Shown here: in pieces, positions 1-64,000 of the stretch | Layout: every line of letters starts with the position of its first letter | Position numbering within the stretch: position 1 is the first letter of the stretch | Assembly: GCF_003732545.1 (NCBI RefSeq) | Contig: NZ_AYKF01000099.1 | Span: forward strand, 1 to 64,000 | DNA from: Salinisphaera orenii subsp. halophila YIM 95161 | GTDB taxonomy: Bacteria > Pseudomonadota > Gammaproteobacteria > Nevskiales > Salinisphaeraceae | DNA length: 64,000 nt | Direction: 5' to 3' | Program-made: the position numbers and the translations under genes | Notes under the pieces: generated by a model | What the model saw: the letters and a program-made list of their open reading frames with translations, nothing else | Databases searched by the model: none | What the model was told of the DNA's origin: nothing

Positions 1-2
1 AC

Positions 3-368
3 AGCTGGGCTCGGTTCATCATCCGGCACGACGGTGATCGTCGGTTCAGGCTGGCGCCGATGCAGTCGGATGCGGGGCAGGCGGTCCTGCGACATTTCGG
101 CCTGCCGACCACAACCTTCGATACGCTGCTGGTCGTCGAGGCGCGCACGGTCTATGGCAAGAGCGAGGCATTCCTGCGGGTCGTGGCCGGCCTCGGCTGG
201 CCGTGGAAGGCACTGGTGATGCTCCGCGTGGTGCCGCGGCCGCTGCGGGACTGGATCTACGACCGGATCGCGCGCCGCCGATATCGGCTGTTCGGGCGCC
301 ACGCCTGCTGTGTCTCGCCGCCGCCGGATCATCCGGGGCGGTTCCTGGGCGACGACGGCCGGCACTGA
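3..368 (+). CDS. DCC-family (DUF393) thiol-disulfide oxidoreductase-like protein, 3' part
   Basis: The 3' part of a gene that begins before the window; the frame is open from base 3 to the TGA at 366. The visible protein contains FIIRHDGDRRFRLAPMQS followed by FDTLLVVEARTVYGKSEAFL and ends in a basic tail. This is the usual second half of the DUF393/DCC family, small proteins with an N-terminal DxxCxxC motif. That motif would lie upstream and cannot be seen. The family is presumed to act in thiol redox chemistry, but its substrate is unknown. The family call is good; the function is not established. Confidence 0.7.
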   Translation, partial: SWARFIIRHDGDRRFRLAPMQSDAGQAVLRHFGLPTTTFDTLLVVEARTVYGKSEAFLRVVAGLGWPWKALVMLRVVPRPLRDWIYDRIARRRYRLFGRHACCVSPPPDHPGRFLGDDGRH

Positions 369-514
369 GACGCGCCGAGCGGTGCGCTCACCGTTCGCGT
401 GTTCGATGACGCCTCCGCGCCGGCTCGGGGAAACGCGCGTGGGCCGAGCGCGTCGCGGCTGCTCGCTACAGCGCGACCCGCGCCAGGCGCAGCACCGGGG
501 CCGGGCAGCGCGGC

Positions 515-1645
515 TCAGCTCGGTGTCGGCGCGCTCTCGGCGATCAGGCCTTCGCTCTTGAGTTCATCCCAGAACGCTGCGGGAATCGACGCCCGCATGG
601 AGGCCGCGTTCTCGTGCGCCTGCTCGGCGTTGCGCGCGCCCGGAATGGTCGCGCTCACGACGTCCGGCGCGGCCGTGAACTGCAGCGCCGCGGTGCGCAG
701 GTCCACGTCGTGCGCCTTGGCGACGGCGCGCAGGCGCTCGCGCTTGTCGATCACGCCGTCGGGCATCTCGCCGCCGTAATGCCAGCGGTCGACGCCGGCA
801 AGAAAGCCGGCGTTGTAGGGCGCGCCGATCACCACCGAGGCGTTGTTCTCGCGCACGCGCGGGAACAGGCGATCGAGCGCGTCCTCGTGCTTGACCAGCG
901 AGTATTCGGTGGCCTGCAGGATCACGTCCGGGTCGGCCGCGTCGAGGGCGGCCAGCGCCGGTTCGATATCGTTCACGCCCATGCCCCAGGCCTTGATCAT
1001 GCCTTCCTCGCGCATGCGGGTGAGCTCCGGCATGGCGCCGTCGATGGCGATCTGGAGCTGCTCGCGCCAGTCGTCGAAGTCGGTGTTGCTGGGCGCGAGA
1101 TCGTGGATATAGACGATATCGATCTTCGGCACGCCCAGACGCTGCAGGCTGTCCTCGACCGAGCGGCGCACGCCGGCGGCGGTGTAGTCGTAGCGGTAGT
1201 CGAAGTTGAGATCGCCCTTCCAGTTGCCGACCGAATCCACCGAGGCGTCGGGGATGAGCAGGCGGCCGACCTTGGTCGAGAGCACGTAGTCGTCCGGGTT
1301 CTTGTCGTCGAGAAAATGCCCGAGCCGGCGCTCGCTCAGGCCCAGCCCGTACCAGGGTGAGGTGTCGAAATAGCGCACGCCCGCCTGCCATTGGGCGTCG
1401 AGCATGGCTTCGGCCTGGGCGTCGGGCGTGACCTTAAAGATGTTGCCCAGCTGGGTGGTGCCGGCGCCGAGCTTGTAGGGCGGCCGGTAGCGCGCGGCAT
1501 CCTCGGGATTGGCCGGCAGGGTGTCGGGTTCGTATGCGGCGCCCGATCCGCTGTCGTCGCTGCGGCGGGCCGCAAGAAGAGGCGCGCTGACGGTCGCGGC
1601 CGCCGCAATGGCGGCGTTCTGTAGAAAACGACGGCGATCGATCAT
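515..1645 (-). CDS. Tat-exported aldo/keto reductase
   Basis: A 376-residue NAD(P)H-dependent aldo/keto reductase of the aldose 1-dehydrogenase / pyridoxal dehydrogenase-like group. The N-terminus has a twin-arginine signal (DRRRFLQNAA followed by an Ala-rich segment), so it is probably exported folded with its cofactor. The catalytic set is present: Asp and Tyr in FDTSPWYGLGLSE, Lys in LSTKVGR and His in VYIHDLAP. The C-terminal cofactor part includes the SATIPGARN region. It stands alone and is divergent from dsbB across a 199-nt spacer. The substrate cannot be deduced. The fold assignment is strong; export is inferred from the RR motif. Confidence 0.85.
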   Translation of the reverse strand: MIDRRRFLQNAAIAAAATVSAPLLAARRSDDSGSGAAYEPDTLPANPEDAARYRPPYKLGAGTTQLGNIFKVTPDAQAEAMLDAQWQAGVRYFDTSPWYGLGLSERRLGHFLDDKNPDDYVLSTKVGRLLIPDASVDSVGNWKGDLNFDYRYDYTAAGVRRSVEDSLQRLGVPKIDIVYIHDLAPSNTDFDDWREQLQIAIDGAMPELTRMREEGMIKAWGMGVNDIEPALAALDAADPDVILQATEYSLVKHEDALDRLFPRVRENNASVVIGAPYNAGFLAGVDRWHYGGEMPDGVIDKRERLRAVAKAHDVDLRTAALQFTAAPDVVSATIPGARNAEQAHENAASMRASIPAAFWDELKSEGLIAESAPTPS

Positions 1646-1844
1646 GACGGGTCTCGGTAAGGTGAAGACATCAATCTAACGTGGATGGCCATACCGATGC
1701 CGAAGCCAGGCCGGCAAAACAGCGCGCCGGTCTGCCGAGAGGCCGGCGGGCGGTCAAGCCGCGCCGCTGCATTCACCGGCCCGTGTGGCGCTCTTCGCGG
1801 CTCCGTGCGTTGTGGGTGCCCGGAGGCTATGGGATGATCCGCGC

Positions 1845-2348
1845 ATGACGACACGCGGATTCTTCCTCGTCGGCTTCGCGCTGCCGGCGCTGGCTCTGGC
1901 TTTTGCCTACTATCTCGAATATGCGCTGGGTCTGGAACCGTGCCCGCTGTGCATCTTCCAGCGCGTGACGATGGCCGGCGTGGCGGTGTTCTGCCTGATT
2001 GGTCTGCTGCATGGGCCGGGCCCGCTGGGGCACCGCGTATATGCGGTGCTCGCGACGCTGTCGGCTCTGGCCGGCGCGGCGATCGCGGCGCGACACGTAT
2101 GGCTGCTGCATCTGCCGGCCGATCAGGTGCCAGCCTGCGGGCCCGGGCTCGACTACCTGGTCGATGTGATGCCCCTCACGGAGGTGCTCGCCACGATCCT
2201 GCGCGGTGATGCCAGCTGCGCGACGGTCGAGGGTGCCTTCCTGGGCGTCAGTCTGCCGGCCTGGACCCTGCTGTGTTTTCTCGTGCTGTCGCTGTGGACG
2301 CTGGCCGGCGTGTTCGGCCTCGGCACGCGACGCGGCCACGACGACTGA
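1845..2348 (+). CDS. dsbB: Disulfide bond formation protein B
   Basis: A 167-residue inner-membrane quinone reductase that reoxidises periplasmic DsbA. Four hydrophobic helices can be seen. The first periplasmic loop carries the CPLC pair (C33, C36) and the second carries C98 and C125, the four cysteines needed for electron transfer to quinone. The ATG at 1845 is chosen because it starts the protein just before helix 1; the longer frame from 1785 adds residues that do not fit the family. A GGAGG lies 18 nt upstream, too far for an ideal ribosome site. It may be co-transcribed with rraA. Confidence 0.93.
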   Translation: MTTRGFFLVGFALPALALAFAYYLEYALGLEPCPLCIFQRVTMAGVAVFCLIGLLHGPGPLGHRVYAVLATLSALAGAAIAARHVWLLHLPADQVPACGPGLDYLVDVMPLTEVLATILRGDASCATVEGAFLGVSLPAWTLLCFLVLSLWTLAGVFGLGTRRGHDD

Positions 2349-2373
2349 TTCGCGATTTTAGGAGACTCTGACC

Positions 2374-2853
2374 ATGACGCCCGTAACCGATCTCTGCGAC
2401 GAGTTCAGCGACAAGCTGCAGATCCTCGACCCGATCTTCACCGACTTCGGCGGCGCGCTGGACTTCGCCGGCCCGGTCAGCACCATCAAGTGCTTCGAGG
2501 ACAATTCGCTCGTGCGCGCCGCCCTCGAGGAGCCCGGGGAGGGCCGGGTGCTGGTCGTCGACGGCGGCGGCTCCGAGCGCTGTGCGCTGCTCGGCGACAA
2601 CCTCGCGCAGCTGGCGATCGACAACGAATGGGCGGGTATCCTGGTCTATGGCTGCATCCGCGATTCCGCCGATATTTCGCAGATGGGCGTGGCGGTGAAG
2701 GCGCTGAACGCGCACCCGAAGAAGTCGTACAAGAAGAATCAGGGCGAGCGCGACGCGCCGATACGATTCGCCGGCGTGTCCTTCATGCCCGGCGACTGGA
2801 TCTACGCCGATCTGGACGGCGTGGTCGTGTCCGAATCGGAGCTCTCGCTCTGA
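2374..2853 (+). CDS. rraA: RraA family protein (RNase E regulator / 4-hydroxy-4-methyl-2-oxoglutarate aldolase)
   Basis: A 159-residue RraA-fold protein, close to the family's usual length. The family motifs are clear: [18 protein letters not shown] near residue 65, then [20 protein letters not shown], then the C-terminal [15 protein letters not shown]. The Arg and Asp of GCIRDSAD are the positions that bind the metal and oxo-acid in the aldolases. Many gammaproteobacterial members are called RraA by homology but keep aldolase residues, so the cellular role (RNase E inhibition or oxaloacetate/HMG cleavage) cannot be fixed. AGGAG lies about 10 nt before the ATG. It starts 25 nt after dsbB. Confidence 0.88.
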
Positions 2854-2970
2854 ACGATTCGATGGCCGGCGTTTCCGTCAAATCAGCCGCACAGGACGGT
2901 TAGTTGCAGTGAGGGCGAAGGCCATCGCGCGCCGGCCTCGGGGCACGGTCGGGCCGCAGCCCGCCGCCGT

Positions 2971-3630
2971 GTGACCTTGGGGGCGCCGCCCGAGCCGCCG
3001 TCGGACTGCGGCCGCTGCCCGCGGCTGGTGGCGTTGCGCGAGCGCGTGCGTCGGGACCACCCGGACCACCATGCCGCGCCCGTGCCCGGCTTCGGCCCGG
3101 GGGACGCGGCACTGCTGATCGTCGGCCTCGCACCGGGTCTGCACGGTGCGAATGCGAGCGGACGGCCGTTCACCGGCGATGGCGCCGGCGATCTGTTGTA
3201 CCCGGCTTTGCACGCGCATGGCTTCGCGTCGGCGCCGTGCTCGCGCGGGCCCGGCGACGGCCTGACGCTGCGCGACTGTCGGCTGACCAACGCGGTGCGG
3301 TGTCTGCCGCCGGGCAATCGCCCGGTCGCGGCCGAGATCAATCAGTGCAACCACTTTCTGGCCGCGGAGATGCGGCGCCCGCGGGTGCTGCTCGCGCTTG
3401 GCGGTCTGGCACACAAGGCGGTGATCCGGGCGCTGGAGCTGCGCCAGGCGAGTCATCCCTTCGGCCATGCCGCCGAACACTCGCTGCCGGGTGAACGCGT
3501 ACTGCTCGACTCCTATCATTGCAGCCGCTACAACACGAATACCGGCCGACTCACGCCGGCGATGTTCGCGGCCGTGTTCGCGCGGGCACGGCAACTGGTC
3601 GACGGACAGGGCTTGCCCGCGGATCGATAG
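2971..3630 (+). CDS. Family 5 uracil-DNA glycosylase (UdgB-like)
   Basis: A 219-residue Fe-S uracil-DNA glycosylase that removes uracil from DNA to start base excision repair. Motif A is GLAPGLHGANASGRPFTGD near residues 52-70. The second motif is DSYHCSRYNTNTGRL near residue 180, where the family normally has SYHPSR. Four cysteines suited to a [4Fe-4S] cluster are at 13, 16, 111 and 126. The start is a GTG at 2971. It lies 17 nt before uvrC, so two repair genes are adjacent and probably co-transcribed. Family 5 enzymes use a different catalytic residue from Ung and often accept hypoxanthine as well. Confidence 0.9.
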   Translation: MTLGAPPEPPSDCGRCPRLVALRERVRRDHPDHHAAPVPGFGPGDAALLIVGLAPGLHGANASGRPFTGDGAGDLLYPALHAHGFASAPCSRGPGDGLTLRDCRLTNAVRCLPPGNRPVAAEINQCNHFLAAEMRRPRVLLALGGLAHKAVIRALELRQASHPFGHAAEHSLPGERVLLDSYHCSRYNTNTGRLTPAMFAAVFARARQLVDGQGLPADR

Positions 3631-3646
3631 ACGCCATCATGCACGC

Positions 3647-5473
3647 ATGACCACGGACACCGGTTTCGACCCCAATCGCTATGTGCGCCAGCTGACCCAG
3701 CGGCCCGGCGTGTATCGCATGTACGACGCCGAGGGCACCGTGCTCTACGTCGGCAAGGCGAAGAACCTCAAGAAGCGCGTTTCCAGCTATTTTCTCCGCG
3801 CCTCCGGCAACGCCAAGACCGAGTCGATGCTCGATCAGGTGGCCGATATCGAGGTCACCATCACGCATACCGAGGACGAGGCGCTGCTGCTGGAGTCGAC
3901 GCTGATCAAGCGGCATCGACCGCGCTACAACGTCTATCTCAGGGACGACAAGAGCTATCCCTATCTGCTGATCACCGGCGACAACGATTTTCCGCGGGTG
4001 GTCTATCATCGCGGCGCACAGAAGCGCGAAGGGCACTACTTCGGGCCGTTCCCCAGTTCCGGTGCCGTGCGCCAGACGCAGGACACGCTCATGCGGCTGT
4101 TCAAGCTGCGCAACTGCCGCGACAGCTTCTTCGAGAATCGCACGCGGCCGTGTCTGCAGTATCAGATCAAGCGCTGTACCGCGCCCTGTGTCGGCTACAT
4201 CAGCCAGGAAGACTATGCCCGGGATGTGCGGGATGCGGTCGAGCTGCTGCAAGGGCGCAACGAAAAGCTGATCGATCGGCTGGTCGGTGACATGGAGGCC
4301 GCGAGCGCGGCGCTCGATTTCGAGACCGCCGCCCATCTGCGCGAGAAGATCGCGGCGCTGCGCCGACTGCAGTCCCAGAGCCAGACGGTCGGCGGGCAGG
4401 GCGATTTCGACATCCTCTGTGCGGCCATCGACGGCGGCGTGGCGGCGGTCGTCGTGGTTACGGTGCGCGGCGGCATCAATCTGGGCCACCGCAGCTTCTT
4501 CCCGAACGCGCCGGCCGGAACCGAGGTGGCGGACATGATGGCCGCCTTCGTCAGCCAGTATTATCTCGACCGGCGACCGCCGCCGGAACTGCTGATCGAC
4601 CCCTTGCCGAGCGACGATGCCTGGCTCGCCGAAAGCCTGTCGCAGCGCGCCGGCCGCAAGGTCGCGTTCAAGCCCCGGGTGCGCGGCGAGCGCCGCCGCT
4701 GGCTGGACAACACGCGCGCGACGCTCGAGCAGACGCTGTCCGCGCAGCTGGCGAGCCGCGCGGGCGTGGAGAAGCGTCTTGCGGCCCTGGCCGACGCCCT
4801 CGGGCTGGAAACACCGCCCATGCAGATGGCCTGCTTCGACATCAGCCATACGCGCGGCGAACGGGCCGTGGCCTCCTGCGTGGTCTTCGAGGGCGGGGCG
4901 CCGAACAAGTCCGCCTATCGGCGCTTCAACATCGACGGCATCGAGCCCGGCGACGACTATGCGGCGATGCGGCAGGCACTGACGCGACGCTTCAAGCGGG
5001 TCAGGAGCGGCGAGGCGCCGTTGCCGGATCTGCTGCTGATCGACGGCGGTAAAGGGCAGCTCGCCGTGGCCCGGGAGACGCTGGCAGAGCTCGGAATCGA
5101 GGGCGTGCAGCTGCTCGGCGTCGCCAAGGGGGCGACGCGCAAGCCCGGTCTGGAACAGCTGTTTTTGCCGGGCGACAACGCCCCTCTTATACTGCCGGCG
5201 GACTCTCCGGCACTGCATCTCATCCAGCAGATCCGTGACGAGGCGCATCGTTTCGCGATCGCCGCGCACCGCGGCCAGCGGGGCAAGGCGCGCAGCGGCT
5301 CGATGCTCGATGACGTGGAGGGCCTGGGACCGAAGCGCCGCAAGAAACTGCTGCAGACATTCGGCGGCCCGCGGCAGGTTGCGCGGGCCGGTGTGGCGGA
5401 ACTCGCACGCGTGGACGGGATCAGTGCGAGAATGGCCCAGCGTATCTACGATCATTTTCACGACACGGCCTGA
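3647..5473 (+). CDS. uvrC: Excinuclease ABC subunit C
   Basis: A 608-residue UvrC, full length for the family, making both incisions in nucleotide excision repair. The N-terminal GIY-YIG nuclease is seen as PGVYRMYDAEGTVLYVGKA near residues 18-37. It is followed by the cysteine cluster (RPCLQYQIKRCTAPCVG), the UVR helix, the RNase H-like second nuclease domain (CFDISHTRGE and LLIDGGKGQL) and a C-terminal helix-hairpin-helix (VEGLGPKRRKKLL). The ATG at 3647 is chosen over the frame's first Met at 3467 because it begins just before the GIY-YIG domain. pgsA follows after 33 nt, as in many relatives. Confidence 0.97.
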   Translation: MTTDTGFDPNRYVRQLTQRPGVYRMYDAEGTVLYVGKAKNLKKRVSSYFLRASGNAKTESMLDQVADIEVTITHTEDEALLLESTLIKRHRPRYNVYLRDDKSYPYLLITGDNDFPRVVYHRGAQKREGHYFGPFPSSGAVRQTQDTLMRLFKLRNCRDSFFENRTRPCLQYQIKRCTAPCVGYISQEDYARDVRDAVELLQGRNEKLIDRLVGDMEAASAALDFETAAHLREKIAALRRLQSQSQTVGGQGDFDILCAAIDGGVAAVVVVTVRGGINLGHRSFFPNAPAGTEVADMMAAFVSQYYLDRRPPPELLIDPLPSDDAWLAESLSQRAGRKVAFKPRVRGERRRWLDNTRATLEQTLSAQLASRAGVEKRLAALADALGLETPPMQMACFDISHTRGERAVASCVVFEGGAPNKSAYRRFNIDGIEPGDDYAAMRQALTRRFKRVRSGEAPLPDLLLIDGGKGQLAVARETLAELGIEGVQLLGVAKGATRKPGLEQLFLPGDNAPLILPADSPALHLIQQIRDEAHRFAIAAHRGQRGKARSGSMLDDVEGLGPKRRKKLLQTFGGPRQVARAGVAELARVDGISARMAQRIYDHFHDTA

Positions 5474-5506
5474 CGCAGGGTCGTTACGGGCCCCGAGGAG
5501 ACGCTC

Positions 5507-6058
5507 TTGAACCTCCCGATCTGGCTGACGCTCTTCCGGCTCGTGCTGATCCCGTTCGTCGTCGGGCTGATGTTCGTACCCATGTCCGGGTTCAACATCG
5601 CCGCGGCGATCCTGTTCGGTGTCGCCCTGGCGACGGACTGGCTGGACGGCCATCTGGCCCGGCGCTGGAACCAGACGTCCGCCTTCGGCGCGTTCCTCGA
5701 CCCGGTGGCGGACAAACTCATCGTGTGCGCCGTGCTGGTCATCCTGGTGTATCGAGATCCGCACTATTACGTGGCGTTGCCCGCCGCGGTCACCGTCGGG
5801 CGCGAACTGACCGTGTCGGCGCTGCGCGAATGGATGGCCGAACTCGGCGAACGCGGCGTGGTGGCGGTCGGTTCGCTGGGCAAATACAAGACCGCGATCC
5901 AGATGGCCGCGATCTTCTGCATGCTGTTCCAGCTGACCGAGCAGGGGATCGTCTACGGCGTCGGCGTCGTGTTGCTGGTGATCTCCGCCGCGCTGACGAT
6001 CTGCTCCATGATCGAGTATCTGCGCCAGGCCTGGCCGCGTCTGAGCATGGAGCGATAA
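5507..6058 (+). CDS. pgsA: CDP-diacylglycerol-glycerol-3-phosphate 3-phosphatidyltransferase
   Basis: A 183-residue integral membrane enzyme that makes phosphatidylglycerophosphate, the committed step to phosphatidylglycerol and cardiolipin. The CDP-alcohol phosphotransferase signature runs from DWLDGHLARR to GAFLDPVADK (DGxxAR...GxxxDxxxD) with its four metal-binding aspartates. The start is TTG at 5507, supported by GAGGAG at 5495-5500 and the family-standard MNLPIWLTLFRL N-terminus. It sits between uvrC and a tRNA cluster, a common gammaproteobacterial order. Confidence 0.95.
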   Translation: MNLPIWLTLFRLVLIPFVVGLMFVPMSGFNIAAAILFGVALATDWLDGHLARRWNQTSAFGAFLDPVADKLIVCAVLVILVYRDPHYYVALPAAVTVGRELTVSALREWMAELGERGVVAVGSLGKYKTAIQMAAIFCMLFQLTEQGIVYGVGVVLLVISAALTICSMIEYLRQAWPRLSMER

Positions 6059-6085
6059 TCGATCAATACCAGCGTGGAAAATGGG

Positions 6086-6113
6086 TTGACACCCATCGCG
6101 CTGTGCCTACAAT
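6086..6113 (+). promoter_or_regulatory. Sigma-70 promoter of the tRNA-Gly gene
   Basis: A perfect -35 box TTGACA (6086-6091) and a near-perfect -10 box TACAAT (6108-6113) are 16 nt apart, 15 nt before the tRNA. It is one of the best promoter matches in the window. It presumably drives tRNA-Gly and perhaps the tRNAs beyond the hairpin at 6220. Confidence 0.8.
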
Positions 6114-6128
6114 ACGCACTCTCGATGA

Positions 6129-6203
6129 GCGGGAATAGCTCAGTGGTAGAGCACAACCTTGCCAAGGTTGGGGTCGCGAGTTCGAATCTCGTTTCCCGCT
6201 CCA
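6129..6203 (+). tRNA. tRNA-Gly (GCC)
   Basis: A 75-nt cloverleaf. The acceptor GCGGGAA pairs with TTCCCGC, with discriminator T and an encoded CCA. The anticodon loop holds GCC (CTTGCCAAG), and the T-loop has GGTTCGAAT-type sequence. It is first in a cluster Gly-Cys-Leu after pgsA, the usual glyW-cysT-leuZ order. Confidence 0.97.
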
Positions 6204-6219
6204 ACTGAACAAGCCGAAA

Positions 6220-6245
6220 CCTCGGCCGAACGGTCGGGGTTTTTC
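6220..6245 (+). terminator. Intrinsic terminator-like hairpin between tRNA-Gly and tRNA-Cys
   Basis: The stem CCTCGGCC (6220-6227) pairs with GGTCGGGG (6232-6239, two G-U pairs) across a GAAC loop and is followed by TTTTTTC. It lies inside the tRNA cluster, so it could separate tRNA-Gly from the two following tRNAs or only reduce read-through. Confidence 0.65.
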
Positions 6246-6290
6246 TTTATCGGGGTCCGGCCGCTGCGCGCAAGCCGCCGGACCGTCGCC

Positions 6291-6364
6291 GGCCAGGTGG
6301 CAGAGTGGTGATGCAGCGGCCTGCAAAGCCGCGTACCTCGGTTCGATTCCGGGCCTGGCCTCCA
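6291..6364 (+). tRNA. tRNA-Cys (GCA)
   Basis: A 74-nt cloverleaf. The acceptor GGCCAGG pairs with CCTGGCC, with discriminator T and an encoded CCA. The anticodon GCA lies in CCTGCAAAG. It is the second tRNA of the cluster after pgsA. Confidence 0.97.
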
Positions 6365-6428
6365 TCCCCGTTGCTCGTCCCGCAGTGCCCCGTCGCGGTC
6401 GGATGAACTGCTAGAATCCGGCGCTCGC

Positions 6429-6515
6429 GCCCGGATGGCGAAATGGGTAGACGCATGGGACTTAAAATCCCTTGGCCGCAAGGCCGTGCCGGTTCGAGTC
6501 CGGCTCCGGGCACCA
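6429..6515 (+). tRNA. tRNA-Leu (TAA), integration target of element 1
   Basis: An 87-nt class II tRNA. The acceptor GCCCGGA pairs with TCCGGGC, with the long variable arm CTTGGCCGCAAGG, anticodon TAA and an encoded CCA. A -10-like TAGAAT lies at 6412-6417. The last 58 nt are duplicated at 16799-16856, the mark of site-specific integration at the tRNA 3' half. This left copy keeps the whole tRNA, so it should still be functional. Confidence 0.97.
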
Positions 6516-6516
6516 T
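6458..6516 (+). repeat. attL of element 1 (59-bp direct repeat)
   Basis: Identical over 59 bp to 16799-16857. It runs from the anticodon stem of tRNA-Leu(TAA) through the CCA plus one T. The mismatch at each side (G against C before, A against C after) fixes the ends. The integrase gene begins 88 nt further on. Confidence 0.93.
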
Positions 6517-6560
6517 AAAATCAGTAACTTACGAAATTTAGCTTGTTGAACGTTGTTGGC

Positions 6561-6583
6561 CGTGGGACACTCATGGGACAACA
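6561..6583 (+). repeat. Left arm repeat of element 1 (paired TGGGACA heptamers)
   Basis: A 23-bp sequence identical to 16685-16707 near the other end. It contains two direct heptamers TGGGACA (6563-6569 and 6574-6580) with an 11-bp period. The position between att and the integrase gene fits integrase arm-type binding sites. A further inverted pair, TGTCCCG and CGGGACA (6627-6643), lies inside the 5' end of the integrase gene, which suggests autoregulation (inference). Confidence 0.6.
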
Positions 6584-6604
6584 ATAGCCAACAGGTGACA
6601 GTAA

Positions 6605-7675
6605 GTGGCAACGATCACACGGCGCGTGTCCCGCGACGGGACAGTGAGTTATCAGGCCAAGGTGCGAGTGCAAGGCGAGAAGCAGCGGTCTCGCACGTTC
6701 AAGCGCAAGACGGACGCGAAGCTCTGGGCGTCCAAAACCGAAACCGATCTAGGGCACGGCGCATACGTCCCCACAACGGCAGACCGCCGGCGCACGCTTG
6801 CCGAGGTTATCGACGCCTACAAATCCGATTACCTGCCGTATAAGACCCACAACAAAGACGCGACCAAACAGACCGCCATGCTCGGCTGGTGGCGGGACAA
6901 CGCGGGACACGTCACGCTCGACAAGCTGACCCCGCAGACTATTGCGAGCTTCCGCGCCGACCTCGCGAAACGAAAGAACAAGCGCGGCGAGCCAATCAGC
7001 GGCCCGACGCAAAACCGCTATCTGGCCGCGCTGTCGGCGGTCTGCAAGTGGGCCTGGCGCGAACAGGGCTGGCTGCAATCCAACCCCGTCTTGAGCGTCA
7101 CAAAGCGCGCCGAGAACACGAGTGCCGGCCGCTGCCTGTCGGATGCCGAGCGGCGGACGCTGCTGCGCGCCTGTCGCGACGATCACGATCCGAACATCTA
7201 TACCGCCGTCATGCTCGCGCTGGCGACCGGCTGTCGCTACTCGAATATCCGCTACCTGCAATGGCGCGACGTGGACCTGGACGACTGGACGTTCAAGCTC
7301 GCCGCGACCAAGAACGGCGACGCCCGCACCGTGCCGATTGTCGGAGACGCGCAGAGCGCCATGCAGGCGCAATATGACGCCGACCCGACCGGCGAGGGCT
7401 GGGTATTCAAGGGCCAGCGTGACAACGCCCCCGCGACGCTGCACACCGCTTGGCAGCGCGTTCGGGAAAAGGCCGGGCTGCCCGACTTCCGGTTCCATGA
7501 TCTGCGCCACAGCGTCGGCTCTTATCTGACCATGAACGGCGCGACACTGGCCGAAGTCGCCGAGGCGCTAGGGCACCGCACCCTGGTCATGGCGCGGCGC
7601 TATACGCACCTTACAGGCGAGCACACGCGCGGCGTGCTGGAGCGCGGGGTCAGGCTGGGCGCGGATGATGAGTAA
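6605..7675 (+). CDS. int: Tyrosine integrase of element 1
   Basis: A 356-residue tyrosine recombinase starting at GTG 6605. An N-terminal arm-binding/SAM-like region (residues 1-150) precedes the catalytic domain. Visible active-site residues are R211 (ATGCRYSN), H298 and R301 (HDLRHS), H324 (LGHRT) and the nucleophile Y333 (ARRYTH). It should integrate and excise the element at the tRNA-Leu(TAA) 3' end. Its first bases contain heptamers like those flanking att. The stop overlaps the next ORF's start by 11 nt. Confidence 0.95.
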   Translation: MATITRRVSRDGTVSYQAKVRVQGEKQRSRTFKRKTDAKLWASKTETDLGHGAYVPTTADRRRTLAEVIDAYKSDYLPYKTHNKDATKQTAMLGWWRDNAGHVTLDKLTPQTIASFRADLAKRKNKRGEPISGPTQNRYLAALSAVCKWAWREQGWLQSNPVLSVTKRAENTSAGRCLSDAERRTLLRACRDDHDPNIYTAVMLALATGCRYSNIRYLQWRDVDLDDWTFKLAATKNGDARTVPIVGDAQSAMQAQYDADPTGEGWVFKGQRDNAPATLHTAWQRVREKAGLPDFRFHDLRHSVGSYLTMNGATLAEVAEALGHRTLVMARRYTHLTGEHTRGVLERGVRLGADDE

Positions 7676-8102
7676 ACACATCACGCTCGATTGCACAACG
7701 CGCGACGAAGAAAAGCACGCGAAGATAGTTCAGTCACAGCGCGAGTACGTGCGAAAAATCGCCGACGTGCTGGATCGTGGCGATTCACTCGATATGTTGG
7801 ACGACCCGAAGTTGGCGGGCGAGGTTGCGGCCGCCATACTCCGCGCGTGGGCTGACAACGTATCGGACAAGCCAAAACGCAAACGCGGACGCCCTGCGTA
7901 CAAACTGAATCCGTTTAACGTCGCAATCGAGCATGAATTACTCAAAGCGCGGAAAGGGATGAGCGACAACGCGGCGAACGAGAACCTTGCCGAGAAACAC
8001 GACGTTTCCGTTGAAGCAATCCGTGAGGCGATTAAAAAGAAGGGCGCTGACGCCCGATCCTTCCTTGAGTTTTTCGAGATGCCAAGAAAACCGGCCGAAT
8101 AG
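7665..8102 (+). CDS. Small HTH-like protein, possible element regulator
   Basis: A 145-residue protein with no family I recognise. A basic KPKRKRGRPAYK segment near residue 70 resembles an AT-hook. A C-terminal segment, NENLAEKHDVSVEAIREAIK, has the shape of a helix-turn-helix. It overlaps the integrase stop by 11 nt and is followed directly by a 21-bp perfect palindrome, so a repressor or recombination-control role is possible. That is inference only. A small terminase is a less likely alternative because of its place next to the integrase. Confidence 0.6.
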   Translation: MMSKHITLDCTTRDEEKHAKIVQSQREYVRKIADVLDRGDSLDMLDDPKLAGEVAAAILRAWADNVSDKPKRKRGRPAYKLNPFNVAIEHELLKARKGMSDNAANENLAEKHDVSVEAIREAIKKKGADARSFLEFFEMPRKPAE

Positions 8103-8107
8103 TTCCC

Positions 8108-8128
8108 AAGTAATTCTTAGAATTACTT
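8108..8128. promoter_or_regulatory. 21-bp perfect palindrome, candidate operator
   Basis: AAGTAATTCT - T - AGAATTACTT is a perfect inverted repeat with a single central base. It lies between the 145-residue ORF and the AlpA-like gene, in a locally AT-rich stretch. The arms have no GC-rich stem and no T-run follows, so an operator is more likely than a terminator. A second short repeat (CTAG ... CTAG) follows at 8130-8146. Confidence 0.6.
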
Positions 8129-8203
8129 CCTAGAGGCATTTTCTAGCTTTCCGCAATCTTTGTCTTGCACGGCCAATAAGGGCCGAAACAGTGAGGCAAA
8201 GTT

Positions 8204-8410
8204 ATGGGACGCAATCTACAGACCGTTGCGCAATTCGCTAACGGCACGCCATTCACCGAAGGACAAATCCGCTGGTGGATATTCAACTCTGCCAACAACG
8301 GCATGGACGATGCCGGGGTTATCTTACGTGTTGGCCGGCGCGTTTATCTCGACCCTGACAGATTTTTCGGAGTTTGGGTTGCTCGCCAGAATCGCGAGGG
8401 CGCGGCGTGA
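8204..8410 (+). CDS. AlpA / excisionase-like DNA-binding protein
   Basis: A 68-residue protein with the compact winged-helix pattern of AlpA/Xis-type regulators: FTEGQIRWWIFNSANNG, then VILRVGRRVYLDPDRFFGVW. In satellites and P4-like elements such proteins activate excision and replication genes. It is the first gene after the 21-bp palindrome and starts a tight run of overlapping genes. The family call rests on the pattern, not on a search. Confidence 0.65.
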   Translation: MGRNLQTVAQFANGTPFTEGQIRWWIFNSANNGMDDAGVILRVGRRVYLDPDRFFGVWVARQNREGAA

Positions 8411-8592
8411 TCGGCCGCACCTTCTACATGGTCGCCGAGGTCGAGCACGCCGACGACGGCCGCGTACTGCCGAAACGGTACGTATCCGGGCCGTATGGCG
8501 AATACCTGCTCGCGAAACAGGTTAGCGCCGAGCTGGGCGACGGCTACCACGTGTTCCAGGCGACCGACTTCGACGACGAGGTGCAGTCGTGA
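8407..8592 (+). CDS. Hypothetical 61-residue protein of element 1
   Basis: It starts at GTG 8407, overlapping the previous stop by 4 nt (GTGA), and ends by overlapping the next GTG in the same way. The coupling at both ends supports a real gene with this start rather than the longer frame from 8374. The product is acidic, IGRTFYMVAEVEHADDGR onward, with no cysteine cluster or membrane segment. I do not recognise a family. Confidence 0.55.
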   Translation: MIGRTFYMVAEVEHADDGRVLPKRYVSGPYGEYLLAKQVSAELGDGYHVFQATDFDDEVQS

Positions 8593-9485
8593 GCGTATCA
8601 GCGATTAATCAGGCCCGCCCGGTAAAACGCAAACGGCGCACCAAGGCGCAGGTCGAGCAACTAGAAAAACAGATATATGACGTGCTGAAGGATGACCATC
8701 CACAATCGGTACGTCACGTGTTTTACCGGATGACTGACCCGAGGCTAGATGAGCCGGTCGAGAAGTCAGAGCGTGGGTATAACCATGTTCAAGATCGCAT
8801 GACCAAGATGCGACGCGCCGGCACATTGCCGTATGGCTGGATCACGGACTCGACGCGGCGCGGACACTTCACCTACACGTACCGCGACACCGCCGACTTT
8901 GTCCGGTCGGTCAAAGGGCTGTATCGCGGCGATCTGTGGATGCACGCCGATCATTACGTCGAAGTGTGGTGTGAATCGCGATCAATCGCGGGCGTGATCG
9001 AAAACACATGCCGCGAACTAGCCGTCAGTCTCTACCCGGCGGGCGGATTCACGAGCCTGTCATTCGCTCACGAGGCCGCGCAGTTCATCAGGGATGATGC
9101 ACGCGGCCGGCCGGCGGAAATCATTTACATCGGCGACTTCGATCCGGCCGGCGTCACCATCGACAAATCCATCGAGACCGAACTGCGGCTGCATGTTGGT
9201 GATGAGGTCGATCTGAATTTTCACCGCATCGCGATCAACGAAGATCAGATTGCTGAATACGACTTGCCGACCAAACCAAGGAAGAAATCGGACAAGCGCG
9301 TCCTGCATCTCAAGGAGACCGTCGAAGCGGAGGCCCTGCCCGCATACATCATGCGCGACATGCTGCGCGATGCCGTCGAGCAGTTTCTGCCGCAAGGCGC
9401 GCTGCACGCAACGAAAGTTGCTGAAATCGAAGAATCGCGTTTTCTCGACGATCTTGCCTGCCGTCTTGATCGCGGGCTGGTATGA
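8589..9485 (+). CDS. Toprim protein with Spo11 / topoisomerase VI-A-like architecture
   Basis: A 298-residue protein starting at GTG 8589. An N-terminal winged-helix-like part carries SVRHVFYRMTD, where Y46 occupies the place of the catalytic tyrosine in the RDxFY-type motif of Spo11/TopoVI-A. A Toprim fold follows: E125/E129 in YVEVWCES and the DxD pair D183/D185 in YIGDFDPAG. Both halves needed for a metal-dependent tyrosine DNA-cleaving enzyme are therefore visible. No B (ATPase) subunit is encoded nearby, which recalls the Mini-A proteins described from mobile elements. Probable role: replication or DNA processing of the satellite (inference). Confidence 0.7.
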   Translation: MSVSAINQARPVKRKRRTKAQVEQLEKQIYDVLKDDHPQSVRHVFYRMTDPRLDEPVEKSERGYNHVQDRMTKMRRAGTLPYGWITDSTRRGHFTYTYRDTADFVRSVKGLYRGDLWMHADHYVEVWCESRSIAGVIENTCRELAVSLYPAGGFTSLSFAHEAAQFIRDDARGRPAEIIYIGDFDPAGVTIDKSIETELRLHVGDEVDLNFHRIAINEDQIAEYDLPTKPRKKSDKRVLHLKETVEAEALPAYIMRDMLRDAVEQFLPQGALHATKVAEIEESRFLDDLACRLDRGLV

Positions 9486-9508
9486 ATCGTCCGATGCACT
9501 TCGATTAG

Positions 9509-10612
9509 ATGCCGCCCGAGCTGATGGCGCGTGCCAACTGGCTTTTATGGCGACGGGAGAAGAAGGGCAAGGTGCCGTATCAGGCCGATGAGCCGCGCCG
9601 GCGGGCCAAGAGCACCGACCCTGCGACCTGGGCCTCGTTCGACGCCACACGCGCCGCCTACAAGCCACAGCGTGATGCGGGCGTCGGCTTTGCTCTGGAT
9701 GGCGACGGTCTGGCTGTCATCGACATCGACGGCGATACCCGCGAGCAGGCTATCGACCTGCTGCACGACACCGGCTGTCGGTACATCGAGGCCAGCCCGT
9801 CCGGCAACGGACTACACGGCTGGGGCTTGTTCGATGGCGAGCTGCCCCGGAAGCAAGGCATCCACGACGGTATCAGCGTCGAGATATACAACTCGGCGCG
9901 ATATATGAGCGTTACCGGAAACGTCATCAACGCCGGGCGCTTCAAAGAGCTGCACTCGCTGCATGAACTGTCGGCCTCGCTAAAAAGAGCTACCGCTACA
10001 CAGAGCACACAAGAGACTCAAGAAACTCAGGAAGCACAAGAGACTCAAGTCAGGGGTGGCGTTGTGCCCATTGGCGATGAAGCTCTAAAACGGTTTTTAC
10101 CGCCAACGGTCGGCACTCGAAACAAATACCTGTTTGCGCTCGCACGCCACCTGAAAGCACAAGTTCCTGATGCGAGCCGAGCCGATCTTCGCGGCATCAT
10201 CAAGGACTGGCACAGGCTCGCGTTGCCAACAATCGGCACGCAAGACTTCACCGAATCGTGGGGCGACTTCATTCGTGGATGGGATGCCGTGCGCTGTCCC
10301 GAAGGTGAGCTGCTGGCCGAGCTACTCAAGGGCGTTGACGACGATCTGCTACCCGATGGCGTGCCAGATGACTACGGGCCGAAGTCACTGCGCCTGGTGA
10401 AGATATGCCAACGGCTTCAACATCATGCTGGAAATGAGCCTTTCTTCATTAGTGCGCGGACAACCGGCGACCTGCTAGGCATCCACTACACCAACGCCGC
10501 GAACATGCTGCGCGCCTTGATGGCCGACGAAGTAATCGAGCTTATACAGCGAGGCACGCGAAAGGATGGGCAGGCCAGCCAGTACCGGCTTGTAGCAGGC
10601 GCGGCGCACTGA
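9509..10612 (+). CDS. Primase-polymerase (AEP-type) replication protein
   Basis: A 367-residue protein with an archaeo-eukaryotic primase / Prim-Pol N-terminal domain. Visible active-site features are D72 and D74 (AVIDIDGD), H103 in SPSGNGLHGWG, and E125 with the SARYMSVTG strand. A linker of repeated ETQ units (residues 165-180) leads to a C-terminal helical/winged-helix part ending in TRKDGQASQYRLV. No helicase motif is present, so a host or helper helicase would be needed. Its stop overlaps the HNH start (TGATG). It probably primes satellite replication. Confidence 0.8.
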   Translation: MPPELMARANWLLWRREKKGKVPYQADEPRRRAKSTDPATWASFDATRAAYKPQRDAGVGFALDGDGLAVIDIDGDTREQAIDLLHDTGCRYIEASPSGNGLHGWGLFDGELPRKQGIHDGISVEIYNSARYMSVTGNVINAGRFKELHSLHELSASLKRATATQSTQETQETQEAQETQVRGGVVPIGDEALKRFLPPTVGTRNKYLFALARHLKAQVPDASRADLRGIIKDWHRLALPTIGTQDFTESWGDFIRGWDAVRCPEGELLAELLKGVDDDLLPDGVPDDYGPKSLRLVKICQRLQHHAGNEPFFISARTTGDLLGIHYTNAANMLRALMADEVIELIQRGTRKDGQASQYRLVAGAAH

Positions 10613-10902
10613 TGGCCGCCTGGCCGTACAACACACAGCAATGGCAACGCCTACGCCGGCTCAAGCTAAGCGACGAACCGTTGTGTGAACGATGCCGAGC
10701 ACGCGATCGAGTGAAGCCCGCCAAGGCCGTTGACCATCGTGTCGCGATCAGCGCCGGGGGCGATCCATTCCCGACGCTGGACGCGCTGGCCTCGTTGTGT
10801 ACGTCGTGCCACAGCATCAAGACCGCCGAAGACGAGGGCCGCGCCCGACCGACTATCGACCCGGCGACGGGCCGGCCGTTCGGCTCAAGCGAGTGGTGGT
10901 AG
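10612..10902 (+). CDS. HNH endonuclease
   Basis: A 96-residue HNH nuclease with a zinc ribbon. C25 and C28 (CERC), the catalytic D41-H42 (AVDHRVAI) and C63, C66, H67 (CTSCHS) are all present. In HK97-type systems an HNH protein is encoded beside the terminase and is needed for cos cleavage. The place just before the large terminase gives it that role here. It overlaps the primase stop by one base. Confidence 0.9.
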   Translation: MAAWPYNTQQWQRLRRLKLSDEPLCERCRARDRVKPAKAVDHRVAISAGGDPFPTLDALASLCTSCHSIKTAEDEGRARPTIDPATGRPFGSSEWW

Positions 10903-10984
10903 GCGTAACATGCTGAATATGCGAAATAAAATCGCTCAGGGCTGGTGGCTGAGTATCGCCCGTCCACCTATTTTTATAGTTAGT

Positions 10985-10998
10985 TTAGCCAAGGCTAA
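10985..10998. promoter_or_regulatory. Inverted repeat before the terminase gene
   Basis: TTAGCC - AA - GGCTAA lies in the 112-nt gap between the HNH and terminase genes, followed by an AGGAG ribosome site at 11003. The gap is the only real space within the packaging gene block and is AT-rich. It may hold an operator or attenuator for the late genes. No ORF for a small terminase fits here. Confidence 0.4.
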
Positions 10999-11014
10999 GT
11001 TTTAGGAGCCCAAC

Positions 11015-12640
11015 ATGGGACGACGAGGACCGGGCGCATCGGGCGCCGCCGAGCGTGACCCGAGTCAATTTGTCGATCTGACCGACGCCGCCGACTGGCG
11101 CGAGGATGGCATCGACCGGGCCGAAGCGGTGATTCGTTTCGTCGAGCAGTTGCCGATCACGGCGGGCGTGCTGGCAGGCGAGCGTATGCGCTTGCGCGAC
11201 TGGCAGCGCGAGATCGTGCGCAGCATCTATGCCACCGACGACGACAACCGCCGTATCAAGCGCTCGGCTCTAATTACACTGCCGAGAAAGAACGGGAAGA
11301 CCCAAGTATGCGCCGCGCTCGCCCTGGCGCATCTATGCGGACCAGAGGCCGAAAGCCGAGGCCAGATTATCTCCGCCGCCGCCGACCGCGAGCAGGCCGC
11401 GATCATCTTCGAGGAAATGCGCGCCATGATCGAGCGACACCCGGAGCTGACCGACCGCTGCAATATCCGTAGCTTCAACAAGCTGATCGAGGATGACGTG
11501 AGCGGCTCGACCTACCGGGCGCTCTCGGCGGATGCGCGAACGAAACATGGTCTGAACGCATCATTCGTTATTTATGACGAACTGGCGCAGGCACCGAACC
11601 GCAATCTCTATGACGTGCTGGCGACCAGTACGGCCGCCCGTGCCGAACCGTTGTTCGTGACGATCAGTACGCAATCGCCCGACCCGAATCACGTTCTGTC
11701 GGAGTTGGTGGCCTACGGCCGCAAGGTGCTCGACGGCAGCGTGGACGATCCGACCTTTCACGCCACGATCTATGCCGCGCCGGATGATGCCGACTGGCTG
11801 GATGAGAACGTCTGGCACGCCTGCAACCCGGCGCTGGGCGACTTCCGATCATTGGAGGAAATGCGCGTCGCCGCCCGACAGGCGCAGCACATCCCGGCGC
11901 GTGAATCATCATTCAGGGCGCTGTATCTGAACCAACCCGTCGAAGCCGATCACCGCTTCATCGCCGCCGCCGATTGGGATGGATGCCGCGACGAGATCGT
12001 TGTCGAAGCGCTCAAGGGCCGTCAGTGCGTCGCAGGGCTCGATCTGTCCGCAACCCGCGACCTGACCGCCCTGGTGCTGTACTTCCCCGACAGCGGCGCT
12101 GTGGTCCCGTATTTCTGGGCACCCGGCGAACGGATGGACGTGCGCGAGGAGACCGACCGCGTACCGTATCGCACCTGGCAGCGGCAAGGCTTGATCGAGG
12201 CCGCCGGCGAGCGGGCGATCGACAAGCGGGCTGTGGCGCTACGCATCGGCCAGATTGCGCAAGACTTCGATCTAACCGGCCTCGCCTTCGATCGCTGGGG
12301 CTTCGACGAGCTGAACCGGATTCTCGACGAGGAGGGCATCGACGGATTGCCGCTGGTCGAGTTTGGGCAGGGCTTCAAGGATATGTCACCGGCTGTCAGT
12401 GCCTTGGAGCGGGCCGTATTGCAACGAACCCTGATTCACGACGGCAACCCATGCCTGGCCTGGAATATGAGCAACATCGCAATCGACGAAGACCCCTCCG
12501 GCAACCGCAAGATCACGAAATCGAAAAGCCGCGACAAGGTAGACGGCGCAGTAGCGCTTGCGATGGCGGTCGGTCTGGCCGCGAAAATGCAGCCGGCACA
12601 GGAATATGACTTCGACCGCGATCTAGTGCTGGAAATATGA
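11015..12640 (+). CDS. terL: Terminase large subunit (HK97 type)
   Basis: A 541-residue packaging motor and nuclease. The Walker A variant PRKNGKT (residues 90-96), Walker B VIYDE (185-189), and nuclease-domain acidic residues in GLDLSATRD (D343) and near the C-terminal RDKVDGAVALAMA are all visible, and the length is normal. It should cut and pump element DNA into the element-encoded capsid. An AGGAG site precedes the ATG. No small terminase gene is recognisable in the element. Confidence 0.95.
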   Translation: MGRRGPGASGAAERDPSQFVDLTDAADWREDGIDRAEAVIRFVEQLPITAGVLAGERMRLRDWQREIVRSIYATDDDNRRIKRSALITLPRKNGKTQVCAALALAHLCGPEAESRGQIISAAADREQAAIIFEEMRAMIERHPELTDRCNIRSFNKLIEDDVSGSTYRALSADARTKHGLNASFVIYDELAQAPNRNLYDVLATSTAARAEPLFVTISTQSPDPNHVLSELVAYGRKVLDGSVDDPTFHATIYAAPDDADWLDENVWHACNPALGDFRSLEEMRVAARQAQHIPARESSFRALYLNQPVEADHRFIAAADWDGCRDEIVVEALKGRQCVAGLDLSATRDLTALVLYFPDSGAVVPYFWAPGERMDVREETDRVPYRTWQRQGLIEAAGERAIDKRAVALRIGQIAQDFDLTGLAFDRWGFDELNRILDEEGIDGLPLVEFGQGFKDMSPAVSALERAVLQRTLIHDGNPCLAWNMSNIAIDEDPSGNRKITKSKSRDKVDGAVALAMAVGLAAKMQPAQEYDFDRDLVLEI

Positions 12641-12684
12641 GGTTTACTCTCGCGCTCGCATATGCTACGTGATAACATTGCAAT

Positions 12685-12694
12685 TGTACGTACA
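12685..12694. promoter_or_regulatory. Palindrome in the spacer before the major capsid gene
   Basis: TGTACGTACA is a 10-bp perfect palindrome within the 74-nt spacer between terL and the capsid gene. The spacer is AT-rich compared with its neighbours. It may be an operator or part of a separate capsid promoter, but no clear -35/-10 pair is seen. Confidence 0.35.
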
Positions 12695-12714
12695 TACACA
12701 CGACGAGAAAGACC

Positions 12715-13956
12715 ATGCCCAATATCCGCGATCTGCGCGAACAGCGCGCCCATACCGTCGAGGCCATGCGCGCCTTGTCCGACAAGCCCGCCGGCGACAA
12801 CGGCGACCTGAGCACCGAACAGGCCGACAAGTTCGATGAACTGCGCGCCGACAACGAACGCATCGAGAAAGCGATCGAGCGACAGGCCGCGCTGGACGAC
12901 GCCGAACGCCGGATGAGTGGCGCGACCGTCACCGGGCCTGAATCCCGCGACTACGCGCAGCTCGCCGAACGTGTGTCGATCGTGAAGGCGATTCGCGGCC
13001 AGATGCAGGGCGGCGCAGACGGCGCGGAGCTGGAATACTCCCGCGAGGCCGAACGGCGCAGCGGCCGAACGGCTCAAGGCTTGTTCATCCCGATGGCGAA
13101 GTTCGAGACTCGCACGACCACGACGGGCAATGCCGGCGAGCTGGTCGGCACCGATCACATGGGCAGCCAGTACATCGGCGCGCTGCGCAACAATCTGGTG
13201 GCGCGGCGCATGGGCGTTCGCATCATGTCCGGTCTTCAGGGCGATGTTGAGATCCCGAAGTTCAAGTCGGGCACGACCGCCGGATGGGTTGCCGAGGATT
13301 CGCCCGTACCCAGCGCAGATATGACGTTCGGCAGCGTCACCTTGAGCCCGAAGACCGCCGGCGGCATGTCGGAAATGTCGCGCAATCTGCTGCTGCAATC
13401 CTCGCCTGACATCGAGACGCTGGTTCGCGATGACCTGGGCTTCATGCTCGCCAAGATCATCGACGCCGCGATCATCAACGGCGGGGGCACCAATGAGCCG
13501 ACCGGCGTTCTGAGCGCATCGGGCACGCAGTCGGGCAGCCTGGCGACACCGAGCTTTCAGGAAGTACTCGCCATGATCCAACTCGGCGAGGAGGCCAACG
13601 TCAACCCGAATAGCTGGCTGATGAGCCCGGCGGCCAAGGCCGTGCTGGCCGGCACGGAAAAAACCGCACAGACCGGCGAGTATCTGCTGACCGGCGGCAC
13701 GCTGGCCGGTATCGGCGCGACCAGCACGAATCAGGTTCCCGAGGCCGGCGAAGGGCTGGCGAACGTGATTCTCGGCGACTGGAGTCAGATGTTGCTCGGC
13801 GTTTGGTCCGAAGCCGATCTGCTGGTCAATCCCTACGAATCCGACGCCTACGCACGCGGCGCGGTCAAAGTGCGCGTTATGTCCACGCTCGACACCGCGA
13901 TCCGGCACGCCGAGGCATTCATCATCGCCAACGATCTGGGCACGGGCGCGGTTTAA
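12715..13956 (+). CDS. Major capsid protein (HK97 fold)
   Basis: A 413-residue HK97-type capsid protein. The first ~100 residues are a charged helical delta/scaffold region (IRDLREQRAHTVEAMRAL onward) expected to be cut off by the protease. The rest has family landmarks: LLLQSSPDIETLVRDDLGFM, the AAIINGGGTNEPTGVL loop and the SWLMSPAAKAVL segment. It precedes the protease and portal, opposite to the usual portal-protease-capsid order of HK97. The protease start overlaps its stop by one base. Confidence 0.94.
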   Translation: MPNIRDLREQRAHTVEAMRALSDKPAGDNGDLSTEQADKFDELRADNERIEKAIERQAALDDAERRMSGATVTGPESRDYAQLAERVSIVKAIRGQMQGGADGAELEYSREAERRSGRTAQGLFIPMAKFETRTTTTGNAGELVGTDHMGSQYIGALRNNLVARRMGVRIMSGLQGDVEIPKFKSGTTAGWVAEDSPVPSADMTFGSVTLSPKTAGGMSEMSRNLLLQSSPDIETLVRDDLGFMLAKIIDAAIINGGGTNEPTGVLSASGTQSGSLATPSFQEVLAMIQLGEEANVNPNSWLMSPAAKAVLAGTEKTAQTGEYLLTGGTLAGIGATSTNQVPEAGEGLANVILGDWSQMLLGVWSEADLLVNPYESDAYARGAVKVRVMSTLDTAIRHAEAFIIANDLGTGAV

Positions 13957-14462
13957 TGACCATCGAGACCCGCACCGTCACTGAGTACCGGGCGCAGGGG
14001 CGCACCCTGTCCGGCTACGCGGCGACGTTCGGCACCGAAGCCCGCATCGGCTCATTTAGTGAGTCGATCCGGGCCGGGGCCTTTAGCGACAGTCTGTCTA
14101 CCGGTCGAGATATTCTCGCGCTGGTCGATCATGATGCGACGCGCGTGCTGGGGCGTACCAAGACCGGCACCTTGAAGCTGGTCGAGGATGCACGCGGCTT
14201 GCAGTTCGAGATCGACGTACCCGACACCGCCGCCGGCCGCGACGTGCTGACGATGGCCGAACGCGGCGACCTGGGCGGCATGTCTTTCGGCTTCAACGTC
14301 ACCGATGAACATTGGACCGGCGAGCGGCGCGAGCTTCGAGCCGTCGATCTGCGCGAGATCAGCGTCGTGAACGCATGGCCCGCGTATGCCGGCACAAGCA
14401 TCGACGCACGGGCCGCACGGCCGCGCCTGGCAGGTTTGCAGCGCTATCTAAGGACGATCTAG
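13956..14462 (+). CDS. Prohead protease (HK97 family)
   Basis: A 168-residue capsid maturation protease. The ATG at 13956 overlaps the capsid stop (TAATG). Family landmarks are GYAATFGTEARIGSF, the catalytic His region ALVDHDATRVLGRT, and the Ser region LGGMSFGFN followed by LREISVVNAWPAY. It should remove the capsid delta domain during head assembly. A longer frame from 13803 exists, but its extra residues lie within the capsid gene. Confidence 0.92.
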   Translation: MTIETRTVTEYRAQGRTLSGYAATFGTEARIGSFSESIRAGAFSDSLSTGRDILALVDHDATRVLGRTKTGTLKLVEDARGLQFEIDVPDTAAGRDVLTMAERGDLGGMSFGFNVTDEHWTGERRELRAVDLREISVVNAWPAYAGTSIDARAARPRLAGLQRYLRTI

Positions 14463-14464
14463 CT

Positions 14465-15646
14465 ATGGGCCTACTGCGACGCATGGCCGACCGTTTCGAC
14501 CCGGAAACCCGCGAGGCCGATCCGTCATGGGATGCGGTCAAGCAAGATCGGGGTCTGAACGTCTACGCGGCACGCCAAGCCGAAAATCTATCGACCGTTC
14601 TGGCCTGCACACAGGCCATTAGCAGCGCGATCGCCAGCCTGCCCGCGTATGTCTACCGCCGGGGCGATAGCGGCCGCGAGGTGGACGCACAGCATCCCGT
14701 CATGCGCCTGATTCATCTCGGGCCGAACCCGCGCCAGAGCTGGCCCGACTTCATGGAATGGATCGTCGCGCAAACCCTGCTGCGCGGTAACGGGCTGGCC
14801 CAAATCATGCCGGATTCGATGGGGCGGGTTAATTCGTTGATCCCGATCCCGTGGGAAGACGTGAGCGTTCAGGTATTGCCGTCGGGCCGCCTGGCGTTCG
14901 ACGTGCACGACGGATACGGCTATCGGCGCCTGCTGCAAGACGAGGTGCTGCATCTCACCGATCGCACCGACGACGGCAAGATCGGGCGCAGCCGGCTCCA
15001 GCGGGCGCGTAGCGTCATCGGCGCGGGCCTTCAGGTGCAGGAATACGCCGAGTCCATGTTCGCGAATCAGGCCACGCCCAGCGGCGTTATCGAGGCCGAC
15101 GGCAAGATCAACAACGAACAACTGCAAAGTCTGAAAAGCCAGTTCGCCAAGGCATACAGCGGTTCGGCCAACGCTCGAAAGGCGATGATTCTCGACCAAG
15201 GGCTGCACTTCAAGCCGGTATCGGTATCGCCCGAAGATGCCGAGCTGCTGGCGTCCCGGCGCTTCACCGTCGAGGAAATCGCGCGCGTCTACAGCGTCCC
15301 GCCGCCGATCATCGGCGATCTAAGCCACGGCACGTTCACCAACTCCGAAACCGCCGGGCGCTGGTTCGCCATGCACACCCTGACGCCCTGGTTGCGCAAG
15401 ATCGAGGCGCAGATTGTGCGCAGCGTATTCAGCGAGCGCAGCCGCGCCACCCGCGAGTTTCAGTTCGATCTGTCCGGCTTTCTGCGCGGCGATCCTGAGC
15501 AGCGCTGGAACAGCCACAAGATCGCGGTCGATAGCGGCATCCTGACCGCCAACGAAGTCCGCGAGATCGAGGGTTACGAGCCGCGCCGCGACGGCGATCA
15601 ACTGGAAGTGAACGATGCTCGAAATCACGACACCGCCACAGTCTGA
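14465..15646 (+). CDS. Portal protein
   Basis: A 393-residue portal of the HK97 family, which forms the dodecameric DNA entry vertex. Landmarks are the N-terminal VLACTQAISSAIASLPAYVY, the FMEWIVAQTLLRGNGLAQI helix, the FTVEEIARVYSVPPPIIGD stem region and the HTLTPWLRKIEAQI crown segment. The ATG at 14465 is 2 nt after the protease stop. The upstream frame from 14312 only reads through the protease gene. It overlaps the connector gene by 32 nt. Confidence 0.94.
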   Translation: MGLLRRMADRFDPETREADPSWDAVKQDRGLNVYAARQAENLSTVLACTQAISSAIASLPAYVYRRGDSGREVDAQHPVMRLIHLGPNPRQSWPDFMEWIVAQTLLRGNGLAQIMPDSMGRVNSLIPIPWEDVSVQVLPSGRLAFDVHDGYGYRRLLQDEVLHLTDRTDDGKIGRSRLQRARSVIGAGLQVQEYAESMFANQATPSGVIEADGKINNEQLQSLKSQFAKAYSGSANARKAMILDQGLHFKPVSVSPEDAELLASRRFTVEEIARVYSVPPPIIGDLSHGTFTNSETAGRWFAMHTLTPWLRKIEAQIVRSVFSERSRATREFQFDLSGFLRGDPEQRWNSHKIAVDSGILTANEVREIEGYEPRRDGDQLEVNDARNHDTATV

Positions 15647-16142
15647 ACCGCTGTTGCTGGAAGAGGTGAAAGACCATCTCAGAATCGACACCGATGCGCA
15701 CGACACCCGCCTCGCCGCGCTGATTCAGGCCGCACGCAAACAGGCCGAACGCTACCTGGGCCGATCCATTGGCCGGCAGACGCTGGCGCTCGCGCTCGAC
15801 TATTTCCCCGACGAGATCGGGCTACCGCGCCCGCCCGTGGTGAGCGTGACTGAGATCGAATACACCGATCCCGAGGGCCTGCAAGAGACACTCGACCCAT
15901 CCCTGTATCGCCAGTCTGGCGCGCGCCTGGCACCGCTGAATCACTGGCCGCGTACGGCGCGTTTCCCCGGCGTGGTCCGCGTCACCTATGAGGCCGGCGT
16001 TTCCATGACGCCCGAACCGATCCGACAGGCGATGCTGGTTATGATCGAGCGCTTGTTCGATCGGCACGTCGAGCAGTACGACGACACCCTCGCGCGCCTG
16101 TCCGACATGCTGCTGTGGCCGTATCGGCAGGTTGCGGTATGA
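15615..16142 (+). CDS. Head-tail connector protein (HK97 gp6-like)
   Basis: A 175-residue gp6-type connector. The family begins with a EEVKDHLRID-type segment, seen here as LLLEEVKDHLRIDTDAHDTR. It is followed by LIQAARKQAERYLGRSI, and ends with a helix that caps the portal (RLSDMLLWPYRQ). It overlaps the portal 3' end by 32 nt and the next gene by 4 nt (ATGA), consistent with translational coupling. Confidence 0.88.
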   Translation: MLEITTPPQSEPLLLEEVKDHLRIDTDAHDTRLAALIQAARKQAERYLGRSIGRQTLALALDYFPDEIGLPRPPVVSVTEIEYTDPEGLQETLDPSLYRQSGARLAPLNHWPRTARFPGVVRVTYEAGVSMTPEPIRQAMLVMIERLFDRHVEQYDDTLARLSDMLLWPYRQVAV

Positions 16143-16456
16143 GAGCGGGCGAACTGACCGAACGCATTACCGTCGAGGCTAAGACGATCATTCGCGACGG
16201 CGGTGGCGGCTACTATGAGGAATGGGCACCGTTCGCAACACTACGGGCGAAGATCATTCATCAAAAAGGCGAGGAGAGCTTTGTCGCGGCGCGAACGCAG
16301 GCCAAGGTAACCGTTAAGTTCAAGACCCGCTTTCAACCCGGCATTACCCCGTCGCACCGCATTCAGTGGCGCGACAAGACGTTCGATATCTACGACGTGG
16401 ACGATACCCGCCGCCGGGATGATGAGTTATGGATCACGGCGACGGCTAAGAGCTAG
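16139..16456 (+). CDS. Head-tail adaptor / head closure protein (SPP1 gp16-like)
   Basis: A 105-residue head closure protein. Family features are the N-terminal MRAGELTERITVEAKT, the GGYYEEWAPFATLRAKI strands and the C-terminal HRIQWRDKTFDIYDVDD. The ATG at 16139 overlaps the connector stop. It is the last structural gene, so the encoded particle stops at the tail interface, as expected if a helper phage supplies tails. Confidence 0.87.
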   Translation: MRAGELTERITVEAKTIIRDGGGGYYEEWAPFATLRAKIIHQKGEESFVAARTQAKVTVKFKTRFQPGITPSHRIQWRDKTFDIYDVDDTRRRDDELWITATAKS

Positions 16457-16598
16457 ATTTTCTACCCTGGCCGCGAGGGCCGGCATAGCCGGAAACGTGG
16501 CGACGGTCTTAGTCGGATAGTCACCGTCTCATGCAAGCAACCCCGACGACTCGCAGCGCAAAACCGGCATCGGGCCGGACTCCTCGCGCGTGGTGAGC

Positions 16599-16630
16599 GC
16601 CCGTCACGCTTCGCGCTGGCGGGCTTTTTA
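16599..16630 (+). terminator. Terminator of the element 1 head gene operon
   Basis: GCCCGTCACGC pairs with GCGCTGGCGGGC across a short TTC loop (one bulge, one G-U) and is followed by TTTTTATT. It lies 143 nt after the adaptor stop and should stop transcription before attR and the ccm operon. Confidence 0.8.
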
Positions 16631-16684
16631 TTGGTATCCTATTGTCACTCAAACACGGTACTTCAGGGCGTTGTCCGCGTGTCC

Positions 16685-16707
16685 CGTGGGACACTCATGG
16701 GACAACA
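16685..16707 (+). repeat. Right arm repeat of element 1 (TGGGACA heptamers)
   Basis: Identical to 6561-6583 over 23 bp and in the same orientation. The two TGGGACA units have an 11-bp period. An extra inverted unit, TGTCCC, is directly upstream (16680-16685). It lies 92 nt from attR and is probably an integrase or Xis arm site. Confidence 0.6.
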
Positions 16708-16798
16708 GAGCCAAGAAAAGCCGTTAAGAGCCAATAAGACGAAAGCTATAAGTTGCTGTTTACAATAGCTTTCAATAGTTCTCAATGCCCGTAAATCC

Positions 16799-16857
16799 GG
16801 ACTTAAAATCCCTTGGCCGCAAGGCCGTGCCGGTTCGAGTCCGGCTCCGGGCACCAT
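16799..16857 (+). repeat. attR of element 1 (59-bp copy of the tRNA-Leu 3' end)
   Basis: A perfect copy of 6458-6516 including the anticodon loop, variable arm, T arm and CCA. It lacks the tRNA 5' half, so it is not a functional tRNA. It lies 36 nt before the ccmA start. Confidence 0.93.
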
Positions 16858-16893
16858 CAGCGCGCCACGCCTGCCAGCCGACCACATCCGCCC

Positions 16894-17523
16894 ATGCCGC
16901 GACTCGAGATCGACAATCTGTCCTGCGGTCGCGGCGAGAAGGCGTTGTTCGCCCGTCTCGATCTGACGCTTTGCGAAGGCGAGGTCGCCCGGGTCCTGGG
17001 GGAGAACGGCAGTGGCAAGACGACCCTGTTGCGCACCGTCGCCGGACTGTACCGGCCACTCGAGGGCACGATCCGCTGGCAGGAGCCGGCCGGCGCCGAC
17101 GGTGAGCCCGCCACGCTCCACGAACGCCTCTGCTTCATCAGCCATGACAATGCGCTCAACGGCGCGTTGACGCCGGTGGAGAATCTCGATCTGTTGATGC
17201 GCGTCGCGGGGCGCCCGGCGAGTGAGGTGCAGATCCGCTCGATACTCGCCGACCTCGGCCTGAAACGGATCGCGCATCGCAGCTGCGAGCGGCTGTCGGC
17301 CGGTCAGCGCCGACGCGTGTCGCTGGCCCGGCTGTGGCTGACGGATGCACCGTTGTGGCTGCTCGACGAGCCGGCCTCGGCGCTGGACGTGGATGCGCGC
17401 GCGGTGCTGTGCGACCGCATCGCCGCCCATGTGCGCGGCGGCGGTCTCGCCCTGTTCACCACCCACGAGCGACTGGATCTGCCGGCGGTCACCCTCCGCG
17501 AGGTCACGCTGCCGGCATGCTAG
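16894..17523 (+). CDS. ccmA: Heme exporter ATPase CcmA
   Basis: A 209-residue ABC ATPase of the CcmABC complex that releases heme-loaded CcmE during cytochrome c maturation. Walker A GENGSGKTT (36-44), signature LSAGQRRRVSLARL and Walker B LWLLDEPASALD are intact. The ATG at 16894 is chosen to match the family start; the open frame from 16813 runs into the att repeat. It is the first gene of ccmABCDEFGHI and lies only 36 nt from attR of element 1. ccmB overlaps by 7 nt. Confidence 0.94.
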   Translation: MPRLEIDNLSCGRGEKALFARLDLTLCEGEVARVLGENGSGKTTLLRTVAGLYRPLEGTIRWQEPAGADGEPATLHERLCFISHDNALNGALTPVENLDLLMRVAGRPASEVQIRSILADLGLKRIAHRSCERLSAGQRRRVSLARLWLTDAPLWLLDEPASALDVDARAVLCDRIAAHVRGGGLALFTTHERLDLPAVTLREVTLPAC

Positions 17524-18185
17524 GGGTCTTCTGGGCGGTACTGCGGCGCGATCTGCTGCTGGCGTTTCGCCAGCGCGGCGTGCTCGTGCATCACCTGCTG
17601 TTCTTCGTGCTGGTGGTGGCTCTGTTTCCGCTGGGCACCCGGGCGGAAGGCGCGATACTCGTGGCCGTGTCGCCGGCGCTGATATGGATGGCGGTGCTGC
17701 TGGCGGCGCTTTTGTCGCTGCAACGGCTGTTCCGGCCGGATTACGAGGACGGCACGCTCGAGCAGTATCTGCTCTCTCCGGAGCCGCTGGCCGTGATCGC
17801 GCTGGCCAAGGTCACGGCCTACTGGCTCGCCAGCGGGCTGATATTCGTGGTGGCGTCGCCGCTGTTGGTGCTGCTGCTGGGGGTGCCGGCCCATGCGGTA
17901 GGCGTTATCATGCTGAGCTTGCTGCTGGGCACGCCGACACTGGGGCTCGTGGGCGGCATCGGTACGGCGCTGACGCTGAGCCTGCCGCGCGCGGGCCTGC
18001 TGTTGAGTCTGCTGATCTTCCCGCTTTACGTGCCGGTGCTGATCTTCGGCGCGGGCGCGATGCAGGCCGTGATCGCGGGCTTGCCGGCGGCCGGCGCGCT
18101 CTATCTGCTGGGCGCGCTGCTCGCGCTCGGTGTGACCGCGGCGCCCTGGGCGATCGCGGCGGCACTGAAAATCAGTCTGGAATAG
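17517..18185 (+). CDS. ccmB: Heme exporter permease CcmB
   Basis: A 222-residue permease with about six membrane segments, the partner of CcmA. Family landmarks are FWAVLRRDLLLAFRQRG at the N-terminus and LQRLFRPDYEDGTLEQYLLS after helix 2. The ATG at 17517 lies inside the end of ccmA. A 167-nt gap follows before ccmC, the largest within the operon; I see no gene in it. Confidence 0.94.
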   Translation: MLGVFWAVLRRDLLLAFRQRGVLVHHLLFFVLVVALFPLGTRAEGAILVAVSPALIWMAVLLAALLSLQRLFRPDYEDGTLEQYLLSPEPLAVIALAKVTAYWLASGLIFVVASPLLVLLLGVPAHAVGVIMLSLLLGTPTLGLVGGIGTALTLSLPRAGLLLSLLIFPLYVPVLIFGAGAMQAVIAGLPAAGALYLLGALLALGVTAAPWAIAAALKISLE

Positions 18186-18352
18186 GGATCAAGTGCCTGT
18201 TTGCGTTGTCAGTAGCCACTGGGTGCGCGTTTGCGCCCGCGGGCCGCGCCCGCCGCGAGACGAGGAGATCACGGCACGCCGTGTCGAGCGTATGACGAGA
18301 ACGATCCGACAAGGCGCCCCCGAGCGCGCCCGGCGCGAGGGCTGACGGCGCC

Positions 18353-19108
18353 ATGGCCAAATCCGCTTTCATGCGCTGGTTTCATCGCTTCGGTTCACTG
18401 CCGTACTTCTACGGCGTGAGCGTGCCGATCGCGCGCGCGCTCGCCGTTCCGGGCGTGCTGCTGGCGGCCTGGGGAGTCTATGCGGGGCTCGTGCTCGCAC
18501 CAGCCGACTACCAGCAGGGGGACGCCTTTCGCATCATCTACATCCACGTGCCCAGCGCCTGGCTGTCGATGTTCGGCTACACCTCGATGGCCGTCGCCGG
18601 CGTGGTCGCGCTGGTGTGGCGGCTCAAACTGGCCGAGATCTATATCGTGGCGGCCGCGCCCATCGGGGCGAGCTTCACGTTCCTGGCGCTGGCGACCGGC
18701 TCGATCTGGGGCAAACCGATGTGGGGCACCTGGTGGGTATGGGATGCGCGCCTGACCTCCGAGCTGATCCTGCTGTTTCTCTATCTGGGCGTGATCGCGC
18801 TTCATAACGCCATCGAGTCGCCGCGCACCGCGGCGCGGGCCTGTGCGCTGCTGTCGGTCGTCGGGGTGATCAACGTACCGATCATCCACTACTCGGTGGA
18901 GTGGTGGAATACGCTCCATCAAGGGCCGACCATCACCCGCTTCGACCGGCCGGCGATGGATCTGGACATGCTCTGGCCGCTGTTGTCGGCGGCACTCGGC
19001 TTCACGCTGATCTTCGGCTGGCTCACGCTCTGGGGCATGCGCGTGCAACTGCTCTGGCGGGAACGGCGTAGTCGCTGGGTCGGCCGCATGCTGGAGAATT
19101 CGCGATGA
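18353..19108 (+). CDS. ccmC: Heme-handling protein CcmC
   Basis: A 251-residue membrane protein that loads heme onto CcmE. The tryptophan-rich heme motif is WGTWWVWDARLTSE near residue 125, with conserved His residues in flanking loops (YIHVPSAWLSM and HYSVEWWNTLHQG). About six helices are visible. The stop overlaps the ccmD start (ATGA). Confidence 0.95.
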   Translation: MAKSAFMRWFHRFGSLPYFYGVSVPIARALAVPGVLLAAWGVYAGLVLAPADYQQGDAFRIIYIHVPSAWLSMFGYTSMAVAGVVALVWRLKLAEIYIVAAAPIGASFTFLALATGSIWGKPMWGTWWVWDARLTSELILLFLYLGVIALHNAIESPRTAARACALLSVVGVINVPIIHYSVEWWNTLHQGPTITRFDRPAMDLDMLWPLLSAALGFTLIFGWLTLWGMRVQLLWRERRSRWVGRMLENSR

Positions 19109-19266
19109 CCTCCTGGCAGGCGTTCTGGGCCATGGGCGGATACGGCGCCTTCGTGTGGAGCAGCTACGGCATCGCCGCCGTCGTGCTGCTGGCCAACGTG
19201 ATCGTACCGCTGGTCGCGCACCGCAGGCTCAAGCGGCGGATACGCAACGAGGAATTCGATGACTAG
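19105..19266 (+). CDS. ccmD: Heme exporter protein CcmD
   Basis: A 53-residue protein with one membrane helix. It begins MTSWQAFWAMGGYGAFVW and ends in a basic tail (HRRLKRRIRNEE), the usual CcmD layout. It overlaps ccmC by 4 nt and ccmE by 8 nt. CcmD links CcmC to CcmE and is needed to release holo-CcmE. Confidence 0.92.
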   Translation: MTSWQAFWAMGGYGAFVWSSYGIAAVVLLANVIVPLVAHRRLKRRIRNEEFDD

Positions 19267-19723
19267 GACCCGACGTCGCCGATTGCTGCTGGTGGGCGGC
19301 CTGTTCGTGGGGCTGGCCGCGGCCGTGTCGCTGGCATTGACCGCCTTCAGCGAGAATCTGCTGTATTTCTATCAGCCCAGCGAGATCGCCTCCGGCCAGG
19401 TGCCGACCGACACACGTTTTCGTATCGGCGGTCTGGTCGAGGAGAATTCGGTGGAGCGCAACAGTGACGATCTGGTCGTGCGCTTCACACTGTCGGATTG
19501 CGATGCCAGCGTGCCGGTGCGGTTCAAGGGTACGCTGCCCGATCTGTTCCGCGAGGGGCAGGGCATCGTGGCCTACGGACAGCTCGAGCCCGGCGGCGAT
19601 TTCGTTGCCGACGAGGTGCTGGCCAAGCATGACGAGAACTATATGTCACCGGACGTCGCCGAAGCCATGCAGGATGATCAGGGCGTGAGCTGCATGCCCA
19701 CCAACATGCAGGCGCAACGATGA
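19259..19723 (+). CDS. ccmE: Heme chaperone CcmE
   Basis: A 154-residue periplasmic heme chaperone anchored by an N-terminal helix. The covalent heme ligand is H124 in LAKHDENYMSP, with Y128 as the axial ligand. The OB-fold region VRFTLSDCDASVPVRFKG is clear. The start at 19259 overlaps the ccmD stop, and ccmF overlaps its end by 4 nt. Confidence 0.95.
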   Translation: MTRTRRRRLLLVGGLFVGLAAAVSLALTAFSENLLYFYQPSEIASGQVPTDTRFRIGGLVEENSVERNSDDLVVRFTLSDCDASVPVRFKGTLPDLFREGQGIVAYGQLEPGGDFVADEVLAKHDENYMSPDVAEAMQDDQGVSCMPTNMQAQR

Positions 19724-21693
19724 TTCCCGAGATCGGCCATTTCGCGCTGTTTCTGGCACTGGGGCTGGCGCTGGTGCAGAGCGTGCTGCCGCTCTACGGC
19801 ATCGCCCGCAATCGTGCCGACTGCCTCGCCGTGGCCGCGCCGGCCGCCATCGGTCAGTTCGTGATGCTGGCCGTGGCGTTCGTGGCGCTGTCGTTCGCGT
19901 TCTACGCCAACGACTTCAGCGTGACCTACGTGGCCCAGAATTCGAATACCGAACTGCCGTGGTTCTATCGGCTGGCGGCGGTCTGGGGTGCGCACGAGGG
20001 CTCGCTGCTGCTCTGGATGACGCTGCTGGCCTCCTGGAGTCTGGCCGTGGCGGCGGCCAGCCGCAGCCTGCCGCGCGAGGTCGCCAGCTGCGTGCTGGCG
20101 GTGATGGGCGCGGTCAGCGTGGGCTTTCTGGTGTTCACGCTGTTCACCTCCAACCCGTTCGCGCGGGAGTTCCCGGCGCCGGCGGAGGGGCGCGATCTGA
20201 ATCCGCTGCTGCAGGATCCCGGTCTCGTGATCCATCCGCCCATGCTCTACATGGGCTATGTCGGCTTCTGTGTGGCGTTCGCATTCGCGATCACCGCGCT
20301 CATCACCGGCCGCGTGGACAGCGCCTGGACCCGCTGGACGCGGCCCTGGACGACGGCGGCCTGGGTGTTTCTGACCGTGGGCGTGACGCTGGGCAGCTGG
20401 TGGGCCTACAACGAACTGGGCTGGGGCGGCTGGTGGTTCTGGGACCCGGTTGAAAATGCCTCGTTCATGCCGTGGCTCGTGGGCACCGCCCTGATCCATT
20501 CGCTCGCGGTCACCGAGAAACGCGGCATCTTCAAGAGCTGGACCGTGCTGCTCGCGATCACGGCCTTCGCCCTGTCGCTGCTGGGGACCTTCCTCGTGCG
20601 TTCGGGCGTGCTCATATCGGTGCATGCGTTCGCGACCGACCCGACGCGCGGCGTCTATATTCTCGCGTTCTTCGCGGTCGTGGTCGGCGGTTCGCTGCTG
20701 CTCTACGCCATTCGCGCGCCGCGATTTGACGCCGGCACCGAGCCCGTGGCGGCGCTGTCCCGGGAAGGGCTGCTGCTGCTCAACAACATCTTTCTCGTGG
20801 TGGCCGCGGCCGGCGTGCTGCTCGGCACGCTCTATCCGATCCTTGCCGACGCCATGGGCATGGGCCGGATTTCGGTGGGCCCGCCGTACTTCAACAAGGT
20901 GTTCATTCCGTTGACCGTGCCGCTGGTGGTGCTCGTGGGCGTCGCGGCGGTGATGGCCTGGAAGCGCACGCGTGCGGAAGTGCTGCGTTCGCGGCTGTGG
21001 GCCCCGTTGCTCGTGGCCATCGCGCTCGGAGTGCTGCTGCCCTGGCTGGCACTGGGTACCAACGGCGTCGTGGCCGCGGCCGGCTGCGTGCTCGGCGGCT
21101 GGGCGATCGCGACCGCGTTCGAGGATGTCCTCCGTCGCATGCGCGGTCGGCGCGTCAAGCTGCCGCGAGCCGTCGTCGGGATGGCGCTCGCGCACGCCGG
21201 TGTGGGTGTATTCGTCATCGGCGTGAGCCTGGTCACCGCGTTCGGCGCCGAACACGACGTGCGGCTGGCGCCCGGCGAACAGGCGTCGCTCGCCGGCTAC
21301 GACTTCACCTTCAAGGGCACCCGGCACGTGGAAGGGCCCAACTTCGTCTCCGAGATCGGCGATTTCATCGTTCGCGAGGACGGCGAGCAGATCGCCGAAC
21401 TGTTTCCCGAGAAGCGCCGCTACAACGCCAGCGGCCAGACCATGACCGAGTCCGGCATCGACGCGGGTATCTTCCGTGACCTGTATGTCTCACTGGGCGA
21501 GCCGCTTTCGGGCGAGGCCTGGAGCGTGCGCATCTATCATCGACCGTTCGTGCGCTGGATCTGGGCCGGTGGCTTCCTGTCCGCGCTGGGCGGTCTCATC
21601 GCCCTGAGCGACAAGCGCTACCGTCGCCGTGAACGCGCCGCCAAGACGGTGACCGCGGATACCCGGGCGCGTGTCGCCACGGCGGAGGCCTGA
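19720..21693 (+). CDS. ccmF: Cytochrome c heme lyase subunit CcmF
   Basis: A 657-residue, many-helix membrane protein that attaches heme to apocytochromes with CcmH and CcmI. The heme-binding tryptophan motif reads GWWFWDPVENASFMPWL (near residue 236), followed by HSLAVTEKRGIFKSWTVLL. Length and topology are normal. It overlaps ccmE and ccmG by a few bases. Confidence 0.96.
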   Translation: MIPEIGHFALFLALGLALVQSVLPLYGIARNRADCLAVAAPAAIGQFVMLAVAFVALSFAFYANDFSVTYVAQNSNTELPWFYRLAAVWGAHEGSLLLWMTLLASWSLAVAAASRSLPREVASCVLAVMGAVSVGFLVFTLFTSNPFAREFPAPAEGRDLNPLLQDPGLVIHPPMLYMGYVGFCVAFAFAITALITGRVDSAWTRWTRPWTTAAWVFLTVGVTLGSWWAYNELGWGGWWFWDPVENASFMPWLVGTALIHSLAVTEKRGIFKSWTVLLAITAFALSLLGTFLVRSGVLISVHAFATDPTRGVYILAFFAVVVGGSLLLYAIRAPRFDAGTEPVAALSREGLLLLNNIFLVVAAAGVLLGTLYPILADAMGMGRISVGPPYFNKVFIPLTVPLVVLVGVAAVMAWKRTRAEVLRSRLWAPLLVAIALGVLLPWLALGTNGVVAAAGCVLGGWAIATAFEDVLRRMRGRRVKLPRAVVGMALAHAGVGVFVIGVSLVTAFGAEHDVRLAPGEQASLAGYDFTFKGTRHVEGPNFVSEIGDFIVREDGEQIAELFPEKRRYNASGQTMTESGIDAGIFRDLYVSLGEPLSGEAWSVRIYHRPFVRWIWAGGFLSALGGLIALSDKRYRRRERAAKTVTADTRARVATAEA

Positions 21694-22226
21694 TGCGCTG
21701 GCGTCTGATCGTGCCGGTCGTCGTCGTGTTCGCCCTCATCGTGATGCTGGGCTACGGCCTCACGCGTAACCCGAGCGAGCTCCCGTCGGCGTTCATCGAC
21801 AAGCCTGCGCCCTCGTTCGACGTGCCGACGCTGGACTCGGATCAGGAGCGGATCACCGACGCCGCCTTCCAGGGCAACATCACGCTGGTCAACGTCTGGG
21901 CGAGCTGGTGCGTGGCCTGTCGGGCCGAGCACGAACTGATTACCGAAATCTCGCGGCGGACGGGCGTACCCGTGATCGGGCTCAACTACAAGGACACCCG
22001 CGAGGGCGCCCTGCGCTGGCTCGGCCGCTACGGCAATCCGTTCGCGGTGGTCGCCTTCGATCCCGCCGGCGAGGTCGGCATCGACTGGGGCGTGGCGGCC
22101 GTGCCGGAGACGTTCGTGGTCGACCGGGACGGCACGATCCGATACAAGGTCGTCGGCGCGATCACGCGCGAGGAAATGAACGACACGCTCATTCCGAAAC
22201 TCAGACAGCTCAAGCAGGCGTCATGA
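21693..22226 (+). CDS. ccmG: Thioredoxin-like thiol:disulfide interchange protein CcmG/DsbE
   Basis: A 177-residue membrane-anchored thioredoxin fold that reduces the apocytochrome CxxCH motif before heme attachment. The active site is WCVAC (C73, C76) after VNVWAS, and the cis-Pro lies in AAVPETFVVD. One N-terminal helix anchors it in the inner membrane. It overlaps ccmF by one base and ccmH by 4. Confidence 0.95.
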   Translation: MRWRLIVPVVVVFALIVMLGYGLTRNPSELPSAFIDKPAPSFDVPTLDSDQERITDAAFQGNITLVNVWASWCVACRAEHELITEISRRTGVPVIGLNYKDTREGALRWLGRYGNPFAVVAFDPAGEVGIDWGVAAVPETFVVDRDGTIRYKVVGAITREEMNDTLIPKLRQLKQAS

Positions 22227-22705
22227 GACATGCGCTGTCGCTACTGCTGCTGCTCGTATGGTCCGCGCTGCCGACCGCGTTCGCACAGACCGCCGATCTC
22301 AACGACGCTCAGCTCGAGCGCTATCACGAACTCAATGCCGAACTGCGCTGCGTGATCTGTCAGAATCGCAGCATCGCGGAGTCCGATGCGCCGCTGGCCA
22401 AGGACCTGCGCGGGATCGTGGCGCGTCAGCTCGCCGAAGGTCGCAGTGACGACGAGATCAAGGCCTATCTGGTCGAACGCTACGGCGAATGGGTGCTCTA
22501 TGATCCGCCGTTCTCCTGGTCCACCTGGGTGCTCTGGCTGGGGCCGTTCGTACTGTTGTTCGTCGGTCTGGTGTTCGTGATCGCCGTGATGCGCGGGCGC
22601 TATCGTGCGCCCGAGCCGCGGCCGCCGCTGGACCGGGAACGACTCGCACGGGTTCTGAAATCGCACGAAGCCGGGCCCGACGACACCGACAAGGATCGTT
22701 CATGA
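22223..22705 (+). CDS. ccmH: Cytochrome c maturation protein CcmH
   Basis: A 160-residue protein with a signal peptide, the LRCVICQNRS redox motif (C43, C46), and a C-terminal membrane helix. It is the short, single-domain form; the TPR part is the separate CcmI encoded next. It works with CcmG to keep apocytochrome cysteines reduced. The ATG at 22223 overlaps the ccmG stop. Confidence 0.94.
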   Translation: MRHALSLLLLLVWSALPTAFAQTADLNDAQLERYHELNAELRCVICQNRSIAESDAPLAKDLRGIVARQLAEGRSDDEIKAYLVERYGEWVLYDPPFSWSTWVLWLGPFVLLFVGLVFVIAVMRGRYRAPEPRPPLDRERLARVLKSHEAGPDDTDKDRS

Positions 22706-23529
22706 CCGAATTTCTCGTGTTCGCGGCCCTGCTGGCGGCCGCGAGTCTGGTGTTCGTGCTGCTGCCGCTCTGGCGGGCCGGCCGACCCGCCGCGCATCGT
22801 CGTCGCGACGCCAACATCACGATCTATCATCAGCGCTACGCCGAGATCGAGAGAGAGGTCGCCGCCGGTCGTCTCGGTCGTCGCGAGGCCGAGGTCGAAA
22901 AGGACGAACTCGGCGCCCGGCTGCTCTCCGACCTCGATGAGACGCCGGCGCTTGCGCCGGACGCGACCGTTCGCCGCCGCCCCTGGGTCCTGACGCTGCT
23001 GGTGGTGATCCTCGTCGTCGGCCTGTCGTCCGGCGGCTACTGGCTGCGGGGCGACTGGGGGGCCATGCAGACCGACGATCGTCCCAATCTGCCCGCGATG
23101 ATGGGCGAGCTGAAGCAAAGGATCGACGAATCCCCCGACGACCTGGAGGCGCGCGCGCTGCTCGCACGGGCCCAGGAATCGACCGGCGACTACGCCGGTG
23201 CGGCCGAGAATTATGGAGCCCTCAACGCCGCCATGCCGCAGCCGCAACCGGCGCTTCTGGCGGCGGAGGCCCGGGCGCGGCTGCAGGCCACCGATGACCT
23301 GCAGGGGCGTGCGAACGACCTGTATCGGCAGGTGCTCGAGCTCGACCCGGCCAGCCTGGAAGCGCTCTGGTACCTCGGTCTGGCGGCGGCCGAGCGCGGC
23401 GACGACGCGCAGGCCGTGTCCTATTGGGATCGGCTGCTTGCCGAGGAGCCGCCCGCGGAGTTCCGCGACATGGTGGAGACCCGTCGCGCCGAACTGGTCG
23501 GCGACAAGCCGCAGCTCCAGGACGGCTGA
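22702..23529 (+). CDS. ccmI: Cytochrome c maturation TPR protein CcmI
   Basis: A 275-residue apocytochrome c chaperone. Two N-terminal helices flank a cytoplasmic loop (IYHQRYAEIEREVAAGRLG, typical of the family). The periplasmic C-terminal half has TPR repeats (DDLEARALLARAQESTGDY and SLEALWYLGLAAAERGDD). It is the last gene of the ccm operon and overlaps ccmH by 4 nt. Confidence 0.93.
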   Translation: MTEFLVFAALLAAASLVFVLLPLWRAGRPAAHRRRDANITIYHQRYAEIEREVAAGRLGRREAEVEKDELGARLLSDLDETPALAPDATVRRRPWVLTLLVVILVVGLSSGGYWLRGDWGAMQTDDRPNLPAMMGELKQRIDESPDDLEARALLARAQESTGDYAGAAENYGALNAAMPQPQPALLAAEARARLQATDDLQGRANDLYRQVLELDPASLEALWYLGLAAAERGDDAQAVSYWDRLLAEEPPAEFRDMVETRRAELVGDKPQLQDG

Positions 23530-23596
23530 CTGTATTGTTTCGGTACGGCAAAGGGGTTAACGTCGCGGCAGACGTTTCCGGCAGGCGCGCGCATCC

Positions 23597-24481
23597 ATGA
23601 CCTCTGACATCCGGCTCGACTACGATCAGTTGCCGCCGGTCGTGCCCGCCTACGTGCGGGCGGCCGTTACGTTGTCCGGCGGGCTGTCCGATGGCGAGAC
23701 GATTCCGAACATCGTGGCCCGGCTACCGGGCATGGAGGTCCGGGCCGAGGCGCTCGCGCGGTACCGCCGCGTCTGCGGTTTCGATCACACCGAGCATCTG
23801 CCGGTGACGTATCCGCATGTGCTCGCCTTCCCGATGCACATGGCGGTGATGACGCACCGCCGGTTTCCGCTCAAACTGCTCGGCCTGATTCACGTGCGCA
23901 ACGTGATCAATCAGTATCGTGCGATCCACGCGGAGGAAACCCTCCAGCTCGAGGTCGCGGTCGGTGGCCACCGCGATGTCGACAAGGGCATCGAGTTCGA
24001 CCTGATCACGCGGGTTCGGGACACGGCCGGCGATATCATCTGGGACGAGACGGGCACCATGCTCTCCCGGCGCAAGACGAAACGATCGAGCGAGGGCAGC
24101 TCGTCCCGGAAAGCCGCCGAGACACTCGGCTTCGAGCCTTCGACGGAGAGCGACTGGCAGGTGCCGGAGAACATCGGGCGCCGCTATGCGGGCGCTGCCG
24201 GCGATTACAATCCGATTCATCTGAGTCCGATCACGGCCAAGGTGTTCGGCTTCCCGCGCCATATCGCGACCGGCATGTGGCTCAAGGCACATGCGGCGGC
24301 CGAGCTGGCGCCGGAGCTGTCCGGCGATGCCTATCGGCTCTCGGTGGCCTTTCGCAAACCGGTGTTCCTGCCCAGCCGACCGCGCCTGCTCTACGCGCAT
24401 GCCGATAGCGGTCTGGATTTTGCATTGGTCGATCAGACAGGCGACGTTCAGCACCTGCTGGGCAGCGTCTCCCATCTTTAG
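23597..24481 (+). CDS. MaoC-like double-hotdog dehydratase
   Basis: A 294-residue protein of the MaoC / R-specific enoyl-CoA hydratase group. The C-terminal hotdog holds the hydratase motif AGAAGDYNPIHLSPITAKVFG with catalytic Asp and His, then IATGMWLKAHAA. The N-terminal half looks like a second, non-catalytic hotdog. Likely substrates are acyl-CoA or acyl-ACP thioesters, exact one unknown. It is a single gene between ccmI and galU. Confidence 0.8.
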   Translation: MTSDIRLDYDQLPPVVPAYVRAAVTLSGGLSDGETIPNIVARLPGMEVRAEALARYRRVCGFDHTEHLPVTYPHVLAFPMHMAVMTHRRFPLKLLGLIHVRNVINQYRAIHAEETLQLEVAVGGHRDVDKGIEFDLITRVRDTAGDIIWDETGTMLSRRKTKRSSEGSSSRKAAETLGFEPSTESDWQVPENIGRRYAGAAGDYNPIHLSPITAKVFGFPRHIATGMWLKAHAAAELAPELSGDAYRLSVAFRKPVFLPSRPRLLYAHADSGLDFALVDQTGDVQHLLGSVSHL

Positions 24482-24523
24482 ACGCTTCGAGAATCAAAGG
24501 GCGGCGACGCCAAAGGACTGAAT

Positions 24524-25435
24524 ATGCGAATTCGCAAAGCGGTATTTCCAGTGGCCGGTCTCGGCACCCGATTCCTGCCGGCGACCAAGGCCAGTGCCAA
24601 GGAGATCCTGCCGGTGGTCGACAAGCCGCTCGTGCAGTATGCGGTCAAGGAGGCGATCGCCGCGGGCGCCGAAGAGATGGTGTTCATCACCAGCCATACC
24701 AAGAACTCGATCATGGACCATTTCGATCGGGACTATGAGCTGGAGGCCACGCTCGAGGAGAAGGGCAAGACCGAGCTGCTCAAGGCGGTTCGTGACGTCC
24801 TTCCGTCGGGGATCAGCTGTGTCTACATCCGGCAGCCGGAGCAGATGGGCCTCGGCCACGCCATCAGTTGCGCGATTCCCGCCGTCGGCGATCAGGATTT
24901 CGCCGTGATTCTGGCCGATGACCTGATCGCCGGCAGTTTCCAGCCCTGCATGGCCCAGATGCAGCGGGTGTATCAGGAATACGGCACCAGTGTGATCGCG
25001 GTCCAGCGCGTGCCCTGGGAGGAGACCTACAAGTACGGCATCGTCGAGGTCGAGCCGATCGGCCCGGGGCTGTCTGAGATCCGTGGCATCGTCGAGAAGC
25101 CCGACCCCGACCAGGCGCCCTCGAATCTCGCCGTCGTGGGCCGCTATATTCTGACGCCGCGCATCTTCCGGTTGCTGGACAAGACCAAGCCCGGCGCGGG
25201 CGGCGAGATCCAGCTCACCGATGCCATCGAGTCGTTGATGAGCGAGCAGACCGTGCTCGCCTATGAATTCGAGGGGACCCGCTACGACTGCGGCAGCAAG
25301 TTCGGTTATCTCAAGGCGAACGTCGAAATGGGTCTGCAGCATCCCGAGATCGGCGATGAGTTCCGCGACTATCTCAAGACGCTGACAGGGTCGTGGGACG
25401 ATGACGACGACACCCCGGTCAAGGCGACAAGCTGA
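24524..25435 (+). CDS. galU: UTP-glucose-1-phosphate uridylyltransferase
   Basis: A 303-residue nucleotidyltransferase making UDP-glucose for envelope sugars and osmoprotection. The nucleotide loop is GLGTRFLPATKA, with the ASAKEILPVVDKPLVQYAV region, the PEQMGLGHAI motif and the EKPDPDQAPSNLAVVGRYI loop. Length is normal. A strong terminator follows directly. Confidence 0.95.
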   Translation: MRIRKAVFPVAGLGTRFLPATKASAKEILPVVDKPLVQYAVKEAIAAGAEEMVFITSHTKNSIMDHFDRDYELEATLEEKGKTELLKAVRDVLPSGISCVYIRQPEQMGLGHAISCAIPAVGDQDFAVILADDLIAGSFQPCMAQMQRVYQEYGTSVIAVQRVPWEETYKYGIVEVEPIGPGLSEIRGIVEKPDPDQAPSNLAVVGRYILTPRIFRLLDKTKPGAGGEIQLTDAIESLMSEQTVLAYEFEGTRYDCGSKFGYLKANVEMGLQHPEIGDEFRDYLKTLTGSWDDDDDTPVKATS

Positions 25436-25448
25436 CGTTTCAGTCATG

Positions 25449-25474
25449 ACGGGCCCGCTCGCGGGCCCGTTTTG
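25449..25474 (+). terminator. Terminator of galU
   Basis: The perfect 9-bp stem ACGGGCCCG / CGGGCCCGT with a CTCG loop is followed by TTTG. It lies 13 nt past the galU stop. Confidence 0.85.
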
Positions 25475-25571
25475 TTATCATTGCCCGTCTCCGGCGCCAC
25501 CCGGAACACGCCGGTTCGGCACGGCACGCAAGAGGTGATTCCGGCGCCTCCCTCCGGCTACGAGCCCGTCT

Positions 25572-28484
25572 ATGAAAAGCGAACTTAACGACAAGTTCAT
25601 CGCCAATTCGCCGCTTTTCGGTGGCAACGCTTCCTACGTCGAAGCCTATTACGAACAGTATCTGAAGGATCCGGAATCGGTCGAGCCCAGTTGGCGCGAC
25701 TATTTCAAGAGCCTCAACGGCGACGGATCGAACGACATCGCACACGGCCCGATCCGCGAATCCTTCGTGGACACGCAGGCCTCGGCGGGTCAGGGCGCCC
25801 GGCCGCGCACCGGCATGTCGCTGCAGGCCGCCCAGAAGCAGGCCGGCGTTCTGCGGCTGATCAACTATTACCGGGTTCGCGGTCATCAGGCAGCCGACCT
25901 CGATCCGCTCGGCCTGTACCAGCCGCCGCCCGTGCCGGATCTGGATCCCGCCTTCCACGGCCTCGGCAAGGCCGACATGGACACCGTGTTCAGCACCGGA
26001 TCGCTCTTCGCGCCGGCCGACGAGATGCCGCTGCGCGACATCATCGATCTCTGCAAGCGAGTGTATACCGGCACGATCGGCGCCGAGTACATGTATATCA
26101 CCGACACGCGGCAGAAGCGCTGGATCCAGCGCCGCCTGGAAGCCGGTGTCGACCAGGGGCTGCTTTCGGACAAGGATCGTTACGAGGTGCTTCGGCAGCT
26201 GACCGCGGCCGAGGGCATCGAGCGTTATCTGCACAAGAAATACGTCGGCCAGAAGCGCTTTTCGCTCGAGGGCGCGGATACCATGATCCCGGCGCTCGAC
26301 GAGATGGTGCGCTCGGCCGCGCGCCACCACGTCGACGAGGTCGTGCTCGGCATGGCCCATCGCGGCCGACTCAACGTGCTGGTCAACATTCTCGGCAAGT
26401 CGCCGCAGGAGCTGTTCGCGGAGTTCGAGGGCGAATACGACCTCGACGAGCTCGATCTGTCGGGCGACGTCAAGTATCACCTCGGCTTCTCGACCGATAT
26501 CGAGATCGAGGGCGAACGGGTACATATGGTGCTCGCCTTCAATCCGTCGCATCTGGAAGCGGTGAATCCGGTCGTCCAGGGCTCGGTCAAGGCGCGGCAG
26601 TCGCGCCGTGACGATGGCGCCGGCGAGACCGTGCTCCCGGTGCTCATCCACGGCGACGCCTCGTTCGCCGGGCAGGGCATCGTCATGGAGACCCTGCAGC
26701 TGTCCCAGGCCGAAGGCTACGCCACCGGCGGGACCGTTCATTTCATCGTGAACAATCAGCTCGGGTTCACGATGCAGAACCCGATCACGGCGCCCATGGG
26801 TGAAGTGTCGCGGACGTCGCAGTACTGCACGGACATCGCCAAGATGCTCGAGGCGCCCGTGTTTCACGTGAACGGCGACGATCCCGAGGCTGTGGTCTTC
26901 GTGACCCGGCTGGCGATGGACTATCGCGAGACGTTCGGCAAGGACGTGATCATCGACATGGTCTGTTACCGCCGTCACGGTCACAACGAAGCCGACGAGC
27001 CGGCAGTGACGCAGCCGCTGATGTATCAGAAGGTCAAGGAGACGCCGACCACGCGGGCCCGCTATGCCAAGCAGCTCGAATCCGCGGGCGTGATCGACAA
27101 GAACGAGGCGCAGCGGCTGTTCGACGCGTATCGCGACGGGCTCGACGAAGGCAAGAACATCTCGCGCACGACGCTCGGCCTGGTTGGCAACGAGCATACC
27201 GTCGACTGGCGGCGCTACACGCGCGATCACTGGTCGCATGTGGTTGACACCTCGGTGCCCGTGGAGACGCTGCAGCGGCTGTCCAACCAGCTGCATTCGC
27301 TGCCGGAGGGCTTCGAGCTGCACAAGCGCACGCAGCGCATCATCGACGACCGCCGCAAGATGGCGGCCGGCGCATCGCGCATCGACTGGGGCTTCGCCGA
27401 ACACGTGGCCTACGCGTCGCTGCTCGACGACGGCTTCGACGTGCGTCTGTCCGGCCAGGATTCGGGGCGTGGCACGTTCTTTCACCGCCATTCGGTGCTC
27501 TACAACCAGAAGAATGGCGATGAGTTCATACCGTTGGCGCATGTGGGGCGTGACAACGCGCGCTTCGCCGTCAACGACACGCTGCTGTCCGAAGCCGGCG
27601 TGCTCGGCTTCGAATACGGCTACGCGACGGCCGACCCGGACACGCTGACCATCTGGGAGGCGCAGTTCGGCGATTTCGTCAACGGCGCGCAGGTCATCAT
27701 CGATCAGTTCATCTCCAGTGGCCAAGCCAAATGGGGCCGGCTGTGCGGGCTGGTGATGTTCCTGCCGCACGGTTATGAAGGCCAGGGTCCGGAGCACTCC
27801 TCCGCGCGTCTCGAGCGCTTCCTGCAGCTGTGCGCGGAGCGACACATGCTCGTCTGCGTACCGTCCACGCCGGCCCAGTGGTTCCACCTGCTGCGCCAGC
27901 AGATGGTCCGCGATCTGCGCATGCCGCTGGTGGTGCTGACCCCGAAGAGTCTGCTGCGGCATCGGCTGTCGACCTCCACGCTCGAGGACCTGGCCGAAGG
28001 CCATTTCCAGTTCGTGATCGACGAACCGGCCGATATCGACGCCGACCGGATCGAGCGCGTCGTGTTCTGCAGCGGCAAGGTCTACTACGACCTGTACCAG
28101 GCACGCGAGGAGCGCGAGCTGGATTCCGTCGCGCTGGTGCGTATCGAACAGCTCTATCCGTTCCCGGCCGACGACTACTCGGCGGTGCTCGATCGCTACA
28201 AGAACGCCAATGAGGTGGTCTGGTGTCAGGAGGAGCCCGAGAACCAGGGCGCCTGGTATCAGATCAAGCATCGACTCCAGGTGCCGCTCGAGGACCGCCA
28301 CCAGCTGATCTATGCGACCCGCCCGGGTGCGGCGACCACCGCGGTCGGCTACCACAAGCTGCACGTCAAGCAGCAGGAGGCGGTGATCGAGGCCGCGCTC
28401 ACGGGCGGCGAGGCACTCCTGGACAAGGGCATGTCGCGCGATCTCAGTCGCGGCAAGAAGAACGCCACGCGCAAGAAAAAGTAG
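25572..28484 (+). CDS. sucA: 2-oxoglutarate dehydrogenase E1 component
   Basis: A 970-residue thiamine-diphosphate enzyme that decarboxylates 2-oxoglutarate in the TCA cycle. Visible features: the N-terminal FGGNASYVEAYYEQYLKDP lipoyl-domain-interacting segment, VVLGMAHRGRLNVLVNILGK, the thiamine site GDASFAGQG, HVNGDDPEAV, CYRRHGHNEADEPAVTQP, and the C-terminal EEPENQGAWYQIKHRL. It is slightly longer than usual (about 930-945) because of a lysine-rich tail ending in RKKK. sucB follows after 45 nt. Confidence 0.97.
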   Translation: MKSELNDKFIANSPLFGGNASYVEAYYEQYLKDPESVEPSWRDYFKSLNGDGSNDIAHGPIRESFVDTQASAGQGARPRTGMSLQAAQKQAGVLRLINYYRVRGHQAADLDPLGLYQPPPVPDLDPAFHGLGKADMDTVFSTGSLFAPADEMPLRDIIDLCKRVYTGTIGAEYMYITDTRQKRWIQRRLEAGVDQGLLSDKDRYEVLRQLTAAEGIERYLHKKYVGQKRFSLEGADTMIPALDEMVRSAARHHVDEVVLGMAHRGRLNVLVNILGKSPQELFAEFEGEYDLDELDLSGDVKYHLGFSTDIEIEGERVHMVLAFNPSHLEAVNPVVQGSVKARQSRRDDGAGETVLPVLIHGDASFAGQGIVMETLQLSQAEGYATGGTVHFIVNNQLGFTMQNPITAPMGEVSRTSQYCTDIAKMLEAPVFHVNGDDPEAVVFVTRLAMDYRETFGKDVIIDMVCYRRHGHNEADEPAVTQPLMYQKVKETPTTRARYAKQLESAGVIDKNEAQRLFDAYRDGLDEGKNISRTTLGLVGNEHTVDWRRYTRDHWSHVVDTSVPVETLQRLSNQLHSLPEGFELHKRTQRIIDDRRKMAAGASRIDWGFAEHVAYASLLDDGFDVRLSGQDSGRGTFFHRHSVLYNQKNGDEFIPLAHVGRDNARFAVNDTLLSEAGVLGFEYGYATADPDTLTIWEAQFGDFVNGAQVIIDQFISSGQAKWGRLCGLVMFLPHGYEGQGPEHSSARLERFLQLCAERHMLVCVPSTPAQWFHLLRQQMVRDLRMPLVVLTPKSLLRHRLSTSTLEDLAEGHFQFVIDEPADIDADRIERVVFCSGKVYYDLYQAREERELDSVALVRIEQLYPFPADDYSAVLDRYKNANEVVWCQEEPENQGAWYQIKHRLQVPLEDRHQLIYATRPGAATTAVGYHKLHVKQQEAVIEAALTGGEALLDKGMSRDLSRGKKNATRKKK

Positions 28485-28529
28485 CGCGGGCCCAGTCAAA
28501 TATCTGAACGCATTTTAGGAACGACAAGC

Positions 28530-29852
28530 ATGGCGACAGAAGTCAAGGTCCCCGAGCTGCCGGAATCCGTCTCGGAAGCCACGGTCGGTGAATGGCAGAA
28601 GAAAAAGGGCGATCGCGTCGAACGCGACGAGAACCTGCTCGATCTCGAGACCGACAAGGTCGTACTCGAGGTGCCGGCGGCGGCATCGGGCGTGCTCGCC
28701 GAGGTCAAGGTCGCGGCCGGCGACACCGTCCAGGCCGGCGACGTGCTGGCCATTCTGGAAGAGGGCGAAGGCGGCGCCGGCGGCGACGACGAATCGGAGG
28801 CCGAAGACACGTCGTCCGATGAATCCGAAGCCGCCGAGTCGTCGTCGGAGGACACGGACGCCGGGGACGACAAGCCGGCCGGATCGGACGACGCCGTCGC
28901 CAGCCCCGCGGCCAAGAAGCTCATGGACGAGCACGACCTGGCCGCGCGCGACGTCTCGGGCACCGGCAAGGACGGGCGCATCACCAAGGCCGACGTACAG
29001 AAGGCCGTGGACGGCAAGAGCCAGGCCGAATCGTCGAGCGCCGAGGCGAAATCCGATGCCTCGGACGTGCCGGGCTCGGGCGTGGACGAGCGCGACGACC
29101 AGGCGGTCTCCGAAAAGGCCGATCGCCAGGCGCTCGCCGACGCGCCCGCCGAGCGCACCGAGCAGCGGGTGCCGATGACCCGCATTCGCCAGCGCATCGC
29201 CGAGCGCCTGCTGGACGCCAGCCAGAACACCGCCATGCTCACGACCTTCAACGAGGTCGACATGCAGGCGGTGACCGACCTGCGCAACCAGTACAAGGAC
29301 AAGTTCGAGAAGGACCACGAGGTTCGTCTGGGCTTCATGTCGTTCTTCGTCAAGGCGGCGGTGGAATCGCTCAAGCGCTTCCCCATCGTCAACGCCTCGA
29401 TCGACGAGGGCGACGTCGTCTACCACGGCTTCTATGACGTCGGCGTGGCCGTGTCCTCGCCGCGTGGCCTGGTGGTGCCGGTGCTGCGCGACGCCGACCA
29501 GCTGTCCTATGCCCAGGTCGAATCCACCATTCGCGATCTCGGCAAGCGGGCCCAGGACGGCAAGGTCACCATGGACGAAATGACCGGTGGCACCTTCACG
29601 ATCACCAACGGCGGCGTGTTCGGCTCCTATCTCTCCACGCCGATCATCAACCCGCCGCAGGCGGCCATTCTCGGCATGCACGCGACCAAGGACCGCCCGG
29701 TGGTGGTCGACGGCGAAATCGTGGTGCGGCCCATGATGATGCTGGCGCTGTCCTATGATCACCGTCTCATCGACGGCCGTGATGCCGTGCTGTTCCTGCG
29801 CACGATCAAGGAGCTGATCGAGGATCCGGCGCGGCTGCTGCTTCAGGTCTAG
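28530..29852 (+). CDS. sucB: Dihydrolipoamide succinyltransferase (E2)
   Basis: The 440-residue core of the 2-oxoglutarate dehydrogenase complex. It has an N-terminal lipoyl domain with the modified lysine K43 (ETDKVVLEV), and a long acidic Ser/Asp/Glu linker. A peripheral subunit-binding domain follows ([19 protein letters not shown]), then the catalytic domain with the HxxxDG motif in [14 protein letters not shown]. An AGGAA ribosome site precedes the ATG. Confidence 0.97.
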
Positions 29853-29916
29853 CGGCGCGGCGCCGGCATTGCAGCCGGCGCGCGCCTGAATCGATCAAGA
29901 CATTGCAAGGAAGAGC

Positions 29917-31356
29917 ATGAGCAAGGAATTCGACGTCGTCGTCATCGGGGCCGGGCCGGCCGGTTACGTGGCCGCCATCCGCGCCGCACAGCTGGGCATG
30001 GACACGGCCTGCATCGACAAGTGGCTGGATCCGGACGACAAACCGTCGCTCGGCGGCACCTGTCTGAATGCCGGCTGTATTCCCTCCAAGGCGCTGCTCG
30101 AGTCCAGCGAGCTGTTCCATCGGGCCCAGCATGAATTCGCGGATCACGGCGTGCAGGTCGACAAGGTCGGCCTGGATCTCGCAGCGATGCAGAAGCGCAA
30201 GAGCGGCGTCGTATCCCAGCTCACGGGCGGTATCGCCAGCCTGTTCAAGGCCAACGGCGTGACCTCGTTCGCGGGTAGCGGCCAGGTCGTGGATTCGGGC
30301 GAGGTGCGCTACACCGATCACGAGGGCAAGGAGGACACCTTCAAGGCCGAACACGTGATCATCGCCTCGGGTTCGGAACCGGTGGCCCTGGATATCGCGC
30401 CCTTCGACAACGACCGTATCGTGGATTCCTGGGGCGCGCTGGAATTCGACGAGGTGCCGAAGAAGCTCGGCATCATCGGGGCCGGCTACATCGGCGTGGA
30501 ACTCGGCAGCGTCTGGTCGCGTCTGGGCAGCGAGGTCACGCTGCTCGAGGCGGTCGACGAGTTCATGCCGGTCGCGGACCGGGACGTCGCCAAGGAGGGA
30601 CTGCGGTCCTTCCGGAAGCAGGGGCTGGATATCCAGCTCGGTGCGCGCGTGACTTCGGCCAAGGCCAACAAGAAGAGCGTCTCCGTCGAATACACCCAGG
30701 GCGACGACAGTCAGAAGGTGTCGTTCGATCGGCTGATCGTGGCCGTCGGCCGCCGGCCGCACACCAGCAATCTGTTCGCCAAGGGCGCCCAGGTCGAGCT
30801 GGATGACAAGGGCTACATCGACGTCAACGACAACTTCCGCACCAGCCTGCCGGGCGTGTATGCCGTGGGCGATGTCATCGGCAATCCGATGCTCGCGCAC
30901 AAGGGCATGGAAGAGGGCGTGACGGTCGCCGAGATCCTCGCCGGCCAGAAGCCGCACATCAATTACGACGTCATTCCGGCCGTGGTCTATACCGCGCCGG
31001 AGATGGCCTGGGTGGGCAAGAGCGAGGCCCAGGTCAAGGCGGCCGGCAACGACTATCGCATCGGCCAGGTGCCGTTCGCGGCGAACGGCCGCGCCAAGGC
31101 GCTGGGCCAACAGGGCGGTTTCGTCAAGATCATCGCCGACGCCGATTCCGACGAGATCCTCGGCGTGCACATGATCGGGCCCTATGTCTCCGAACTCGTG
31201 CAGGAGATGGTCGTCGCGATGGAATACCGGGCCTCGAGCGAGGATATCGCCCGCATCGTTCACGGCCATCCGACGCTGGGCGAGACCGTGCACGAAGCCG
31301 CGCTTGCCGTGGACGGCCGTCCGATCCACTTCCCGCCGCCGAAGCGCAAGAAGTAA
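29917..31356 (+). CDS. lpdA: Dihydrolipoyl dehydrogenase (E3)
   Basis: A 479-residue FAD flavoprotein that reoxidises lipoamide. The FAD motif is VVVIGAGPAGYVAAIRAAQ, the redox disulfide is C49/C54 in GGTCLNAGCIPSKALL, the NAD motif is GIIGAGYIGVELGS and the C-terminal dyad is in HGHPTLGETVHEA. It ends 6 nt before kup. Its place after sucAB makes it the dedicated E3 of this complex, though it may also serve pyruvate dehydrogenase. Confidence 0.97.
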   Translation: MSKEFDVVVIGAGPAGYVAAIRAAQLGMDTACIDKWLDPDDKPSLGGTCLNAGCIPSKALLESSELFHRAQHEFADHGVQVDKVGLDLAAMQKRKSGVVSQLTGGIASLFKANGVTSFAGSGQVVDSGEVRYTDHEGKEDTFKAEHVIIASGSEPVALDIAPFDNDRIVDSWGALEFDEVPKKLGIIGAGYIGVELGSVWSRLGSEVTLLEAVDEFMPVADRDVAKEGLRSFRKQGLDIQLGARVTSAKANKKSVSVEYTQGDDSQKVSFDRLIVAVGRRPHTSNLFAKGAQVELDDKGYIDVNDNFRTSLPGVYAVGDVIGNPMLAHKGMEEGVTVAEILAGQKPHINYDVIPAVVYTAPEMAWVGKSEAQVKAAGNDYRIGQVPFAANGRAKALGQQGGFVKIIADADSDEILGVHMIGPYVSELVQEMVVAMEYRASSEDIARIVHGHPTLGETVHEAALAVDGRPIHFPPPKRKK

Positions 31357-31362
31357 CCGGAG

Positions 31363-33327
31363 GTGGCCACCGAGAACGAGGACCGTTCTCTGGCCAAGGG
31401 CAGCCGGAACGGTCAGTCGACCGGTAACGGCAACGACGGAAGCCACGCGGCCGGTGATGACAGCGACAGCGGTGGGCAGCGCCTGCCGTTTCTCTGTCTC
31501 GCGGCGCTGGGCATCGTCTACGGCGACATCGGCACGAGCCCGATCTACGCCCTGCGCGAAGCCTTCTATGCGCACGACGGCATCGCGGTCGCGCCGGCCA
31601 ACATCTACGGTGTGCTGTCGCTGATCTTCTGGGCGTTGATCATCGTCATCTCGATCAAGTATCTGACGGTGGTCATGCGTGCGGGCAACAACGGCGAGGG
31701 CGGCATCATCGCCCTCGTCGCACTGCTCAATCCCTGGAAGACGGAGAAGACGAGCCGACGCTACCTCCTCATGCTGCTGGGTCTGTTTGGCGCCGCGCTG
31801 CTCTACGGCGACGGCACCATCACCCCCGCGATATCGGTCCTGAGCGCGATCGAAGGGCTGGAAGTCGCGACCCCGGCCTTCACGCCCTACGTGGTGCCGA
31901 TCACGATCGCGATACTCGTGGGTCTGTTCCTGATCCAGAAGCGCGGCACCGCGGCCGTCGGTTCGCTGTTCGGGCCGGTGATGCTGGTGTGGTTCTCTGC
32001 GCTCGCGTTGCTCGGCTCGGCCAGCATCGTCGAGCACCCGACGGTACTGGCCGCGCTCAACCCGGCCCATGCCGTGCAGTTCTTCGCCGCCAACGGAACG
32101 GCGGCGTTCTTCGTGCTGGGTACGGTGTTTCTGGTGGTCACCGGCGGCGAGGCGCTGTACGCGGACATGGGCCATTTCGGGATCACGCCGATCCGTATCG
32201 CCTGGTTCGGTCTCGTATTGCCGGCTCTGGTGCTCAACTACTTCGGGCAGGGCGCGCTCATGCTCGAGAACCCGGATCTGCGTCAGCCCTTCTACGAAAT
32301 GGCGCCTTCCTGGGGGCTGTATCCGCTCGTGGGGCTCGCCACGCTGGCCACGGTCATCGCTTCGCAGGCGGTCATCTCCGGCGTCTTCTCGCTCACCCGC
32401 CAGACCGTCCAGCTCGGCCAGCTGCCGCGCCTGAACATCGTTCAGACGTCGCGCCAGTCCTACGGCCAGATCTACATCCCGGCGGTGAACTGGATCCTGA
32501 TGATCGCGACCATCGGTCTGGTGATCGGTTTCGGCAGTTCCAGCAATCTGGCCGCGGCCTACGGTGTGGCCGTATCGATGGACATGGTGATCACCACGAT
32601 CCTGGCGTTCTTCGTCGCCTATCGCTGGGACTGGTCGCCGCGGCTGGCCGGCGTGATCGCGGCGGTGCTGCTCGTGGTCGATCTGGCCTTCTTCGGAGCC
32701 AATCTGTTCAAGGTGCCGGACGGTGGCTGGTACCCGCTCGCGCTCGCCGCCGCGATCTTCTTCCTGATGGGGACCTGGCGGCGCGGCCGGGAGCTGGTCG
32801 GGCGGCAGCTGCGCGAGGACACCGAGCCGCTGGAGGACTTCATCGCCGGGCTCGACGACGACGCCTATCGCATCGACGGTAGCGCCATCTTCATGACCGA
32901 CGCCGGCCCCCGGACGCCGCCGATGCTGCTGCATCACCTGCGCCACAACCGCGTGCTGCACGAACAGGTGATCCTGCTGACCGTCTACACCCAGGATGTA
33001 CCACAGGTGCCGGCGGCGCGCCGGATGGAGATCGAGGATCTCGGTCGCGGCTTCGTCCGCGTCCAGCTGCACTACGGCTTCATGCAGGCGACCAACGTGC
33101 CCGTGGCACTGCGTTTCGCCAGCGAGTTCGGGCTCGATGTCGATCTCGAGGAGAGCACCTTCTACGTCGGGCGCGAGACGCTGATCCCCACCACCGAGCG
33201 GCCGGGCATGTGGATCTGGCGCGAGCGGCTGTTCGCCTTCATGTCGCGGAACGCCAATCGCGCGACGGCCTACTACCGCATCCCGCCCGAGCGCGTGGTC
33301 GAGCTCGGCATCCAGATCGAGATATAG
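31363..33327 (+). CDS. kup: Kup-type potassium transporter
   Basis: A 654-residue K+/H+ symporter with about 12 membrane helices. The N-terminal signature is LAALGIVYGDIGTSPIYALRE after a hydrophilic ~40-residue leader. LYGDGTITPAISVLSAIEGL and GGEALYADMGHFG are family marks, and the soluble C-terminal domain follows the last helix. It starts at GTG 31363, only 6 nt after lpdA with GGAGGTG as its ribosome site, so it is probably transcribed with the sucAB-lpdA operon. Confidence 0.94.
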   Translation: MATENEDRSLAKGSRNGQSTGNGNDGSHAAGDDSDSGGQRLPFLCLAALGIVYGDIGTSPIYALREAFYAHDGIAVAPANIYGVLSLIFWALIIVISIKYLTVVMRAGNNGEGGIIALVALLNPWKTEKTSRRYLLMLLGLFGAALLYGDGTITPAISVLSAIEGLEVATPAFTPYVVPITIAILVGLFLIQKRGTAAVGSLFGPVMLVWFSALALLGSASIVEHPTVLAALNPAHAVQFFAANGTAAFFVLGTVFLVVTGGEALYADMGHFGITPIRIAWFGLVLPALVLNYFGQGALMLENPDLRQPFYEMAPSWGLYPLVGLATLATVIASQAVISGVFSLTRQTVQLGQLPRLNIVQTSRQSYGQIYIPAVNWILMIATIGLVIGFGSSSNLAAAYGVAVSMDMVITTILAFFVAYRWDWSPRLAGVIAAVLLVVDLAFFGANLFKVPDGGWYPLALAAAIFFLMGTWRRGRELVGRQLREDTEPLEDFIAGLDDDAYRIDGSAIFMTDAGPRTPPMLLHHLRHNRVLHEQVILLTVYTQDVPQVPAARRMEIEDLGRGFVRVQLHYGFMQATNVPVALRFASEFGLDVDLEESTFYVGRETLIPTTERPGMWIWRERLFAFMSRNANRATAYYRIPPERVVELGIQIEI

Positions 33328-33389
33328 GCGCGGCCGGGGCGTGCGCGCCTGTTAGAATCAGGCGACTTTTGTAGCGCAGGACGAGCGTT

Positions 33390-34139
33390 ATGGCAGGTCA
33401 CAGCAAGTGGGCGAACATCCAGCACCGGAAGAACGCGCAGGACAAGAAGCGCGGCAAGATCTTCACCAAGCTGATTCGCGAGATCACCGTCGCCGCCCGC
33501 CTGGGCGGCGGGGACCCGAACGACAATCCCCGTCTGCGGCTGGCCTACGACAAGGCGCTGGCCGCGAACATGCCCAAGGACAACATCGAGCGTGCGATCA
33601 AGCGCGGCACGGGCGACGGGCAGGCCGACAGCTACGAGGAGATCCGTTACGAGGGCTACGGCCCCAGCGGCGCGGCGATCATGGTCGACTGCATGACCGA
33701 TAACAAGAACCGGACGGTCTCCGAAATCCGCTACACCTTCGACCGCAACGGCGGCAATCTCGGCGCCGACGGATCGGTGGGCTATCTGTTCGATCGCAAG
33801 GGCGTGCTCACCTACGGCCCGGACATCGACGACGAGGCCGTGCTCTCGCCGGCGCTGGAGGCCGGGGCCGAGGATCTGGTCGAGTACGAGGACGGCTCCT
33901 TCGAGGTGCTGACCGCTCCCAACGACTACAGCACGGTGAAAGCGGCGGTCGAGGCCGCCGGCTTCCCGCCCGCCGATGCCGATGTGACCATGCGCCCGGC
34001 GACCACCGTGGAGTTGGACGGCGACACCGCCCGGACCTGCATGAGGCTGATCGAATCGCTCGAGGATCTGGACGACGTGCAGAACGTCTACACCAACGTC
34101 GAATTCGACGAAGCCTCGCTCGCCGAAGCGCCGGCCTGA
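33390..34139 (+). CDS. yebC: YebC/PmpR family protein
   Basis: A 249-residue protein of the highly conserved YebC family, beginning MAGHSKWANIQHRKNAQDKK. Members act as DNA-binding regulators (PmpR) or help ribosomes through proline-rich stalls; the TACO1-like role cannot be told apart by sequence here. A -10-like TAGAAT (33353-33358) lies 31 nt before the ATG. It precedes ruvC by 6 nt, the usual order. Confidence 0.95.
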   Translation: MAGHSKWANIQHRKNAQDKKRGKIFTKLIREITVAARLGGGDPNDNPRLRLAYDKALAANMPKDNIERAIKRGTGDGQADSYEEIRYEGYGPSGAAIMVDCMTDNKNRTVSEIRYTFDRNGGNLGADGSVGYLFDRKGVLTYGPDIDDEAVLSPALEAGAEDLVEYEDGSFEVLTAPNDYSTVKAAVEAAGFPPADADVTMRPATTVELDGDTARTCMRLIESLEDLDDVQNVYTNVEFDEASLAEAPA

Positions 34140-34145
34140 CGCGCC

Positions 34146-34658
34146 GTGCCGCGGATACTCGGCATCGATCCCGGCTCGACGATCACCGGCTATGCGGTGA
34201 TCGAGGGCGATGCGTCGCTGTCGGCCCGGGTGATCGACTGCATTCGGCTGCCGCGGACTGACTTCCCGACCCGGCTCGGGTTGATCTTCTCGGGCCTGTC
34301 GGACGTGATCATCGCCCACCAGCCCGACGAGATGGCCATCGAGGATGTGTTCGTCTCCCGCAATGCGGCCAGCGCGCTCAAGCTGGGCCAGGCGCGCGGC
34401 GCGGCCATCTGTGCCGCGGCCGCCCGGGGACTGGCGGTTTCGGAATACACCGCGACCCAGGTCAAGCAGGCGATCGTCGGGCGCGGCCATGCGGACAAGG
34501 TCCAGATCCAGCACATGATCGGCATGCTGCTCGGCGTGCGCGGCCCGCTCCAGGCCGATGCCGCCGACGCGGCCGCGGTGGCGGTATGCCACGCCCATCA
34601 CGCGCGCACCGCCGGACGCATGCGGGTCGCGCCGACGGATACGGGACGACGCGCATGA
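34146..34658 (+). CDS. ruvC: Holliday junction resolvase RuvC
   Basis: A 170-residue RNase H-fold nuclease that cuts Holliday junctions. Catalytic acids: D8 in ILGIDPGSTITGYAVI, the Glu in PDEMAIEDVF, and the C-terminal aspartates in ADAADAAAVAVCHAH. It starts at GTG 34146 and overlaps ruvA by 4 nt. Confidence 0.96.
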   Translation: MPRILGIDPGSTITGYAVIEGDASLSARVIDCIRLPRTDFPTRLGLIFSGLSDVIIAHQPDEMAIEDVFVSRNAASALKLGQARGAAICAAAARGLAVSEYTATQVKQAIVGRGHADKVQIQHMIGMLLGVRGPLQADAADAAAVAVCHAHHARTAGRMRVAPTDTGRRA

Positions 34659-35263
34659 TCGGCCGGCTGCGTGGACACATCGTCGAAAAGCAGCCGCCGC
34701 GGCTGGTGCTCGACGTGGGCGGCGTGGGCTATGAGCTCGAAGCCCCCATGTCGACGTTCTTCACGCTCGGCCAGAGCAGCGGCGAGGTCACGCTGCTCAC
34801 CCAGATGGTGGTGCGCGAGGATGCGCTGCTGCTCTACGGCTTCGCCAGTGCCGACGAACGCAGCCTGTTCCGGGAGCTGATCAAGGTCTCGGGTGTGGGC
34901 GCAAAGCTGGCGCTGACCGTGCTCTCCGGCATGAGTGTGGCCGATTTCGTGGCCACCATCGAGGCCGACGACGCGGCCCGCCTGACCGGTCTGCCCGGCG
35001 TCGGCAAGAAGACCGCGGCGCGCCTGCTCGTGGAGATGCGCGACAAGCTATCCGGCACCGGGCTCGCGCCGGCACTGTCGCCCACGCCGGCGGCGGCCGA
35101 CGGCACCGCGGCCGGCAATGCGATCGACGACGCGCGCCATGCCCTGATGGCGCTGGGCTACAAGCCCGCCGAGGCCGACCGGCTGATGCGCGGCCTGGAT
35201 GACGAGGCCGACGACAGCGAGGCGCTGATCCGCGAGGCGCTGCGCCGGGCGGTGCGTTCGTGA
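34655..35263 (+). CDS. ruvA: Holliday junction DNA helicase subunit RuvA
   Basis: A 202-residue junction-binding protein. It begins [20 protein letters not shown], the OB domain. The helix-hairpin-helix pair follows ([19 protein letters not shown] and [19 protein letters not shown]), and a flexible Ala/Pro linker leads to the RuvB-binding C-terminal domain ([16 protein letters not shown]). The ATG at 34655 overlaps ruvC; the longer frame from 34586 reads ruvC sequence. Confidence 0.96.
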
Positions 35264-36306
35264 GCGAATCGGAACGTCTGATCGACCCGGACGCCCGCGG
35301 CGACGACGCGCGCATCGACCGCGCCCTGAGGCCCAAGGGGCTGGCTGAATACATCGGCCAGCCGGCGGTGCGCGAGCAGATGGAGATATTCGTCTCCGCG
35401 GCACGCGCCCGCGGCGAGGCGCTCGATCACGTGCTCATCTTCGGCCCTCCGGGCCTCGGCAAGACCACGCTTGCGCACGTGATCGCCAACGAAATGCAGG
35501 TCGGCTTTCGTCAGACTTCCGGCCCGGTGCTCGAGCGCCCGGGCGACCTGGCCGCGCTGCTGACCAACCTCGAGCCCAACGACGTCCTGTTCATCGACGA
35601 GATCCACCGCCTCGCCCCGGTCGTCGAGGAGGTGCTGTATCCCGCACTCGAGGACTATCAGATCGACATCGTCATCGGCGAGGGCCCCGCGGCGCGCTCG
35701 ATCAAGCTCGACCTGCCGCCGTTCACACTCGTCGGCGCCACCACGCGCGCCGGCGCGCTCACCTCGCCGCTGCGGGACCGCTTCGGCATCGTGCAGCGGC
35801 TGGAGTTCTACAGTCAGGCGGATCTCGGCACGATCGTGGGCCGCTCGGCGGCCATTCTCGGCGTGGAGATTGCCGACGGCGGCGCTGCCGAGCTTGCCCG
35901 CCGGGCGCGGGGCACGCCGCGTGTGGCCAACCGCCTCCTGCGGCGCGTGCGTGACTACGCCGAGGTCAAGGCCGACGGCCGGGTCAGCGAGGCCGTCGCC
36001 GCCCGGGCCATGGACATGCTCAAGGTCGACGACAACGGCTTCGACGTCATGGATCGCAAGCTCCTCGGTGCGCTGGTCGAGACCTTCGAGGGCGGCCCGG
36101 TCGGGGTGGACAGTCTCGCGGCGGCCATCGGCGAGGCCCGCGAGACCATCGAGGACGTCATCGAACCCTACCTGATCCAGCAGGGCTTCATGATGCGCAC
36201 GCCGCGCGGACGTGTCGCCACGCCCGCAGCTTATCGGTACCACGGCCTGCCGGCGCCGGGCGGTGGCCCGGACGCGCCGGCCGACCTGTTCAACGGCGAT
36301 GGCTGA
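35260..36306 (+). CDS. ruvB: Holliday junction DNA helicase subunit RuvB
   Basis: The 348-residue AAA+ motor of branch migration. Walker A is [18 protein letters not shown], Walker B is [12 protein letters not shown], sensor 1 lies in [19 protein letters not shown], and the C-terminal winged helix ends [14 protein letters not shown]. It starts at GTG 35260, overlapping ruvA, and its end overlaps ybgC by 8 nt. Confidence 0.97.
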
Positions 36307-36717
36307 AGACGCGGCGCCGAACCCGACACCCCCGGCCCGCACGCGGGTGCGCGTGTTCTATGAGGACACCGATGCCACGGGGGTCGTCTACCACGCCAAC
36401 TACCTGAAGTATTTCGAGCGCGCGCGCACGCTGTGGATGGAGTCGCGCGGGGCGACGCATCGCGCCCTCGCGGACACGCACGGCGTGGCCTTCACCCTGG
36501 CCGACGCGCAGGTGCGTTTCCGTGCGCCCGCGCGGCTGGACGACGAACTCGAGATCGTCACCGAAGTCATTGAACGACGGCGCGCACGCATTGTCTTTTC
36601 GCAGGAAATATACTGCGTGGATCGCCTGCTCATTAAGGCTCGATTCACGGTCGCCTGTGTCAGACTCCGCGGCTTCAAGCCGTGTGCGTTGCCACCCGAG
36701 CTGTACAAGGAGATGGA

Positions 36718-36721
<4 letters not shown>
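36299..36721 (+). CDS. ybgC: Tol-Pal-associated acyl-CoA thioesterase YbgC
   Basis: A 140-residue hotdog thioesterase. The catalytic aspartate is D25 in [20 protein letters not shown]. Its place directly before tolQ is the classic order. It is thought to act on acyl-CoA or acyl-ACP in phospholipid metabolism linked to the Tol-Pal complex. The ATG at 36299 lies within the end of ruvB; the stop overlaps the tolQ start (ATGA). Confidence 0.94.
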
Positions 36722-37473
<752 letters not shown>

Positions 37474-37491
37474 GCGCGACGGTAACCGACG

Positions 37492-37938
<447 letters not shown>

Positions 37939-37939
37939 A

Positions 37940-39094
37940 GTGTTGACAACGCTCCGGGACAACTGGCGCGCGGTCATTCTGGCTGTCGGCGTACACGCAG
38001 TCGTCGCCGCGCTTCTCTTTGTCGGCGTCAATTTCGCCACGGATTCCGCGAGCTCCCGGGGCAATCGCGGCCAGGAAATCGTGCAGGCCCGAGTGATCGA
38101 GCCGGCCGGCGCCGATAAGGACGAGGCGTCCGATCCGTCGGCTTCCGACACTGAACCGACCGAGACCGAATCGGAGCCCGAACCGGAAACCCCGAGTCCG
38201 GCCGAATCGGAACAGGCCGAGGCGTCGGAACGCGAGGCAGAAGCGGAGGCCCAAGAGAAAAAGGCCGAGGCCGAACGGCGCGAAGCCGAGGCCAAGCGTC
38301 AGGCCGAAGCGAAAGCCGAAGCCGAGCGCAAGCGCGAAGCGGCCGAACGCGAGGCCGAGGCAGAAGCGGAGCGCAAGGCGAAGGAAGAGGCCGAGGCGGA
38401 ACGCCGGGCCGAAGCCGAGGCCAAGCGCAAGGCGGAAGCGGAAGCCGAGCGCAAGGCCGAAGCCGAGGCTGAGCGAAAAGCCGAGGCCGAAGCCGAACGC
38501 GAGGCCGAGGAAGAGGCCAGAAAGCAGGCCGAGCGTGAAGCCCGGGAGAAAGCCGAACGTGAAGCCCAAGCAGAAGCCGAGCGCAAGGCCAAGGAGGAAG
38601 CCGAACGCGAAGCGCGTGAGGAAGCCGAGCAAAAGGCCCGTGAGGAAGCGCAGCGCAAGGCCGAGGCGGAGGCCGAGCGCAAGGCGAAAGCCGAAGCGGA
38701 GCGGCGGGCCCGCGAAAAGGCGGCTCAGGAAGCGGCCGCCGCCGAGCAGCGTGCGCGGGAACAGGCGATGCGCGAAGCCATGGCCGAAGAGGCGGCGGGG
38801 CGGCGCGATGCCGCCACCTCGCGCGAGCGTGGTGCCTATATTCAGGCCATCAAGGATCGCGTCGAATCGAACTGGATCCGCCCGCCGGGTGCGAACGAGA
38901 TTTCCTGTAAAGTGCGCGTAGAACAATTGCCGGGCGGGCAGATCTCGGGATTCGAGCTGCTGGGTAACTGTGGCGGCGCGGCCGCCGAACGCTCGGTGGA
39001 ACAGGCGATCCGCAAGTCCGATCCGCTGCCGCGTGCGCCCTCGGACGCGGTCTTCGAGTCAGAAATCGAGTTCAACTTCGAGCCGGATACATGA
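37940..39094 (+). CDS. tolA: Envelope-spanning protein TolA
   Basis: A 384-residue protein with three parts: an N-terminal membrane anchor (residues ~12-32), a ~200-residue helical rod of Ala/Glu/Lys/Arg repeats, and a C-terminal domain binding Pal/TolB ([14 protein letters not shown] onward). It starts at GTG 37940 one base after the tolR stop; a TTG at 37943 is an alternative. The repeat DNA is rich in GAGGCCGAA-type units and is likely prone to length change. Confidence 0.94.
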
Positions 39095-40401
39095 AAGTAA
39101 CGACGCCCCGATCGATTCTTTTCGGCACGGCCGCGCTGGCCCTGAGTCTGCTGGCGATCATGCCCGCACGCGCCGCGCTCCAGGTCGACATCACCGAGAG
39201 TGCGGACGGCGCGGTGCCGATCGCCATCTCACCGTTCGCCTCGAGCGGCCAGGCGCTGCCGCTGGACATGGCCCAGGTCGCCAGCGACGATCTCGAGTCG
39301 ACCGGCCTGTTCGATGTCCTCGATCGAGACAGCATGGTCGCTACGCCGAGCGATCCCGACGAGGTCAACTATCAGAACTGGCGGAGTGCATCGGTCGACA
39401 ACCTCGTCGTCGGCTCGGCCGAGGCCAACGGCAGCGGCGGCTATCGCATCCGCTTCGACCTGCTGGACGTCTACCAGGGGCGCTCGAGCTCCAGTTTCCA
39501 GCTCAATGCGGGTGGCAACGAGCTGCGTGATGCTGCACATACCATCGCGAATCTCGTCTACGAGAAATTCATCGGCGAGAAGGGCTATTTCCTCTCGCGG
39601 ATCGCCTACATCACCATGGCGCAGGAAAGCGGCGGACTGCGTTACCGGCTGATCGTCTCGGATTACGACGGCTACAACCCGGCGACGGTCTACTCCTCGC
39701 GCGATCCGATCATGTCGCCGGCGTGGTCGCCGGACGGCTCGAAGCTCGCCTATGTGGCGTTCGACGTCGATCGGGGACGTTCCAGCCTGCGGGTGCAGGA
39801 CCTCGCCAGCGGCAACATCCGCGAGATCTCCGCGCGCGAGGGCATCAACGGCGCACCGGCCTGGTCGCCCGACGGCGACGCCCTGGCGCTGACGCTGTCC
39901 TATCGCGGCAGTCCGGATATCTACCGCTACGATCTGAACACCAATCAGCTGACGCAGCTGACCAATAACGGCGCCATCGATACCGAGGCCACCTGGTCGC
40001 CGGACGGCCAGCACATCGCCTTCACCTCGGATCGTGGCGGCAAGCCCCAGGTCTATCGCATGCGCCGGGACGGCAGTCAGGTCGAGCGGATGACCTACGA
40101 CGGCGAATCCAATCAGCGCGCGGACTTCTCGCCCGACGGCGACAAGCTGGCCATGGTGCAGAAGAGCGGCAACGGTTTCCGCATTGCGGTGCAGGACCTG
40201 GAGAACAATAATATTCGTATCGTCAGCGAGGGCCCGCTGGACGACAGCCCGAATTTCGCACCGAACGGGCAGGCGATCATGTTCGCCAAGCAAGGCCGCA
40301 ACAACGAGTTGGCCACGGTTACGATCGACGGCGAGACCAAGACGCGTCTGTCCCAGAGCGGTGAGGTTCGCGAGCCGGCGTGGGGACCGCTCGGCTACTA
40401 G
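39091..40401 (+). CDS. tolB: Tol-Pal beta-propeller protein TolB
   Basis: A 436-residue periplasmic protein with a signal peptide (SLLAIMPARAALQ), an N-terminal alpha/beta domain and a six-bladed WD40-like propeller with repeated PAWSPDG / ATWSPDGQHIAF motifs. It binds Pal and TolA. The start overlaps the tolA stop by 4 nt. Confidence 0.96.
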   Translation: MKVTTPRSILFGTAALALSLLAIMPARAALQVDITESADGAVPIAISPFASSGQALPLDMAQVASDDLESTGLFDVLDRDSMVATPSDPDEVNYQNWRSASVDNLVVGSAEANGSGGYRIRFDLLDVYQGRSSSSFQLNAGGNELRDAAHTIANLVYEKFIGEKGYFLSRIAYITMAQESGGLRYRLIVSDYDGYNPATVYSSRDPIMSPAWSPDGSKLAYVAFDVDRGRSSLRVQDLASGNIREISAREGINGAPAWSPDGDALALTLSYRGSPDIYRYDLNTNQLTQLTNNGAIDTEATWSPDGQHIAFTSDRGGKPQVYRMRRDGSQVERMTYDGESNQRADFSPDGDKLAMVQKSGNGFRIAVQDLENNNIRIVSEGPLDDSPNFAPNGQAIMFAKQGRNNELATVTIDGETKTRLSQSGEVREPAWGPLGY

Positions 40402-40472
40402 AGCCGACTCGGACTGATGCCACAATCACTAGCGGCCTGGGGCCGATTCACCGTAAAGGAGTTCTTAAAGGG

Positions 40473-41054
40473 ATGAGTGTCATGACCAATCAAGTGGGGC
40501 GGCGCTGTGCGCTGGCAGTTGTGATGGTGCTTGCCGCGTTCGCGCTTGCGGCCTGCGGCGGCGACAAGAACCTGCGCGACGGCGAGGATCTGCCGGCGGC
40601 CGGCATGGACGGCGGCGATGATCAGGGCATGGGCATGCAGTCCGGCCGCGATATCGATGTGCGCGGTCTGGAAGGGATCGATCCCGAGGATCGCAGCATG
40701 TTCACCGACCCGGACAATCCGCTGTCCACCCGGATCATCTATTTCGACCTCGACAGCAGCGCGATTCCGTCGCGTTTCTCGCAGGCCATCTCCGCCCATG
40801 GTCGCTATCTGAGCGAACATCCGGACGTCAAGCTGCGTCTCGAAGGCCACACCGACGAGCGCGGCACCCGCGAATACAACGTCGCACTCGGCGAGCGTCG
40901 TGCCGAGTCGGTGCAGCAGGCTCTGGTACTGTCCGGCGCGAGCGACGGCCAGCTGTCCACGCTGTCGTTCGGCGAGGAACGCCCGGCCGAGCTCGGTTCC
41001 GGTGAGGAAGCCTATTCGAAGAACCGTCGGGTCGAGTTCATCTACACCAAGTAG
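40473..41054 (+). CDS. pal: Peptidoglycan-associated lipoprotein Pal
   Basis: A 193-residue outer-membrane lipoprotein. The lipobox LAAC places the lipidated cysteine at C28. The OmpA-like domain contains IIYFDLDSSAIP and LEGHTDERGTREYNVALGER, which bind peptidoglycan. The ATG at 40473 is chosen to give a proper signal peptide. The 71-nt gap after tolB may hold a separate promoter. Confidence 0.96.
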   Translation: MSVMTNQVGRRCALAVVMVLAAFALAACGGDKNLRDGEDLPAAGMDGGDDQGMGMQSGRDIDVRGLEGIDPEDRSMFTDPDNPLSTRIIYFDLDSSAIPSRFSQAISAHGRYLSEHPDVKLRLEGHTDERGTREYNVALGERRAESVQQALVLSGASDGQLSTLSFGEERPAELGSGEEAYSKNRRVEFIYTK

Positions 41055-41063
41055 GCGGAAATC

Positions 41064-41912
41064 ATGCGTCACGCTCTATCGATAGCGGTCGTGACGGGGG
41101 TCGTCGCGGTTTCGGCCGGGCTGAGTGCCCGGCCGGCCGTGGCCGCGCCGTCCGATACGGGCCAGCCGATGCGGGTCGCTCAGAACAGCGGCGGCGGGCC
41201 CAATGTGTTCTCGCTGCTGCAGGATATTCAGCGTCTGCAGGAGCAGGTCCGCAATCTGCGCGGTCAGGTCGATACGCTGCAGTACAAGCTGCGCCAGAGT
41301 GAACAGGGCCAGCGCGATCTCTATAAGAACCTCGACAAGCGACTGAGCGCGCTCGAGGACGGTGATGCCGGTCGCGGCAATGATGCGAGCGGCGAGTTCC
41401 AGCCGATCGGCGAAAGCGACGCCGGTGCCGGCTCGGACTCGGGCGGCGGTTACGGAAGCTCCGGCGGCGGCTACGGCAGCGCCGGACAGGATGACACCGG
41501 CCGATCCGAGGCGAGCGGCAGTGGCAGTGATTCGGCCGGCGCGGAGCAGGCCTACACGGCTGCGTTCGACGAACTCAAGAACGGCAAATACGACGCCGCG
41601 ATCAGCGGCTTCGAGGGTTTTCTCGACGCTCATCCGGAATCGCGCTACAGCGATAATGCCTGGTACTGGCTCGGCGAGGCGAACTACGTTCAGCGGAACT
41701 ACGACGCCGCGCTAGAGGCCTTTCGAACCGTCGTCAACCGCTTCAAGGAAAGCGACAAGGTTTCGGGTTCGCTGTACAAGATCGGCATGATCCAGGACGA
41801 GCAGGGCGAGGCCGACAACGCGCGCAGCACGCTCCAGCGCGTGATCGATCAGTATCCGGACGACAACGCGGCGGAACTCGCCCGCAAGCGTCTGGACGCG
41901 ATCGGCGACTGA
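41064..41912 (+). CDS. cpoB: Cell division coordinator CpoB (YbgF)
   Basis: A 282-residue periplasmic protein with a signal peptide, an N-terminal trimerising coiled coil (LQDIQRLQEQVRNLRGQVDT), a Gly/Ser-rich linker and C-terminal TPR repeats (AYTAAFDELKNGKYDAAI, YWLGEANYVQRNYDAALEAF). It links Tol-Pal to peptidoglycan synthesis. It ends exactly where queE begins. Confidence 0.93.
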   Translation: MRHALSIAVVTGVVAVSAGLSARPAVAAPSDTGQPMRVAQNSGGGPNVFSLLQDIQRLQEQVRNLRGQVDTLQYKLRQSEQGQRDLYKNLDKRLSALEDGDAGRGNDASGEFQPIGESDAGAGSDSGGGYGSSGGGYGSAGQDDTGRSEASGSGSDSAGAEQAYTAAFDELKNGKYDAAISGFEGFLDAHPESRYSDNAWYWLGEANYVQRNYDAALEAFRTVVNRFKESDKVSGSLYKIGMIQDEQGEADNARSTLQRVIDQYPDDNAAELARKRLDAIGD

Positions 41913-42626
41913 ATGCCCGTGGCCCTGAGCCCCGGCGCCGGGGCAGCCAGGGCGCCCCGGGCCACCGGGCGTCGCCCGGAACGCGTGGACGCGCTGCGCA
42001 TCACCGAGATCTTCTGCTCGCTTCAGGGGGAGGCGCGCGACGCTGGTGCGCTCACCACATTCGTTCGTCTCACGGGCTGCCCGCTTCGGTGCCATTACTG
42101 CGACACCGCCTACGCGTTCAGCGGTGGCGACTGGATGCCGCTGGACGCGATCATCCAGCGTGTTCGTAGCCTCGGGGCGCGCCAGGTCTGTGTCACCGGC
42201 GGCGAACCGCTGGCCCAGCCCAACTGCGCAGCGCTGGTTGGCCGCCTGTGCGACGCCGGCTACAGGGTGTCCGTCGAGACGGCCGGAGCGCTGGATATCC
42301 GGGCCGTGGACAGCCGCGCTTCGCGCGTGGTCGATATCAAGACGCCCGATTCCGGCGAAGCGGCCCGCAACCGCTGGGACAACATCGAGGCGTTGACCGA
42401 TCACGATCAGCTGAAGTTCGTGATCTGTTCGCGGGCGGATTATGTCTGGGCGCGTGATCGCGTCGCGGAGCTGCACCTGCCGGCGGGCTGCGATGTCTGG
42501 TTCTCGCCGAGCAGCGAGCAGATGCCGGCCCGGGATCTCGCGGACTGGATCGTGGCCGATCGTCTGCCGGTGCGTTTCCAGTTGCAGCTGCACAAGCAGC
42601 TCTGGGGCGAGGCGCCGGGACGATGA
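41913..42626 (+). CDS. queE: 7-carboxy-7-deazaguanine synthase
   Basis: A 237-residue radical SAM enzyme of the queuosine pathway. The cluster cysteines are C56, C60 and C63 ([15 protein letters not shown]), with the [15 protein letters not shown]-binding segment. A ~25-residue Ala/Pro/Arg-rich extension precedes the usual start, so a later start (GTG 41986, [10 protein letters not shown]) is possible. It follows cpoB directly and overlaps queC. Confidence 0.92.
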
Positions 42627-43324
42627 CGGTAGCGCAGGACAGGGCCGATACGCCCCGCGCGGTCGTGCTGTTCTCCGGCGGGCTGGACTCGACCACCTGT
42701 CTCGCGGAAGCGGCCGCCGACGGCTGTGAGTGCCACGCGCTGAGCTTCGACTACGGCCAGCGCCACACCGCCGAGATCGAAGCCGCCCGGCGGATTGCGG
42801 CCGCAATGCCGCATGTCGCCGACCACAAGTGCGTGACGATCGATTTCGACGGCATGGGTGGCTCGGCCCTGACCGATCCCACAATCGACGTGCCGGAGAC
42901 AGCCACCAACGGCATCCCACCGACCTATGTGCCGGCGCGCAACACCGTGTTTCTGTCGATTGCGCTGGGGTGGGCCGAGATCCTGGAGGCCGAGGCGATC
43001 TACATCGGCGTGAATGCCGTCGACTATTCGGGCTATCCCGACTGTCGGCCCGCATTCATCCAGGCGTTCGAGTCCCTGGCGTCGCTCGCCACCCGAGCGG
43101 CGGTGGAAACCGGTCGCGGTGTTGCGGTCCGCACGCCGCTCATGGATCTCAGCAAGGCCGAGATCGTGCAGCGTGGCGCAGCGCTCGGGGTGGACTACGC
43201 CGACACCGTCACCTGCTATCAGGCCGACGCCGAAGGTCGTGCCTGCGGCCGCTGCGATGCCTGCCGTCTCCGGCGCCAGGGCTTTCGTGAAGCCGGTATC
43301 GCGGACCCGACGCGATATCGCTGA
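42623..43324 (+). CDS. queC: 7-cyano-7-deazaguanine synthase
   Basis: A 233-residue ATP-dependent enzyme making preQ0. The PP-loop is [15 protein letters not shown]. The zinc site is at the C-terminus: [10 protein letters not shown] then [15 protein letters not shown]. It overlaps queE by 4 nt and is followed by tRNA-Lys, a conserved order. Confidence 0.96.
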
Positions 43325-43381
43325 ATGCACACCACGGACGCTGATTTTCGGCGTCGGATCGGGTATCATGCGCGCCGATCG

Positions 43382-43457
43382 GGGCCGTTAGCTCAGTTGG
43401 TAGAGCAGTAGACTTTTAATCTATTGGTCGATGGTTCGAATCCATCACGGCCCACCA
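43382..43457 (+). tRNA. tRNA-Lys (TTT)
   Basis: A 76-nt cloverleaf. The acceptor GGGCCGT pairs with ACGGCCC, with discriminator A and an encoded CCA. The anticodon TTT lies in GACTTTTAATC. A -10-like TATCAT (43364-43369) lies just upstream. Confidence 0.97.
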
Positions 43458-43484
43458 GATACGCCAGCCCGCAGTGGCTCCGGA

Positions 43485-43516
43485 GCCGCATCGCCGAATC
43501 GCGTTGCGGCTTTTTT
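43485..43516 (+). terminator. Terminator of tRNA-Lys
   Basis: GCCGCA (43485-43490) pairs with TGCGGC (43505-43510), followed by six T. It lies 27 nt after the tRNA. Confidence 0.75.
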
Positions 43517-43876
43517 GTGGTCGGCTCTCGCATATACGCGCGCGTGGCTCGGCGTGACAGAGTGGAATGCCAGCGTGCATCGGCGGGGCGCCGAGCAGCC
43601 CAGACCGGTATCTCGTGAGCAGCGGATTTCCCATAGCCGCTTCGCCAGACGCCGGCGGGTCGAGATCTTCAACGATTCGGAATCGTGGCAAGACGCCGAC
43701 GTTCGAAAGGATAGGGCCGATGGCGACGCGCGCAATCGCATATCCGCTATAGTCGAGCGCAGGCAAGGGGCGGGAGGAGAGCGCGATTCTGCTACAGCGC
43801 TCGCCTGGCAGGCGACGCTTTCGTGCGCCGGCCCTTCGAGCGGCATGCCGGAAGCAGGTTCAGGGAGTCGGGGAGG
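43517..43876. other. Intergenic stretch before the GntR gene
   Basis: 360 nt with no convincing gene. Open frames here overlap one another and have no family features. A -10-like TATAGT (43748-43753) without a good -35 could belong to the GntR gene. GGGAGG directly before 43877 is a strong ribosome site. Confidence 0.5.
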
Positions 43877-44584
43877 ATGAGCAACAACGAAACCGCGAGC
43901 TCAAGCGGCCGGATCGCCTCGGCCAAACACGTCTATGCCGAGATCCGGAACATGATCCTCGAGTTCGAGCTCTATCCGGGCTCGCGTGTCACCGAGACCG
44001 AGCTGGCCGCGCGTTTCAATGTCAGCCGCACCCCGATTCGCGAGGCGGTGCAACGGCTGGAGGCCGAAGGCTATCTGTCGATACGGCCCAAGCAGGGCTG
44101 TTTCATCCGGGATCTGGATGTCGGCCGGCTGATGCACTATTACGACGTACGGATCGCGCTGGAAATGCTGTCACTCGACAAGGCCGCCTTGTTCATGCCG
44201 ACGGCGGAGCTCGAGCAACTCGCGGGGGCGTGGGATCCCCGCACGCAGCCGGGGCGCTCGGACAGTTCCGAAGCCATGGAGGCGCGCGACGAGACCTTCC
44301 ATCTGCGGCTGGCCGAAGGCGGCGGGAATGTCGCCCTCGGCGAGTACCTGCGTGACGTGAACAATCACATCCGCGTGATCCGGCGTCTCGATTTCACCGA
44401 GAGCAGCCGTATCGAGCAGACCTACGCGGAGCACCACGCCATTTGCACGCATCTGCTCGAGCGGGACGTGCAGAGCGCCCGACAGCTCATGACCCGGCAT
44501 ATCCGACGAAGCGAGGAATTCGCGAAGACGTTGACGCTGACACAGCTCGCGCAGAAGCGGATTCGGTCGCGTTCGCCGCGCTGA
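43877..44584 (+). CDS. GntR family regulator (FCD type)
   Basis: A 235-residue regulator. The N-terminal winged helix is seen in ETELAARFNVSRTPIREAVQ, the standard GntR recognition helix. The C-terminal helical FCD domain has the metal/ligand residues of HLRLAEGGGN and YAEHHAICTHLL. The ligand and targets are unknown. It is divergent in function from its neighbours and may act on itself. The ATG at 43877 follows GGGAGG. Confidence 0.88.
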   Translation: MSNNETASSSGRIASAKHVYAEIRNMILEFELYPGSRVTETELAARFNVSRTPIREAVQRLEAEGYLSIRPKQGCFIRDLDVGRLMHYYDVRIALEMLSLDKAALFMPTAELEQLAGAWDPRTQPGRSDSSEAMEARDETFHLRLAEGGGNVALGEYLRDVNNHIRVIRRLDFTESSRIEQTYAEHHAICTHLLERDVQSARQLMTRHIRRSEEFAKTLTLTQLAQKRIRSRSPR

Positions 44585-44805
44585 GCCCGGCCGGCGCCAC
44601 ATCCACGACCTTGGGTCGGTCCGGCAAAGGCGCCGGAAACTCTTCTTGAGTCGCGGGCCGGCGCGAACAGGCTGAATCAACGTCGACCCGCGCGAAGCGG
44701 GACAAGGCTGTGTCGCAGCGATGCGGGCGTCATGCCGGTCGACTGCGAGGACGCGCCGGAAAGGTCGTGGCGGGTGATGACGACCTGGGATGAAGACCGA
44801 AGCAG

Positions 44806-44844
44806 GGCCGCATCCACCCGCGGAGGCGCGGGGCGGATGCGGCC
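44806..44844. terminator. Hairpin between GntR and glyoxalase genes (convergent)
   Basis: GGCCGCATCC (44806-44815) pairs perfectly with GGATGCGGCC (44835-44844). It lies between two converging genes, 19 nt past the gloA stop. No T-run follows on either strand, so it may be a weak or factor-aided terminator. Confidence 0.45.
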
Positions 44845-44862
44845 GTCTGCGGTCCGAGCGAT

Positions 44863-45378
44863 TCAACCGCGGCGGGCGACCAGTTCGATCCAGTAGCCGT
44901 CGGGATCGCGCACGAAGGCGATGTGGTTCATGCGCCCGTCCTCGGGGCGTTTCTGGAACACGACGCCGTTCTCGTCCATCCAGCGGCAGGCCGCTTCGAG
45001 ATCCGGCACGGTGAAACAGATGTGACCATAGCCCTGCGGCTCGTCGTTGCCGTTGTGGTAGCCGGCGTCCGGGTCGTTCTCGGTGCCCCAGTTGTGGGTG
45101 AGCTCGAGCACGCCCTCCCGTCCGTTGACGTACTGCGCCCGCGCGTCCTTGTCCTCGGGCACGTCGTCGTTGCCGGTACAGGCGAGGAAATAGAGCGTGA
45201 ACTCGCCCTCGGGCATGTCCACCTTGCGCAGCAGTCGCATGCCGAAGACCCGGGTGTAGAAGGCCAGCGAAGCCTCCGGGTCGACGATGCGGACCATCGT
45301 GTGATTGAAGATGAATCCCCGCGTGGCGTCCGGAGCCTCGGGCTCGACGCCGGGTGCGTTCTCGGTATTGAATGCCAT
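44863..45378 (-). CDS. gloA: Lactoylglutathione lyase (glyoxalase I)
   Basis: A 171-residue metal-dependent glyoxalase I, detoxifying methylglyoxal with glutathione. Metal ligands are visible in FNHTMVRIVDPE, GVLELTHNWGTE, YGHICFTVPD and YWIELVARRG. It has the long insert (GTENDPDAGYHNGNDEPQGY) typical of the larger form. It runs convergent to the GntR gene and divergent from the thioesterase gene. Confidence 0.95.
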   Translation of the reverse strand: MAFNTENAPGVEPEAPDATRGFIFNHTMVRIVDPEASLAFYTRVFGMRLLRKVDMPEGEFTLYFLACTGNDDVPEDKDARAQYVNGREGVLELTHNWGTENDPDAGYHNGNDEPQGYGHICFTVPDLEAACRWMDENGVVFQKRPEDGRMNHIAFVRDPDGYWIELVARRG

Positions 45379-45451
45379 GGGATGCAGGATCTTTGGAAAG
45401 GGTGGCGTATACTATGCCTCAGGGGCATGCACACTTGAAGAGGGAGGCTCG

Positions 45452-45898
45452 GTGGCACGACGCTGGTTCGAACCCGTCGATCTGGACGAACTCAATGCGC
45501 TGAACGACCGCGACATGATCTCGCGGCTGGGTCTCGTCTATACCGCGATCGGCGACGCGCATCTGGAAGCCGAATTCACGATCGACGAACGCACGCGCCA
45601 GCCGTTCGGTCTGTTGCATGGGGGCGTATCCTGTGCGGTATCGGAGTCGATGGGCAGCATCGCGGCGAACCTCTGTGTCGACCGGAGCCGCTACGGCTGC
45701 GTCGGCGTGGAACTCAATGCCAGCCATCTGAGCGGCGCCAGCGCCGGCCGCGTGCAGGCCCGCTGTCATCCGCTTCGCGTGGGGCGTCGTATGCATGTCT
45801 GGCAGACGGATCTTTTCGACGCCGAGGGCCGACAACTCTGCGTTTCACGGCTCACGGTCGCGGTGGTGACGGCGCGCGACGGGCCGCGCAGCGACTAG
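45452..45898 (+). CDS. Hotdog-fold thioesterase (PaaI / YdiI-like)
   Basis: A 148-residue hotdog thioesterase. The catalytic motif is FGLLHGGVSCAVSESMGS, with the Glu replacing the Asp of classical PaaI, as in YdiI/MenI-type enzymes. The GTG at 45452 is chosen because AGGGAGG (45441-45447) precedes it; the longer frame from 45305 overlaps gloA. The substrate is unknown. Confidence 0.85.
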   Translation: MARRWFEPVDLDELNALNDRDMISRLGLVYTAIGDAHLEAEFTIDERTRQPFGLLHGGVSCAVSESMGSIAANLCVDRSRYGCVGVELNASHLSGASAGRVQARCHPLRVGRRMHVWQTDLFDAEGRQLCVSRLTVAVVTARDGPRSD

Positions 45899-45969
45899 AA
45901 ACCGCATCGAGGCGCCAGACGCCGGGCTTTCGGCTATGCTCGGTAAGGTGCGATAACCGGGAGCAGACG

Positions 45970-47628
45970 TTGAAGGCACCGGATCTGTTTGTACGCTGCC
46001 TCGAAGAGGAGGGCGTGGACTACGTGTTCGGCGTGCCGGGCGAGGAGAATCTCGACCTGCTGGAGTCGCTGCGCAATAGTCGCATACGGCTCATCGTCAC
46101 GCGTCATGAACAGCATGCGGCCTTCATGGCCGCGACCTACGGCCGGCTGACCGGGCGGGCGGGCGTGTGTCTGTCCACTCTCGGGCCAGGGGCGACCAAT
46201 CTCCTCACGGGCGTGGCCTTCGCGCAGCTCGGCGGCATGCCGATGCTCGCGATCACGGGCCAGAAGGCCATTCGCGACAACAAGCAGGGCAAATTCCAGC
46301 TCATCGACGTGGTCGACACCTTTCGACCTGTGACGAAATGGAACAGCTCGCTGACCGACAGCGGCGTGATTCCGCGCAGCATCCGCCACGCCTTCAAGGT
46401 CGCCGAGGCCGAGCGGCCGGGCGCGGTGCATCTGGAACTGCCCGAAGACATCGCCGGCGAGACCATCGAACCCTCGGTGCCCCAGAAACGCGTGATGCTG
46501 CGCCGTCCCAACGCCGACGAGCAGGCGCTGGCCCAGGCGGCCGACATGATCCAGTCGGCGCAGCAGCCGCTGATCGTCTACTCCGCGGGGGCCAATCGAA
46601 AACGCATCACACAGCAGCTGCAGGCGCTGGTCGAAGCGACCGGACTGTTCGCGATCGGTACGCAGATGGGCAAGGGCGTGCTCGCCGACGATCATCCGCA
46701 GAGCCTGTTCTGCATGGGCATCCACAAACACGATTACGTGCACAGCGCGATCGACGAGGCGGACCTCGTGATCACGCTCGGCTACGACGTCGTGGAGTAC
46801 CCGCCGGCGGTATGGAACGCCGGCATGAACAAGACGATCCTTCACATCGACTTCGTATCCGCGGATCCGGACGAATACTACAGCCCCGCGCATGAGGTCA
46901 TCGGCGACATCTCGAACACGCTCAAGGCGCTGCGAACGCTGCTGGACGGCGTCCACTTCGAGCGCGAGCGCCTGGCCCGGATGCGCGCCTACATCAACGA
47001 GCGCCTGCACGAATGCGAGTTCGACTACAGCCACCCGCTCAAACCGCAGCGGGTGGTCAATCAGGTGCGTCGCGTGATGGGGCGACACGACATCATCAGT
47101 CTCGATAACGGCATCTACAAGGTCTGGTTCGCCCGCATGTATCCCGCCTACGGCAATAACACCGTGTTGCTGGACAACGCTCTGGCCAGCATGGGCGCGG
47201 GGCTTGGCGCGGCCATGGCCGCGCGCATGGTGCACGGCGACCGCCGCGTGCTCGCCATCTGCGGCGACGGCGGGTTCATGATGAACAGTCAGGATCTGGA
47301 GACGGCCGTACGGCTCGAGATGGATCTCGTGGTCCTGGTCCTGCGGGATGACGGGTACGGCTTCATCCGCTGGAAGCAGGCCGGCGAGGGCTTTCCCGAC
47401 TTCGGCATGTCCTTCGGCAACCCCGACTTCGTCGCCTACGCCGAGGCCTACGGCGCGCACGGCATGCGGGTGACCGCCGGCACGCATCTGGCCGATGTTC
47501 TGGAAGCCGCCTTCGAGCGCGGTGGTGTCGTGCTCGTCGACTGCCCGATCGATTACAGCGCCAACCACGAACTCGACCAGGCCCACTACGTCCCCCGCGA
47601 CGCCTTCGACAACGACGGACCGAACTGA
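45970..47628 (+). CDS. Acetolactate synthase-like thiamine enzyme
   Basis: A 552-residue ThDP-dependent enzyme closest in pattern to catabolic acetolactate synthases (AlsS-like). The ThDP glutamate lies in FGVPGEENLDLLE, and the metal motif is CGDGGFMMNSQDLETA. It starts at TTG 45970. No regulatory small subunit gene follows, which fits the catabolic rather than the biosynthetic form. Related oxo-acid decarboxylases cannot be excluded. Confidence 0.82.
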   Translation: MKAPDLFVRCLEEEGVDYVFGVPGEENLDLLESLRNSRIRLIVTRHEQHAAFMAATYGRLTGRAGVCLSTLGPGATNLLTGVAFAQLGGMPMLAITGQKAIRDNKQGKFQLIDVVDTFRPVTKWNSSLTDSGVIPRSIRHAFKVAEAERPGAVHLELPEDIAGETIEPSVPQKRVMLRRPNADEQALAQAADMIQSAQQPLIVYSAGANRKRITQQLQALVEATGLFAIGTQMGKGVLADDHPQSLFCMGIHKHDYVHSAIDEADLVITLGYDVVEYPPAVWNAGMNKTILHIDFVSADPDEYYSPAHEVIGDISNTLKALRTLLDGVHFERERLARMRAYINERLHECEFDYSHPLKPQRVVNQVRRVMGRHDIISLDNGIYKVWFARMYPAYGNNTVLLDNALASMGAGLGAAMAARMVHGDRRVLAICGDGGFMMNSQDLETAVRLEMDLVVLVLRDDGYGFIRWKQAGEGFPDFGMSFGNPDFVAYAEAYGAHGMRVTAGTHLADVLEAAFERGGVVLVDCPIDYSANHELDQAHYVPRDAFDNDGPN

Positions 47629-47662
47629 TCATGGGCGTTCACCATCGCGACGATCACCGGCC

Positions 47663-50242
47663 ATGAACGCGACGCCGGAGAACGATGGCGGTGACGATAT
47701 CCGCATCGAGACGCTTGCCAGCACCCATTTCGACGATATCGGTCGGGCCTACGCGGGCATCGCGCGCACGGCCGCAGCCGCGCTGGGCGTCGACCGGGTT
47801 TCGATATGGCTGTTCTCCGCCGATTTCCAGCGTCTGCACCGCGTTCACGACCACCGCGAGACCGGTCGCAACGATTTCGGCCTGAGCCTGGATCTGTCGC
47901 AGCGGCCGGATTATGTCGAAACGCTCGCCGCGGGCGCCTTGTTCAGCGTGGAGCAGGCCGACGAGGCGCCGCATGCAGGCGACGCGCTGACGGACTACAT
48001 GGTCGCCAAGGGCATTCGCTCGATGCTGGATGCGCCCATCCGCGTCGGTGACGAGCTCACCGGTGTGGTCTGTCACGAACAAGCTGAGAGACGTACCTGG
48101 AGCGGCGTCGAACGTGATCGCGCCCTGCGCATCGGCGCGATCGCGGCACGCATCATCGCCGCGGATCGCCGGCACCGCTCCGCGGCCCTGTCCCGCCAGG
48201 CGCGCCTGCTGGTGGAGGACAGTGCCGACGCGATGGCGATCGCCTCGCCCCGCGGCGCGCTCGAATATCTCAACCCGCGCGCCCGTACGCTGCTCGGCCT
48301 GGCCCCGGACGAGCCGTTGTTCGGGCTGCGCCTGGTCGATTTCCTGCAGCCGGCCAGCCGGACGCAGGGCACGCAACGAATCTATCCCGCGGCTCGCGAG
48401 AATGGCAGCTGGACGGGCCGGGTGCACCTGCGGACCCGGCAGGACAGCGCGGTCGAGGCCACCGCCACGCTCAACGTGTACCGCGGCTCAGGCGGCCACA
48501 TCGAGCATCTGTTCTGTGTCCTGCGCGATATCGCCGCCGGGCGCCACCTCGACGCGCGAATCGAGGAGATGCGCCATCGTCATGCGCAGGTGCTCTCCCA
48601 GGCGGGTGAGTGCCTGATCGTGATTGATCCGGTCACGCTGGCGCTGCGCAACGCCAGCAGCGGCCTCGAGCGCGTGCTCGGCTACGACGACCAGCAGACG
48701 CGCGCGCTCTCGCTCTACGACATCTGCGCCGAGCCGGCGGCCACGCTGGAAACCTTCGTGCGCCGGGTCAAGCGCGACGAGCATCTGCTATGCGGCGAGA
48801 CCCGCGTACGTCACGCCGAGGGGCACTGGGTGGACGTCGAGATGTCGATGGTGTGGCGCGCGGCGGGCGGCCGTCGGCGCGCGTCGATCTCGGTGCAGCT
48901 GCACGACATCACCGAGCGCATCCAGCGGCGCCGCGATATCGAACGTCTGGCCTACTATGATCCGCTGACCGGGCTCGCGAACGCCAATCTCCTGCGTGAG
49001 CGGGCCGAAGGCATGCTCGCGGACTGCGTCCAGCACGGCCGCTCGGTCGGCTTTCTGCTGCTGCAGCTGGATCGCTGGCAGCGCATCCTCGACATCCAGG
49101 GCTATCAGATCGCGGAGTCGCTGATCCGCCAGGTCGGGCGCCGCCTGAAGCGGGCGTTCCGCCAGCGCGAGGTGCTGCTCGCCCGCGTGCTCGGCGGTGT
49201 CGAGTTCGGCGTGCTCTACGACGCGAGCGTGGACGATGCGCAGAATCTGGCGCGGATCGCGCACGAGGCATTCCGAGAACCGTTTCGAGCCGATCGCGCC
49301 CATCTCCATCTATCGATACGCACGGCCAACGCCCGCGCGCCCCTGCATGCGGTCAACTTCAAGGATCTGACCAAGCGCGCCGGTATCGCCCTGCGCAACG
49401 CCTATCTTCGCAATCTCGCCCACTGCGAATACGACACGACCCAGTCGAGCCGACTCCACGACGAGCGGCTGATCGAAGAGGATCTGCGCACCGCGATCAC
49501 GACCGGCGATCTGCCGCTGCGATTCCAGCCGATCCGGTCGGTGGCGCCGGGCCGGACGTCGATCGGCGCCGAGGCGCTGATCCGGTGGCGTCATCCGCAG
49601 CTGGGCCTGCTGGCACCGCAGGATTTCGTCCCCGTTGCGGAGGAAAACCAGCTTATCATGGCGCTGGACCGCTATGTTCTGCGCTCGGCCGCGGCGAGCG
49701 CGGCGCGCTGGTACGGCGATTTCGGCACGCTGTCGGTCGCGGTCAACGTCTCCGTCGTCACGCTGTTGAACGGCGATCTGCCGTCACTGATCGCCGAAGT
49801 GCTCGACACCAGCGGCCTGGTGCCGGCGCGCCTGTGTCTGGAGATCACCGAAACCGCGGTCATGCACGATCATCGAACGGCGACGCGCATCCTGACCGCG
49901 ATCAAGCAGCAGGGCGTACATGTCGCGCTCGACGACTTCGGCACCGGCTACTCGTCGCTGGCCTATCTGAAGGATCTGCCCATCGACACGCTCAAGATCG
50001 ATCGCGACTTCGTGCGCGGCATCGGCGCGGACAGTCGCGACGAACACACCATCGAGACCATCATCCGGCTGGGCCATGATCTGGGCATCGAGGTCCTCGC
50101 GGAAGGCGTCGAGACCCGGTTCCAGCTCGAGTGGCTGACCGCCCGCGACATCGACTACGCCCAGGGTTTCTACATCAGCATGCCGCTGACCGAGCGCTCG
50201 CTGCTGACCGGCCGTTTCAAGACCCGCCACACGCGCCACTGA
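47663..50242 (+). CDS. GAF-PAS-PAS-GGDEF-EAL signalling protein
   Basis: An 859-residue cyclic-di-GMP protein. A GAF domain (residues ~20-180), two PAS domains, a degenerate GGDEF domain and an EAL domain are in order. The cyclase signature reads LGGVEFG, so the catalytic Asp is missing. The EAL domain is intact: GAEALIRWRHP, LCLEITETAV, ALDDFGTGYSSLAYL and LKIDRDFV. It should therefore be a sensor-controlled phosphodiesterase, with the GGDEF possibly binding GTP. The ATG at 47663 is preferred over the frame's first Met at 47495, which lies in the previous gene. Confidence 0.9.
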   Translation: MNATPENDGGDDIRIETLASTHFDDIGRAYAGIARTAAAALGVDRVSIWLFSADFQRLHRVHDHRETGRNDFGLSLDLSQRPDYVETLAAGALFSVEQADEAPHAGDALTDYMVAKGIRSMLDAPIRVGDELTGVVCHEQAERRTWSGVERDRALRIGAIAARIIAADRRHRSAALSRQARLLVEDSADAMAIASPRGALEYLNPRARTLLGLAPDEPLFGLRLVDFLQPASRTQGTQRIYPAARENGSWTGRVHLRTRQDSAVEATATLNVYRGSGGHIEHLFCVLRDIAAGRHLDARIEEMRHRHAQVLSQAGECLIVIDPVTLALRNASSGLERVLGYDDQQTRALSLYDICAEPAATLETFVRRVKRDEHLLCGETRVRHAEGHWVDVEMSMVWRAAGGRRRASISVQLHDITERIQRRRDIERLAYYDPLTGLANANLLRERAEGMLADCVQHGRSVGFLLLQLDRWQRILDIQGYQIAESLIRQVGRRLKRAFRQREVLLARVLGGVEFGVLYDASVDDAQNLARIAHEAFREPFRADRAHLHLSIRTANARAPLHAVNFKDLTKRAGIALRNAYLRNLAHCEYDTTQSSRLHDERLIEEDLRTAITTGDLPLRFQPIRSVAPGRTSIGAEALIRWRHPQLGLLAPQDFVPVAEENQLIMALDRYVLRSAAASAARWYGDFGTLSVAVNVSVVTLLNGDLPSLIAEVLDTSGLVPARLCLEITETAVMHDHRTATRILTAIKQQGVHVALDDFGTGYSSLAYLKDLPIDTLKIDRDFVRGIGADSRDEHTIETIIRLGHDLGIEVLAEGVETRFQLEWLTARDIDYAQGFYISMPLTERSLLTGRFKTRHTRH

Positions 50243-50284
50243 GGCTGCTTGGCGACCGCGCATCGGTTACGATAGCCGCCGCAC

Positions 50285-50371
50285 GCCGCCGTGGTGGAAT
50301 GGGTAGACACGCCAGGTTTAGGTCCTGGTGGCCGAAAGGCCATGGGGGTTCAAGTCCCTCCGGCGGCACCA
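50285..50371 (+). tRNA. tRNA-Leu (TAG), integration target of element 2
   Basis: An 87-nt class II tRNA. The acceptor GCCGCCG pairs with CGGCGGC, with discriminator A, an encoded CCA, anticodon TAG in GTTTAGG, and the long variable arm TGGCCGAAAGGCCA. A -10-like TACGAT (50268-50273) lies upstream. The last 19 nt recur at 59951-59969. Confidence 0.97.
50353..50371 (+). repeat. attL of element 2 (19-bp direct repeat)
   Basis: Identical to 59951-59969. It covers the T-arm 3' strand, acceptor 3' strand and CCA of tRNA-Leu(TAG). Mismatches on both sides (A/G before, C/A after) set the limits. Confidence 0.85.
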
Positions 50372-50381
50372 CGCGATATAG

Positions 50382-50399
50382 TCCTTTGTTAATAAAGGA
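50382..50399. repeat. Inverted repeat just inside attL of element 2
   Basis: TCCTTT - GTTAAT - AAAGGA, a perfect 6-bp inverted repeat 11 nt after the tRNA CCA, followed by ATTTTAG. It could be a weak terminator for the tRNA or a recombination site. Confidence 0.4.
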
Positions 50400-50431
50400 A
50401 TTTTAGCCGTTTATCTAGTGTATGACGTGGC

Positions 50432-50452
50432 TGGTACAAAGCCACGGTACAT
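50432..50452 (+). repeat. Left arm repeat of element 2 (TGGTACA / CGGTACA)
   Basis: TGGTACA (50432-50438) and CGGTACA (50445-50451) with a 13-bp period. The 21-bp block matches 59872-59892 with three differences. It lies between attL and the integrase start codon and slightly overlaps nothing else. Probable integrase arm site. Confidence 0.55.
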
Positions 50453-52171
50453 ATGCGTCGATACCCCGCACCTTCCTATCTCCTACACAGAGCCTCGGGC
50501 TGGTACTTCCGGTACGTGGTCCCCGCTCCGGTTTCGCGCCTCATCGGCCGCCGTGAACTGCGTGTCTCGCTGCGGACGCGCCAGCGTCGAATTGCACGGC
50601 GCCGCGCCGCTCCGCTAGTGTCGGCGGCCGCGACACTGGCCGAACTTGGGGACCGGCTCCGCATGGACATCATCGACCCGGACACGGCGGCGGCCCTTGG
50701 CGAACGGGTTATTCGTGAGTCACTGGAAGACTTCGAGCGCAAGCGCGCCAGACTCCAGCCAATAACCGACGACGTGGCCGATGCGTTGCGTGAAGACTGC
50801 TGGGGATGCAAGAACGGTTATCTTGAGGCGCTGGCGCGCGGGCATTGGGAAGGCTTCCACCACCATGTCGATGACTTCATCGCCGAGCATGGGCTATCGA
50901 TCCAACGCGGTACGCTGCCTTACTGGGAGCTGTGCCGGTCTGTCGCGAAGGCCGCCGCCGATGGCGAACGGATAGCCGAAACGCGGCTGACAAACGACCT
51001 TGAAGGCGAACGGGAGATACTGGCCAAGTATCAGCCCAGCGCGGAGCCGTCAGCCGAACGGGCACCGTCCACCGACGCGCCACGCCGTCCGCCAACGAAA
51101 GGCCGCGAGAGAAAGCGGCGGCGGTTCGCAGACCATCTTGACGAGTTCGCCCAGGACAAGCTGGAGCTAGGCGAGTGGGGCGACAGCACGGCCGAACAGC
51201 AGACCAGCCGCAACCAACGTTTCCTTGATCTGGTCGGCAACTGGCCGCTTGACGACATCGAGCCCCGGACAGTACGCGACTACCGGAGCCAGCTTGGACA
51301 ATTGCCCGTCCACATGAACAAGCGCAAGGCGTATCGCGACAAGTCGGCGGTCGAGCTGGTCGACATGGAGATTCCCGAATCCGACCTGATGAGTCCCCGG
51401 ACGGTCGGCGAGTACCTCGACGCCCTGTCTAGCTATTTATCGTGGTGCGTCCAAATGGGCTATGCGCAGACCAATCCGGCCCGGGAGATTCGCAAGCCAA
51501 AATGGAAGCAGAACCCCCGCATTCCGTTTGAGGCTCCGGAGCTGAGGTCTTTACTGCTTAACGACGACATGCGTAATGGGCGGATGGGCCGCGCCTGGCG
51601 TCACTGGTCCCCACTCATCGCGCTGCTTTCGGGGACGCGGGCCGGTGAGATTGCGCAGCTACGTGTGGCCGACGTGCGTGGAAGAGGGCAGGGAGAGCCT
51701 GTTCTATCGATCAACGATGACGATGGAAAGAAACTGAAGACGGACCACGCCCGCCGCGAAATACCGGTCCATTCGCAGCTGATTGAGGCTGGCTTTCTCG
51801 AGTACGTGGACGACATCGAGCGGCGTGGGTACGCACGGCTTTTCCCACACCTCACCGTGCCGGACGAGCGTCCCCACCGGAACTTATCGCGTTGGTTCGC
51901 GGAATATCGGCTGTCATGTGGCATCGGTGGTGGGGAAGACGACAATAAGCAGTTTCATAGCTTCCGTGGTACAGCCCGGACAGCTATGGGCCGCGCTGGG
52001 GTTCCGAAGCCGCACATCGACGAAGTTATCGGACACGCGCCTCAAGAAATCGGCGAACGTCACTACCAGCACGGATACACGTTCGACCAGCGCAAAAAGG
52101 CGATAGAAGCCATACAGATTGACGGTCTGGACCTGTCCCCGCTGCGCGGGGTGTGGCGGCACTACGTGTGA
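50453..52171 (+). CDS. int: Tyrosine integrase of element 2
   Basis: A 572-residue tyrosine recombinase, longer than element 1's and unrelated in its N-terminal part (SYLLHRASGWYFRYVVPAP, a DUF6538-like start). The catalytic domain keeps R396 (LSGTRAGE), H502 and R505 (FHSFRGTAR), H528 (IGHAPQE) and the nucleophile Y538 (GERHYQH). A basic KGRERKRRRF linker near residue 220 separates the arm and core parts. It should act at the tRNA-Leu(TAG) 3' end. It converges on the 762-residue gene. Confidence 0.94.
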   Translation: MRRYPAPSYLLHRASGWYFRYVVPAPVSRLIGRRELRVSLRTRQRRIARRRAAPLVSAAATLAELGDRLRMDIIDPDTAAALGERVIRESLEDFERKRARLQPITDDVADALREDCWGCKNGYLEALARGHWEGFHHHVDDFIAEHGLSIQRGTLPYWELCRSVAKAAADGERIAETRLTNDLEGEREILAKYQPSAEPSAERAPSTDAPRRPPTKGRERKRRRFADHLDEFAQDKLELGEWGDSTAEQQTSRNQRFLDLVGNWPLDDIEPRTVRDYRSQLGQLPVHMNKRKAYRDKSAVELVDMEIPESDLMSPRTVGEYLDALSSYLSWCVQMGYAQTNPAREIRKPKWKQNPRIPFEAPELRSLLLNDDMRNGRMGRAWRHWSPLIALLSGTRAGEIAQLRVADVRGRGQGEPVLSINDDDGKKLKTDHARREIPVHSQLIEAGFLEYVDDIERRGYARLFPHLTVPDERPHRNLSRWFAEYRLSCGIGGGEDDNKQFHSFRGTARTAMGRAGVPKPHIDEVIGHAPQEIGERHYQHGYTFDQRKKAIEAIQIDGLDLSPLRGVWRHYV

Positions 52172-52204
52172 CGAAAAAAGCAGGGCCATGGCAGGCAGCC
52201 CACG

Positions 52205-52225
52205 CCGGAGCCGCAGGGGCTCCGG
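52205..52225. terminator. Hairpin between convergent integrase and virion-protein genes
   Basis: CCGGAGCC pairs with GGCTCCGG across a 5-nt GCAGG loop. It lies 34 nt after the integrase stop and 18 nt beyond the stop of the convergent gene. No T-run is present on either side. It is a plausible shared terminator. Confidence 0.45.
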
Positions 52226-52242
52226 ACATGGGCGGGACCGGT

Positions 52243-54531
52243 CTAGTAACGACCACCCGGTGCGCCTTGCGGCGGCTGTTCCGGAGGCTGGCCGGTTAGT
52301 TTGTCCCGCACGGCCTGCAGACCATCCGCAATAGACTGCCGGACAGCTTCGCGGTCTTCCTCGGTCGCTGCCTCGACCATACTGGACCGCCTGGCAGGCG
52401 ACCCGCCGGGCACCGGCACCGGCCGTGCCGCTCTGGCGTCGGCCTCGGTCGGCCGTTCGGCGTTGGCGTCGGACAGTACTTTGTCCGAATACGCTTGCAC
52501 GGCTTCCGCCATGTCGAACGTCAGTGGCTTGGTCCGGCCATCGCCGTTATCGACAATGGCCGGTGAGCTGTTGTTGAGAAAAACCACCATCTCGCCCTCG
52601 CGGCCCGGTACGATCTTGAGGTCGTCCATCTCCACGTCGCCGCCGCTGCCCTCTTGGATGGCCGGTAGCTCAGCGGCTAGCTTGGCGTTGACCGCTTCCG
52701 TGGCGTTGCTCCCGAACTGCCCACGGATATACGTCCCCCGGACAAGCGTATGCGTCGCCTTATATCGATCCTTCGCGGTCTCCAACGCTTGGTCGAGGCT
52801 GGCGCGGGCGTACCGCATTTCCCGGGTCGCCATCTTGCGTATGTCCTGCTTGACGTCGAGGGCATTGGTTACCCGGCCGACATCGCCGCCATAGTCCGAA
52901 CCTAGCCCGAGGAAAGACGACACGTCGGTGACCTCGCCCACGGTCCTGCGCAGATTCTCGAAGCTCTCGGAGCTGTAGAAGGTCTTTTCGTCGATGGGGT
53001 TGGCGAGGTCTCTCGTCGCCTTGACGTAGGCCGGGGTCAGGTCGGGGCCGGACTCCGAATCACCCGGCACGTAATCCCCCGACCGCTCATAGGCTTCGAC
53101 CCGCTCATACATGCGACGGGCATCGGGCCGCAACAGGTTGTCGAGCAGGCCGCGCGTTCGGGGGTCGTCTTTCAGCGCCCGGTAGCGTGAATATCCCGCG
53201 CGGAATGCATCCGGCATCGAGCCGTCGGCGGAAGGCGCTTCAGCTCCGGCGTTCAACTGGGCGGCTAGCCAATCATCTTTGACACCGCCGACACCTCCGG
53301 ACAGCTCGGCGACGCGCGTAGCGTAGTCCACGAATGCCTGTTGTCGCCCCTCGGGCGTCTCTTCGTGCTGACTGAAGATGCCCCGCCGCATGTGGCCGAA
53401 CACTTCCTGTTGCTCACTGTGGGTCTTCATGCGCATGGATACCGGCGAGACCTGCCCCGATGTCGCGGCTGCCGCCTCGCGGCGTCGTGCGGCTGCCTGT
53501 CGGGCGGTATCTTGCGACCGGGACAACATCGACGCGAGCTGATTGGGCGAATACCAGTCGGGGTGCTCGCGGTTCACCCGCTGAATATCGTCCATGGTCA
53601 ACGCGCCGCTTTCCATCTTGCGACGTAGCGAGTAATGCTCGGTCAGCTCAGCGGCGGATGTCCGTTGTTCGGCCTCGGATTCGATCTGGTCTCGTGCGCG
53701 TAGGAGGCTGTCGTGCAGCTCCGGGTTGTCAGCGATGGCCACGCCGTCCTCGTTCTCCTCGAACAGGAAGTCGAGCTTCGACGGGTCCGTGGACTCTTCG
53801 GCCCGGCGTATGGCGGCGTTCGCCACCATGGCGTGGACTCGATTCTGGCTGACGTTGAGCTTGGCGCCCGCGTTCTCCAGAATCTCCATGCTGTCGGCCG
53901 AGCCGAGGACGCCTTGCTCGGCCAGGTCATCGATCTGGGCGTTGAGCTTGGCGCGGCCGTCCTGCTGCTGGCGCTTGATGGCCACGTCCCGCGCTTCGGC
54001 CTTGAGCTTCTGGGCGTCGGATGACAGCCGGTTCGCGTAGACGTCCACGGCCTCGGGGTCTTCAACGCCCTGAATCGCGCCGCTGGCCGTAGCGTCGAGG
54101 TAGGTTTCGACCTCGTCGACGCCGACCTCCGGGTCGTTCATCATCCGCTCGGCCTGCTCGGCCATGTCGGCGGATACGTCCTTGGCCTGCTGCGAGTAGG
54201 ACAGCCGCATATAGGTCCGGCTGTAATCCTCGTTGCCGAACTCGGCGCGCTCCTTGGCCTGTTCCATGTCGACGTCCTTGTTGACATCCGCATGGAAGTC
54301 CTTGAACGCCTGCAGACGCTGCTGCTTGGCTTCTTCCTTCTGGGCCTTGGCGCTCTGCTTCTGGGCGATGCCCGATACCGTGTCGGCGACGGACACCAGC
54401 GCGTCGGCCGTCTGCTGTGTCTTGGTCCGACCGGGGCGTTCGGCAACGACGCCGCCTTGGGTTCGCTCCTGGCGCTGGCCGAAGTCGGAATCAGGGCGGG
54501 CGTTGGCTTGGCTTCGGTTACCTCGTGGCAA
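52243..54531 (-). CDS. Large helical protein resembling podovirus internal virion (ejection) proteins
   Basis: A 762-residue soluble protein, very rich in Ala, Glu, Asp, Gln and Arg, mostly predicted helical by eye, with no signal peptide, membrane segment or cysteine-rich motif. The early SVADTVSGIAQKQSAKAQKE coiled coil and later DDIQRVNREHPDWYSPNQLA segment recall internal core proteins of T7-like and other podoviruses. The TTG at 54531 is chosen: CGGAG lies 10 nt upstream and the next gene ends at 54591. The frame runs open to 54774 but with low-quality sequence. The function is inference; the size and style make a virion protein the best guess. Confidence 0.55.
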   Translation of the reverse strand: MPRGNRSQANARPDSDFGQRQERTQGGVVAERPGRTKTQQTADALVSVADTVSGIAQKQSAKAQKEEAKQQRLQAFKDFHADVNKDVDMEQAKERAEFGNEDYSRTYMRLSYSQQAKDVSADMAEQAERMMNDPEVGVDEVETYLDATASGAIQGVEDPEAVDVYANRLSSDAQKLKAEARDVAIKRQQQDGRAKLNAQIDDLAEQGVLGSADSMEILENAGAKLNVSQNRVHAMVANAAIRRAEESTDPSKLDFLFEENEDGVAIADNPELHDSLLRARDQIESEAEQRTSAAELTEHYSLRRKMESGALTMDDIQRVNREHPDWYSPNQLASMLSRSQDTARQAAARRREAAAATSGQVSPVSMRMKTHSEQQEVFGHMRRGIFSQHEETPEGRQQAFVDYATRVAELSGGVGGVKDDWLAAQLNAGAEAPSADGSMPDAFRAGYSRYRALKDDPRTRGLLDNLLRPDARRMYERVEAYERSGDYVPGDSESGPDLTPAYVKATRDLANPIDEKTFYSSESFENLRRTVGEVTDVSSFLGLGSDYGGDVGRVTNALDVKQDIRKMATREMRYARASLDQALETAKDRYKATHTLVRGTYIRGQFGSNATEAVNAKLAAELPAIQEGSGGDVEMDDLKIVPGREGEMVVFLNNSSPAIVDNGDGRTKPLTFDMAEAVQAYSDKVLSDANAERPTEADARAARPVPVPGGSPARRSSMVEAATEEDREAVRQSIADGLQAVRDKLTGQPPEQPPQGAPGGRY

Positions 54532-54590
54532 TGGGGTGGCTCCGTTGTTGGGGACAGAAAGCCGCCGCGCTGCTGCAGGCGGGCGGCCGC

Positions 54591-55001
54591 TTAGTGCAGG
54601 GCGACCAGTTCGGGGGCGTGCTCCTGCATCGCGTTTTCGATGTGGCGGTAGGCAGCCCGGGCCAGCTCGGCGACCTCGCGGGCGCGGTCTAGGTGGGGCT
54701 GCGTCGCGCTCTTGGCGGCGGCCTGTCGGATATGAAACGCGCAGTAGACACGGCCCCGCGTGTCTTCGTGACACGTACTGCCGTCAGCCCGGTGGGCGGA
54801 CGCATCGCGCAGCGTGTGCATTGCGCGGCGCGCCATCGCTGCACGCTCTTCCGCCTGTGAACGTTCGAGGCGTGCAACCTCGGCCTCTGCCTCCGACAAG
54901 GCGGTTTCGGCCAGATAAAGCGAGTCATCCGGCTCAGTCCGGACGAATGCCAGCGCGGCGGCAACAAGGTCGGGGATAGTGGGTTCACTTTGGTCGGTCA
55001 T
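54591..55001 (-). CDS. Small helical protein of element 2
   Basis: A 136-residue protein with a long central helix (AETALSEAEAEVARLERSQA) and a Cys pair plus His near residues 77-90 (STCHEDTRGRVYCAFHIRQ). GAGGAG precedes the ATG at 55001. It lies 59 nt before the large virion-like gene and is likely in the same operon. I do not recognise a family. Confidence 0.55.
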   Translation of the reverse strand: MTDQSEPTIPDLVAAALAFVRTEPDDSLYLAETALSEAEAEVARLERSQAEERAAMARRAMHTLRDASAHRADGSTCHEDTRGRVYCAFHIRQAAAKSATQPHLDRAREVAELARAAYRHIENAMQEHAPELVALH

Positions 55002-55087
55002 GGTCCGTGGCTCCTCGGTATGCGGGTAAGTAGGGCGTCGTCGTTTCATGCTCGGCTTGCACGCCAGAGCGCAAGACACAAGACGTT

Positions 55088-55351
55088 CTAGGTGGCTTGG
55101 TGAGACTCTTTGCTTCGCAGCATGGCCGTGAACGCTGGGTCCACCGGTTCCCCCCATCGGGTGCCGTTGGGGCTGTTCAAGATGGCGTAGCCAAGCTCGG
55201 CGGGGTCGAGACAGACCCGGCGGTCACCGCGCCACACGCGGTGCTCGTCGAATGCTCTTAGTCCGCCGAAGACTTCGCCGCAACCGGTGCACTGCGAGAG
55301 CTTTCCGGTCAGCCGGGTCACGGCTGTGCGGGGCTGTGCGGGCTGTGCCAT
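55088..55351 (-). CDS. Phage FDxHR zinc-binding protein
   Basis: An 87-residue protein with the phage zinc-finger-like motif CTGCGEVFGGLRAFDEHR: C21 and C24, then FDEHR (34-38), and C47 (RVCLDP). This is a known small family in actinophages and other phages with unknown function, probably nucleic-acid binding. AAAGGAG precedes the ATG. Confidence 0.75.
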   Translation of the reverse strand: MAQPAQPRTAVTRLTGKLSQCTGCGEVFGGLRAFDEHRVWRGDRRVCLDPAELGYAILNSPNGTRWGEPVDPAFTAMLRSKESHQAT

Positions 55352-55383
55352 GGTTCGGCTCCTTTGGTTGGGCTGGCGGGTGG

Positions 55384-55803
55384 TCAGGGCGTCGTCGCGG
55401 CTTCGGTGGGCTCTTGGCGAACGTGGTGACGCTCGCGGCGGCGGTCTGCAGTGGCCCCGCGAAAGCGCTTCCGGTGGAGATTGCTCCGCCGAAGGTCCAG
55501 CGGGTTACCGTTGTCGGTCAGCACGCGCTCGTCGGGGCGGGCGTCCATAATCAGCCGGGACATGGAAGCCATGGAGAGGGTGCCGTCCGGAAACGTCACG
55601 GCTTTGCGGGCATAGACGTAGCCGTTGGCGACGGCGGCGCACCATCGGGAGCCGTACTGACGCGCAATGCGGTGCCAGTCGGCGGGCTCGACTATCGCCT
55701 CGTGTCCCTTGGTTAGGGGCACGAACAGCACCCGCGTGCCGTGGTAGAAGCCTTCGCGTACTGTGGCCGGGCGCTGGCCGGGGCGGTCTGTGGTCTGGAG
55801 CAT
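55384..55803 (-). CDS. HNH-like protein with degenerate active site
   Basis: A 139-residue protein. The C-terminal half follows the phage homing-type HNH pattern: SRLIMDARPDERVLTDNGNPLDLRRSNL, given here as two parts, MSRLIMDARPDERV and LTDNGNPLDLRRSNL. The residue normally His (vdHxNG) is Thr, so nuclease activity is doubtful; the fold may serve DNA binding. AAAGGAGA precedes the ATG at 55803. It is first in the minus-strand run of four genes. Confidence 0.6.
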   Translation of the reverse strand: MLQTTDRPGQRPATVREGFYHGTRVLFVPLTKGHEAIVEPADWHRIARQYGSRWCAAVANGYVYARKAVTFPDGTLSMASMSRLIMDARPDERVLTDNGNPLDLRRSNLHRKRFRGATADRRRERHHVRQEPTEAATTP

Positions 55804-56194
55804 GGCGGGTCTCCTTTGTTTGTGGATACAAAGCGGGATTTACTGGGCGGTACGAACAGACGCGCGTGGATGGCAGACCGGGGCCTCATCGCCTTGACCG
55901 CGACCAGACAGCGCGCGGCTATAGATCGGCGCGTCGGCTCGGCTCTGGTCGCGGGCGGACGGCACCGGGGCGGCCCATGGGTCAGCACTACCCGCACAAC
56001 TGCCCCCATGGTTGGCCCCCGGTGATATGCCGACGTGTGCGCGGTCGGCAGTGGGCTGCTGGCTGTTGTCTGCTCGCAGGGACCACGGCGCGACGGCGGC
56101 GCGTCATCGACCTAACCTTGGCGAGCCCTGGGCGAGCGCGTGACGCGGGCCTATCGAAGAGGACACCGCCACATGTCCGCACCGGCATGGCTAC
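55804..56194. other. Non-coding stretch upstream of the minus-strand operon
   Basis: About 390 nt with no convincing gene on either strand. It must contain the promoter of the HNH-to-virion-protein operon; minus-strand TTGTATCC lies close to the ribosome site, but no full promoter is clear. The inverted pairs CCATGGGTC and CCATGGTTGG (55975-56015) are short and may be chance. Confidence 0.4.
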
Positions 56195-56348
56195 GGCTTA
56201 GGCAGCTCCAAAGGAAAGACCACGAACGTCTGCGGGGAGTCGAGGTCTGGGCCTTTGCTCGGGCCTAAGTATTCAGCCTTTGCATGGGTATCCCCTCTCG
56301 GGGATGTCCCCTCTACTGAGTAGAAGGCTGCGGTGGCGTAGGCTCGCC
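56195..56348. ncRNA. Structured repeat R1 (candidate structured RNA or cis element)
   Basis: One of two related ~155-nt sequences. Outer stem P1 is CTTAGGC (56197-56203) with GCCTAAG (56263-56269). P2 is CAAAGG (56209-56214) with CCTTTG (56252-56257). An inner stem is AGACC (56217-56221) with GGTCT (56244-56248). A second hairpin, GGGG-ATGT-CCCC (56300-56311), is followed by GAAGGCTGCGG and GGCTCGCC. R2 keeps the same stems with compensatory changes. The transcribed strand is unknown; an origin or packaging site is also possible. Confidence 0.5.
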
Positions 56349-56631
56349 CCAGTAGTGCCCAAGGAAGCCAGAGGCCACACCGCGCGGCGGCCAGCGCGTG
56401 GCTTGCCCTGGCTCGCGCCAGCACGTGCGCAGATTCGCCGCCGTGCTGCCGCCTCGCGCATACGTCCGACACCACGCAGCCAGCGCTCGGGAGTCGAGAA
56501 GGGCAATAATCAGAGCAAGTTGGCGCGGCCATTGACCACTCGCAACCGTTACGGGGTGGCAAGTGTTGCGAGGTCTTGTCGCGGCGTGTTCCCTGCTAAC
56601 TTCAAATCGGAAAAATAGAGGAAGACACGCC

Positions 56632-56847
56632 ATGGCAGCAGACACCATCATCGACCGCGACACGTTCGAAGCAGAAGACGGCGTCCAGTTCAGCGGCACC
56701 ATTGACGAAGACGGCCACGTCGTCATCGACGTAGACGACCCCGACAACGAGGTCGACAACCGGGTCCGGCTATTCGCTGACGACCTCGGCGGACTCGTGG
56801 CGATGCTGCAGCGGTTCCAGCAGACAAGCCAACGCGATGCGGGCTGA
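56632..56847 (+). CDS. Acidic 71-residue protein of element 2
   Basis: A very acidic protein, MAADTIIDRDTFEAEDGVQF onward, ending in MLQRFQQTSQRDAG. AGAGGA lies 10 nt before the ATG at 56632 in a short AT-rich leader, good support for translation. It is the only plus-strand gene in the element's middle and is flanked by repeats R1 and R2. DNA mimicry or a protein-binding role is possible by charge alone; the family is unknown. Confidence 0.6.
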   Translation: MAADTIIDRDTFEAEDGVQFSGTIDEDGHVVIDVDDPDNEVDNRVRLFADDLGGLVAMLQRFQQTSQRDAG

Positions 56848-57067
56848 CAACCAGCGTGGGCCTACCGTGCCCCAACTTTGGGGACATCGCGCCTTCGTGC
56901 TCGGCTAGGTCGCTGCGCCTAAATCCCGGCACGGCCACCGGCCCGAGCTTGAGCCGTCCGGCCGCTGGTGGTCCAACGGGCGCGCATGCGCTGGTCGACA
57001 GCAGGTTGGCGGGTGGCGTGCTAGGGCGGGGCGGACACCGGCGAGGTGTCTCCCCCTGCTGCGGTGA

Positions 57068-57223
57068 GAACTCAGGCAGATACCAAGGTCCAGCCTGCAG
57101 ACATCTGCAGGTGTGCTGTGGTCTGTCCCTTGGCTGGCCTGAGTGTTCGGCCATGGTGGTGGGTCTCCCTGTCGGGGTGACCCCCTCGACAGCGTGAAGA
57201 CTGCAGGCCGGCCACGGCTCGCC
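57068..57223. ncRNA. Structured repeat R2 (candidate structured RNA or cis element)
   Basis: The second copy, alignable to R1 over its full length. P1 is CTCAGGC (57071-57077) with GCCTGAG (57137-57143), and P2 is CCAAGG (57083-57088) with CCTTGG (57128-57133). Compared with R1, a T-A pair became C-G in P1 and an A-T pair became C-G in P2, and P1 arm spacing is identical (66 nt). The apex is CTGCAG-ACAT-CTGCAG (57095-57110). The 3' hairpin is CTGTCG...CGACAG (57169-57192) around GGGG...CCCC, then GAAGACTGCAG and GGCTCGCC. Confidence 0.5.
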
Positions 57224-57587
57224 ATAGGTTCAGCCAAGGTATAACCATTGGTATAAACCTAGGTTGAAACCCTAGGGAGAAGTCTGCGGTGCCCCCCAAA
57301 CCCCCCACGGCTCGCGGCCATGAGACGCTTGGGAGACACCGACAGCGATAAGTCTGTCTGCGTCTGCCCCCCCAGCAGTGGTGTCGGGATTGCTAGCCCG
57401 CGCTGGCATACGCGAGGCGCGTTGGGTTGTCGCCTCTGTATACCTAATGGGTGGGTTTCAAGTGCCGGCGGCAGATTCGGCGTACGGGCGCCGCGAACAA
57501 AGGCCCCGAAACGGCCGACCCGGTAGGGAACCCCATCCCCGGCCATTCGCGGCGATTGTGGCGCGCATGCAGCTCGCCTGTGCCTGT
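57224..57587. other. Non-coding stretch with a partial third repeat copy
   Basis: 364 nt without a convincing gene. It begins with GGTATAA-type direct repeats (57238-57257) and CCTAGG...CCCTAGG (57258-57276). Then GAGAAGTCTGCGGTG and CACGGCTCGC (57277-57315) match the 3' ends of R1 and R2, so a half copy (R3) is likely. The 5' part with P1 and P2 is absent. Confidence 0.4.
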
Positions 57588-58202
57588 CTACGAGCTGGTC
57601 TCCGGCTGGGTCTCGGCCTCGACACGGCCGACCGTACCGACACCACATCCCAGTTCCCGGGCTACTTTTTTCTTGCCCCAGCCTTTAGCCCTCAGTTCGC
57701 GTATCCGCTCTTTCGTGTCCTCGGCGACGGCCGGCCGGCCTAGCTGCTTGCCTTTCGCCCGGGCACGGTCTAGGCCGGCGTTGACGCGCTCTCGAATCAT
57801 CGAACGCTCGAACTCGGCGAACAACCCGAACATCTGGAACATTGCGCGACCTGCCGGCGTCGTGGTGTCGACGCCTTGGCGGTGGAGATAGAGGCCGCAC
57901 CCGGTCGCGTGAAGTTCGGCCATGAAGTTGCTGAGGTCTTGCGTGGAGCGGCCGAGCCGGTCGACAGACCATGCGGCAACCATGCTTATCTTGCGCCGCA
58001 CCGCATCCTTAAGCATCCGGTCGAACTCGGGGCGTTCGTCGCGCCCTTTGCCGCCGCTAATCCCGGCGTCGACATACTCGCCCACCACCGTCCAGCCTGC
58101 AGCGTCGGCGACCTCTCGCAACTCGTCCAGCTGATTCTCGCAGCTCTGGCCGTCCGTACTGACGCGAGCGTAGAGCGCAACCTTTTGCGTCTTGTTCGTC
58201 AT
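57588..58202 (-). CDS. Serine recombinase (resolvase/invertase family)
   Basis: A 204-residue small serine recombinase. The nucleophile is S15 in ALYARVSTDGQ, with the Arg-rich active-site strand in AWSVDRLGRSTQDL and the dimer helix AEFERSMIRERVNAGL. The C-terminal helix-turn-helix is ELRAKGWGKKKVARELGCG. Full length and apparently intact. GGGAGA precedes the ATG. Upstream lie GGTACC inverted repeats that could be its sites. Roles include inversion, dimer resolution or nested-element mobility. Confidence 0.92.
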   Translation of the reverse strand: MTNKTQKVALYARVSTDGQSCENQLDELREVADAAGWTVVGEYVDAGISGGKGRDERPEFDRMLKDAVRRKISMVAAWSVDRLGRSTQDLSNFMAELHATGCGLYLHRQGVDTTTPAGRAMFQMFGLFAEFERSMIRERVNAGLDRARAKGKQLGRPAVAEDTKERIRELRAKGWGKKKVARELGCGVGTVGRVEAETQPETSS

Positions 58203-58808
58203 GGCGTGGTGTCTCCCTTCCGTCGATGCAAAGGGGACGGTACGGGCGGAACCGGTACCGAGTCAAGTGGTTTCGGAACCTCTCCAAATGGCTGGTACCG
58301 GTCCAGATGAATCAGTGACCTATGGAGCTCGTCGACAGAGGGTTTTCGGTACCCAGGTTCAAAGAGCCCGCAGAGCGTGAGTACTCGGAGACAGCTGGCC
58401 GGGGTTCTCGCTGGCCAACAGCGGCATGCCCACCATCGCAGTGCGGCTTGCTACCGGATTACGGGTACACACGCAGCAGGCAGTAGGGATACCGCTGGCC
58501 ACTCACAGCATCGGCGCGGACCAGACCTCGCAGGGCACCCGATTGCTCCCCAGCCAGCCACGCCGCAGCAACATCGGCATCGACTATGAACCGACGCGAA
58601 TGTGGCGGGCAGTGGGGGTGCCCGGGGTCGGCGTCGGTCGCCGCCAAAGCATCGGCGAGGGATGACACGCGGGCCGAACCCCCACCCCCGTTAGCCGATC
58701 GACATAACCGGGGGTGCGGATATGGATTCGCCCGGGGCGCACGGGGGAACGCGCGCAATCCCTATATATTAAATACCCGCGCGGAAATCTGCGGTATACA
58801 TTTCCGGG
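58203..58808. other. Non-coding stretch with GGTACC repeats upstream of the serine recombinase
   Basis: 606 nt without a convincing gene. ACCGGTACC (58251-58259) and GGTACCGGT (58294-58302) form a 9-bp perfect inverted repeat, and a third GGTACC is at 58348-58353. Near the other end, CGGAAAT (58782-58788) pairs with ATTTCCG (58800-58806) directly after the Rha-like stop, a possible weak terminator. A minus-strand frame around 58560-58620 has a PIN-like FIVDADVAAAWLAGE fragment, too short to call. Confidence 0.45.
58251..58302. repeat. GGTACC inverted repeat, candidate recombinase site or operator
   Basis: ACCGGTACC and GGTACCGGT, separated by 34 nt, lie 49 nt upstream of the serine recombinase start. 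Each arm contains the same 6-bp palindrome, and a third copy follows at 58348. Spacing resembles a multi-subsite res region, but the crossover site cannot be placed. Confidence 0.45.
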
Positions 58809-59201
58809 CTAATTCTCCGCGTCCGACCGGCCGATACCGGCCCGCTCGTACTGCTCCGCCCAGGCTCGAGCTGCCTCGGCCGGGTTGGAGAAGTCGGGCA
58901 GCTCCGGCTGCTCGGCCTTGGCCGCGTCCTGCTGTTCATGCCACGGCGTGGCCTCGCCGGACTCCAGAGCCCGAAGCCGCCGGATGACAGCCATGCGGAG
59001 CTGAACCTTGTAACCGGTAACCAGACACATGACGTGGTCGTGGTCGAGGATGAAGTGTGGCTGCTCTTTGTTCTGGGTGTTTCGGTGGACTGCTGAAAAA
59101 TCAGCACTCCGTTTCCCAAGTCCTGTCAGCATCTTACGAATGTCGGCCATGACGTGCTTGTGTTCCTTACCAGTCAGCTCGGCAATCTCCAAGCTGGACA
59201 T
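58809..59201 (-). CDS. Rha family phage regulatory protein
   Basis: A 130-residue protein. The N-terminal half is the pRha domain: MSSLEIAELTGKEHKHVMAD, then DHDHVMCLVTGYKVQLRMAV, a lambdoid/P22-type regulatory fold that interferes with phage growth or acts as antirepressor. The C-terminal tail is acidic. The frame is open upstream to 59265 and the extra residues (NNATEDLT) also look family-like, but no ATG/GTG/TTG is available there, so a non-standard or lost start is possible. Confidence 0.8.
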   Translation of the reverse strand: MSSLEIAELTGKEHKHVMADIRKMLTGLGKRSADFSAVHRNTQNKEQPHFILDHDHVMCLVTGYKVQLRMAVIRRLRALESGEATPWHEQQDAAKAEQPELPDFSNPAEAARAWAEQYERAGIGRSDAEN

Positions 59202-59242
59202 GGTCAGGTCTTCGGTCGCGTTGTTGAGGGTCTCGGGATTGC

Positions 59243-59752
59243 TCAGCTGGCAAAGCCCGATTTAGTCCAGACGTCGTCGACCGCAGACGCGATATCGTGA
59301 AATATTGATCCGCTCATAGGCGGGCAGCCTTCGGAATAGCCCGAACCGTTTACGTTCAACAAGGTTTGATTCTCTCGCGTATCCACAAGATCGGCCGAGA
59401 TATGGTCGAACTTATACCCGCCACCGAAACAACGCTCAGACCAGTTCAGAGGCGCCGAGCCTTCGATAACCAGCACATATCTAGTCGATGCAGCATGGAA
59501 CTGCTCGACACTCCCGGGCCGCTTAGCCCGTGTCACATCCGACGTGGACGCCCATCGCTTCACCGTGAACCCGCGCTTCGCTAATAGCTGCTGAATCTCG
59601 ACGACCCAAGGCGCGTCCGGCGCGTCTAACGACAGCACCTTCGGCTGGCTAATTGGGTCATTGGTTAGGCGTGTCACTTGCCCGCTCGCACAGGCAGTCA
59701 ACGCGGCGAGTGCCGTAAGCGCTAAGAGGAGCGTGCCCCTATGAATCCCCAT
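59243..59752 (-). CDS. Putative lipoprotein of element 2
   Basis: A 169-residue secreted lipoprotein. The signal ends in the lipobox LTAC (cysteine at 21). The mature part has VEIQQLLAKRGFTVKRW and the strand YVLVIEGSAP, with a later FHDIASAVDDVW helix, similar in style to small envelope lipoproteins. In a phage-type element it may be a lysogenic conversion (superinfection exclusion) gene. That is inference. It ends 41 nt before the Rha-like start. Confidence 0.7.
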   Translation of the reverse strand: MGIHRGTLLLALTALAALTACASGQVTRLTNDPISQPKVLSLDAPDAPWVVEIQQLLAKRGFTVKRWASTSDVTRAKRPGSVEQFHAASTRYVLVIEGSAPLNWSERCFGGGYKFDHISADLVDTRENQTLLNVNGSGYSEGCPPMSGSIFHDIASAVDDVWTKSGFAS

Positions 59753-59871
59753 GTCATCCCCCTGTTATTCGAGGGCGCACGATGACCGCTCAAGACATAT
59801 CTGACAACAGCCACGCTCGGCAGCTGTGCCTACGTTGTAACGTTCGTGATGTTTACTTTGGCACAGTTGCT

Positions 59872-59892
59872 TGGTACAAAACCGTGGTACAT
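59872..59892 (+). repeat. Right arm repeat of element 2 (paired TGGTACA)
   Basis: TGGTACA (59872-59878) and TGGTACA (59885-59891) with a 13-bp period, matching 50432-50452 in 18 of 21 positions and in the same orientation. It lies 59 nt from attR, a mirror of the 61 nt on the left. Confidence 0.55.
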
Positions 59893-59950
59893 CACCGATA
59901 ACCTACTTGTCACGTCAGACACTTATGGCTTGTTGGTGCCAAGGAAACCG

Positions 59951-59969
59951 AGTCCCTCCGGCGGCACCA
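59951..59969 (+). repeat. attR of element 2 (19-bp copy of the tRNA-Leu 3' end)
   Basis: Identical to 50353-50371, AGTCCCTCCGGCGGCACCA. It carries only the last part of the T arm, the acceptor strand and CCA. Confidence 0.85.
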
Positions 59970-60230
59970 AATGGAATCCCGCTCGACCCCGCAATCGGCC
60001 TAAAGCCCTTAGCCCGGGCTCCAGTCCTTTTCGGCGCTTCCGTATACCGATGAGAATTCCCGTGATGTTTCCCGTCGTCCGGGTTCATCACGTCGACGGA
60101 TCACGTCATCGCACGGATCGATGATCTCGATGTCACTGGATCGCGCTCGGCCGGCGGCGAGGGTGCCCGAACCGACCGTGACAAAGACACCGGACGGTTC
60201 GGGCATACGCCATGCCATGGCCGGAGCTCG

Positions 60231-61475
60231 CTACTCCGACGCGCGCCAGGCCGAGATCAGTTCGCGCTCGTCATCCGTCATCTTCGTCGCGTTGCCGAGC
60301 GGCATGTTGCCGCTGTCCACGGCCTTTTTGATCTGGGACGCGTGTTTCAGGATACCGCGCCTGTCTTCGAGCACGATGCCCGCCGGCGGGGCACTGAACC
60401 CGGCGTAGGAGGGCGACTCCGCGTGGCAGGCGGTGCAGCGCGTCTGAACCACCTGCTTCACCGCCTCGAACGAAGGCTCGGCCGCGTCGTCGGACGCCGT
60501 CTGCTCGCTGTTGTCGGTGCGGTCGTCTTCAGGGGCGTGCCACGAACCGGCCGGAGCGGCCAGAGCGAACGCGAGCGCGACGAGCACGACGCCCGCCACC
60601 GGGTAGAGCGGCTGCACGTGACCGGCGTGCATGGAAACGAAGAACTGCCGGATGAGCGCACCCGCCACGATGAACACGGCGATGATCACCCAGGAATAGG
60701 CATGGGTGTAGAGAAAGGCGTAGTGGTTGCTGAGCATGAGCAGCACCACGGGCAGCGTGAAATAGGTGTTGTGGACCGAGCGCTGCTTGCCGCGCTTGCC
60801 GTCGAGTGGATCAGGGGTCTCACCGGCGGTCATGGCCGCGACCATGCGACGCTGGCCGGGGATGATCCAGAAATAGACGTTCGCGGCCATCGCGGTCGCC
60901 ATGACCGCGCCGACGAGCAGAAACGCGGCGCGCCCCGCGAAGATGTGTGTCGCCAGATAGGCCACAATCAGCATGAGCACGGCCACGGCGGCGCCCAGCA
61001 GCCCGTCGCGGTTCATCGTTGGACTGATGCGCTTGCAGAGTTCGTTGTAGACGACCCATCCGAGCAGCAGGAAGACGAGTGCGGCAAGGTTGGCCTGCCA
61101 GCCGCTCATCTGTGCGGCCCAGCCCCAGGCGCTGTCGTCGTTGACGAGATAGATCTCGGGCCGTGTCAGGTAGAGCAGGCCGAACAGGGCGAAACCCGAC
61201 AGCCAGGTTGTATACGCCTTCAGATAGGACCAGTGCAGCTCGTCCGGCAGCTTCGCCAGTGCCGTGGCGTATTTCTGGTTGTGGTAGAAGCCGCCGCCGT
61301 GCACGGCCCACATCTCGCCGAAGACGCCCTGGTGCCGGTCGTCCGCGGCGGCCGGTTTCTTCAGGCCGTTGTCCAGCATGACGAAATAGAAGGACTCGCC
61401 GATCCACGCGATCGCGGCGATCACGTGAAGCCAGCGCAGCAGCATGTTTCCGAATTCGATCAGATACGCGTCCAT
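60231..61475 (-). CDS. puuD: Urate hydroxylase PuuD-like protein with C-terminal cytochrome c
   Basis: A 414-residue membrane protein. The N-terminal part has about eight helices and the family pattern MLLRWLHVIAAIAWIGESFYF and FYHNQKYATALAKLP. A periplasmic C-terminal domain carries one heme motif, CTACH, in VVQTRCTACHAES with a distal Met in SGNMPLGNATKM. PuuD oxidises urate to 5-hydroxyisourate and passes electrons through its cytochrome. The ATG at 61475 is chosen as the family start; the longer frame adds an unlikely leader. No other purine-degradation gene is in the window. Confidence 0.9.
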   Translation of the reverse strand: MDAYLIEFGNMLLRWLHVIAAIAWIGESFYFVMLDNGLKKPAAADDRHQGVFGEMWAVHGGGFYHNQKYATALAKLPDELHWSYLKAYTTWLSGFALFGLLYLTRPEIYLVNDDSAWGWAAQMSGWQANLAALVFLLLGWVVYNELCKRISPTMNRDGLLGAAVAVLMLIVAYLATHIFAGRAAFLLVGAVMATAMAANVYFWIIPGQRRMVAAMTAGETPDPLDGKRGKQRSVHNTYFTLPVVLLMLSNHYAFLYTHAYSWVIIAVFIVAGALIRQFFVSMHAGHVQPLYPVAGVVLVALAFALAAPAGSWHAPEDDRTDNSEQTASDDAAEPSFEAVKQVVQTRCTACHAESPSYAGFSAPPAGIVLEDRRGILKHASQIKKAVDSGNMPLGNATKMTDDERELISAWRASE

Positions 61476-61807
61476 GACATCTCTTTCTGATGCCGCGGCA
61501 CGGTGATCGCCCGGATCGGGATGCCGCGGCAATTGTTGGTTGGTTTCAACTTGGAGAAAGACCGGGTCGACTGGGGGTCGATCCGGTGGCCTGGCTGCGT
61601 CACCGCGTACCGCTCGTGGTGCGACTTACGTGCCAGTTGGATGGGTCGGATCCCGGCCCGGCGTCCTCGCGCCGGTGCCGTGTCGGGATACTAAATGGTC
61701 TTTGGTTTGGATACAAACCGGCCGAATTGCTGTTGTAACTTTACGACTGAGGCCGTTCGGCACAGGGGCCGGCATCGGCCTGAGCCGGCAACCGCGCCGC
61801 CGTTTGG
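61476..61807. other. Spacer between puuD and porin genes
   Basis: 332 nt without a gene. It must hold the puuD promoter. GGTTTG-GATA-CAAACC (61704-61719) is a perfect 6-bp inverted repeat in a locally AT-rich stretch. The pair AGGCCG (61750-61755) and CGGCCT (61776-61781) is a possible weak terminator for the porin gene. Confidence 0.45.
61704..61719. promoter_or_regulatory. 16-bp inverted repeat, candidate operator upstream of puuD
   Basis: GGTTTG and CAAACC with a GATA spacer, about 230 nt upstream of the puuD start. The size and symmetry suit a dimeric repressor such as a GntR-type regulator, but no binding protein is encoded beside it. Confidence 0.35.
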
Positions 61808-63229
61808 TCAGAACGAGTAGCTCAGTTTCAGCCGGTTTTCCCAGAAGTCGTGTGGCTGCCCGGGCTGGCTCTGGTAGGCCATGAAGTCGGCGATGCTGAG
61901 CCCCGAAAGCGCACCGTCGAACTGGTAGATGCCGTAGATCAGATACTCGGACTGATCGATCGAGCCGGCGCCCGCGGCCGGCGTGAGATCCATGTACGAG
62001 TAGCGCGCGCCGAGTACGGTATCGGCCAGCGGCGCCCCCTTGATTTCGGCGGCGTAGGCGTCACCCGAGCCGAGATCCTGCGTGCTGGTCAGAAACGGCT
62101 GGGCGAACAGGGGGCCGGAGGCTTCGTTATGCGCGTAGGGCGTCACCAGCGCACCGTTGAGATAGGTATCCGGTTCGCTGGGGATCGCGTCGTAGTTCAG
62201 TGTCGCGGTCAGCGAGCCGTGTTCGAGGCCGAGCTGAGCGCCGTAGGTGCGATGATCGACCTCGCCGACCAGGGCGCGCCCGTCCTCGGTCTCGCGGATG
62301 TACTGGAGGCCGAGAAACGGCCTCCAGTCACCCTCGGCTTCGGAAATCCGGCCTTCGGTGTAGAACATCCGGGCGTAGTCCTTGTACTCGAAGTACCAGG
62401 CCTGCCCGGCGAACTCGGCGGGCCCCGCCGTCACGGTGTCGCCTGCACCCACGGCCCAGAAGCCGTCGGTGCGGGCCTCGGTATTCGGTGCGAAGGGTTC
62501 GAACTCGCGGTTGTAGTTGGTGGTCTTGCCGAAGGAGTCGCTGATCCGGGACTTGTAGCGAAACATGCGCATCGCGGTCAGAAACCGCGTGTCATCGCCC
62601 CAGCGCGCGGACACGCCCTGATAGAGCTGGGGAATGATCCGGTAATCGTAGGTCGCCGTGAACGGCGCATCGAGGGCCTGGTTGCCGGCGCGGACACGAA
62701 AGTCACGGCCCCGCCACTGAACATAGGCTTCGCCCAGCGTCGACAGATCCGGCCCGAGGTCGCGGTTGCGCTCCGCGGGGTCGCCGGCGTGGTCGATGCC
62801 GCGCTGGGCATAGGCGCTCACACGCAGGGAAAAGCCGTGCAGCGACGCGCTGGTGAATCCCAGGTGGCCGCCGACCGTGGCGGTCTTCCGGTCCACGTCC
62901 TCGGCGAAGAAGGCGTTGCGATTGGTGAAGTAAAGCAGGCGAAGTTCGCCGTCAAAATCCCCCTGCGTGAACATCTTGCGCAGCGACTGCGGATCGTCGG
63001 TGTGCTCGGTCGAGGCCTCTTTCGCCGGCGCCGTCTCGTCGGCTCTCGCATTCTGTGCGGGCTTGTCGGCCCGCGTCGAGTTGGCGGTCTCCGCCGCATG
63101 TGCCGCGCCGAGCGTGCCCGTCGCGATCAGGAGCGCGAGCGTATACGCCAGCTCGCGCAGCGGCATGCCGGCGTTGCATCGGGCTCGATCGCCGCCGCGG
63201 CGATACACGGGTGTTCGTTCAAGAATCAT
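61808..63229 (-). CDS. OprD-like outer membrane porin
   Basis: A 473-residue outer membrane beta-barrel. A hydrophobic signal ends AAHA (after LAYTLALLIATGTLG). The mature protein has alternating amphipathic strands, the FGKTTNYNREFEPF loop region, and ends with a terminal aromatic strand, NRLKLSYSF. This suits OprD-type porins for amino acids or organic acids. Start choice: ATG 63229 follows the upstream gene's stop by 7 nt; ATG 63166 would give a more typical signal peptide. It is likely co-transcribed with the ornithine cyclodeaminase-family gene. Confidence 0.8.
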   Translation of the reverse strand: MILERTPVYRRGGDRARCNAGMPLRELAYTLALLIATGTLGAAHAAETANSTRADKPAQNARADETAPAKEASTEHTDDPQSLRKMFTQGDFDGELRLLYFTNRNAFFAEDVDRKTATVGGHLGFTSASLHGFSLRVSAYAQRGIDHAGDPAERNRDLGPDLSTLGEAYVQWRGRDFRVRAGNQALDAPFTATYDYRIIPQLYQGVSARWGDDTRFLTAMRMFRYKSRISDSFGKTTNYNREFEPFAPNTEARTDGFWAVGAGDTVTAGPAEFAGQAWYFEYKDYARMFYTEGRISEAEGDWRPFLGLQYIRETEDGRALVGEVDHRTYGAQLGLEHGSLTATLNYDAIPSEPDTYLNGALVTPYAHNEASGPLFAQPFLTSTQDLGSGDAYAAEIKGAPLADTVLGARYSYMDLTPAAGAGSIDQSEYLIYGIYQFDGALSGLSIADFMAYQSQPGQPHDFWENRLKLSYSF

Positions 63230-63236
63230 GGCGCCC

Positions 63237-64000
63237 TCAATGGCCGAAATGAATGTGCTGGCCACGGCCCGCCTCGAGGGCCCGTGCCGCGACGCGTCGG
63301 GCCACCGCCAGGTCCTGCAGACCGACGCCCGTGCCGTCGAATACGGTGATGTCGCCGGCGGCGGTTCGGCCCGCGCACTGGCCGGTGACCACGTCGCCCA
63401 ACGCCTGGATGCGCTCCACGGCAAGCTGGCCGGCATCCACCGCGTGCTGGCATTCACCCAGGCCTACCGCCTGGGCGACCTCGTCGGTGAAGACCCGGGC
63501 CTGCTGGAGGATCAGCGGATCGATCTCCTGCTTGCCCGCCGTGTCGGTGCCCATGCAGGCCAGGTGCGTGCCCGGGCCGACGTGCTCGGCCATCAGCAGC
63601 GGCTCGTGACACGATGTGATGGTCACGATCACGTCCGCCTCGTGGCCGAGGCGATGCAGCGGCGGTGTCTCGAAAGCCAGGCCGAGCGCCTCGGCCACCG
63701 CGGCCAGCTCGGTGAGCCGGCCCGGGGTACGATTCCAGGCCACAACCCGCTCGAAACGGCGCTGGGCTGCGGCCGCGCGCAGTTGATAGACGGCCTGATG
63801 GCCGGCCCCCACGATGCCGAGGGTGTCGGCGTCCGTCCGGGCCAGATGCCGTATGGAAACGGCGCAGGCGGCGGCGGTGCGCATCGCGGTCAGATGGTTG
63901 CCCGACACCATCGCGGTCGGGCGGCCGGTATCCGGATCGAAGAGAAACACGCTCGACTGATGGTTGGTCAGCCCGTGTTCGGCGTTGTGCGGCCAGTAGC
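63237..64000 (-). CDS. Ornithine cyclodeaminase / mu-crystallin family protein, 3' part
   Basis: A partial gene whose start lies past the window end. 254 residues are visible. The Rossmann motif is LGIVGAGHQAVYQL, preceded by PTAMVSGNHLTAMRTAAA, which is the substrate-side motif of the family. Later come ITSCHEPLL, HLACMGTDTAGKQEID and the C-terminal GVGLQDLAVA. Members are ornithine cyclodeaminases, ketimine reductases or 1-pyrroline-2-carboxylate reductases; which one cannot be told. The porin gene starts 7 nt after its stop. Confidence 0.9.
   Translation of the reverse strand, partial: YWPHNAEHGLTNHQSSVFLFDPDTGRPTAMVSGNHLTAMRTAAACAVSIRHLARTDADTLGIVGAGHQAVYQLRAAAAQRRFERVVAWNRTPGRLTELAAVAEALGLAFETPPLHRLGHEADVIVTITSCHEPLLMAEHVGPGTHLACMGTDTAGKQEIDPLILQQARVFTDEVAQAVGLGECQHAVDAGQLAVERIQALGDVVTGQCAGRTAAGDITVFDGTGVGLQDLAVARRVAARALEAGRGQHIHFGH

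Follow-up and report, generated by a model that had tools for sequence, protein, structure and literature searches.

We found that the 64,000-nucleotide window, the whole stretch of DNA analysed here, carries a 10,341-bp element bounded by exact 59-bp repeats in a tRNA-Leu(TAA) gene, which from its gene content is very probably an intact integrated phage satellite with its own head and a borrowed tail. It is one member of a family of such elements, which probably travel on the tails of other viruses. Its genes and phylogeny are best read as those of a satellite that forms its own capsids, steals tails and represents a separate lineage of ~10 kb.

The tRNA-Leu(TAA) gene predicted by ARAGORN (6429..6515, + strand, as are all features below) is the integration target and remains intact after insertion, its 3' part being the left repeat copy. 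This attL core (6458..6516) spans the anticodon loop to the tRNA 3' end, and the attR core (16799..16857) is a tRNA fragment. In the near-identical genome G012, both flanks (99.6% and 98.8% identity) are joined directly with a single att copy, indicating that the insertion is real and precise, and the element occurs only once in its own genome. The repeats and the tRNA target had both been proposed in the initial annotation, and the repeat search, the overlap of the tRNA with the left repeat and the empty site of G012 bear them out. The locus has the order pgsA-tRNA-Gly-tRNA-Cys-tRNA-Leu, as in E. coli; this order and the initial annotation are the grounds for assigning the host to Gammaproteobacteria, as no 16S rRNA turned up in its assembly. 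A 24-bp exact repeat with two TGGGACA motifs (6560..6583, second copy at 16684..16707) may provide integrase arm sites; within the element, this motif is found only in the 6560..6583 repeat and at 16687 and 16698.

Pfam and PHROGs matches recovered a full head set, comprising an HNH endonuclease as predicted packaging accessory (10612..10902, 96 aa; PF01844 E=2e-7, phrog_2323), the terminase large subunit TerL (11015..12640, 541 aa; phrog_9 E=1.7e-142, PF20441, PF03354), an HK97-type major capsid protein (12715..13956, 413 aa; PF05065 E=2.7e-37, PDB 8gta E=4.4e-31), a peptidase S78 prohead protease (13956..14462, 168 aa; PF04586 E=2.9e-42), a portal protein (14465..15646, 393 aa; PF04860 E=9.3e-99, HK97 portal 8cez E=8.9e-41), a gp6-like head-tail connector (15615..16142, 175 aa; PF05135 E=3.8e-10, phrog_442), and a head completion/closure protein (16139..16456; PF05521 E=1.3e-25, phrog_25 head closure Hc1). 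With connector and closure genes last, the block stops at the tail interface, and no tail or lysis genes were detected among the 13 ORFs of the element by Pfam and PHROGs, three small ORFs having no family match; the earlier description of the head set was accurate on these points. No ORF matched any TerS family in Pfam or PHROGs, nor was a TerS domain seen fused to TerL, whose profile match begins at residue 34; a diverged TerS may have escaped these profiles.

The own integrase and primase claimed initially were also recovered. The tyrosine integrase (6605..7675, 356 aa; PF00589 E=5.9e-28, phrog_1 E=3.6e-63) is followed by a 145-aa protein (7665..8102), possibly DNA-binding given its position, which had no significant family match, and by a 68-aa protein (8204..8410), a possible excisionase or AlpA-type regulator with relatives in loci L058 (31%) and L041 (47%). 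Regarding this last protein, the ORF predicted initially is present, and its AlpA label comes from resemblance and the weak L058 relative, given that no Pfam or PHROG family matched and that an AlphaFold model built without alignments (pLDDT 48) was too poor for a fold search. A 61-aa hypothetical protein (8407..8592), for which no family was found, is an ORF overlapping its neighbours. The prim-pol primase (9509..10612, 367 aa; phrog_1829 E=1.4e-28, PF09250 E=8e-4, below cut-off) had no helicase domain detected by Pfam or PHROGs. Between these last two lies a gene missing from the initial gene list, encoding a 298-aa TOPRIM/topoisomerase-VI-A-like protein (8589..9485; phrog_6247 E=2.3e-45) with a 59% relative in genome G059, a DUF2399 match below cut-off, and a weak match to TopoVI-A 1d3y over the TOPRIM region (E=0.39); its AlphaFold model without alignments (pLDDT 37) was likewise too poor for a fold search. 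A defence-gene search of the element returned only a weak JetD match, by this same protein (E=0.0058).

The closest relatives of the head genes were small elements of 8.6–13.7 kb rather than tailed prophages, with portal identities of 43–63%, many of them in Alphaproteobacteria. Named members, mostly alphaproteobacterial, come from Asticcacaulis, Magnetospirillum, Roseomonas, Rhodobacter, and Sulfitobacter. Among 32 mapped loci, the order capsid-protease-portal was found in all 31 that hold the three genes. Bounded elements measured 9,922 ± 594 bp (n = 11), with relatives delimited by att repeats of 18–50 bp in six cases and as circular contigs by terminal repeats in four. Five of the six att-bounded relatives have a tRNA adjoining them within the locus; the remaining one, L075, carries the tRNA-Asn repeat. 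Scans of viral contigs recovered relatives with the portal and with the capsid; scans with TerL alone and with the TOPRIM protein alone yielded no confirmed relatives.

These relatives bear directly on whether the element could be a remnant of a prophage whose tail and lysis genes have been deleted, which we consider very unlikely. As a remnant would predict, the head proteins are all HK97-like, their genes stop precisely at the tail interface, and the protease shares up to 52% identity with that of a tailed Rhizobium phage; however, every gene is open and closely packed (92% coding), many other elements, among them circular contigs of 8.6–10 kb, have this head set without tails, and six tailed phages are annotated with the opposite gene order, portal-protease-capsid. 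Phage portals are also distant (at most about 36% identity among the GenBank matches listed). The initial annotation had named close relatives carrying tail and lysis genes as the sign of a simple prophage deletion, and none were found, with one exception. No tail or lysis families occurred among the 23 Pfam families of 74 non-core ORFs in 10 bounded relatives; in the 12 less well bounded loci, the clade member L071 had a tape-measure gene among the 25 of 48 families listed. Given that the nearest relatives are small and tailless and that phage portals are distant, the element appears to be a dedicated tailless element rather than the product of a recent deletion, and the clade largely refutes the remnant reading.

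The initial annotation also placed the element among the gammaproteobacterial cf-PICIs, which is supported for its type, with head genes of its own and no tail genes, but not for clade membership. In a portal tree, the element and its small relatives formed a single clade (100/99; 100/100 in another portal tree), and enterobacterial cf-PICIs formed a separate one (100/100); the 100/99 tree excludes PHAGE_heks, PRO_G300, PRO_G008, and PRO_G057 for their long branches as well as rows shorter than 290 aa, and neither portal tree places L049 within the clade. In a quick TerL tree, from which two rows under 250 aa were left out, the element clade (SH-aLRT 96) was nearer HK97 and apart from cf-PICIs. 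Our reference loci, assigned as cf-PICIs by gene content, were L082 (vB_KppS-Ant), L083 (Arsenophonus), L084 (Klebsiella), L087 (Morganella), and L096 (E. coli). They share with the element an integrase, a small regulator, a primase, the capsid-protease-portal order, connector, closure, HNH, and TerL, and the last four have no tail or lysis genes listed, while L082 has a tape-measure gene. Unlike the element, they are about 14–16.5 kb long, have portals about 34–35% identical to its own, and encode TerS, with HNH-TerS-TerL located 3' of the head genes instead of HNH and TerL before them. Small and large terminase subunits also figure in the cf-PICI description given in part of a published account (PMC10690885).

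Other capsid-forming systems differ further. According to the same part of that account, the Streptomyces satellites MulchRoom and MiniFlayer also have their own terminase, portal, and capsid, but virulent helpers, terminal repeats of ~1 kb, a different head lineage, and no replicase reported there (PMC10690885). The cf-PISP satellite-plasmid of Vibrio crassostreae is, from the portion of its description available, likewise tailless and capsid-forming with HNH and terminases, but is episomal, 15.8 kb long, and equipped with plasmid maintenance genes, and its capsid groups with gammaproteobacterial cf-PICIs (PMC13230959). HK97-like siphophages have homologous TerL, portal, capsid, protease, connector, and closure genes and an HNH-cos-terminase layout, but reach about 40 kb and have tails, TerS, and the portal-protease-capsid order.

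Based on this gene content, entry or induction of a helper siphophage would lead to excision of the element, which could replicate by its prim-pol and TOPRIM protein plus a host helicase. HNH and TerL would then cut and fill at a conserved site that precedes TerL. A small head with room for about 10 kb would be built from capsid, protease, and portal and capped by the connector and closure proteins, and helper tails would attach, with helper lysis freeing chimeric particles. No second TerL or head-closure gene was found in the host assembly, and therefore no resident HK97-like helper was seen. We give little credence to a variant in which the satellite has its own TerL and portal but no separate heads, either sharing capsids of mixed composition with the helper or filling heads of helper size with concatemers, the latter resembling the packaging of concatemers in helper heads that PMC10803314 describes for PICMI satellites, given that genes for capsid, protease, and portal are all present in the element and that genome sizes in the clade are narrow, as expected from a fixed small head. 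A GTA-like or domesticated head cluster packaging host DNA instead of itself is more improbable still: the capsid matches RcGTA (E=1.1e-5), and two portals from Rhodobacter and Sulfitobacter genomes, presumed to be GTA portals, cluster with satellites and cf-PICIs to the exclusion of phages (95/88), but the integrase, the att sites, a primase of its own, a patchy distribution, and the vacant site in near-identical G012 all mark a mobile element, and the tail genes that GTAs carry are lacking.

More broadly, we put at a little short of an even chance the existence of a separate, mainly alphaproteobacterial lineage of ~10-kb capsid-forming satellites with its own conserved packaging site, modular terminases (some members having TerL and HNH but no TerS, at least one having TerS but no TerL), and T=3 HK97-fold heads, a lineage that would have passed into a gammaproteobacterium, where its integration-replication module differs. 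The T=3 heads are perhaps suggested by the ~10-kb size, which falls at the T=3 rather than the T=4 prediction of a genome-size model (11.78 and 17.98 kb, respectively, with heads of about 43 and 50 nm). The authors of that model found it puzzling that T=3 tailed phages are lacking; if true, such heads would have an architecture that has been described as absent from tailed phages (PMC7762592). In the part of PMC10803314 available, most capsid-forming satellites are recorded from Enterobacteriaceae, Morganellaceae, Pasteurella, and Firmicutes. Our literature search, which lacked the founding cf-PICI papers, found no paper naming alphaproteobacterial cf-PICIs, so an earlier description is possible. 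Capsid-forming satellites can take tails from unlike phages, enabling DNA transfer between species. A distinct ~10-kb lineage would, if true, be a further radiation of these satellites, with a diagnostic DNA site that would ease detection.

This conserved non-coding site of ~58 bp (AAAATCGCTCAGGGCTG ... AGTTAGTT, 10928..10985), identified by sequence conservation, sits between HNH and TerL, the same place that cos occupies in HK97, and is a candidate cos/packaging site. With nothing but this DNA as query, a search of 2.9 million viral contigs returned 11 contigs, all 11 of them clade members and eight of them new, in which the site lies immediately upstream of TerL. Run against HK97, the site model gave no hit even with E-values up to 5 allowed. 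Likeness to a stretch 66 bp from the HK97 right end is suggestive only: this stretch was narrowly the best in the ~10 kb examined (score 12 versus 11), and when the final 330 bp were shuffled by mononucleotide 500 times, none of the shuffles reached its score.

The 10,341-bp element sits between pgsA-tRNA-Gly-tRNA-Cys-tRNA-Leu(TAA) and ccmA/ccmB and occurs once in its own genome. As proposed in the initial annotation, it is bounded by exact 59-bp att direct repeats (6458-6516 and 16799-16857) in tRNA-Leu(TAA), which stays whole because the left repeat is its 3′ part. In genome G012, both flanks (left 99.6% identical over 517 bp, right 98.8% over 743 bp) are directly contiguous at a single att copy, and this empty site confirms the boundaries and means that the insertion either happened recently or has been inherited patchily. 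One copy of an exact 24-bp repeat lies inside each end (6560-6583 and 16684-16707); it contains two TGGGACA motifs, a motif absent elsewhere in the element, and these repeats are candidate integrase arm sites.

Thirteen ORFs, all on the + strand, make up 92% of the element, encoding in order an integrase, a 145-aa unknown protein, 68-aa and 61-aa proteins, a TOPRIM/topoisomerase-VI-A-like protein (phrog_6247, E = 2.3e-45), a prim-pol, HNH, TerL, an HK97-type capsid, an S78 protease, a portal, a gp6-like connector, and a head completion protein. Of the functions originally claimed, integrase, primase, HNH, TerL, capsid, protease, portal, and connector were thus identified, together with the head completion protein. 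In line with the claimed lack of tail and lysis genes, none of the 13 ORFs could be recognised as a tail, holin, or endolysin gene, or as TerS. Among solved structures, the capsid best matched 8gta (E = 4.4e-31), which we take to be a Dinoroseobacter siphophage structure, followed by RcGTA (E = 1.1e-5).

Against 50,697 GenBank phage records, the portal matched 1,777 and TerL 2,136, with the best matches listed at ∼31–36% and ∼39–41% identity, respectively; among matches listed, capsid identity was 28–36%, and protease identity reached 52% in a tailed Rhizobium phage. An IMG/VR search with the portal of the element returned relatives with 63% portal identity (L046-L048), and a two-sequence portal alignment used as query retrieved 27 viral loci and eight genome loci (Asticcacaulis, Magnetospirillum, Rubritepida, Roseomonas, Desulfovibrio, Phaeovulum, Rhodobacter, and Sulfitobacter). 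Capsid, protease, and portal were present in 31 of 32 mapped loci, several of them near-duplicates, and always in that order (31/31, with L076 counted across its circular junction). Four relatives were circular by 95–127 bp terminal repeats (L046, L065, L072, and L076), and six had exact 18–50 bp repeats spaced ∼9.3–10.7 kb apart. A tRNA adjoined the repeat in five of these six (L052, Phe; L053, Ala; L056 and L057, Asn; L059, Leu(TAA), the target also used by the window element), and the sixth, L075, had the same tRNA-Asn repeat. The 11 bounded elements, window element included, measured 9,922 ± 594 bp (range 8,600–10,679).

Comparison of the head genes with cf-PICIs and phages supported a cf-PICI-like order of capsid, protease, and portal and placed the element outside the enterobacterial cf-PICI clade. 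Both satellites and enterobacterial cf-PICIs have capsid-protease-portal order, in contrast to portal-protease-capsid in six tailed phages; compared with the enterobacterial cf-PICIs, the satellite lineage has its HNH-TerL block before the capsid and lacks a recognised TerS. In a 48-row portal tree, whose bootstrap was not fully settled, 25 of 26 satellite-labelled rows (window included, L049 excluded) formed a clade (100/100), and five enterobacterial cf-PICIs (L082, L083, L084, L087, and L096) formed a separate one (100/100). After removal of long branches and addition of nine portals from four host genomes, both clades were recovered (100/99 and 100/100), and together with two putative GTA portals they grouped apart from phages (95/88). 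These two portals, L116 and L118, from Sulfitobacter and Rhodobacter, lie in portal-protease order and probably belong to gene transfer agents. In a 31-row TerL tree built by a quick method, ten satellite TerLs formed one clade (SH-aLRT 96), which joined HK97 and two prophage-like rows (99) and not the cf-PICIs. Therefore, portal and TerL groupings both indicate a lineage separate from enterobacterial cf-PICIs.

Were the element simply a prophage deletion, close relatives should carry tail and lysis genes. Among 74 non-core ORFs of the ten bounded relatives, none of 23 Pfam families (E ≤ 1e-3, all listed) was a tail or lysis family, nor was any of the 25 listed among 77 PHROGs families (1e-4). 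In 12 further loci (108 non-core ORFs, 48 Pfam families at 1e-4), one tape-measure protein appeared among 25 families listed. This 807-aa protein (L071:4508-6928; phrog_24, E = 6.4e-33) directly follows the portal in a satellite-clade member that retains capsid-protease-portal and integrase; no further tail gene was found among seven of its proteins scanned, and one at 10539-11468 matched a "virion structural protein" family. The tape-measure protein might allow the satellite to set the length of a borrowed tail. A tape-measure gene also follows TerL in the 16.5-kb cf-PICI-like enterobacterial record vB_KppS-Ant (L082:2036-4330; phrog_2854, E = 2e-176). The absence of tail genes therefore holds for the window element and its bounded relatives, and is not absolute for such satellites.

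A non-coding stretch of ∼58 bp between HNH and TerL was common to the window element and eight relatives, reading AAAATC(G/T)CTC(A/G)G-GCTG, 25–30 variable bases, and AGTTAGTT. A sequence-only model trained on these nine recovered all of them among 56 sources scored. Beyond the training set, it found L062, L053, and L056 and gave a weak hit to L075 (E 2.5e-5 to 0.016 across the four); the phage, cf-PICI, and prophage-like loci among the sources gave no match. L056 is without TerL, and there a TerS gene follows shortly after the match. Scanning 2.9 million viral contigs for the DNA pattern alone yielded 11 contigs, all with protease, portal, and a first aligned TerL base 60–153 bases after the site start, and ten with capsid; three were known or near-duplicates (L063, L079, and L123), leaving eight new ones. 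The location and family specificity of the site are thereby evident, and we propose it as a candidate cos site. The break of the assembled L046 circle falls inside it, which packaged molecules ending at the site might explain. In HK97, HNH is followed by cos and then by terminase, and a weakly resembling stretch lies 66 bp from the right end of that genome.

Four of the 11 bounded elements (window element, L046, L052, and L059) proved to carry TerL; none was found in the other seven (L053, L056, L057, L065, L072, L075, and L076), which must therefore be served by another terminase, presumably that of a helper. The Rhodobacter element L056 encodes TerS (6526-6930; phrog_83, E = 2.5e-18) along with capsid, protease, and portal. 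Clade TerLs with a complete start, window included, begin with MG-RGP (two residues later in L079), a start that the phage TerLs shown do not have.

Different relatives emerged for the left half of the element: L041 (genome G111) shares its integrase (43% identity), a small protein (47%), and the TOPRIM protein (26%), and G059 encodes a TOPRIM protein 59% identical to that of the window. This pattern suggests a chimeric element that joins a head module to an integration-replication module. The L041 contig (1-8026) also encodes an 889-aa protein and may represent another kind of island with a related left module.

Judged by size only, a T=3 head fits ten kilobases best: an allometric model puts the expected genome at 11.78 kb for a T=3 head and at 17.98 kb for a T=4 head, the intervals being wide (PMC7762592). 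The average cf-PICI size is given as 14 kb (PMC10803314), and our reference cf-PICIs are 16–16.5 kb. cf-PICIs are established, and their capsids form three clades according to a review (PMC11389934). The literature searched listed no report of this ∼10-kb lineage, which may already be tabulated in the two founding cf-PICI papers. The element would work like a cf-PICI, yet without a recognised TerS and outside the enterobacterial clade.

Three further loci deserve mention. Roseomonas genome G452 holds two satellite-clade portals and one phage-like portal (L117, L120, and L112), a possible satellite-helper set. Downstream of the portal, L058, the closest TerL relative, has imperfect ∼184-bp tandem repeats (9971-10797). 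On an Acinetobacter plasmid, L088:8249-14129 combines genes for capsid, protease, portal, connector, and closure with HNH, a TerS-like gene, and TerL, and has no tail genes.

Follow-up and report, generated by a model that had tools for sequence, protein, structure and literature searches.

A putative structured RNA appears to mark an undescribed family of satellite-like integrated elements in Salinisphaera orenii and relatives

We analyzed a window of 64,000 nt from Salinisphaera orenii subsp. halophila YIM 95161 (contig NZ_AYKF01000099.1, positions 1 to 64,000), and observed in its second integrated element a conserved sequence, at positions 57033-57400, that is on balance, if narrowly, probably a structured non-coding RNA of a predicted rightward transcript. 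This sequence consists of a repeat copy, B (57033-57223, plus strand), and an adjoining 3' domain (57235-57400, plus strand). A diverged partial duplicate that does not have the 3' domain, copy A, lies at 56161-56351 on the same strand. Copies A and B are homologous, their fold is conserved, and there is no protein frame.

The element that carries these copies is ~9.6 kb long and runs from the 3' end of a tRNA-Leu gene (50285-50371) to an exact 19-bp direct repeat, so that attL (50353-50371) and the attR core at the right end (59951-59969), both read on the plus strand, have the same core, AGTCCCTCCGGCGGCACCA. On the plus strand it encodes a tyrosine integrase with DUF6538 and Phage_integrase domains (50453-52171) and a small acidic protein of 71 aa (56632-56847) that matched no known family. 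The minus strand encodes a large helical protein (52243-54774), an FDXHR zinc-binding phage protein (55088-55351, PF24071), an HNH-like DNA-binding protein (55384-55803), a serine recombinase of the resolvase/invertase type (57588-58202) and a Rha/Ant-type antirepressor (58809-59201). The large protein, whose homologues begin near 54531, may resemble podovirus internal virion proteins: in a Foldseek comparison of its low-confidence model (pLDDT 57) with viral models, many internal virion proteins were matched (E 2e-8, TM about 0.2), and comparison with the PDB gave no significant match. Relatives of this protein by sequence were absent from IMG/VR, phages and plasmids, as relatives of the element's proteins were from IMG/VR. 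Among the main open reading frames of the element, no capsid, terminase or tail gene was recognized with Pfam and PHROGs, nor any replicase or primase gene, and PADLOC gave no defense-system matches. An integrase and attachment sites without capsid or tail genes are the features of a phage satellite, and on that basis the element at 50353-59969 can be described as satellite-like. Two further sites within it were noted: a strongly conserved, AT-rich block (CTATATA-TAAATRCCCGC...AAAATGC) lying at 58735-58815, between the genes for the recombinase and Rha, which is a possible recombination (res) site or promoter, and a small conserved palindrome, GCAAGTGTTGC, 5' of the small plus-strand gene (56553-56565), which is a possible operator.

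A DNA search among 60 relatives revealed two more such elements. One, in genome G014, is ~9.5 kb long and lies at a tRNA-Asn gene (L009 5594-15142); the other, in the Lysobacterales MAG G011 (contig PBAO01000060.1), is ~9.9 kb long (L010 429-10339) and has at both ends a 12-bp repeat, which corresponds to the tRNA-Asn end in G014. Identities between the window and these two elements are 64 and 48% for the large protein, 65 and 56% for the HNH-like protein, and 66 and 42% for the small acidic protein. In the G014 element, one in-frame stop breaks the gene for the large protein (L009 7080-8912). All three elements share genes for an integrase and for internal-virion-like, zinc, HNH-like and small acidic proteins, a serine recombinase and Rha, and have no capsid or replication genes. 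These three elements of ~9.5-10 kb, from different hosts, apparently represent an undescribed family.

The homology of A and B, originally predicted from the window alone, is not in doubt: their local alignment has a z-score of 17.5, and none of 500 dinucleotide shuffles reached the A-B score; BLASTN did not join them. Copy A also matches the orthologues of B (local z 9.2 and 7.2), and a covariance model that used only the three B sequences, and not A, recovered A at 55.3 bits (E 1.3e-13). The copies lie where they had been placed, but the repeat unit begins ~35 nt further upstream than had been proposed, with a hairpin that we call P0. The larger conserved unit, which the original prediction had missed, comprises B and the 3' domain and can be aligned in all three elements; B continues into this domain to about 57400, and A ends without it. 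Copy B is present in both homologous elements and copy A is absent from both, so that the proposal that the pair of copies is the functional arrangement is not supported. Since identity is 56% between A and B in the structural alignment and 60% between B and its orthologues, A either dates from about the time when the three elements diverged or evolves fast. The orthologues do not keep, as such, the two sequence boxes that had been singled out as shared, GAAGNCTGCRG and GGCTCGCC. Copy A sits 5' of the small acidic-protein gene and B sits 3' of it; in each of the three elements, the module of B and the 3' domain is nearer to this gene than to that of the recombinase, and in G011 about 25-30 nt separate the small gene's stop codon from the start of P0.

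We next consider the stems, all on the plus strand. Copy A contains P0, P1, P2, P3 and P4, and copy B contains P0, P1, P2 and a P4 hairpin (57161-57183). P0 lies at 56161-56178 in A and at 57033-57051 in B, and has the arms GACACC/GGTGTC, with GGCACG/CGTGCC in G011 and GGACA/TGTCC in copy A. The outer stem, P1, pairs GCTTAGGC (56196-56203) with GCCTAAGT (56263-56270) in A, and ACTCAGGC (57070-57077) with GCCTGAGT (57137-57144) in B. It encloses the inner stem, P2, formed by CAAAGG (56209-56214) and CCTTTG (56252-56257) in A and by CCAAGG (57083-57088) and CCTTGG (57128-57133) in B. Both stems, and the two compensatory differences between the copies, were found where they had been predicted. 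The predicted spacing of 66 nt between the outer arms is correct as the start-to-start distance of 7-nt arms and not as the distance between the arms, which is 59 nt; the arms of P2 are 37-39 nt apart in A and B. P3 and the outer part of P4 are not common to all copies.

The proposal that base pairing is under selection gained support from the orthologues, in which new paired changes preserve P0, P1, P2 and the 3'-domain helices. In P1, a C-G pair has become U-A in A and an A-U pair has become G-C in G011; in P2, a C-G pair has become A-U in A; and in P0 of G011, A-U has become G-C and C-G has become G-C. Pairs maintained through compensatory change, as expected of a structured non-coding RNA, number nine across four sequences (two in P0, two in P1, one in P2, three in P9 and one in P10). 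For 40 pairs defined by hand, 133 of the 143 cells (93%) in the four sequences are Watson-Crick or G-U, and P1 is paired in 97% of cells on a plain MAFFT alignment. On that alignment, covariation of P1 and P2 together did not exceed shuffles, owing to the misalignment of P2 and to small numbers; a column shuffle gave a z-score of about -9, a value biased upward by the hand-made alignment from which it comes. Because the sequences number just three or four, the shuffling controls are modest, and the evidence of covariation is that of four sequences. Selection seems to act on pairing in three elements at least, so that the best reading of the module is a nucleic acid that is both structured and functional.

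The 3' domain contains the helices P8 (57287-57291/57337-57341), P9 (57295-57301/57327-57333) and P10 (57341-57345/57354-57358), all on the plus strand, CCTAGG-type repeats, and the motifs GTCTGCGGTGCCCCCC and TGCGTCTGCCCCCC, which are near-invariant and lie mostly outside the helices. The clearest double change of all is in P9, where AAA/UUU has become UUU/AAA in G014 within otherwise constant C tracts; in P10, a G-C pair has become C-G. On a plain MAFFT alignment made from sequence only, 95.6% of cells in this domain are paired, compared with 24-51% when the structure is slid along the alignment. The two to three CCTAGG/CCTAAG-type repeats (57235-57280, and L009 11788-11818) could pair alternatively, the first with the second or the second with the third.

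The conserved protein frame by which the original prediction was to be refuted is not there: stops interrupt all six frames in all three elements, and we reject a protein-coding reading of the conserved stretch because none of the three has an open frame. In agreement with the original prediction, which could name no RNA family with this pattern, Rfam 15 gives only tRNAs in the window at gathering scores, and its best matches within 55804-57590 fall far below those scores. With a model of the 3' domain (R1), neither 369 genomes from the class nor 398 from the phylum gave an additional match, and with a model of B (R2) none came from 85 genomes of the order. A scan of 84,980 species genomes with an exact pattern, which misses diverged copies, yielded G011 as the sole true case, and no further copy was found in phages, plasmids or IMG/VR. 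Among the other matches, those at L017, L019 and L020 have the appearance of coding sequence and no match to the model, those in G002, G018 and G343 are coding or due to chance, and all 37 pattern matches in IMG/VR fail both models. Judged by these comparisons, the structured element is real, rare and new, and is without a family name.

The original prediction had offered either an RNA or a hairpin origin or packaging site. The selection on pairing from which it argued is supported, and neither stability nor the counts of G-U and A-C pairs selects a strand. Folded singly on either strand, copy A is weakly more stable than its shuffles (z about -1.3 to -2.5) and copy B clearly so (z about -3.5 to -4.9); folding energy of the 3' domain is lower on the minus strand in all three elements, with a z-score that is not always lower. 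Folding stability thus favors no strand, and the wobble counts, four G-U to three A-C, do not favor the plus strand. Scans for promoters and terminators recognized none.

A separate conserved hairpin, S1, lies 5' of the HNH-like gene (55899-55953, minus strand). It too has paired changes across the three elements, CGCGACCAGA/TCTGGTCGCG as against CGTGCCCAGA/TCTGGGCACG, with a C-A intermediate in G014. This intermediate would be a G-U pair on the minus strand, which fits a leader of the operon of the HNH-like gene. S1 also holds a constant segment, CGGCTCGGCTCTGG.

We favor an RNA for the module because it has nested stems with long spacers, is closely linked to the small gene, on its 3' side, has no coding capacity and exposes C-rich motifs. 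Most likely, B and the 3' domain would form the 3' region of the transcript that runs rightward from the small acidic-protein gene, or an RNA processed from that transcript. This RNA would fold into P0, a long interrupted hairpin of P1, P2 and P3, then P4 and a domain of P8, P9 and P10, leaving the near-invariant C-rich single strands GUCUGCGGUGCCCCCC and UGCGUCUGCCCCCC exposed for contact with an RNA or protein partner. Such contact may regulate genes of the element; when the rest of the element was searched for sequences with which the module could pair as an antisense RNA, no conserved target emerged. Copy A would be an older, diverged partial duplicate, 5' of the same gene, with only the first half of the fold.

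The main rival reading is a role at the level of DNA, which we regard as rather unlikely; it gains from the fact that neither folding nor wobbles decide the strand. The module would then be a cis site, such as a hairpin replication origin, a single-strand initiation site or a packaging site, present as A and B in two copies, in which the stems would act as hairpins of extruded or single-stranded DNA, and the G/C tracts as sites for a protein or an R-loop. Because the element has no recognizable replication or primase gene, an origin would have to be a cis site; PICMI satellites need their own primase (PMC10803314), which is missing here. The module is the longest conserved non-coding stretch of the element, its structure is similarly strong on both strands, and near-invariant G6/C6 tracts, together with the presence of two copies of one site, would suit an origin. 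However, we identified no iteron-like array and no Rep or nickase gene, RNA more typically shows nested stems, tens of nucleotides apart, that carry paired changes, and some copies have G-U pairs on the plus strand. A more specific proposal, that the module is a replication or packaging signal (a folded RNA primer or a hairpin) through which a podovirus helper amplifies and packages a ~9.5-kb satellite that has no Rep, primase or capsid genes, is improbable in our estimation.

It is similarly doubtful that the module is a cis-acting RNA, either a put-like antiterminator acting on RNA polymerase or a control of transcript processing or termination. The putL and putR sites of phage HK022 are, as A and B would be, two related copies of a structured nascent phage RNA with several stem-loops, and the phage-type element has in S1 a further covarying hairpin in the leader of the opposite operon. 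However, HK022 put RNA is about 70 nt long, with two stem-loops, and lies just downstream of early promoters (PMC9378689), whereas the module is ~190 nt (A or B) or ~370 nt (B with the 3' domain) and lies 3' of a small gene. Both size and position therefore differ from those of an HK022-type put site, to which sequence relation was checked through Rfam. Moreover, B closes the rightward unit, beyond which no plus-strand gene of the element was recognized, and A and B are on the same strand. We consider it very unlikely that the stems are chance inverted repeats in GC-rich DNA together with palindromic operators for Rha, the recombinase and the HNH-like protein: P1-P2 is close to palindromic, which is why the model also weakly matches the opposite strand (27.6 bits), and the CCTAGG-type repeats and the GCAAGTGTTGC palindrome resemble protein sites, but arms 59 nt (P1) and 37-39 nt (P2) apart stay complementary despite changes in both arms, and the held-out copy A was recovered.

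C4 antisense RNA is a phage RNA that controls an antirepressor gene, and the element likewise has a Rha/Ant antirepressor, but the module matches c4-a1b1 at chance level (12.4 bits against a gathering score of 46.7, E 7.6). RNA I and RNA II of ColE1-type plasmids are a structured RNA region with G/C tracts in an element that has no Rep gene; the module differs in having no Rfam RNAI match. VBR1, considered as an RNA-only plasmid replicon, was dropped because it has two protein genes. Phages and prophages carry two kinds of large structured RNA with no known function, GOLLD and ROOL (PMC12286853); these exceed 600 nt, have other folds and are often near tRNA islands, and the module has no Rfam match. 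Like the present element, PICMI and other phage satellites are small and integrated in the chromosome, with an integrase, few genes and no capsid genes; unlike them, it has no primase and has an internal-virion-like protein, a serine recombinase and Rha, and we found no sequence relation between them.

Overall, the module may represent a new family of structured RNAs or hairpin sites with near-invariant C-rich motifs, and would mark an apparently undescribed family of satellite-like elements. If functional, it would give direct access to the control, copying or packaging of elements as minimal as these.
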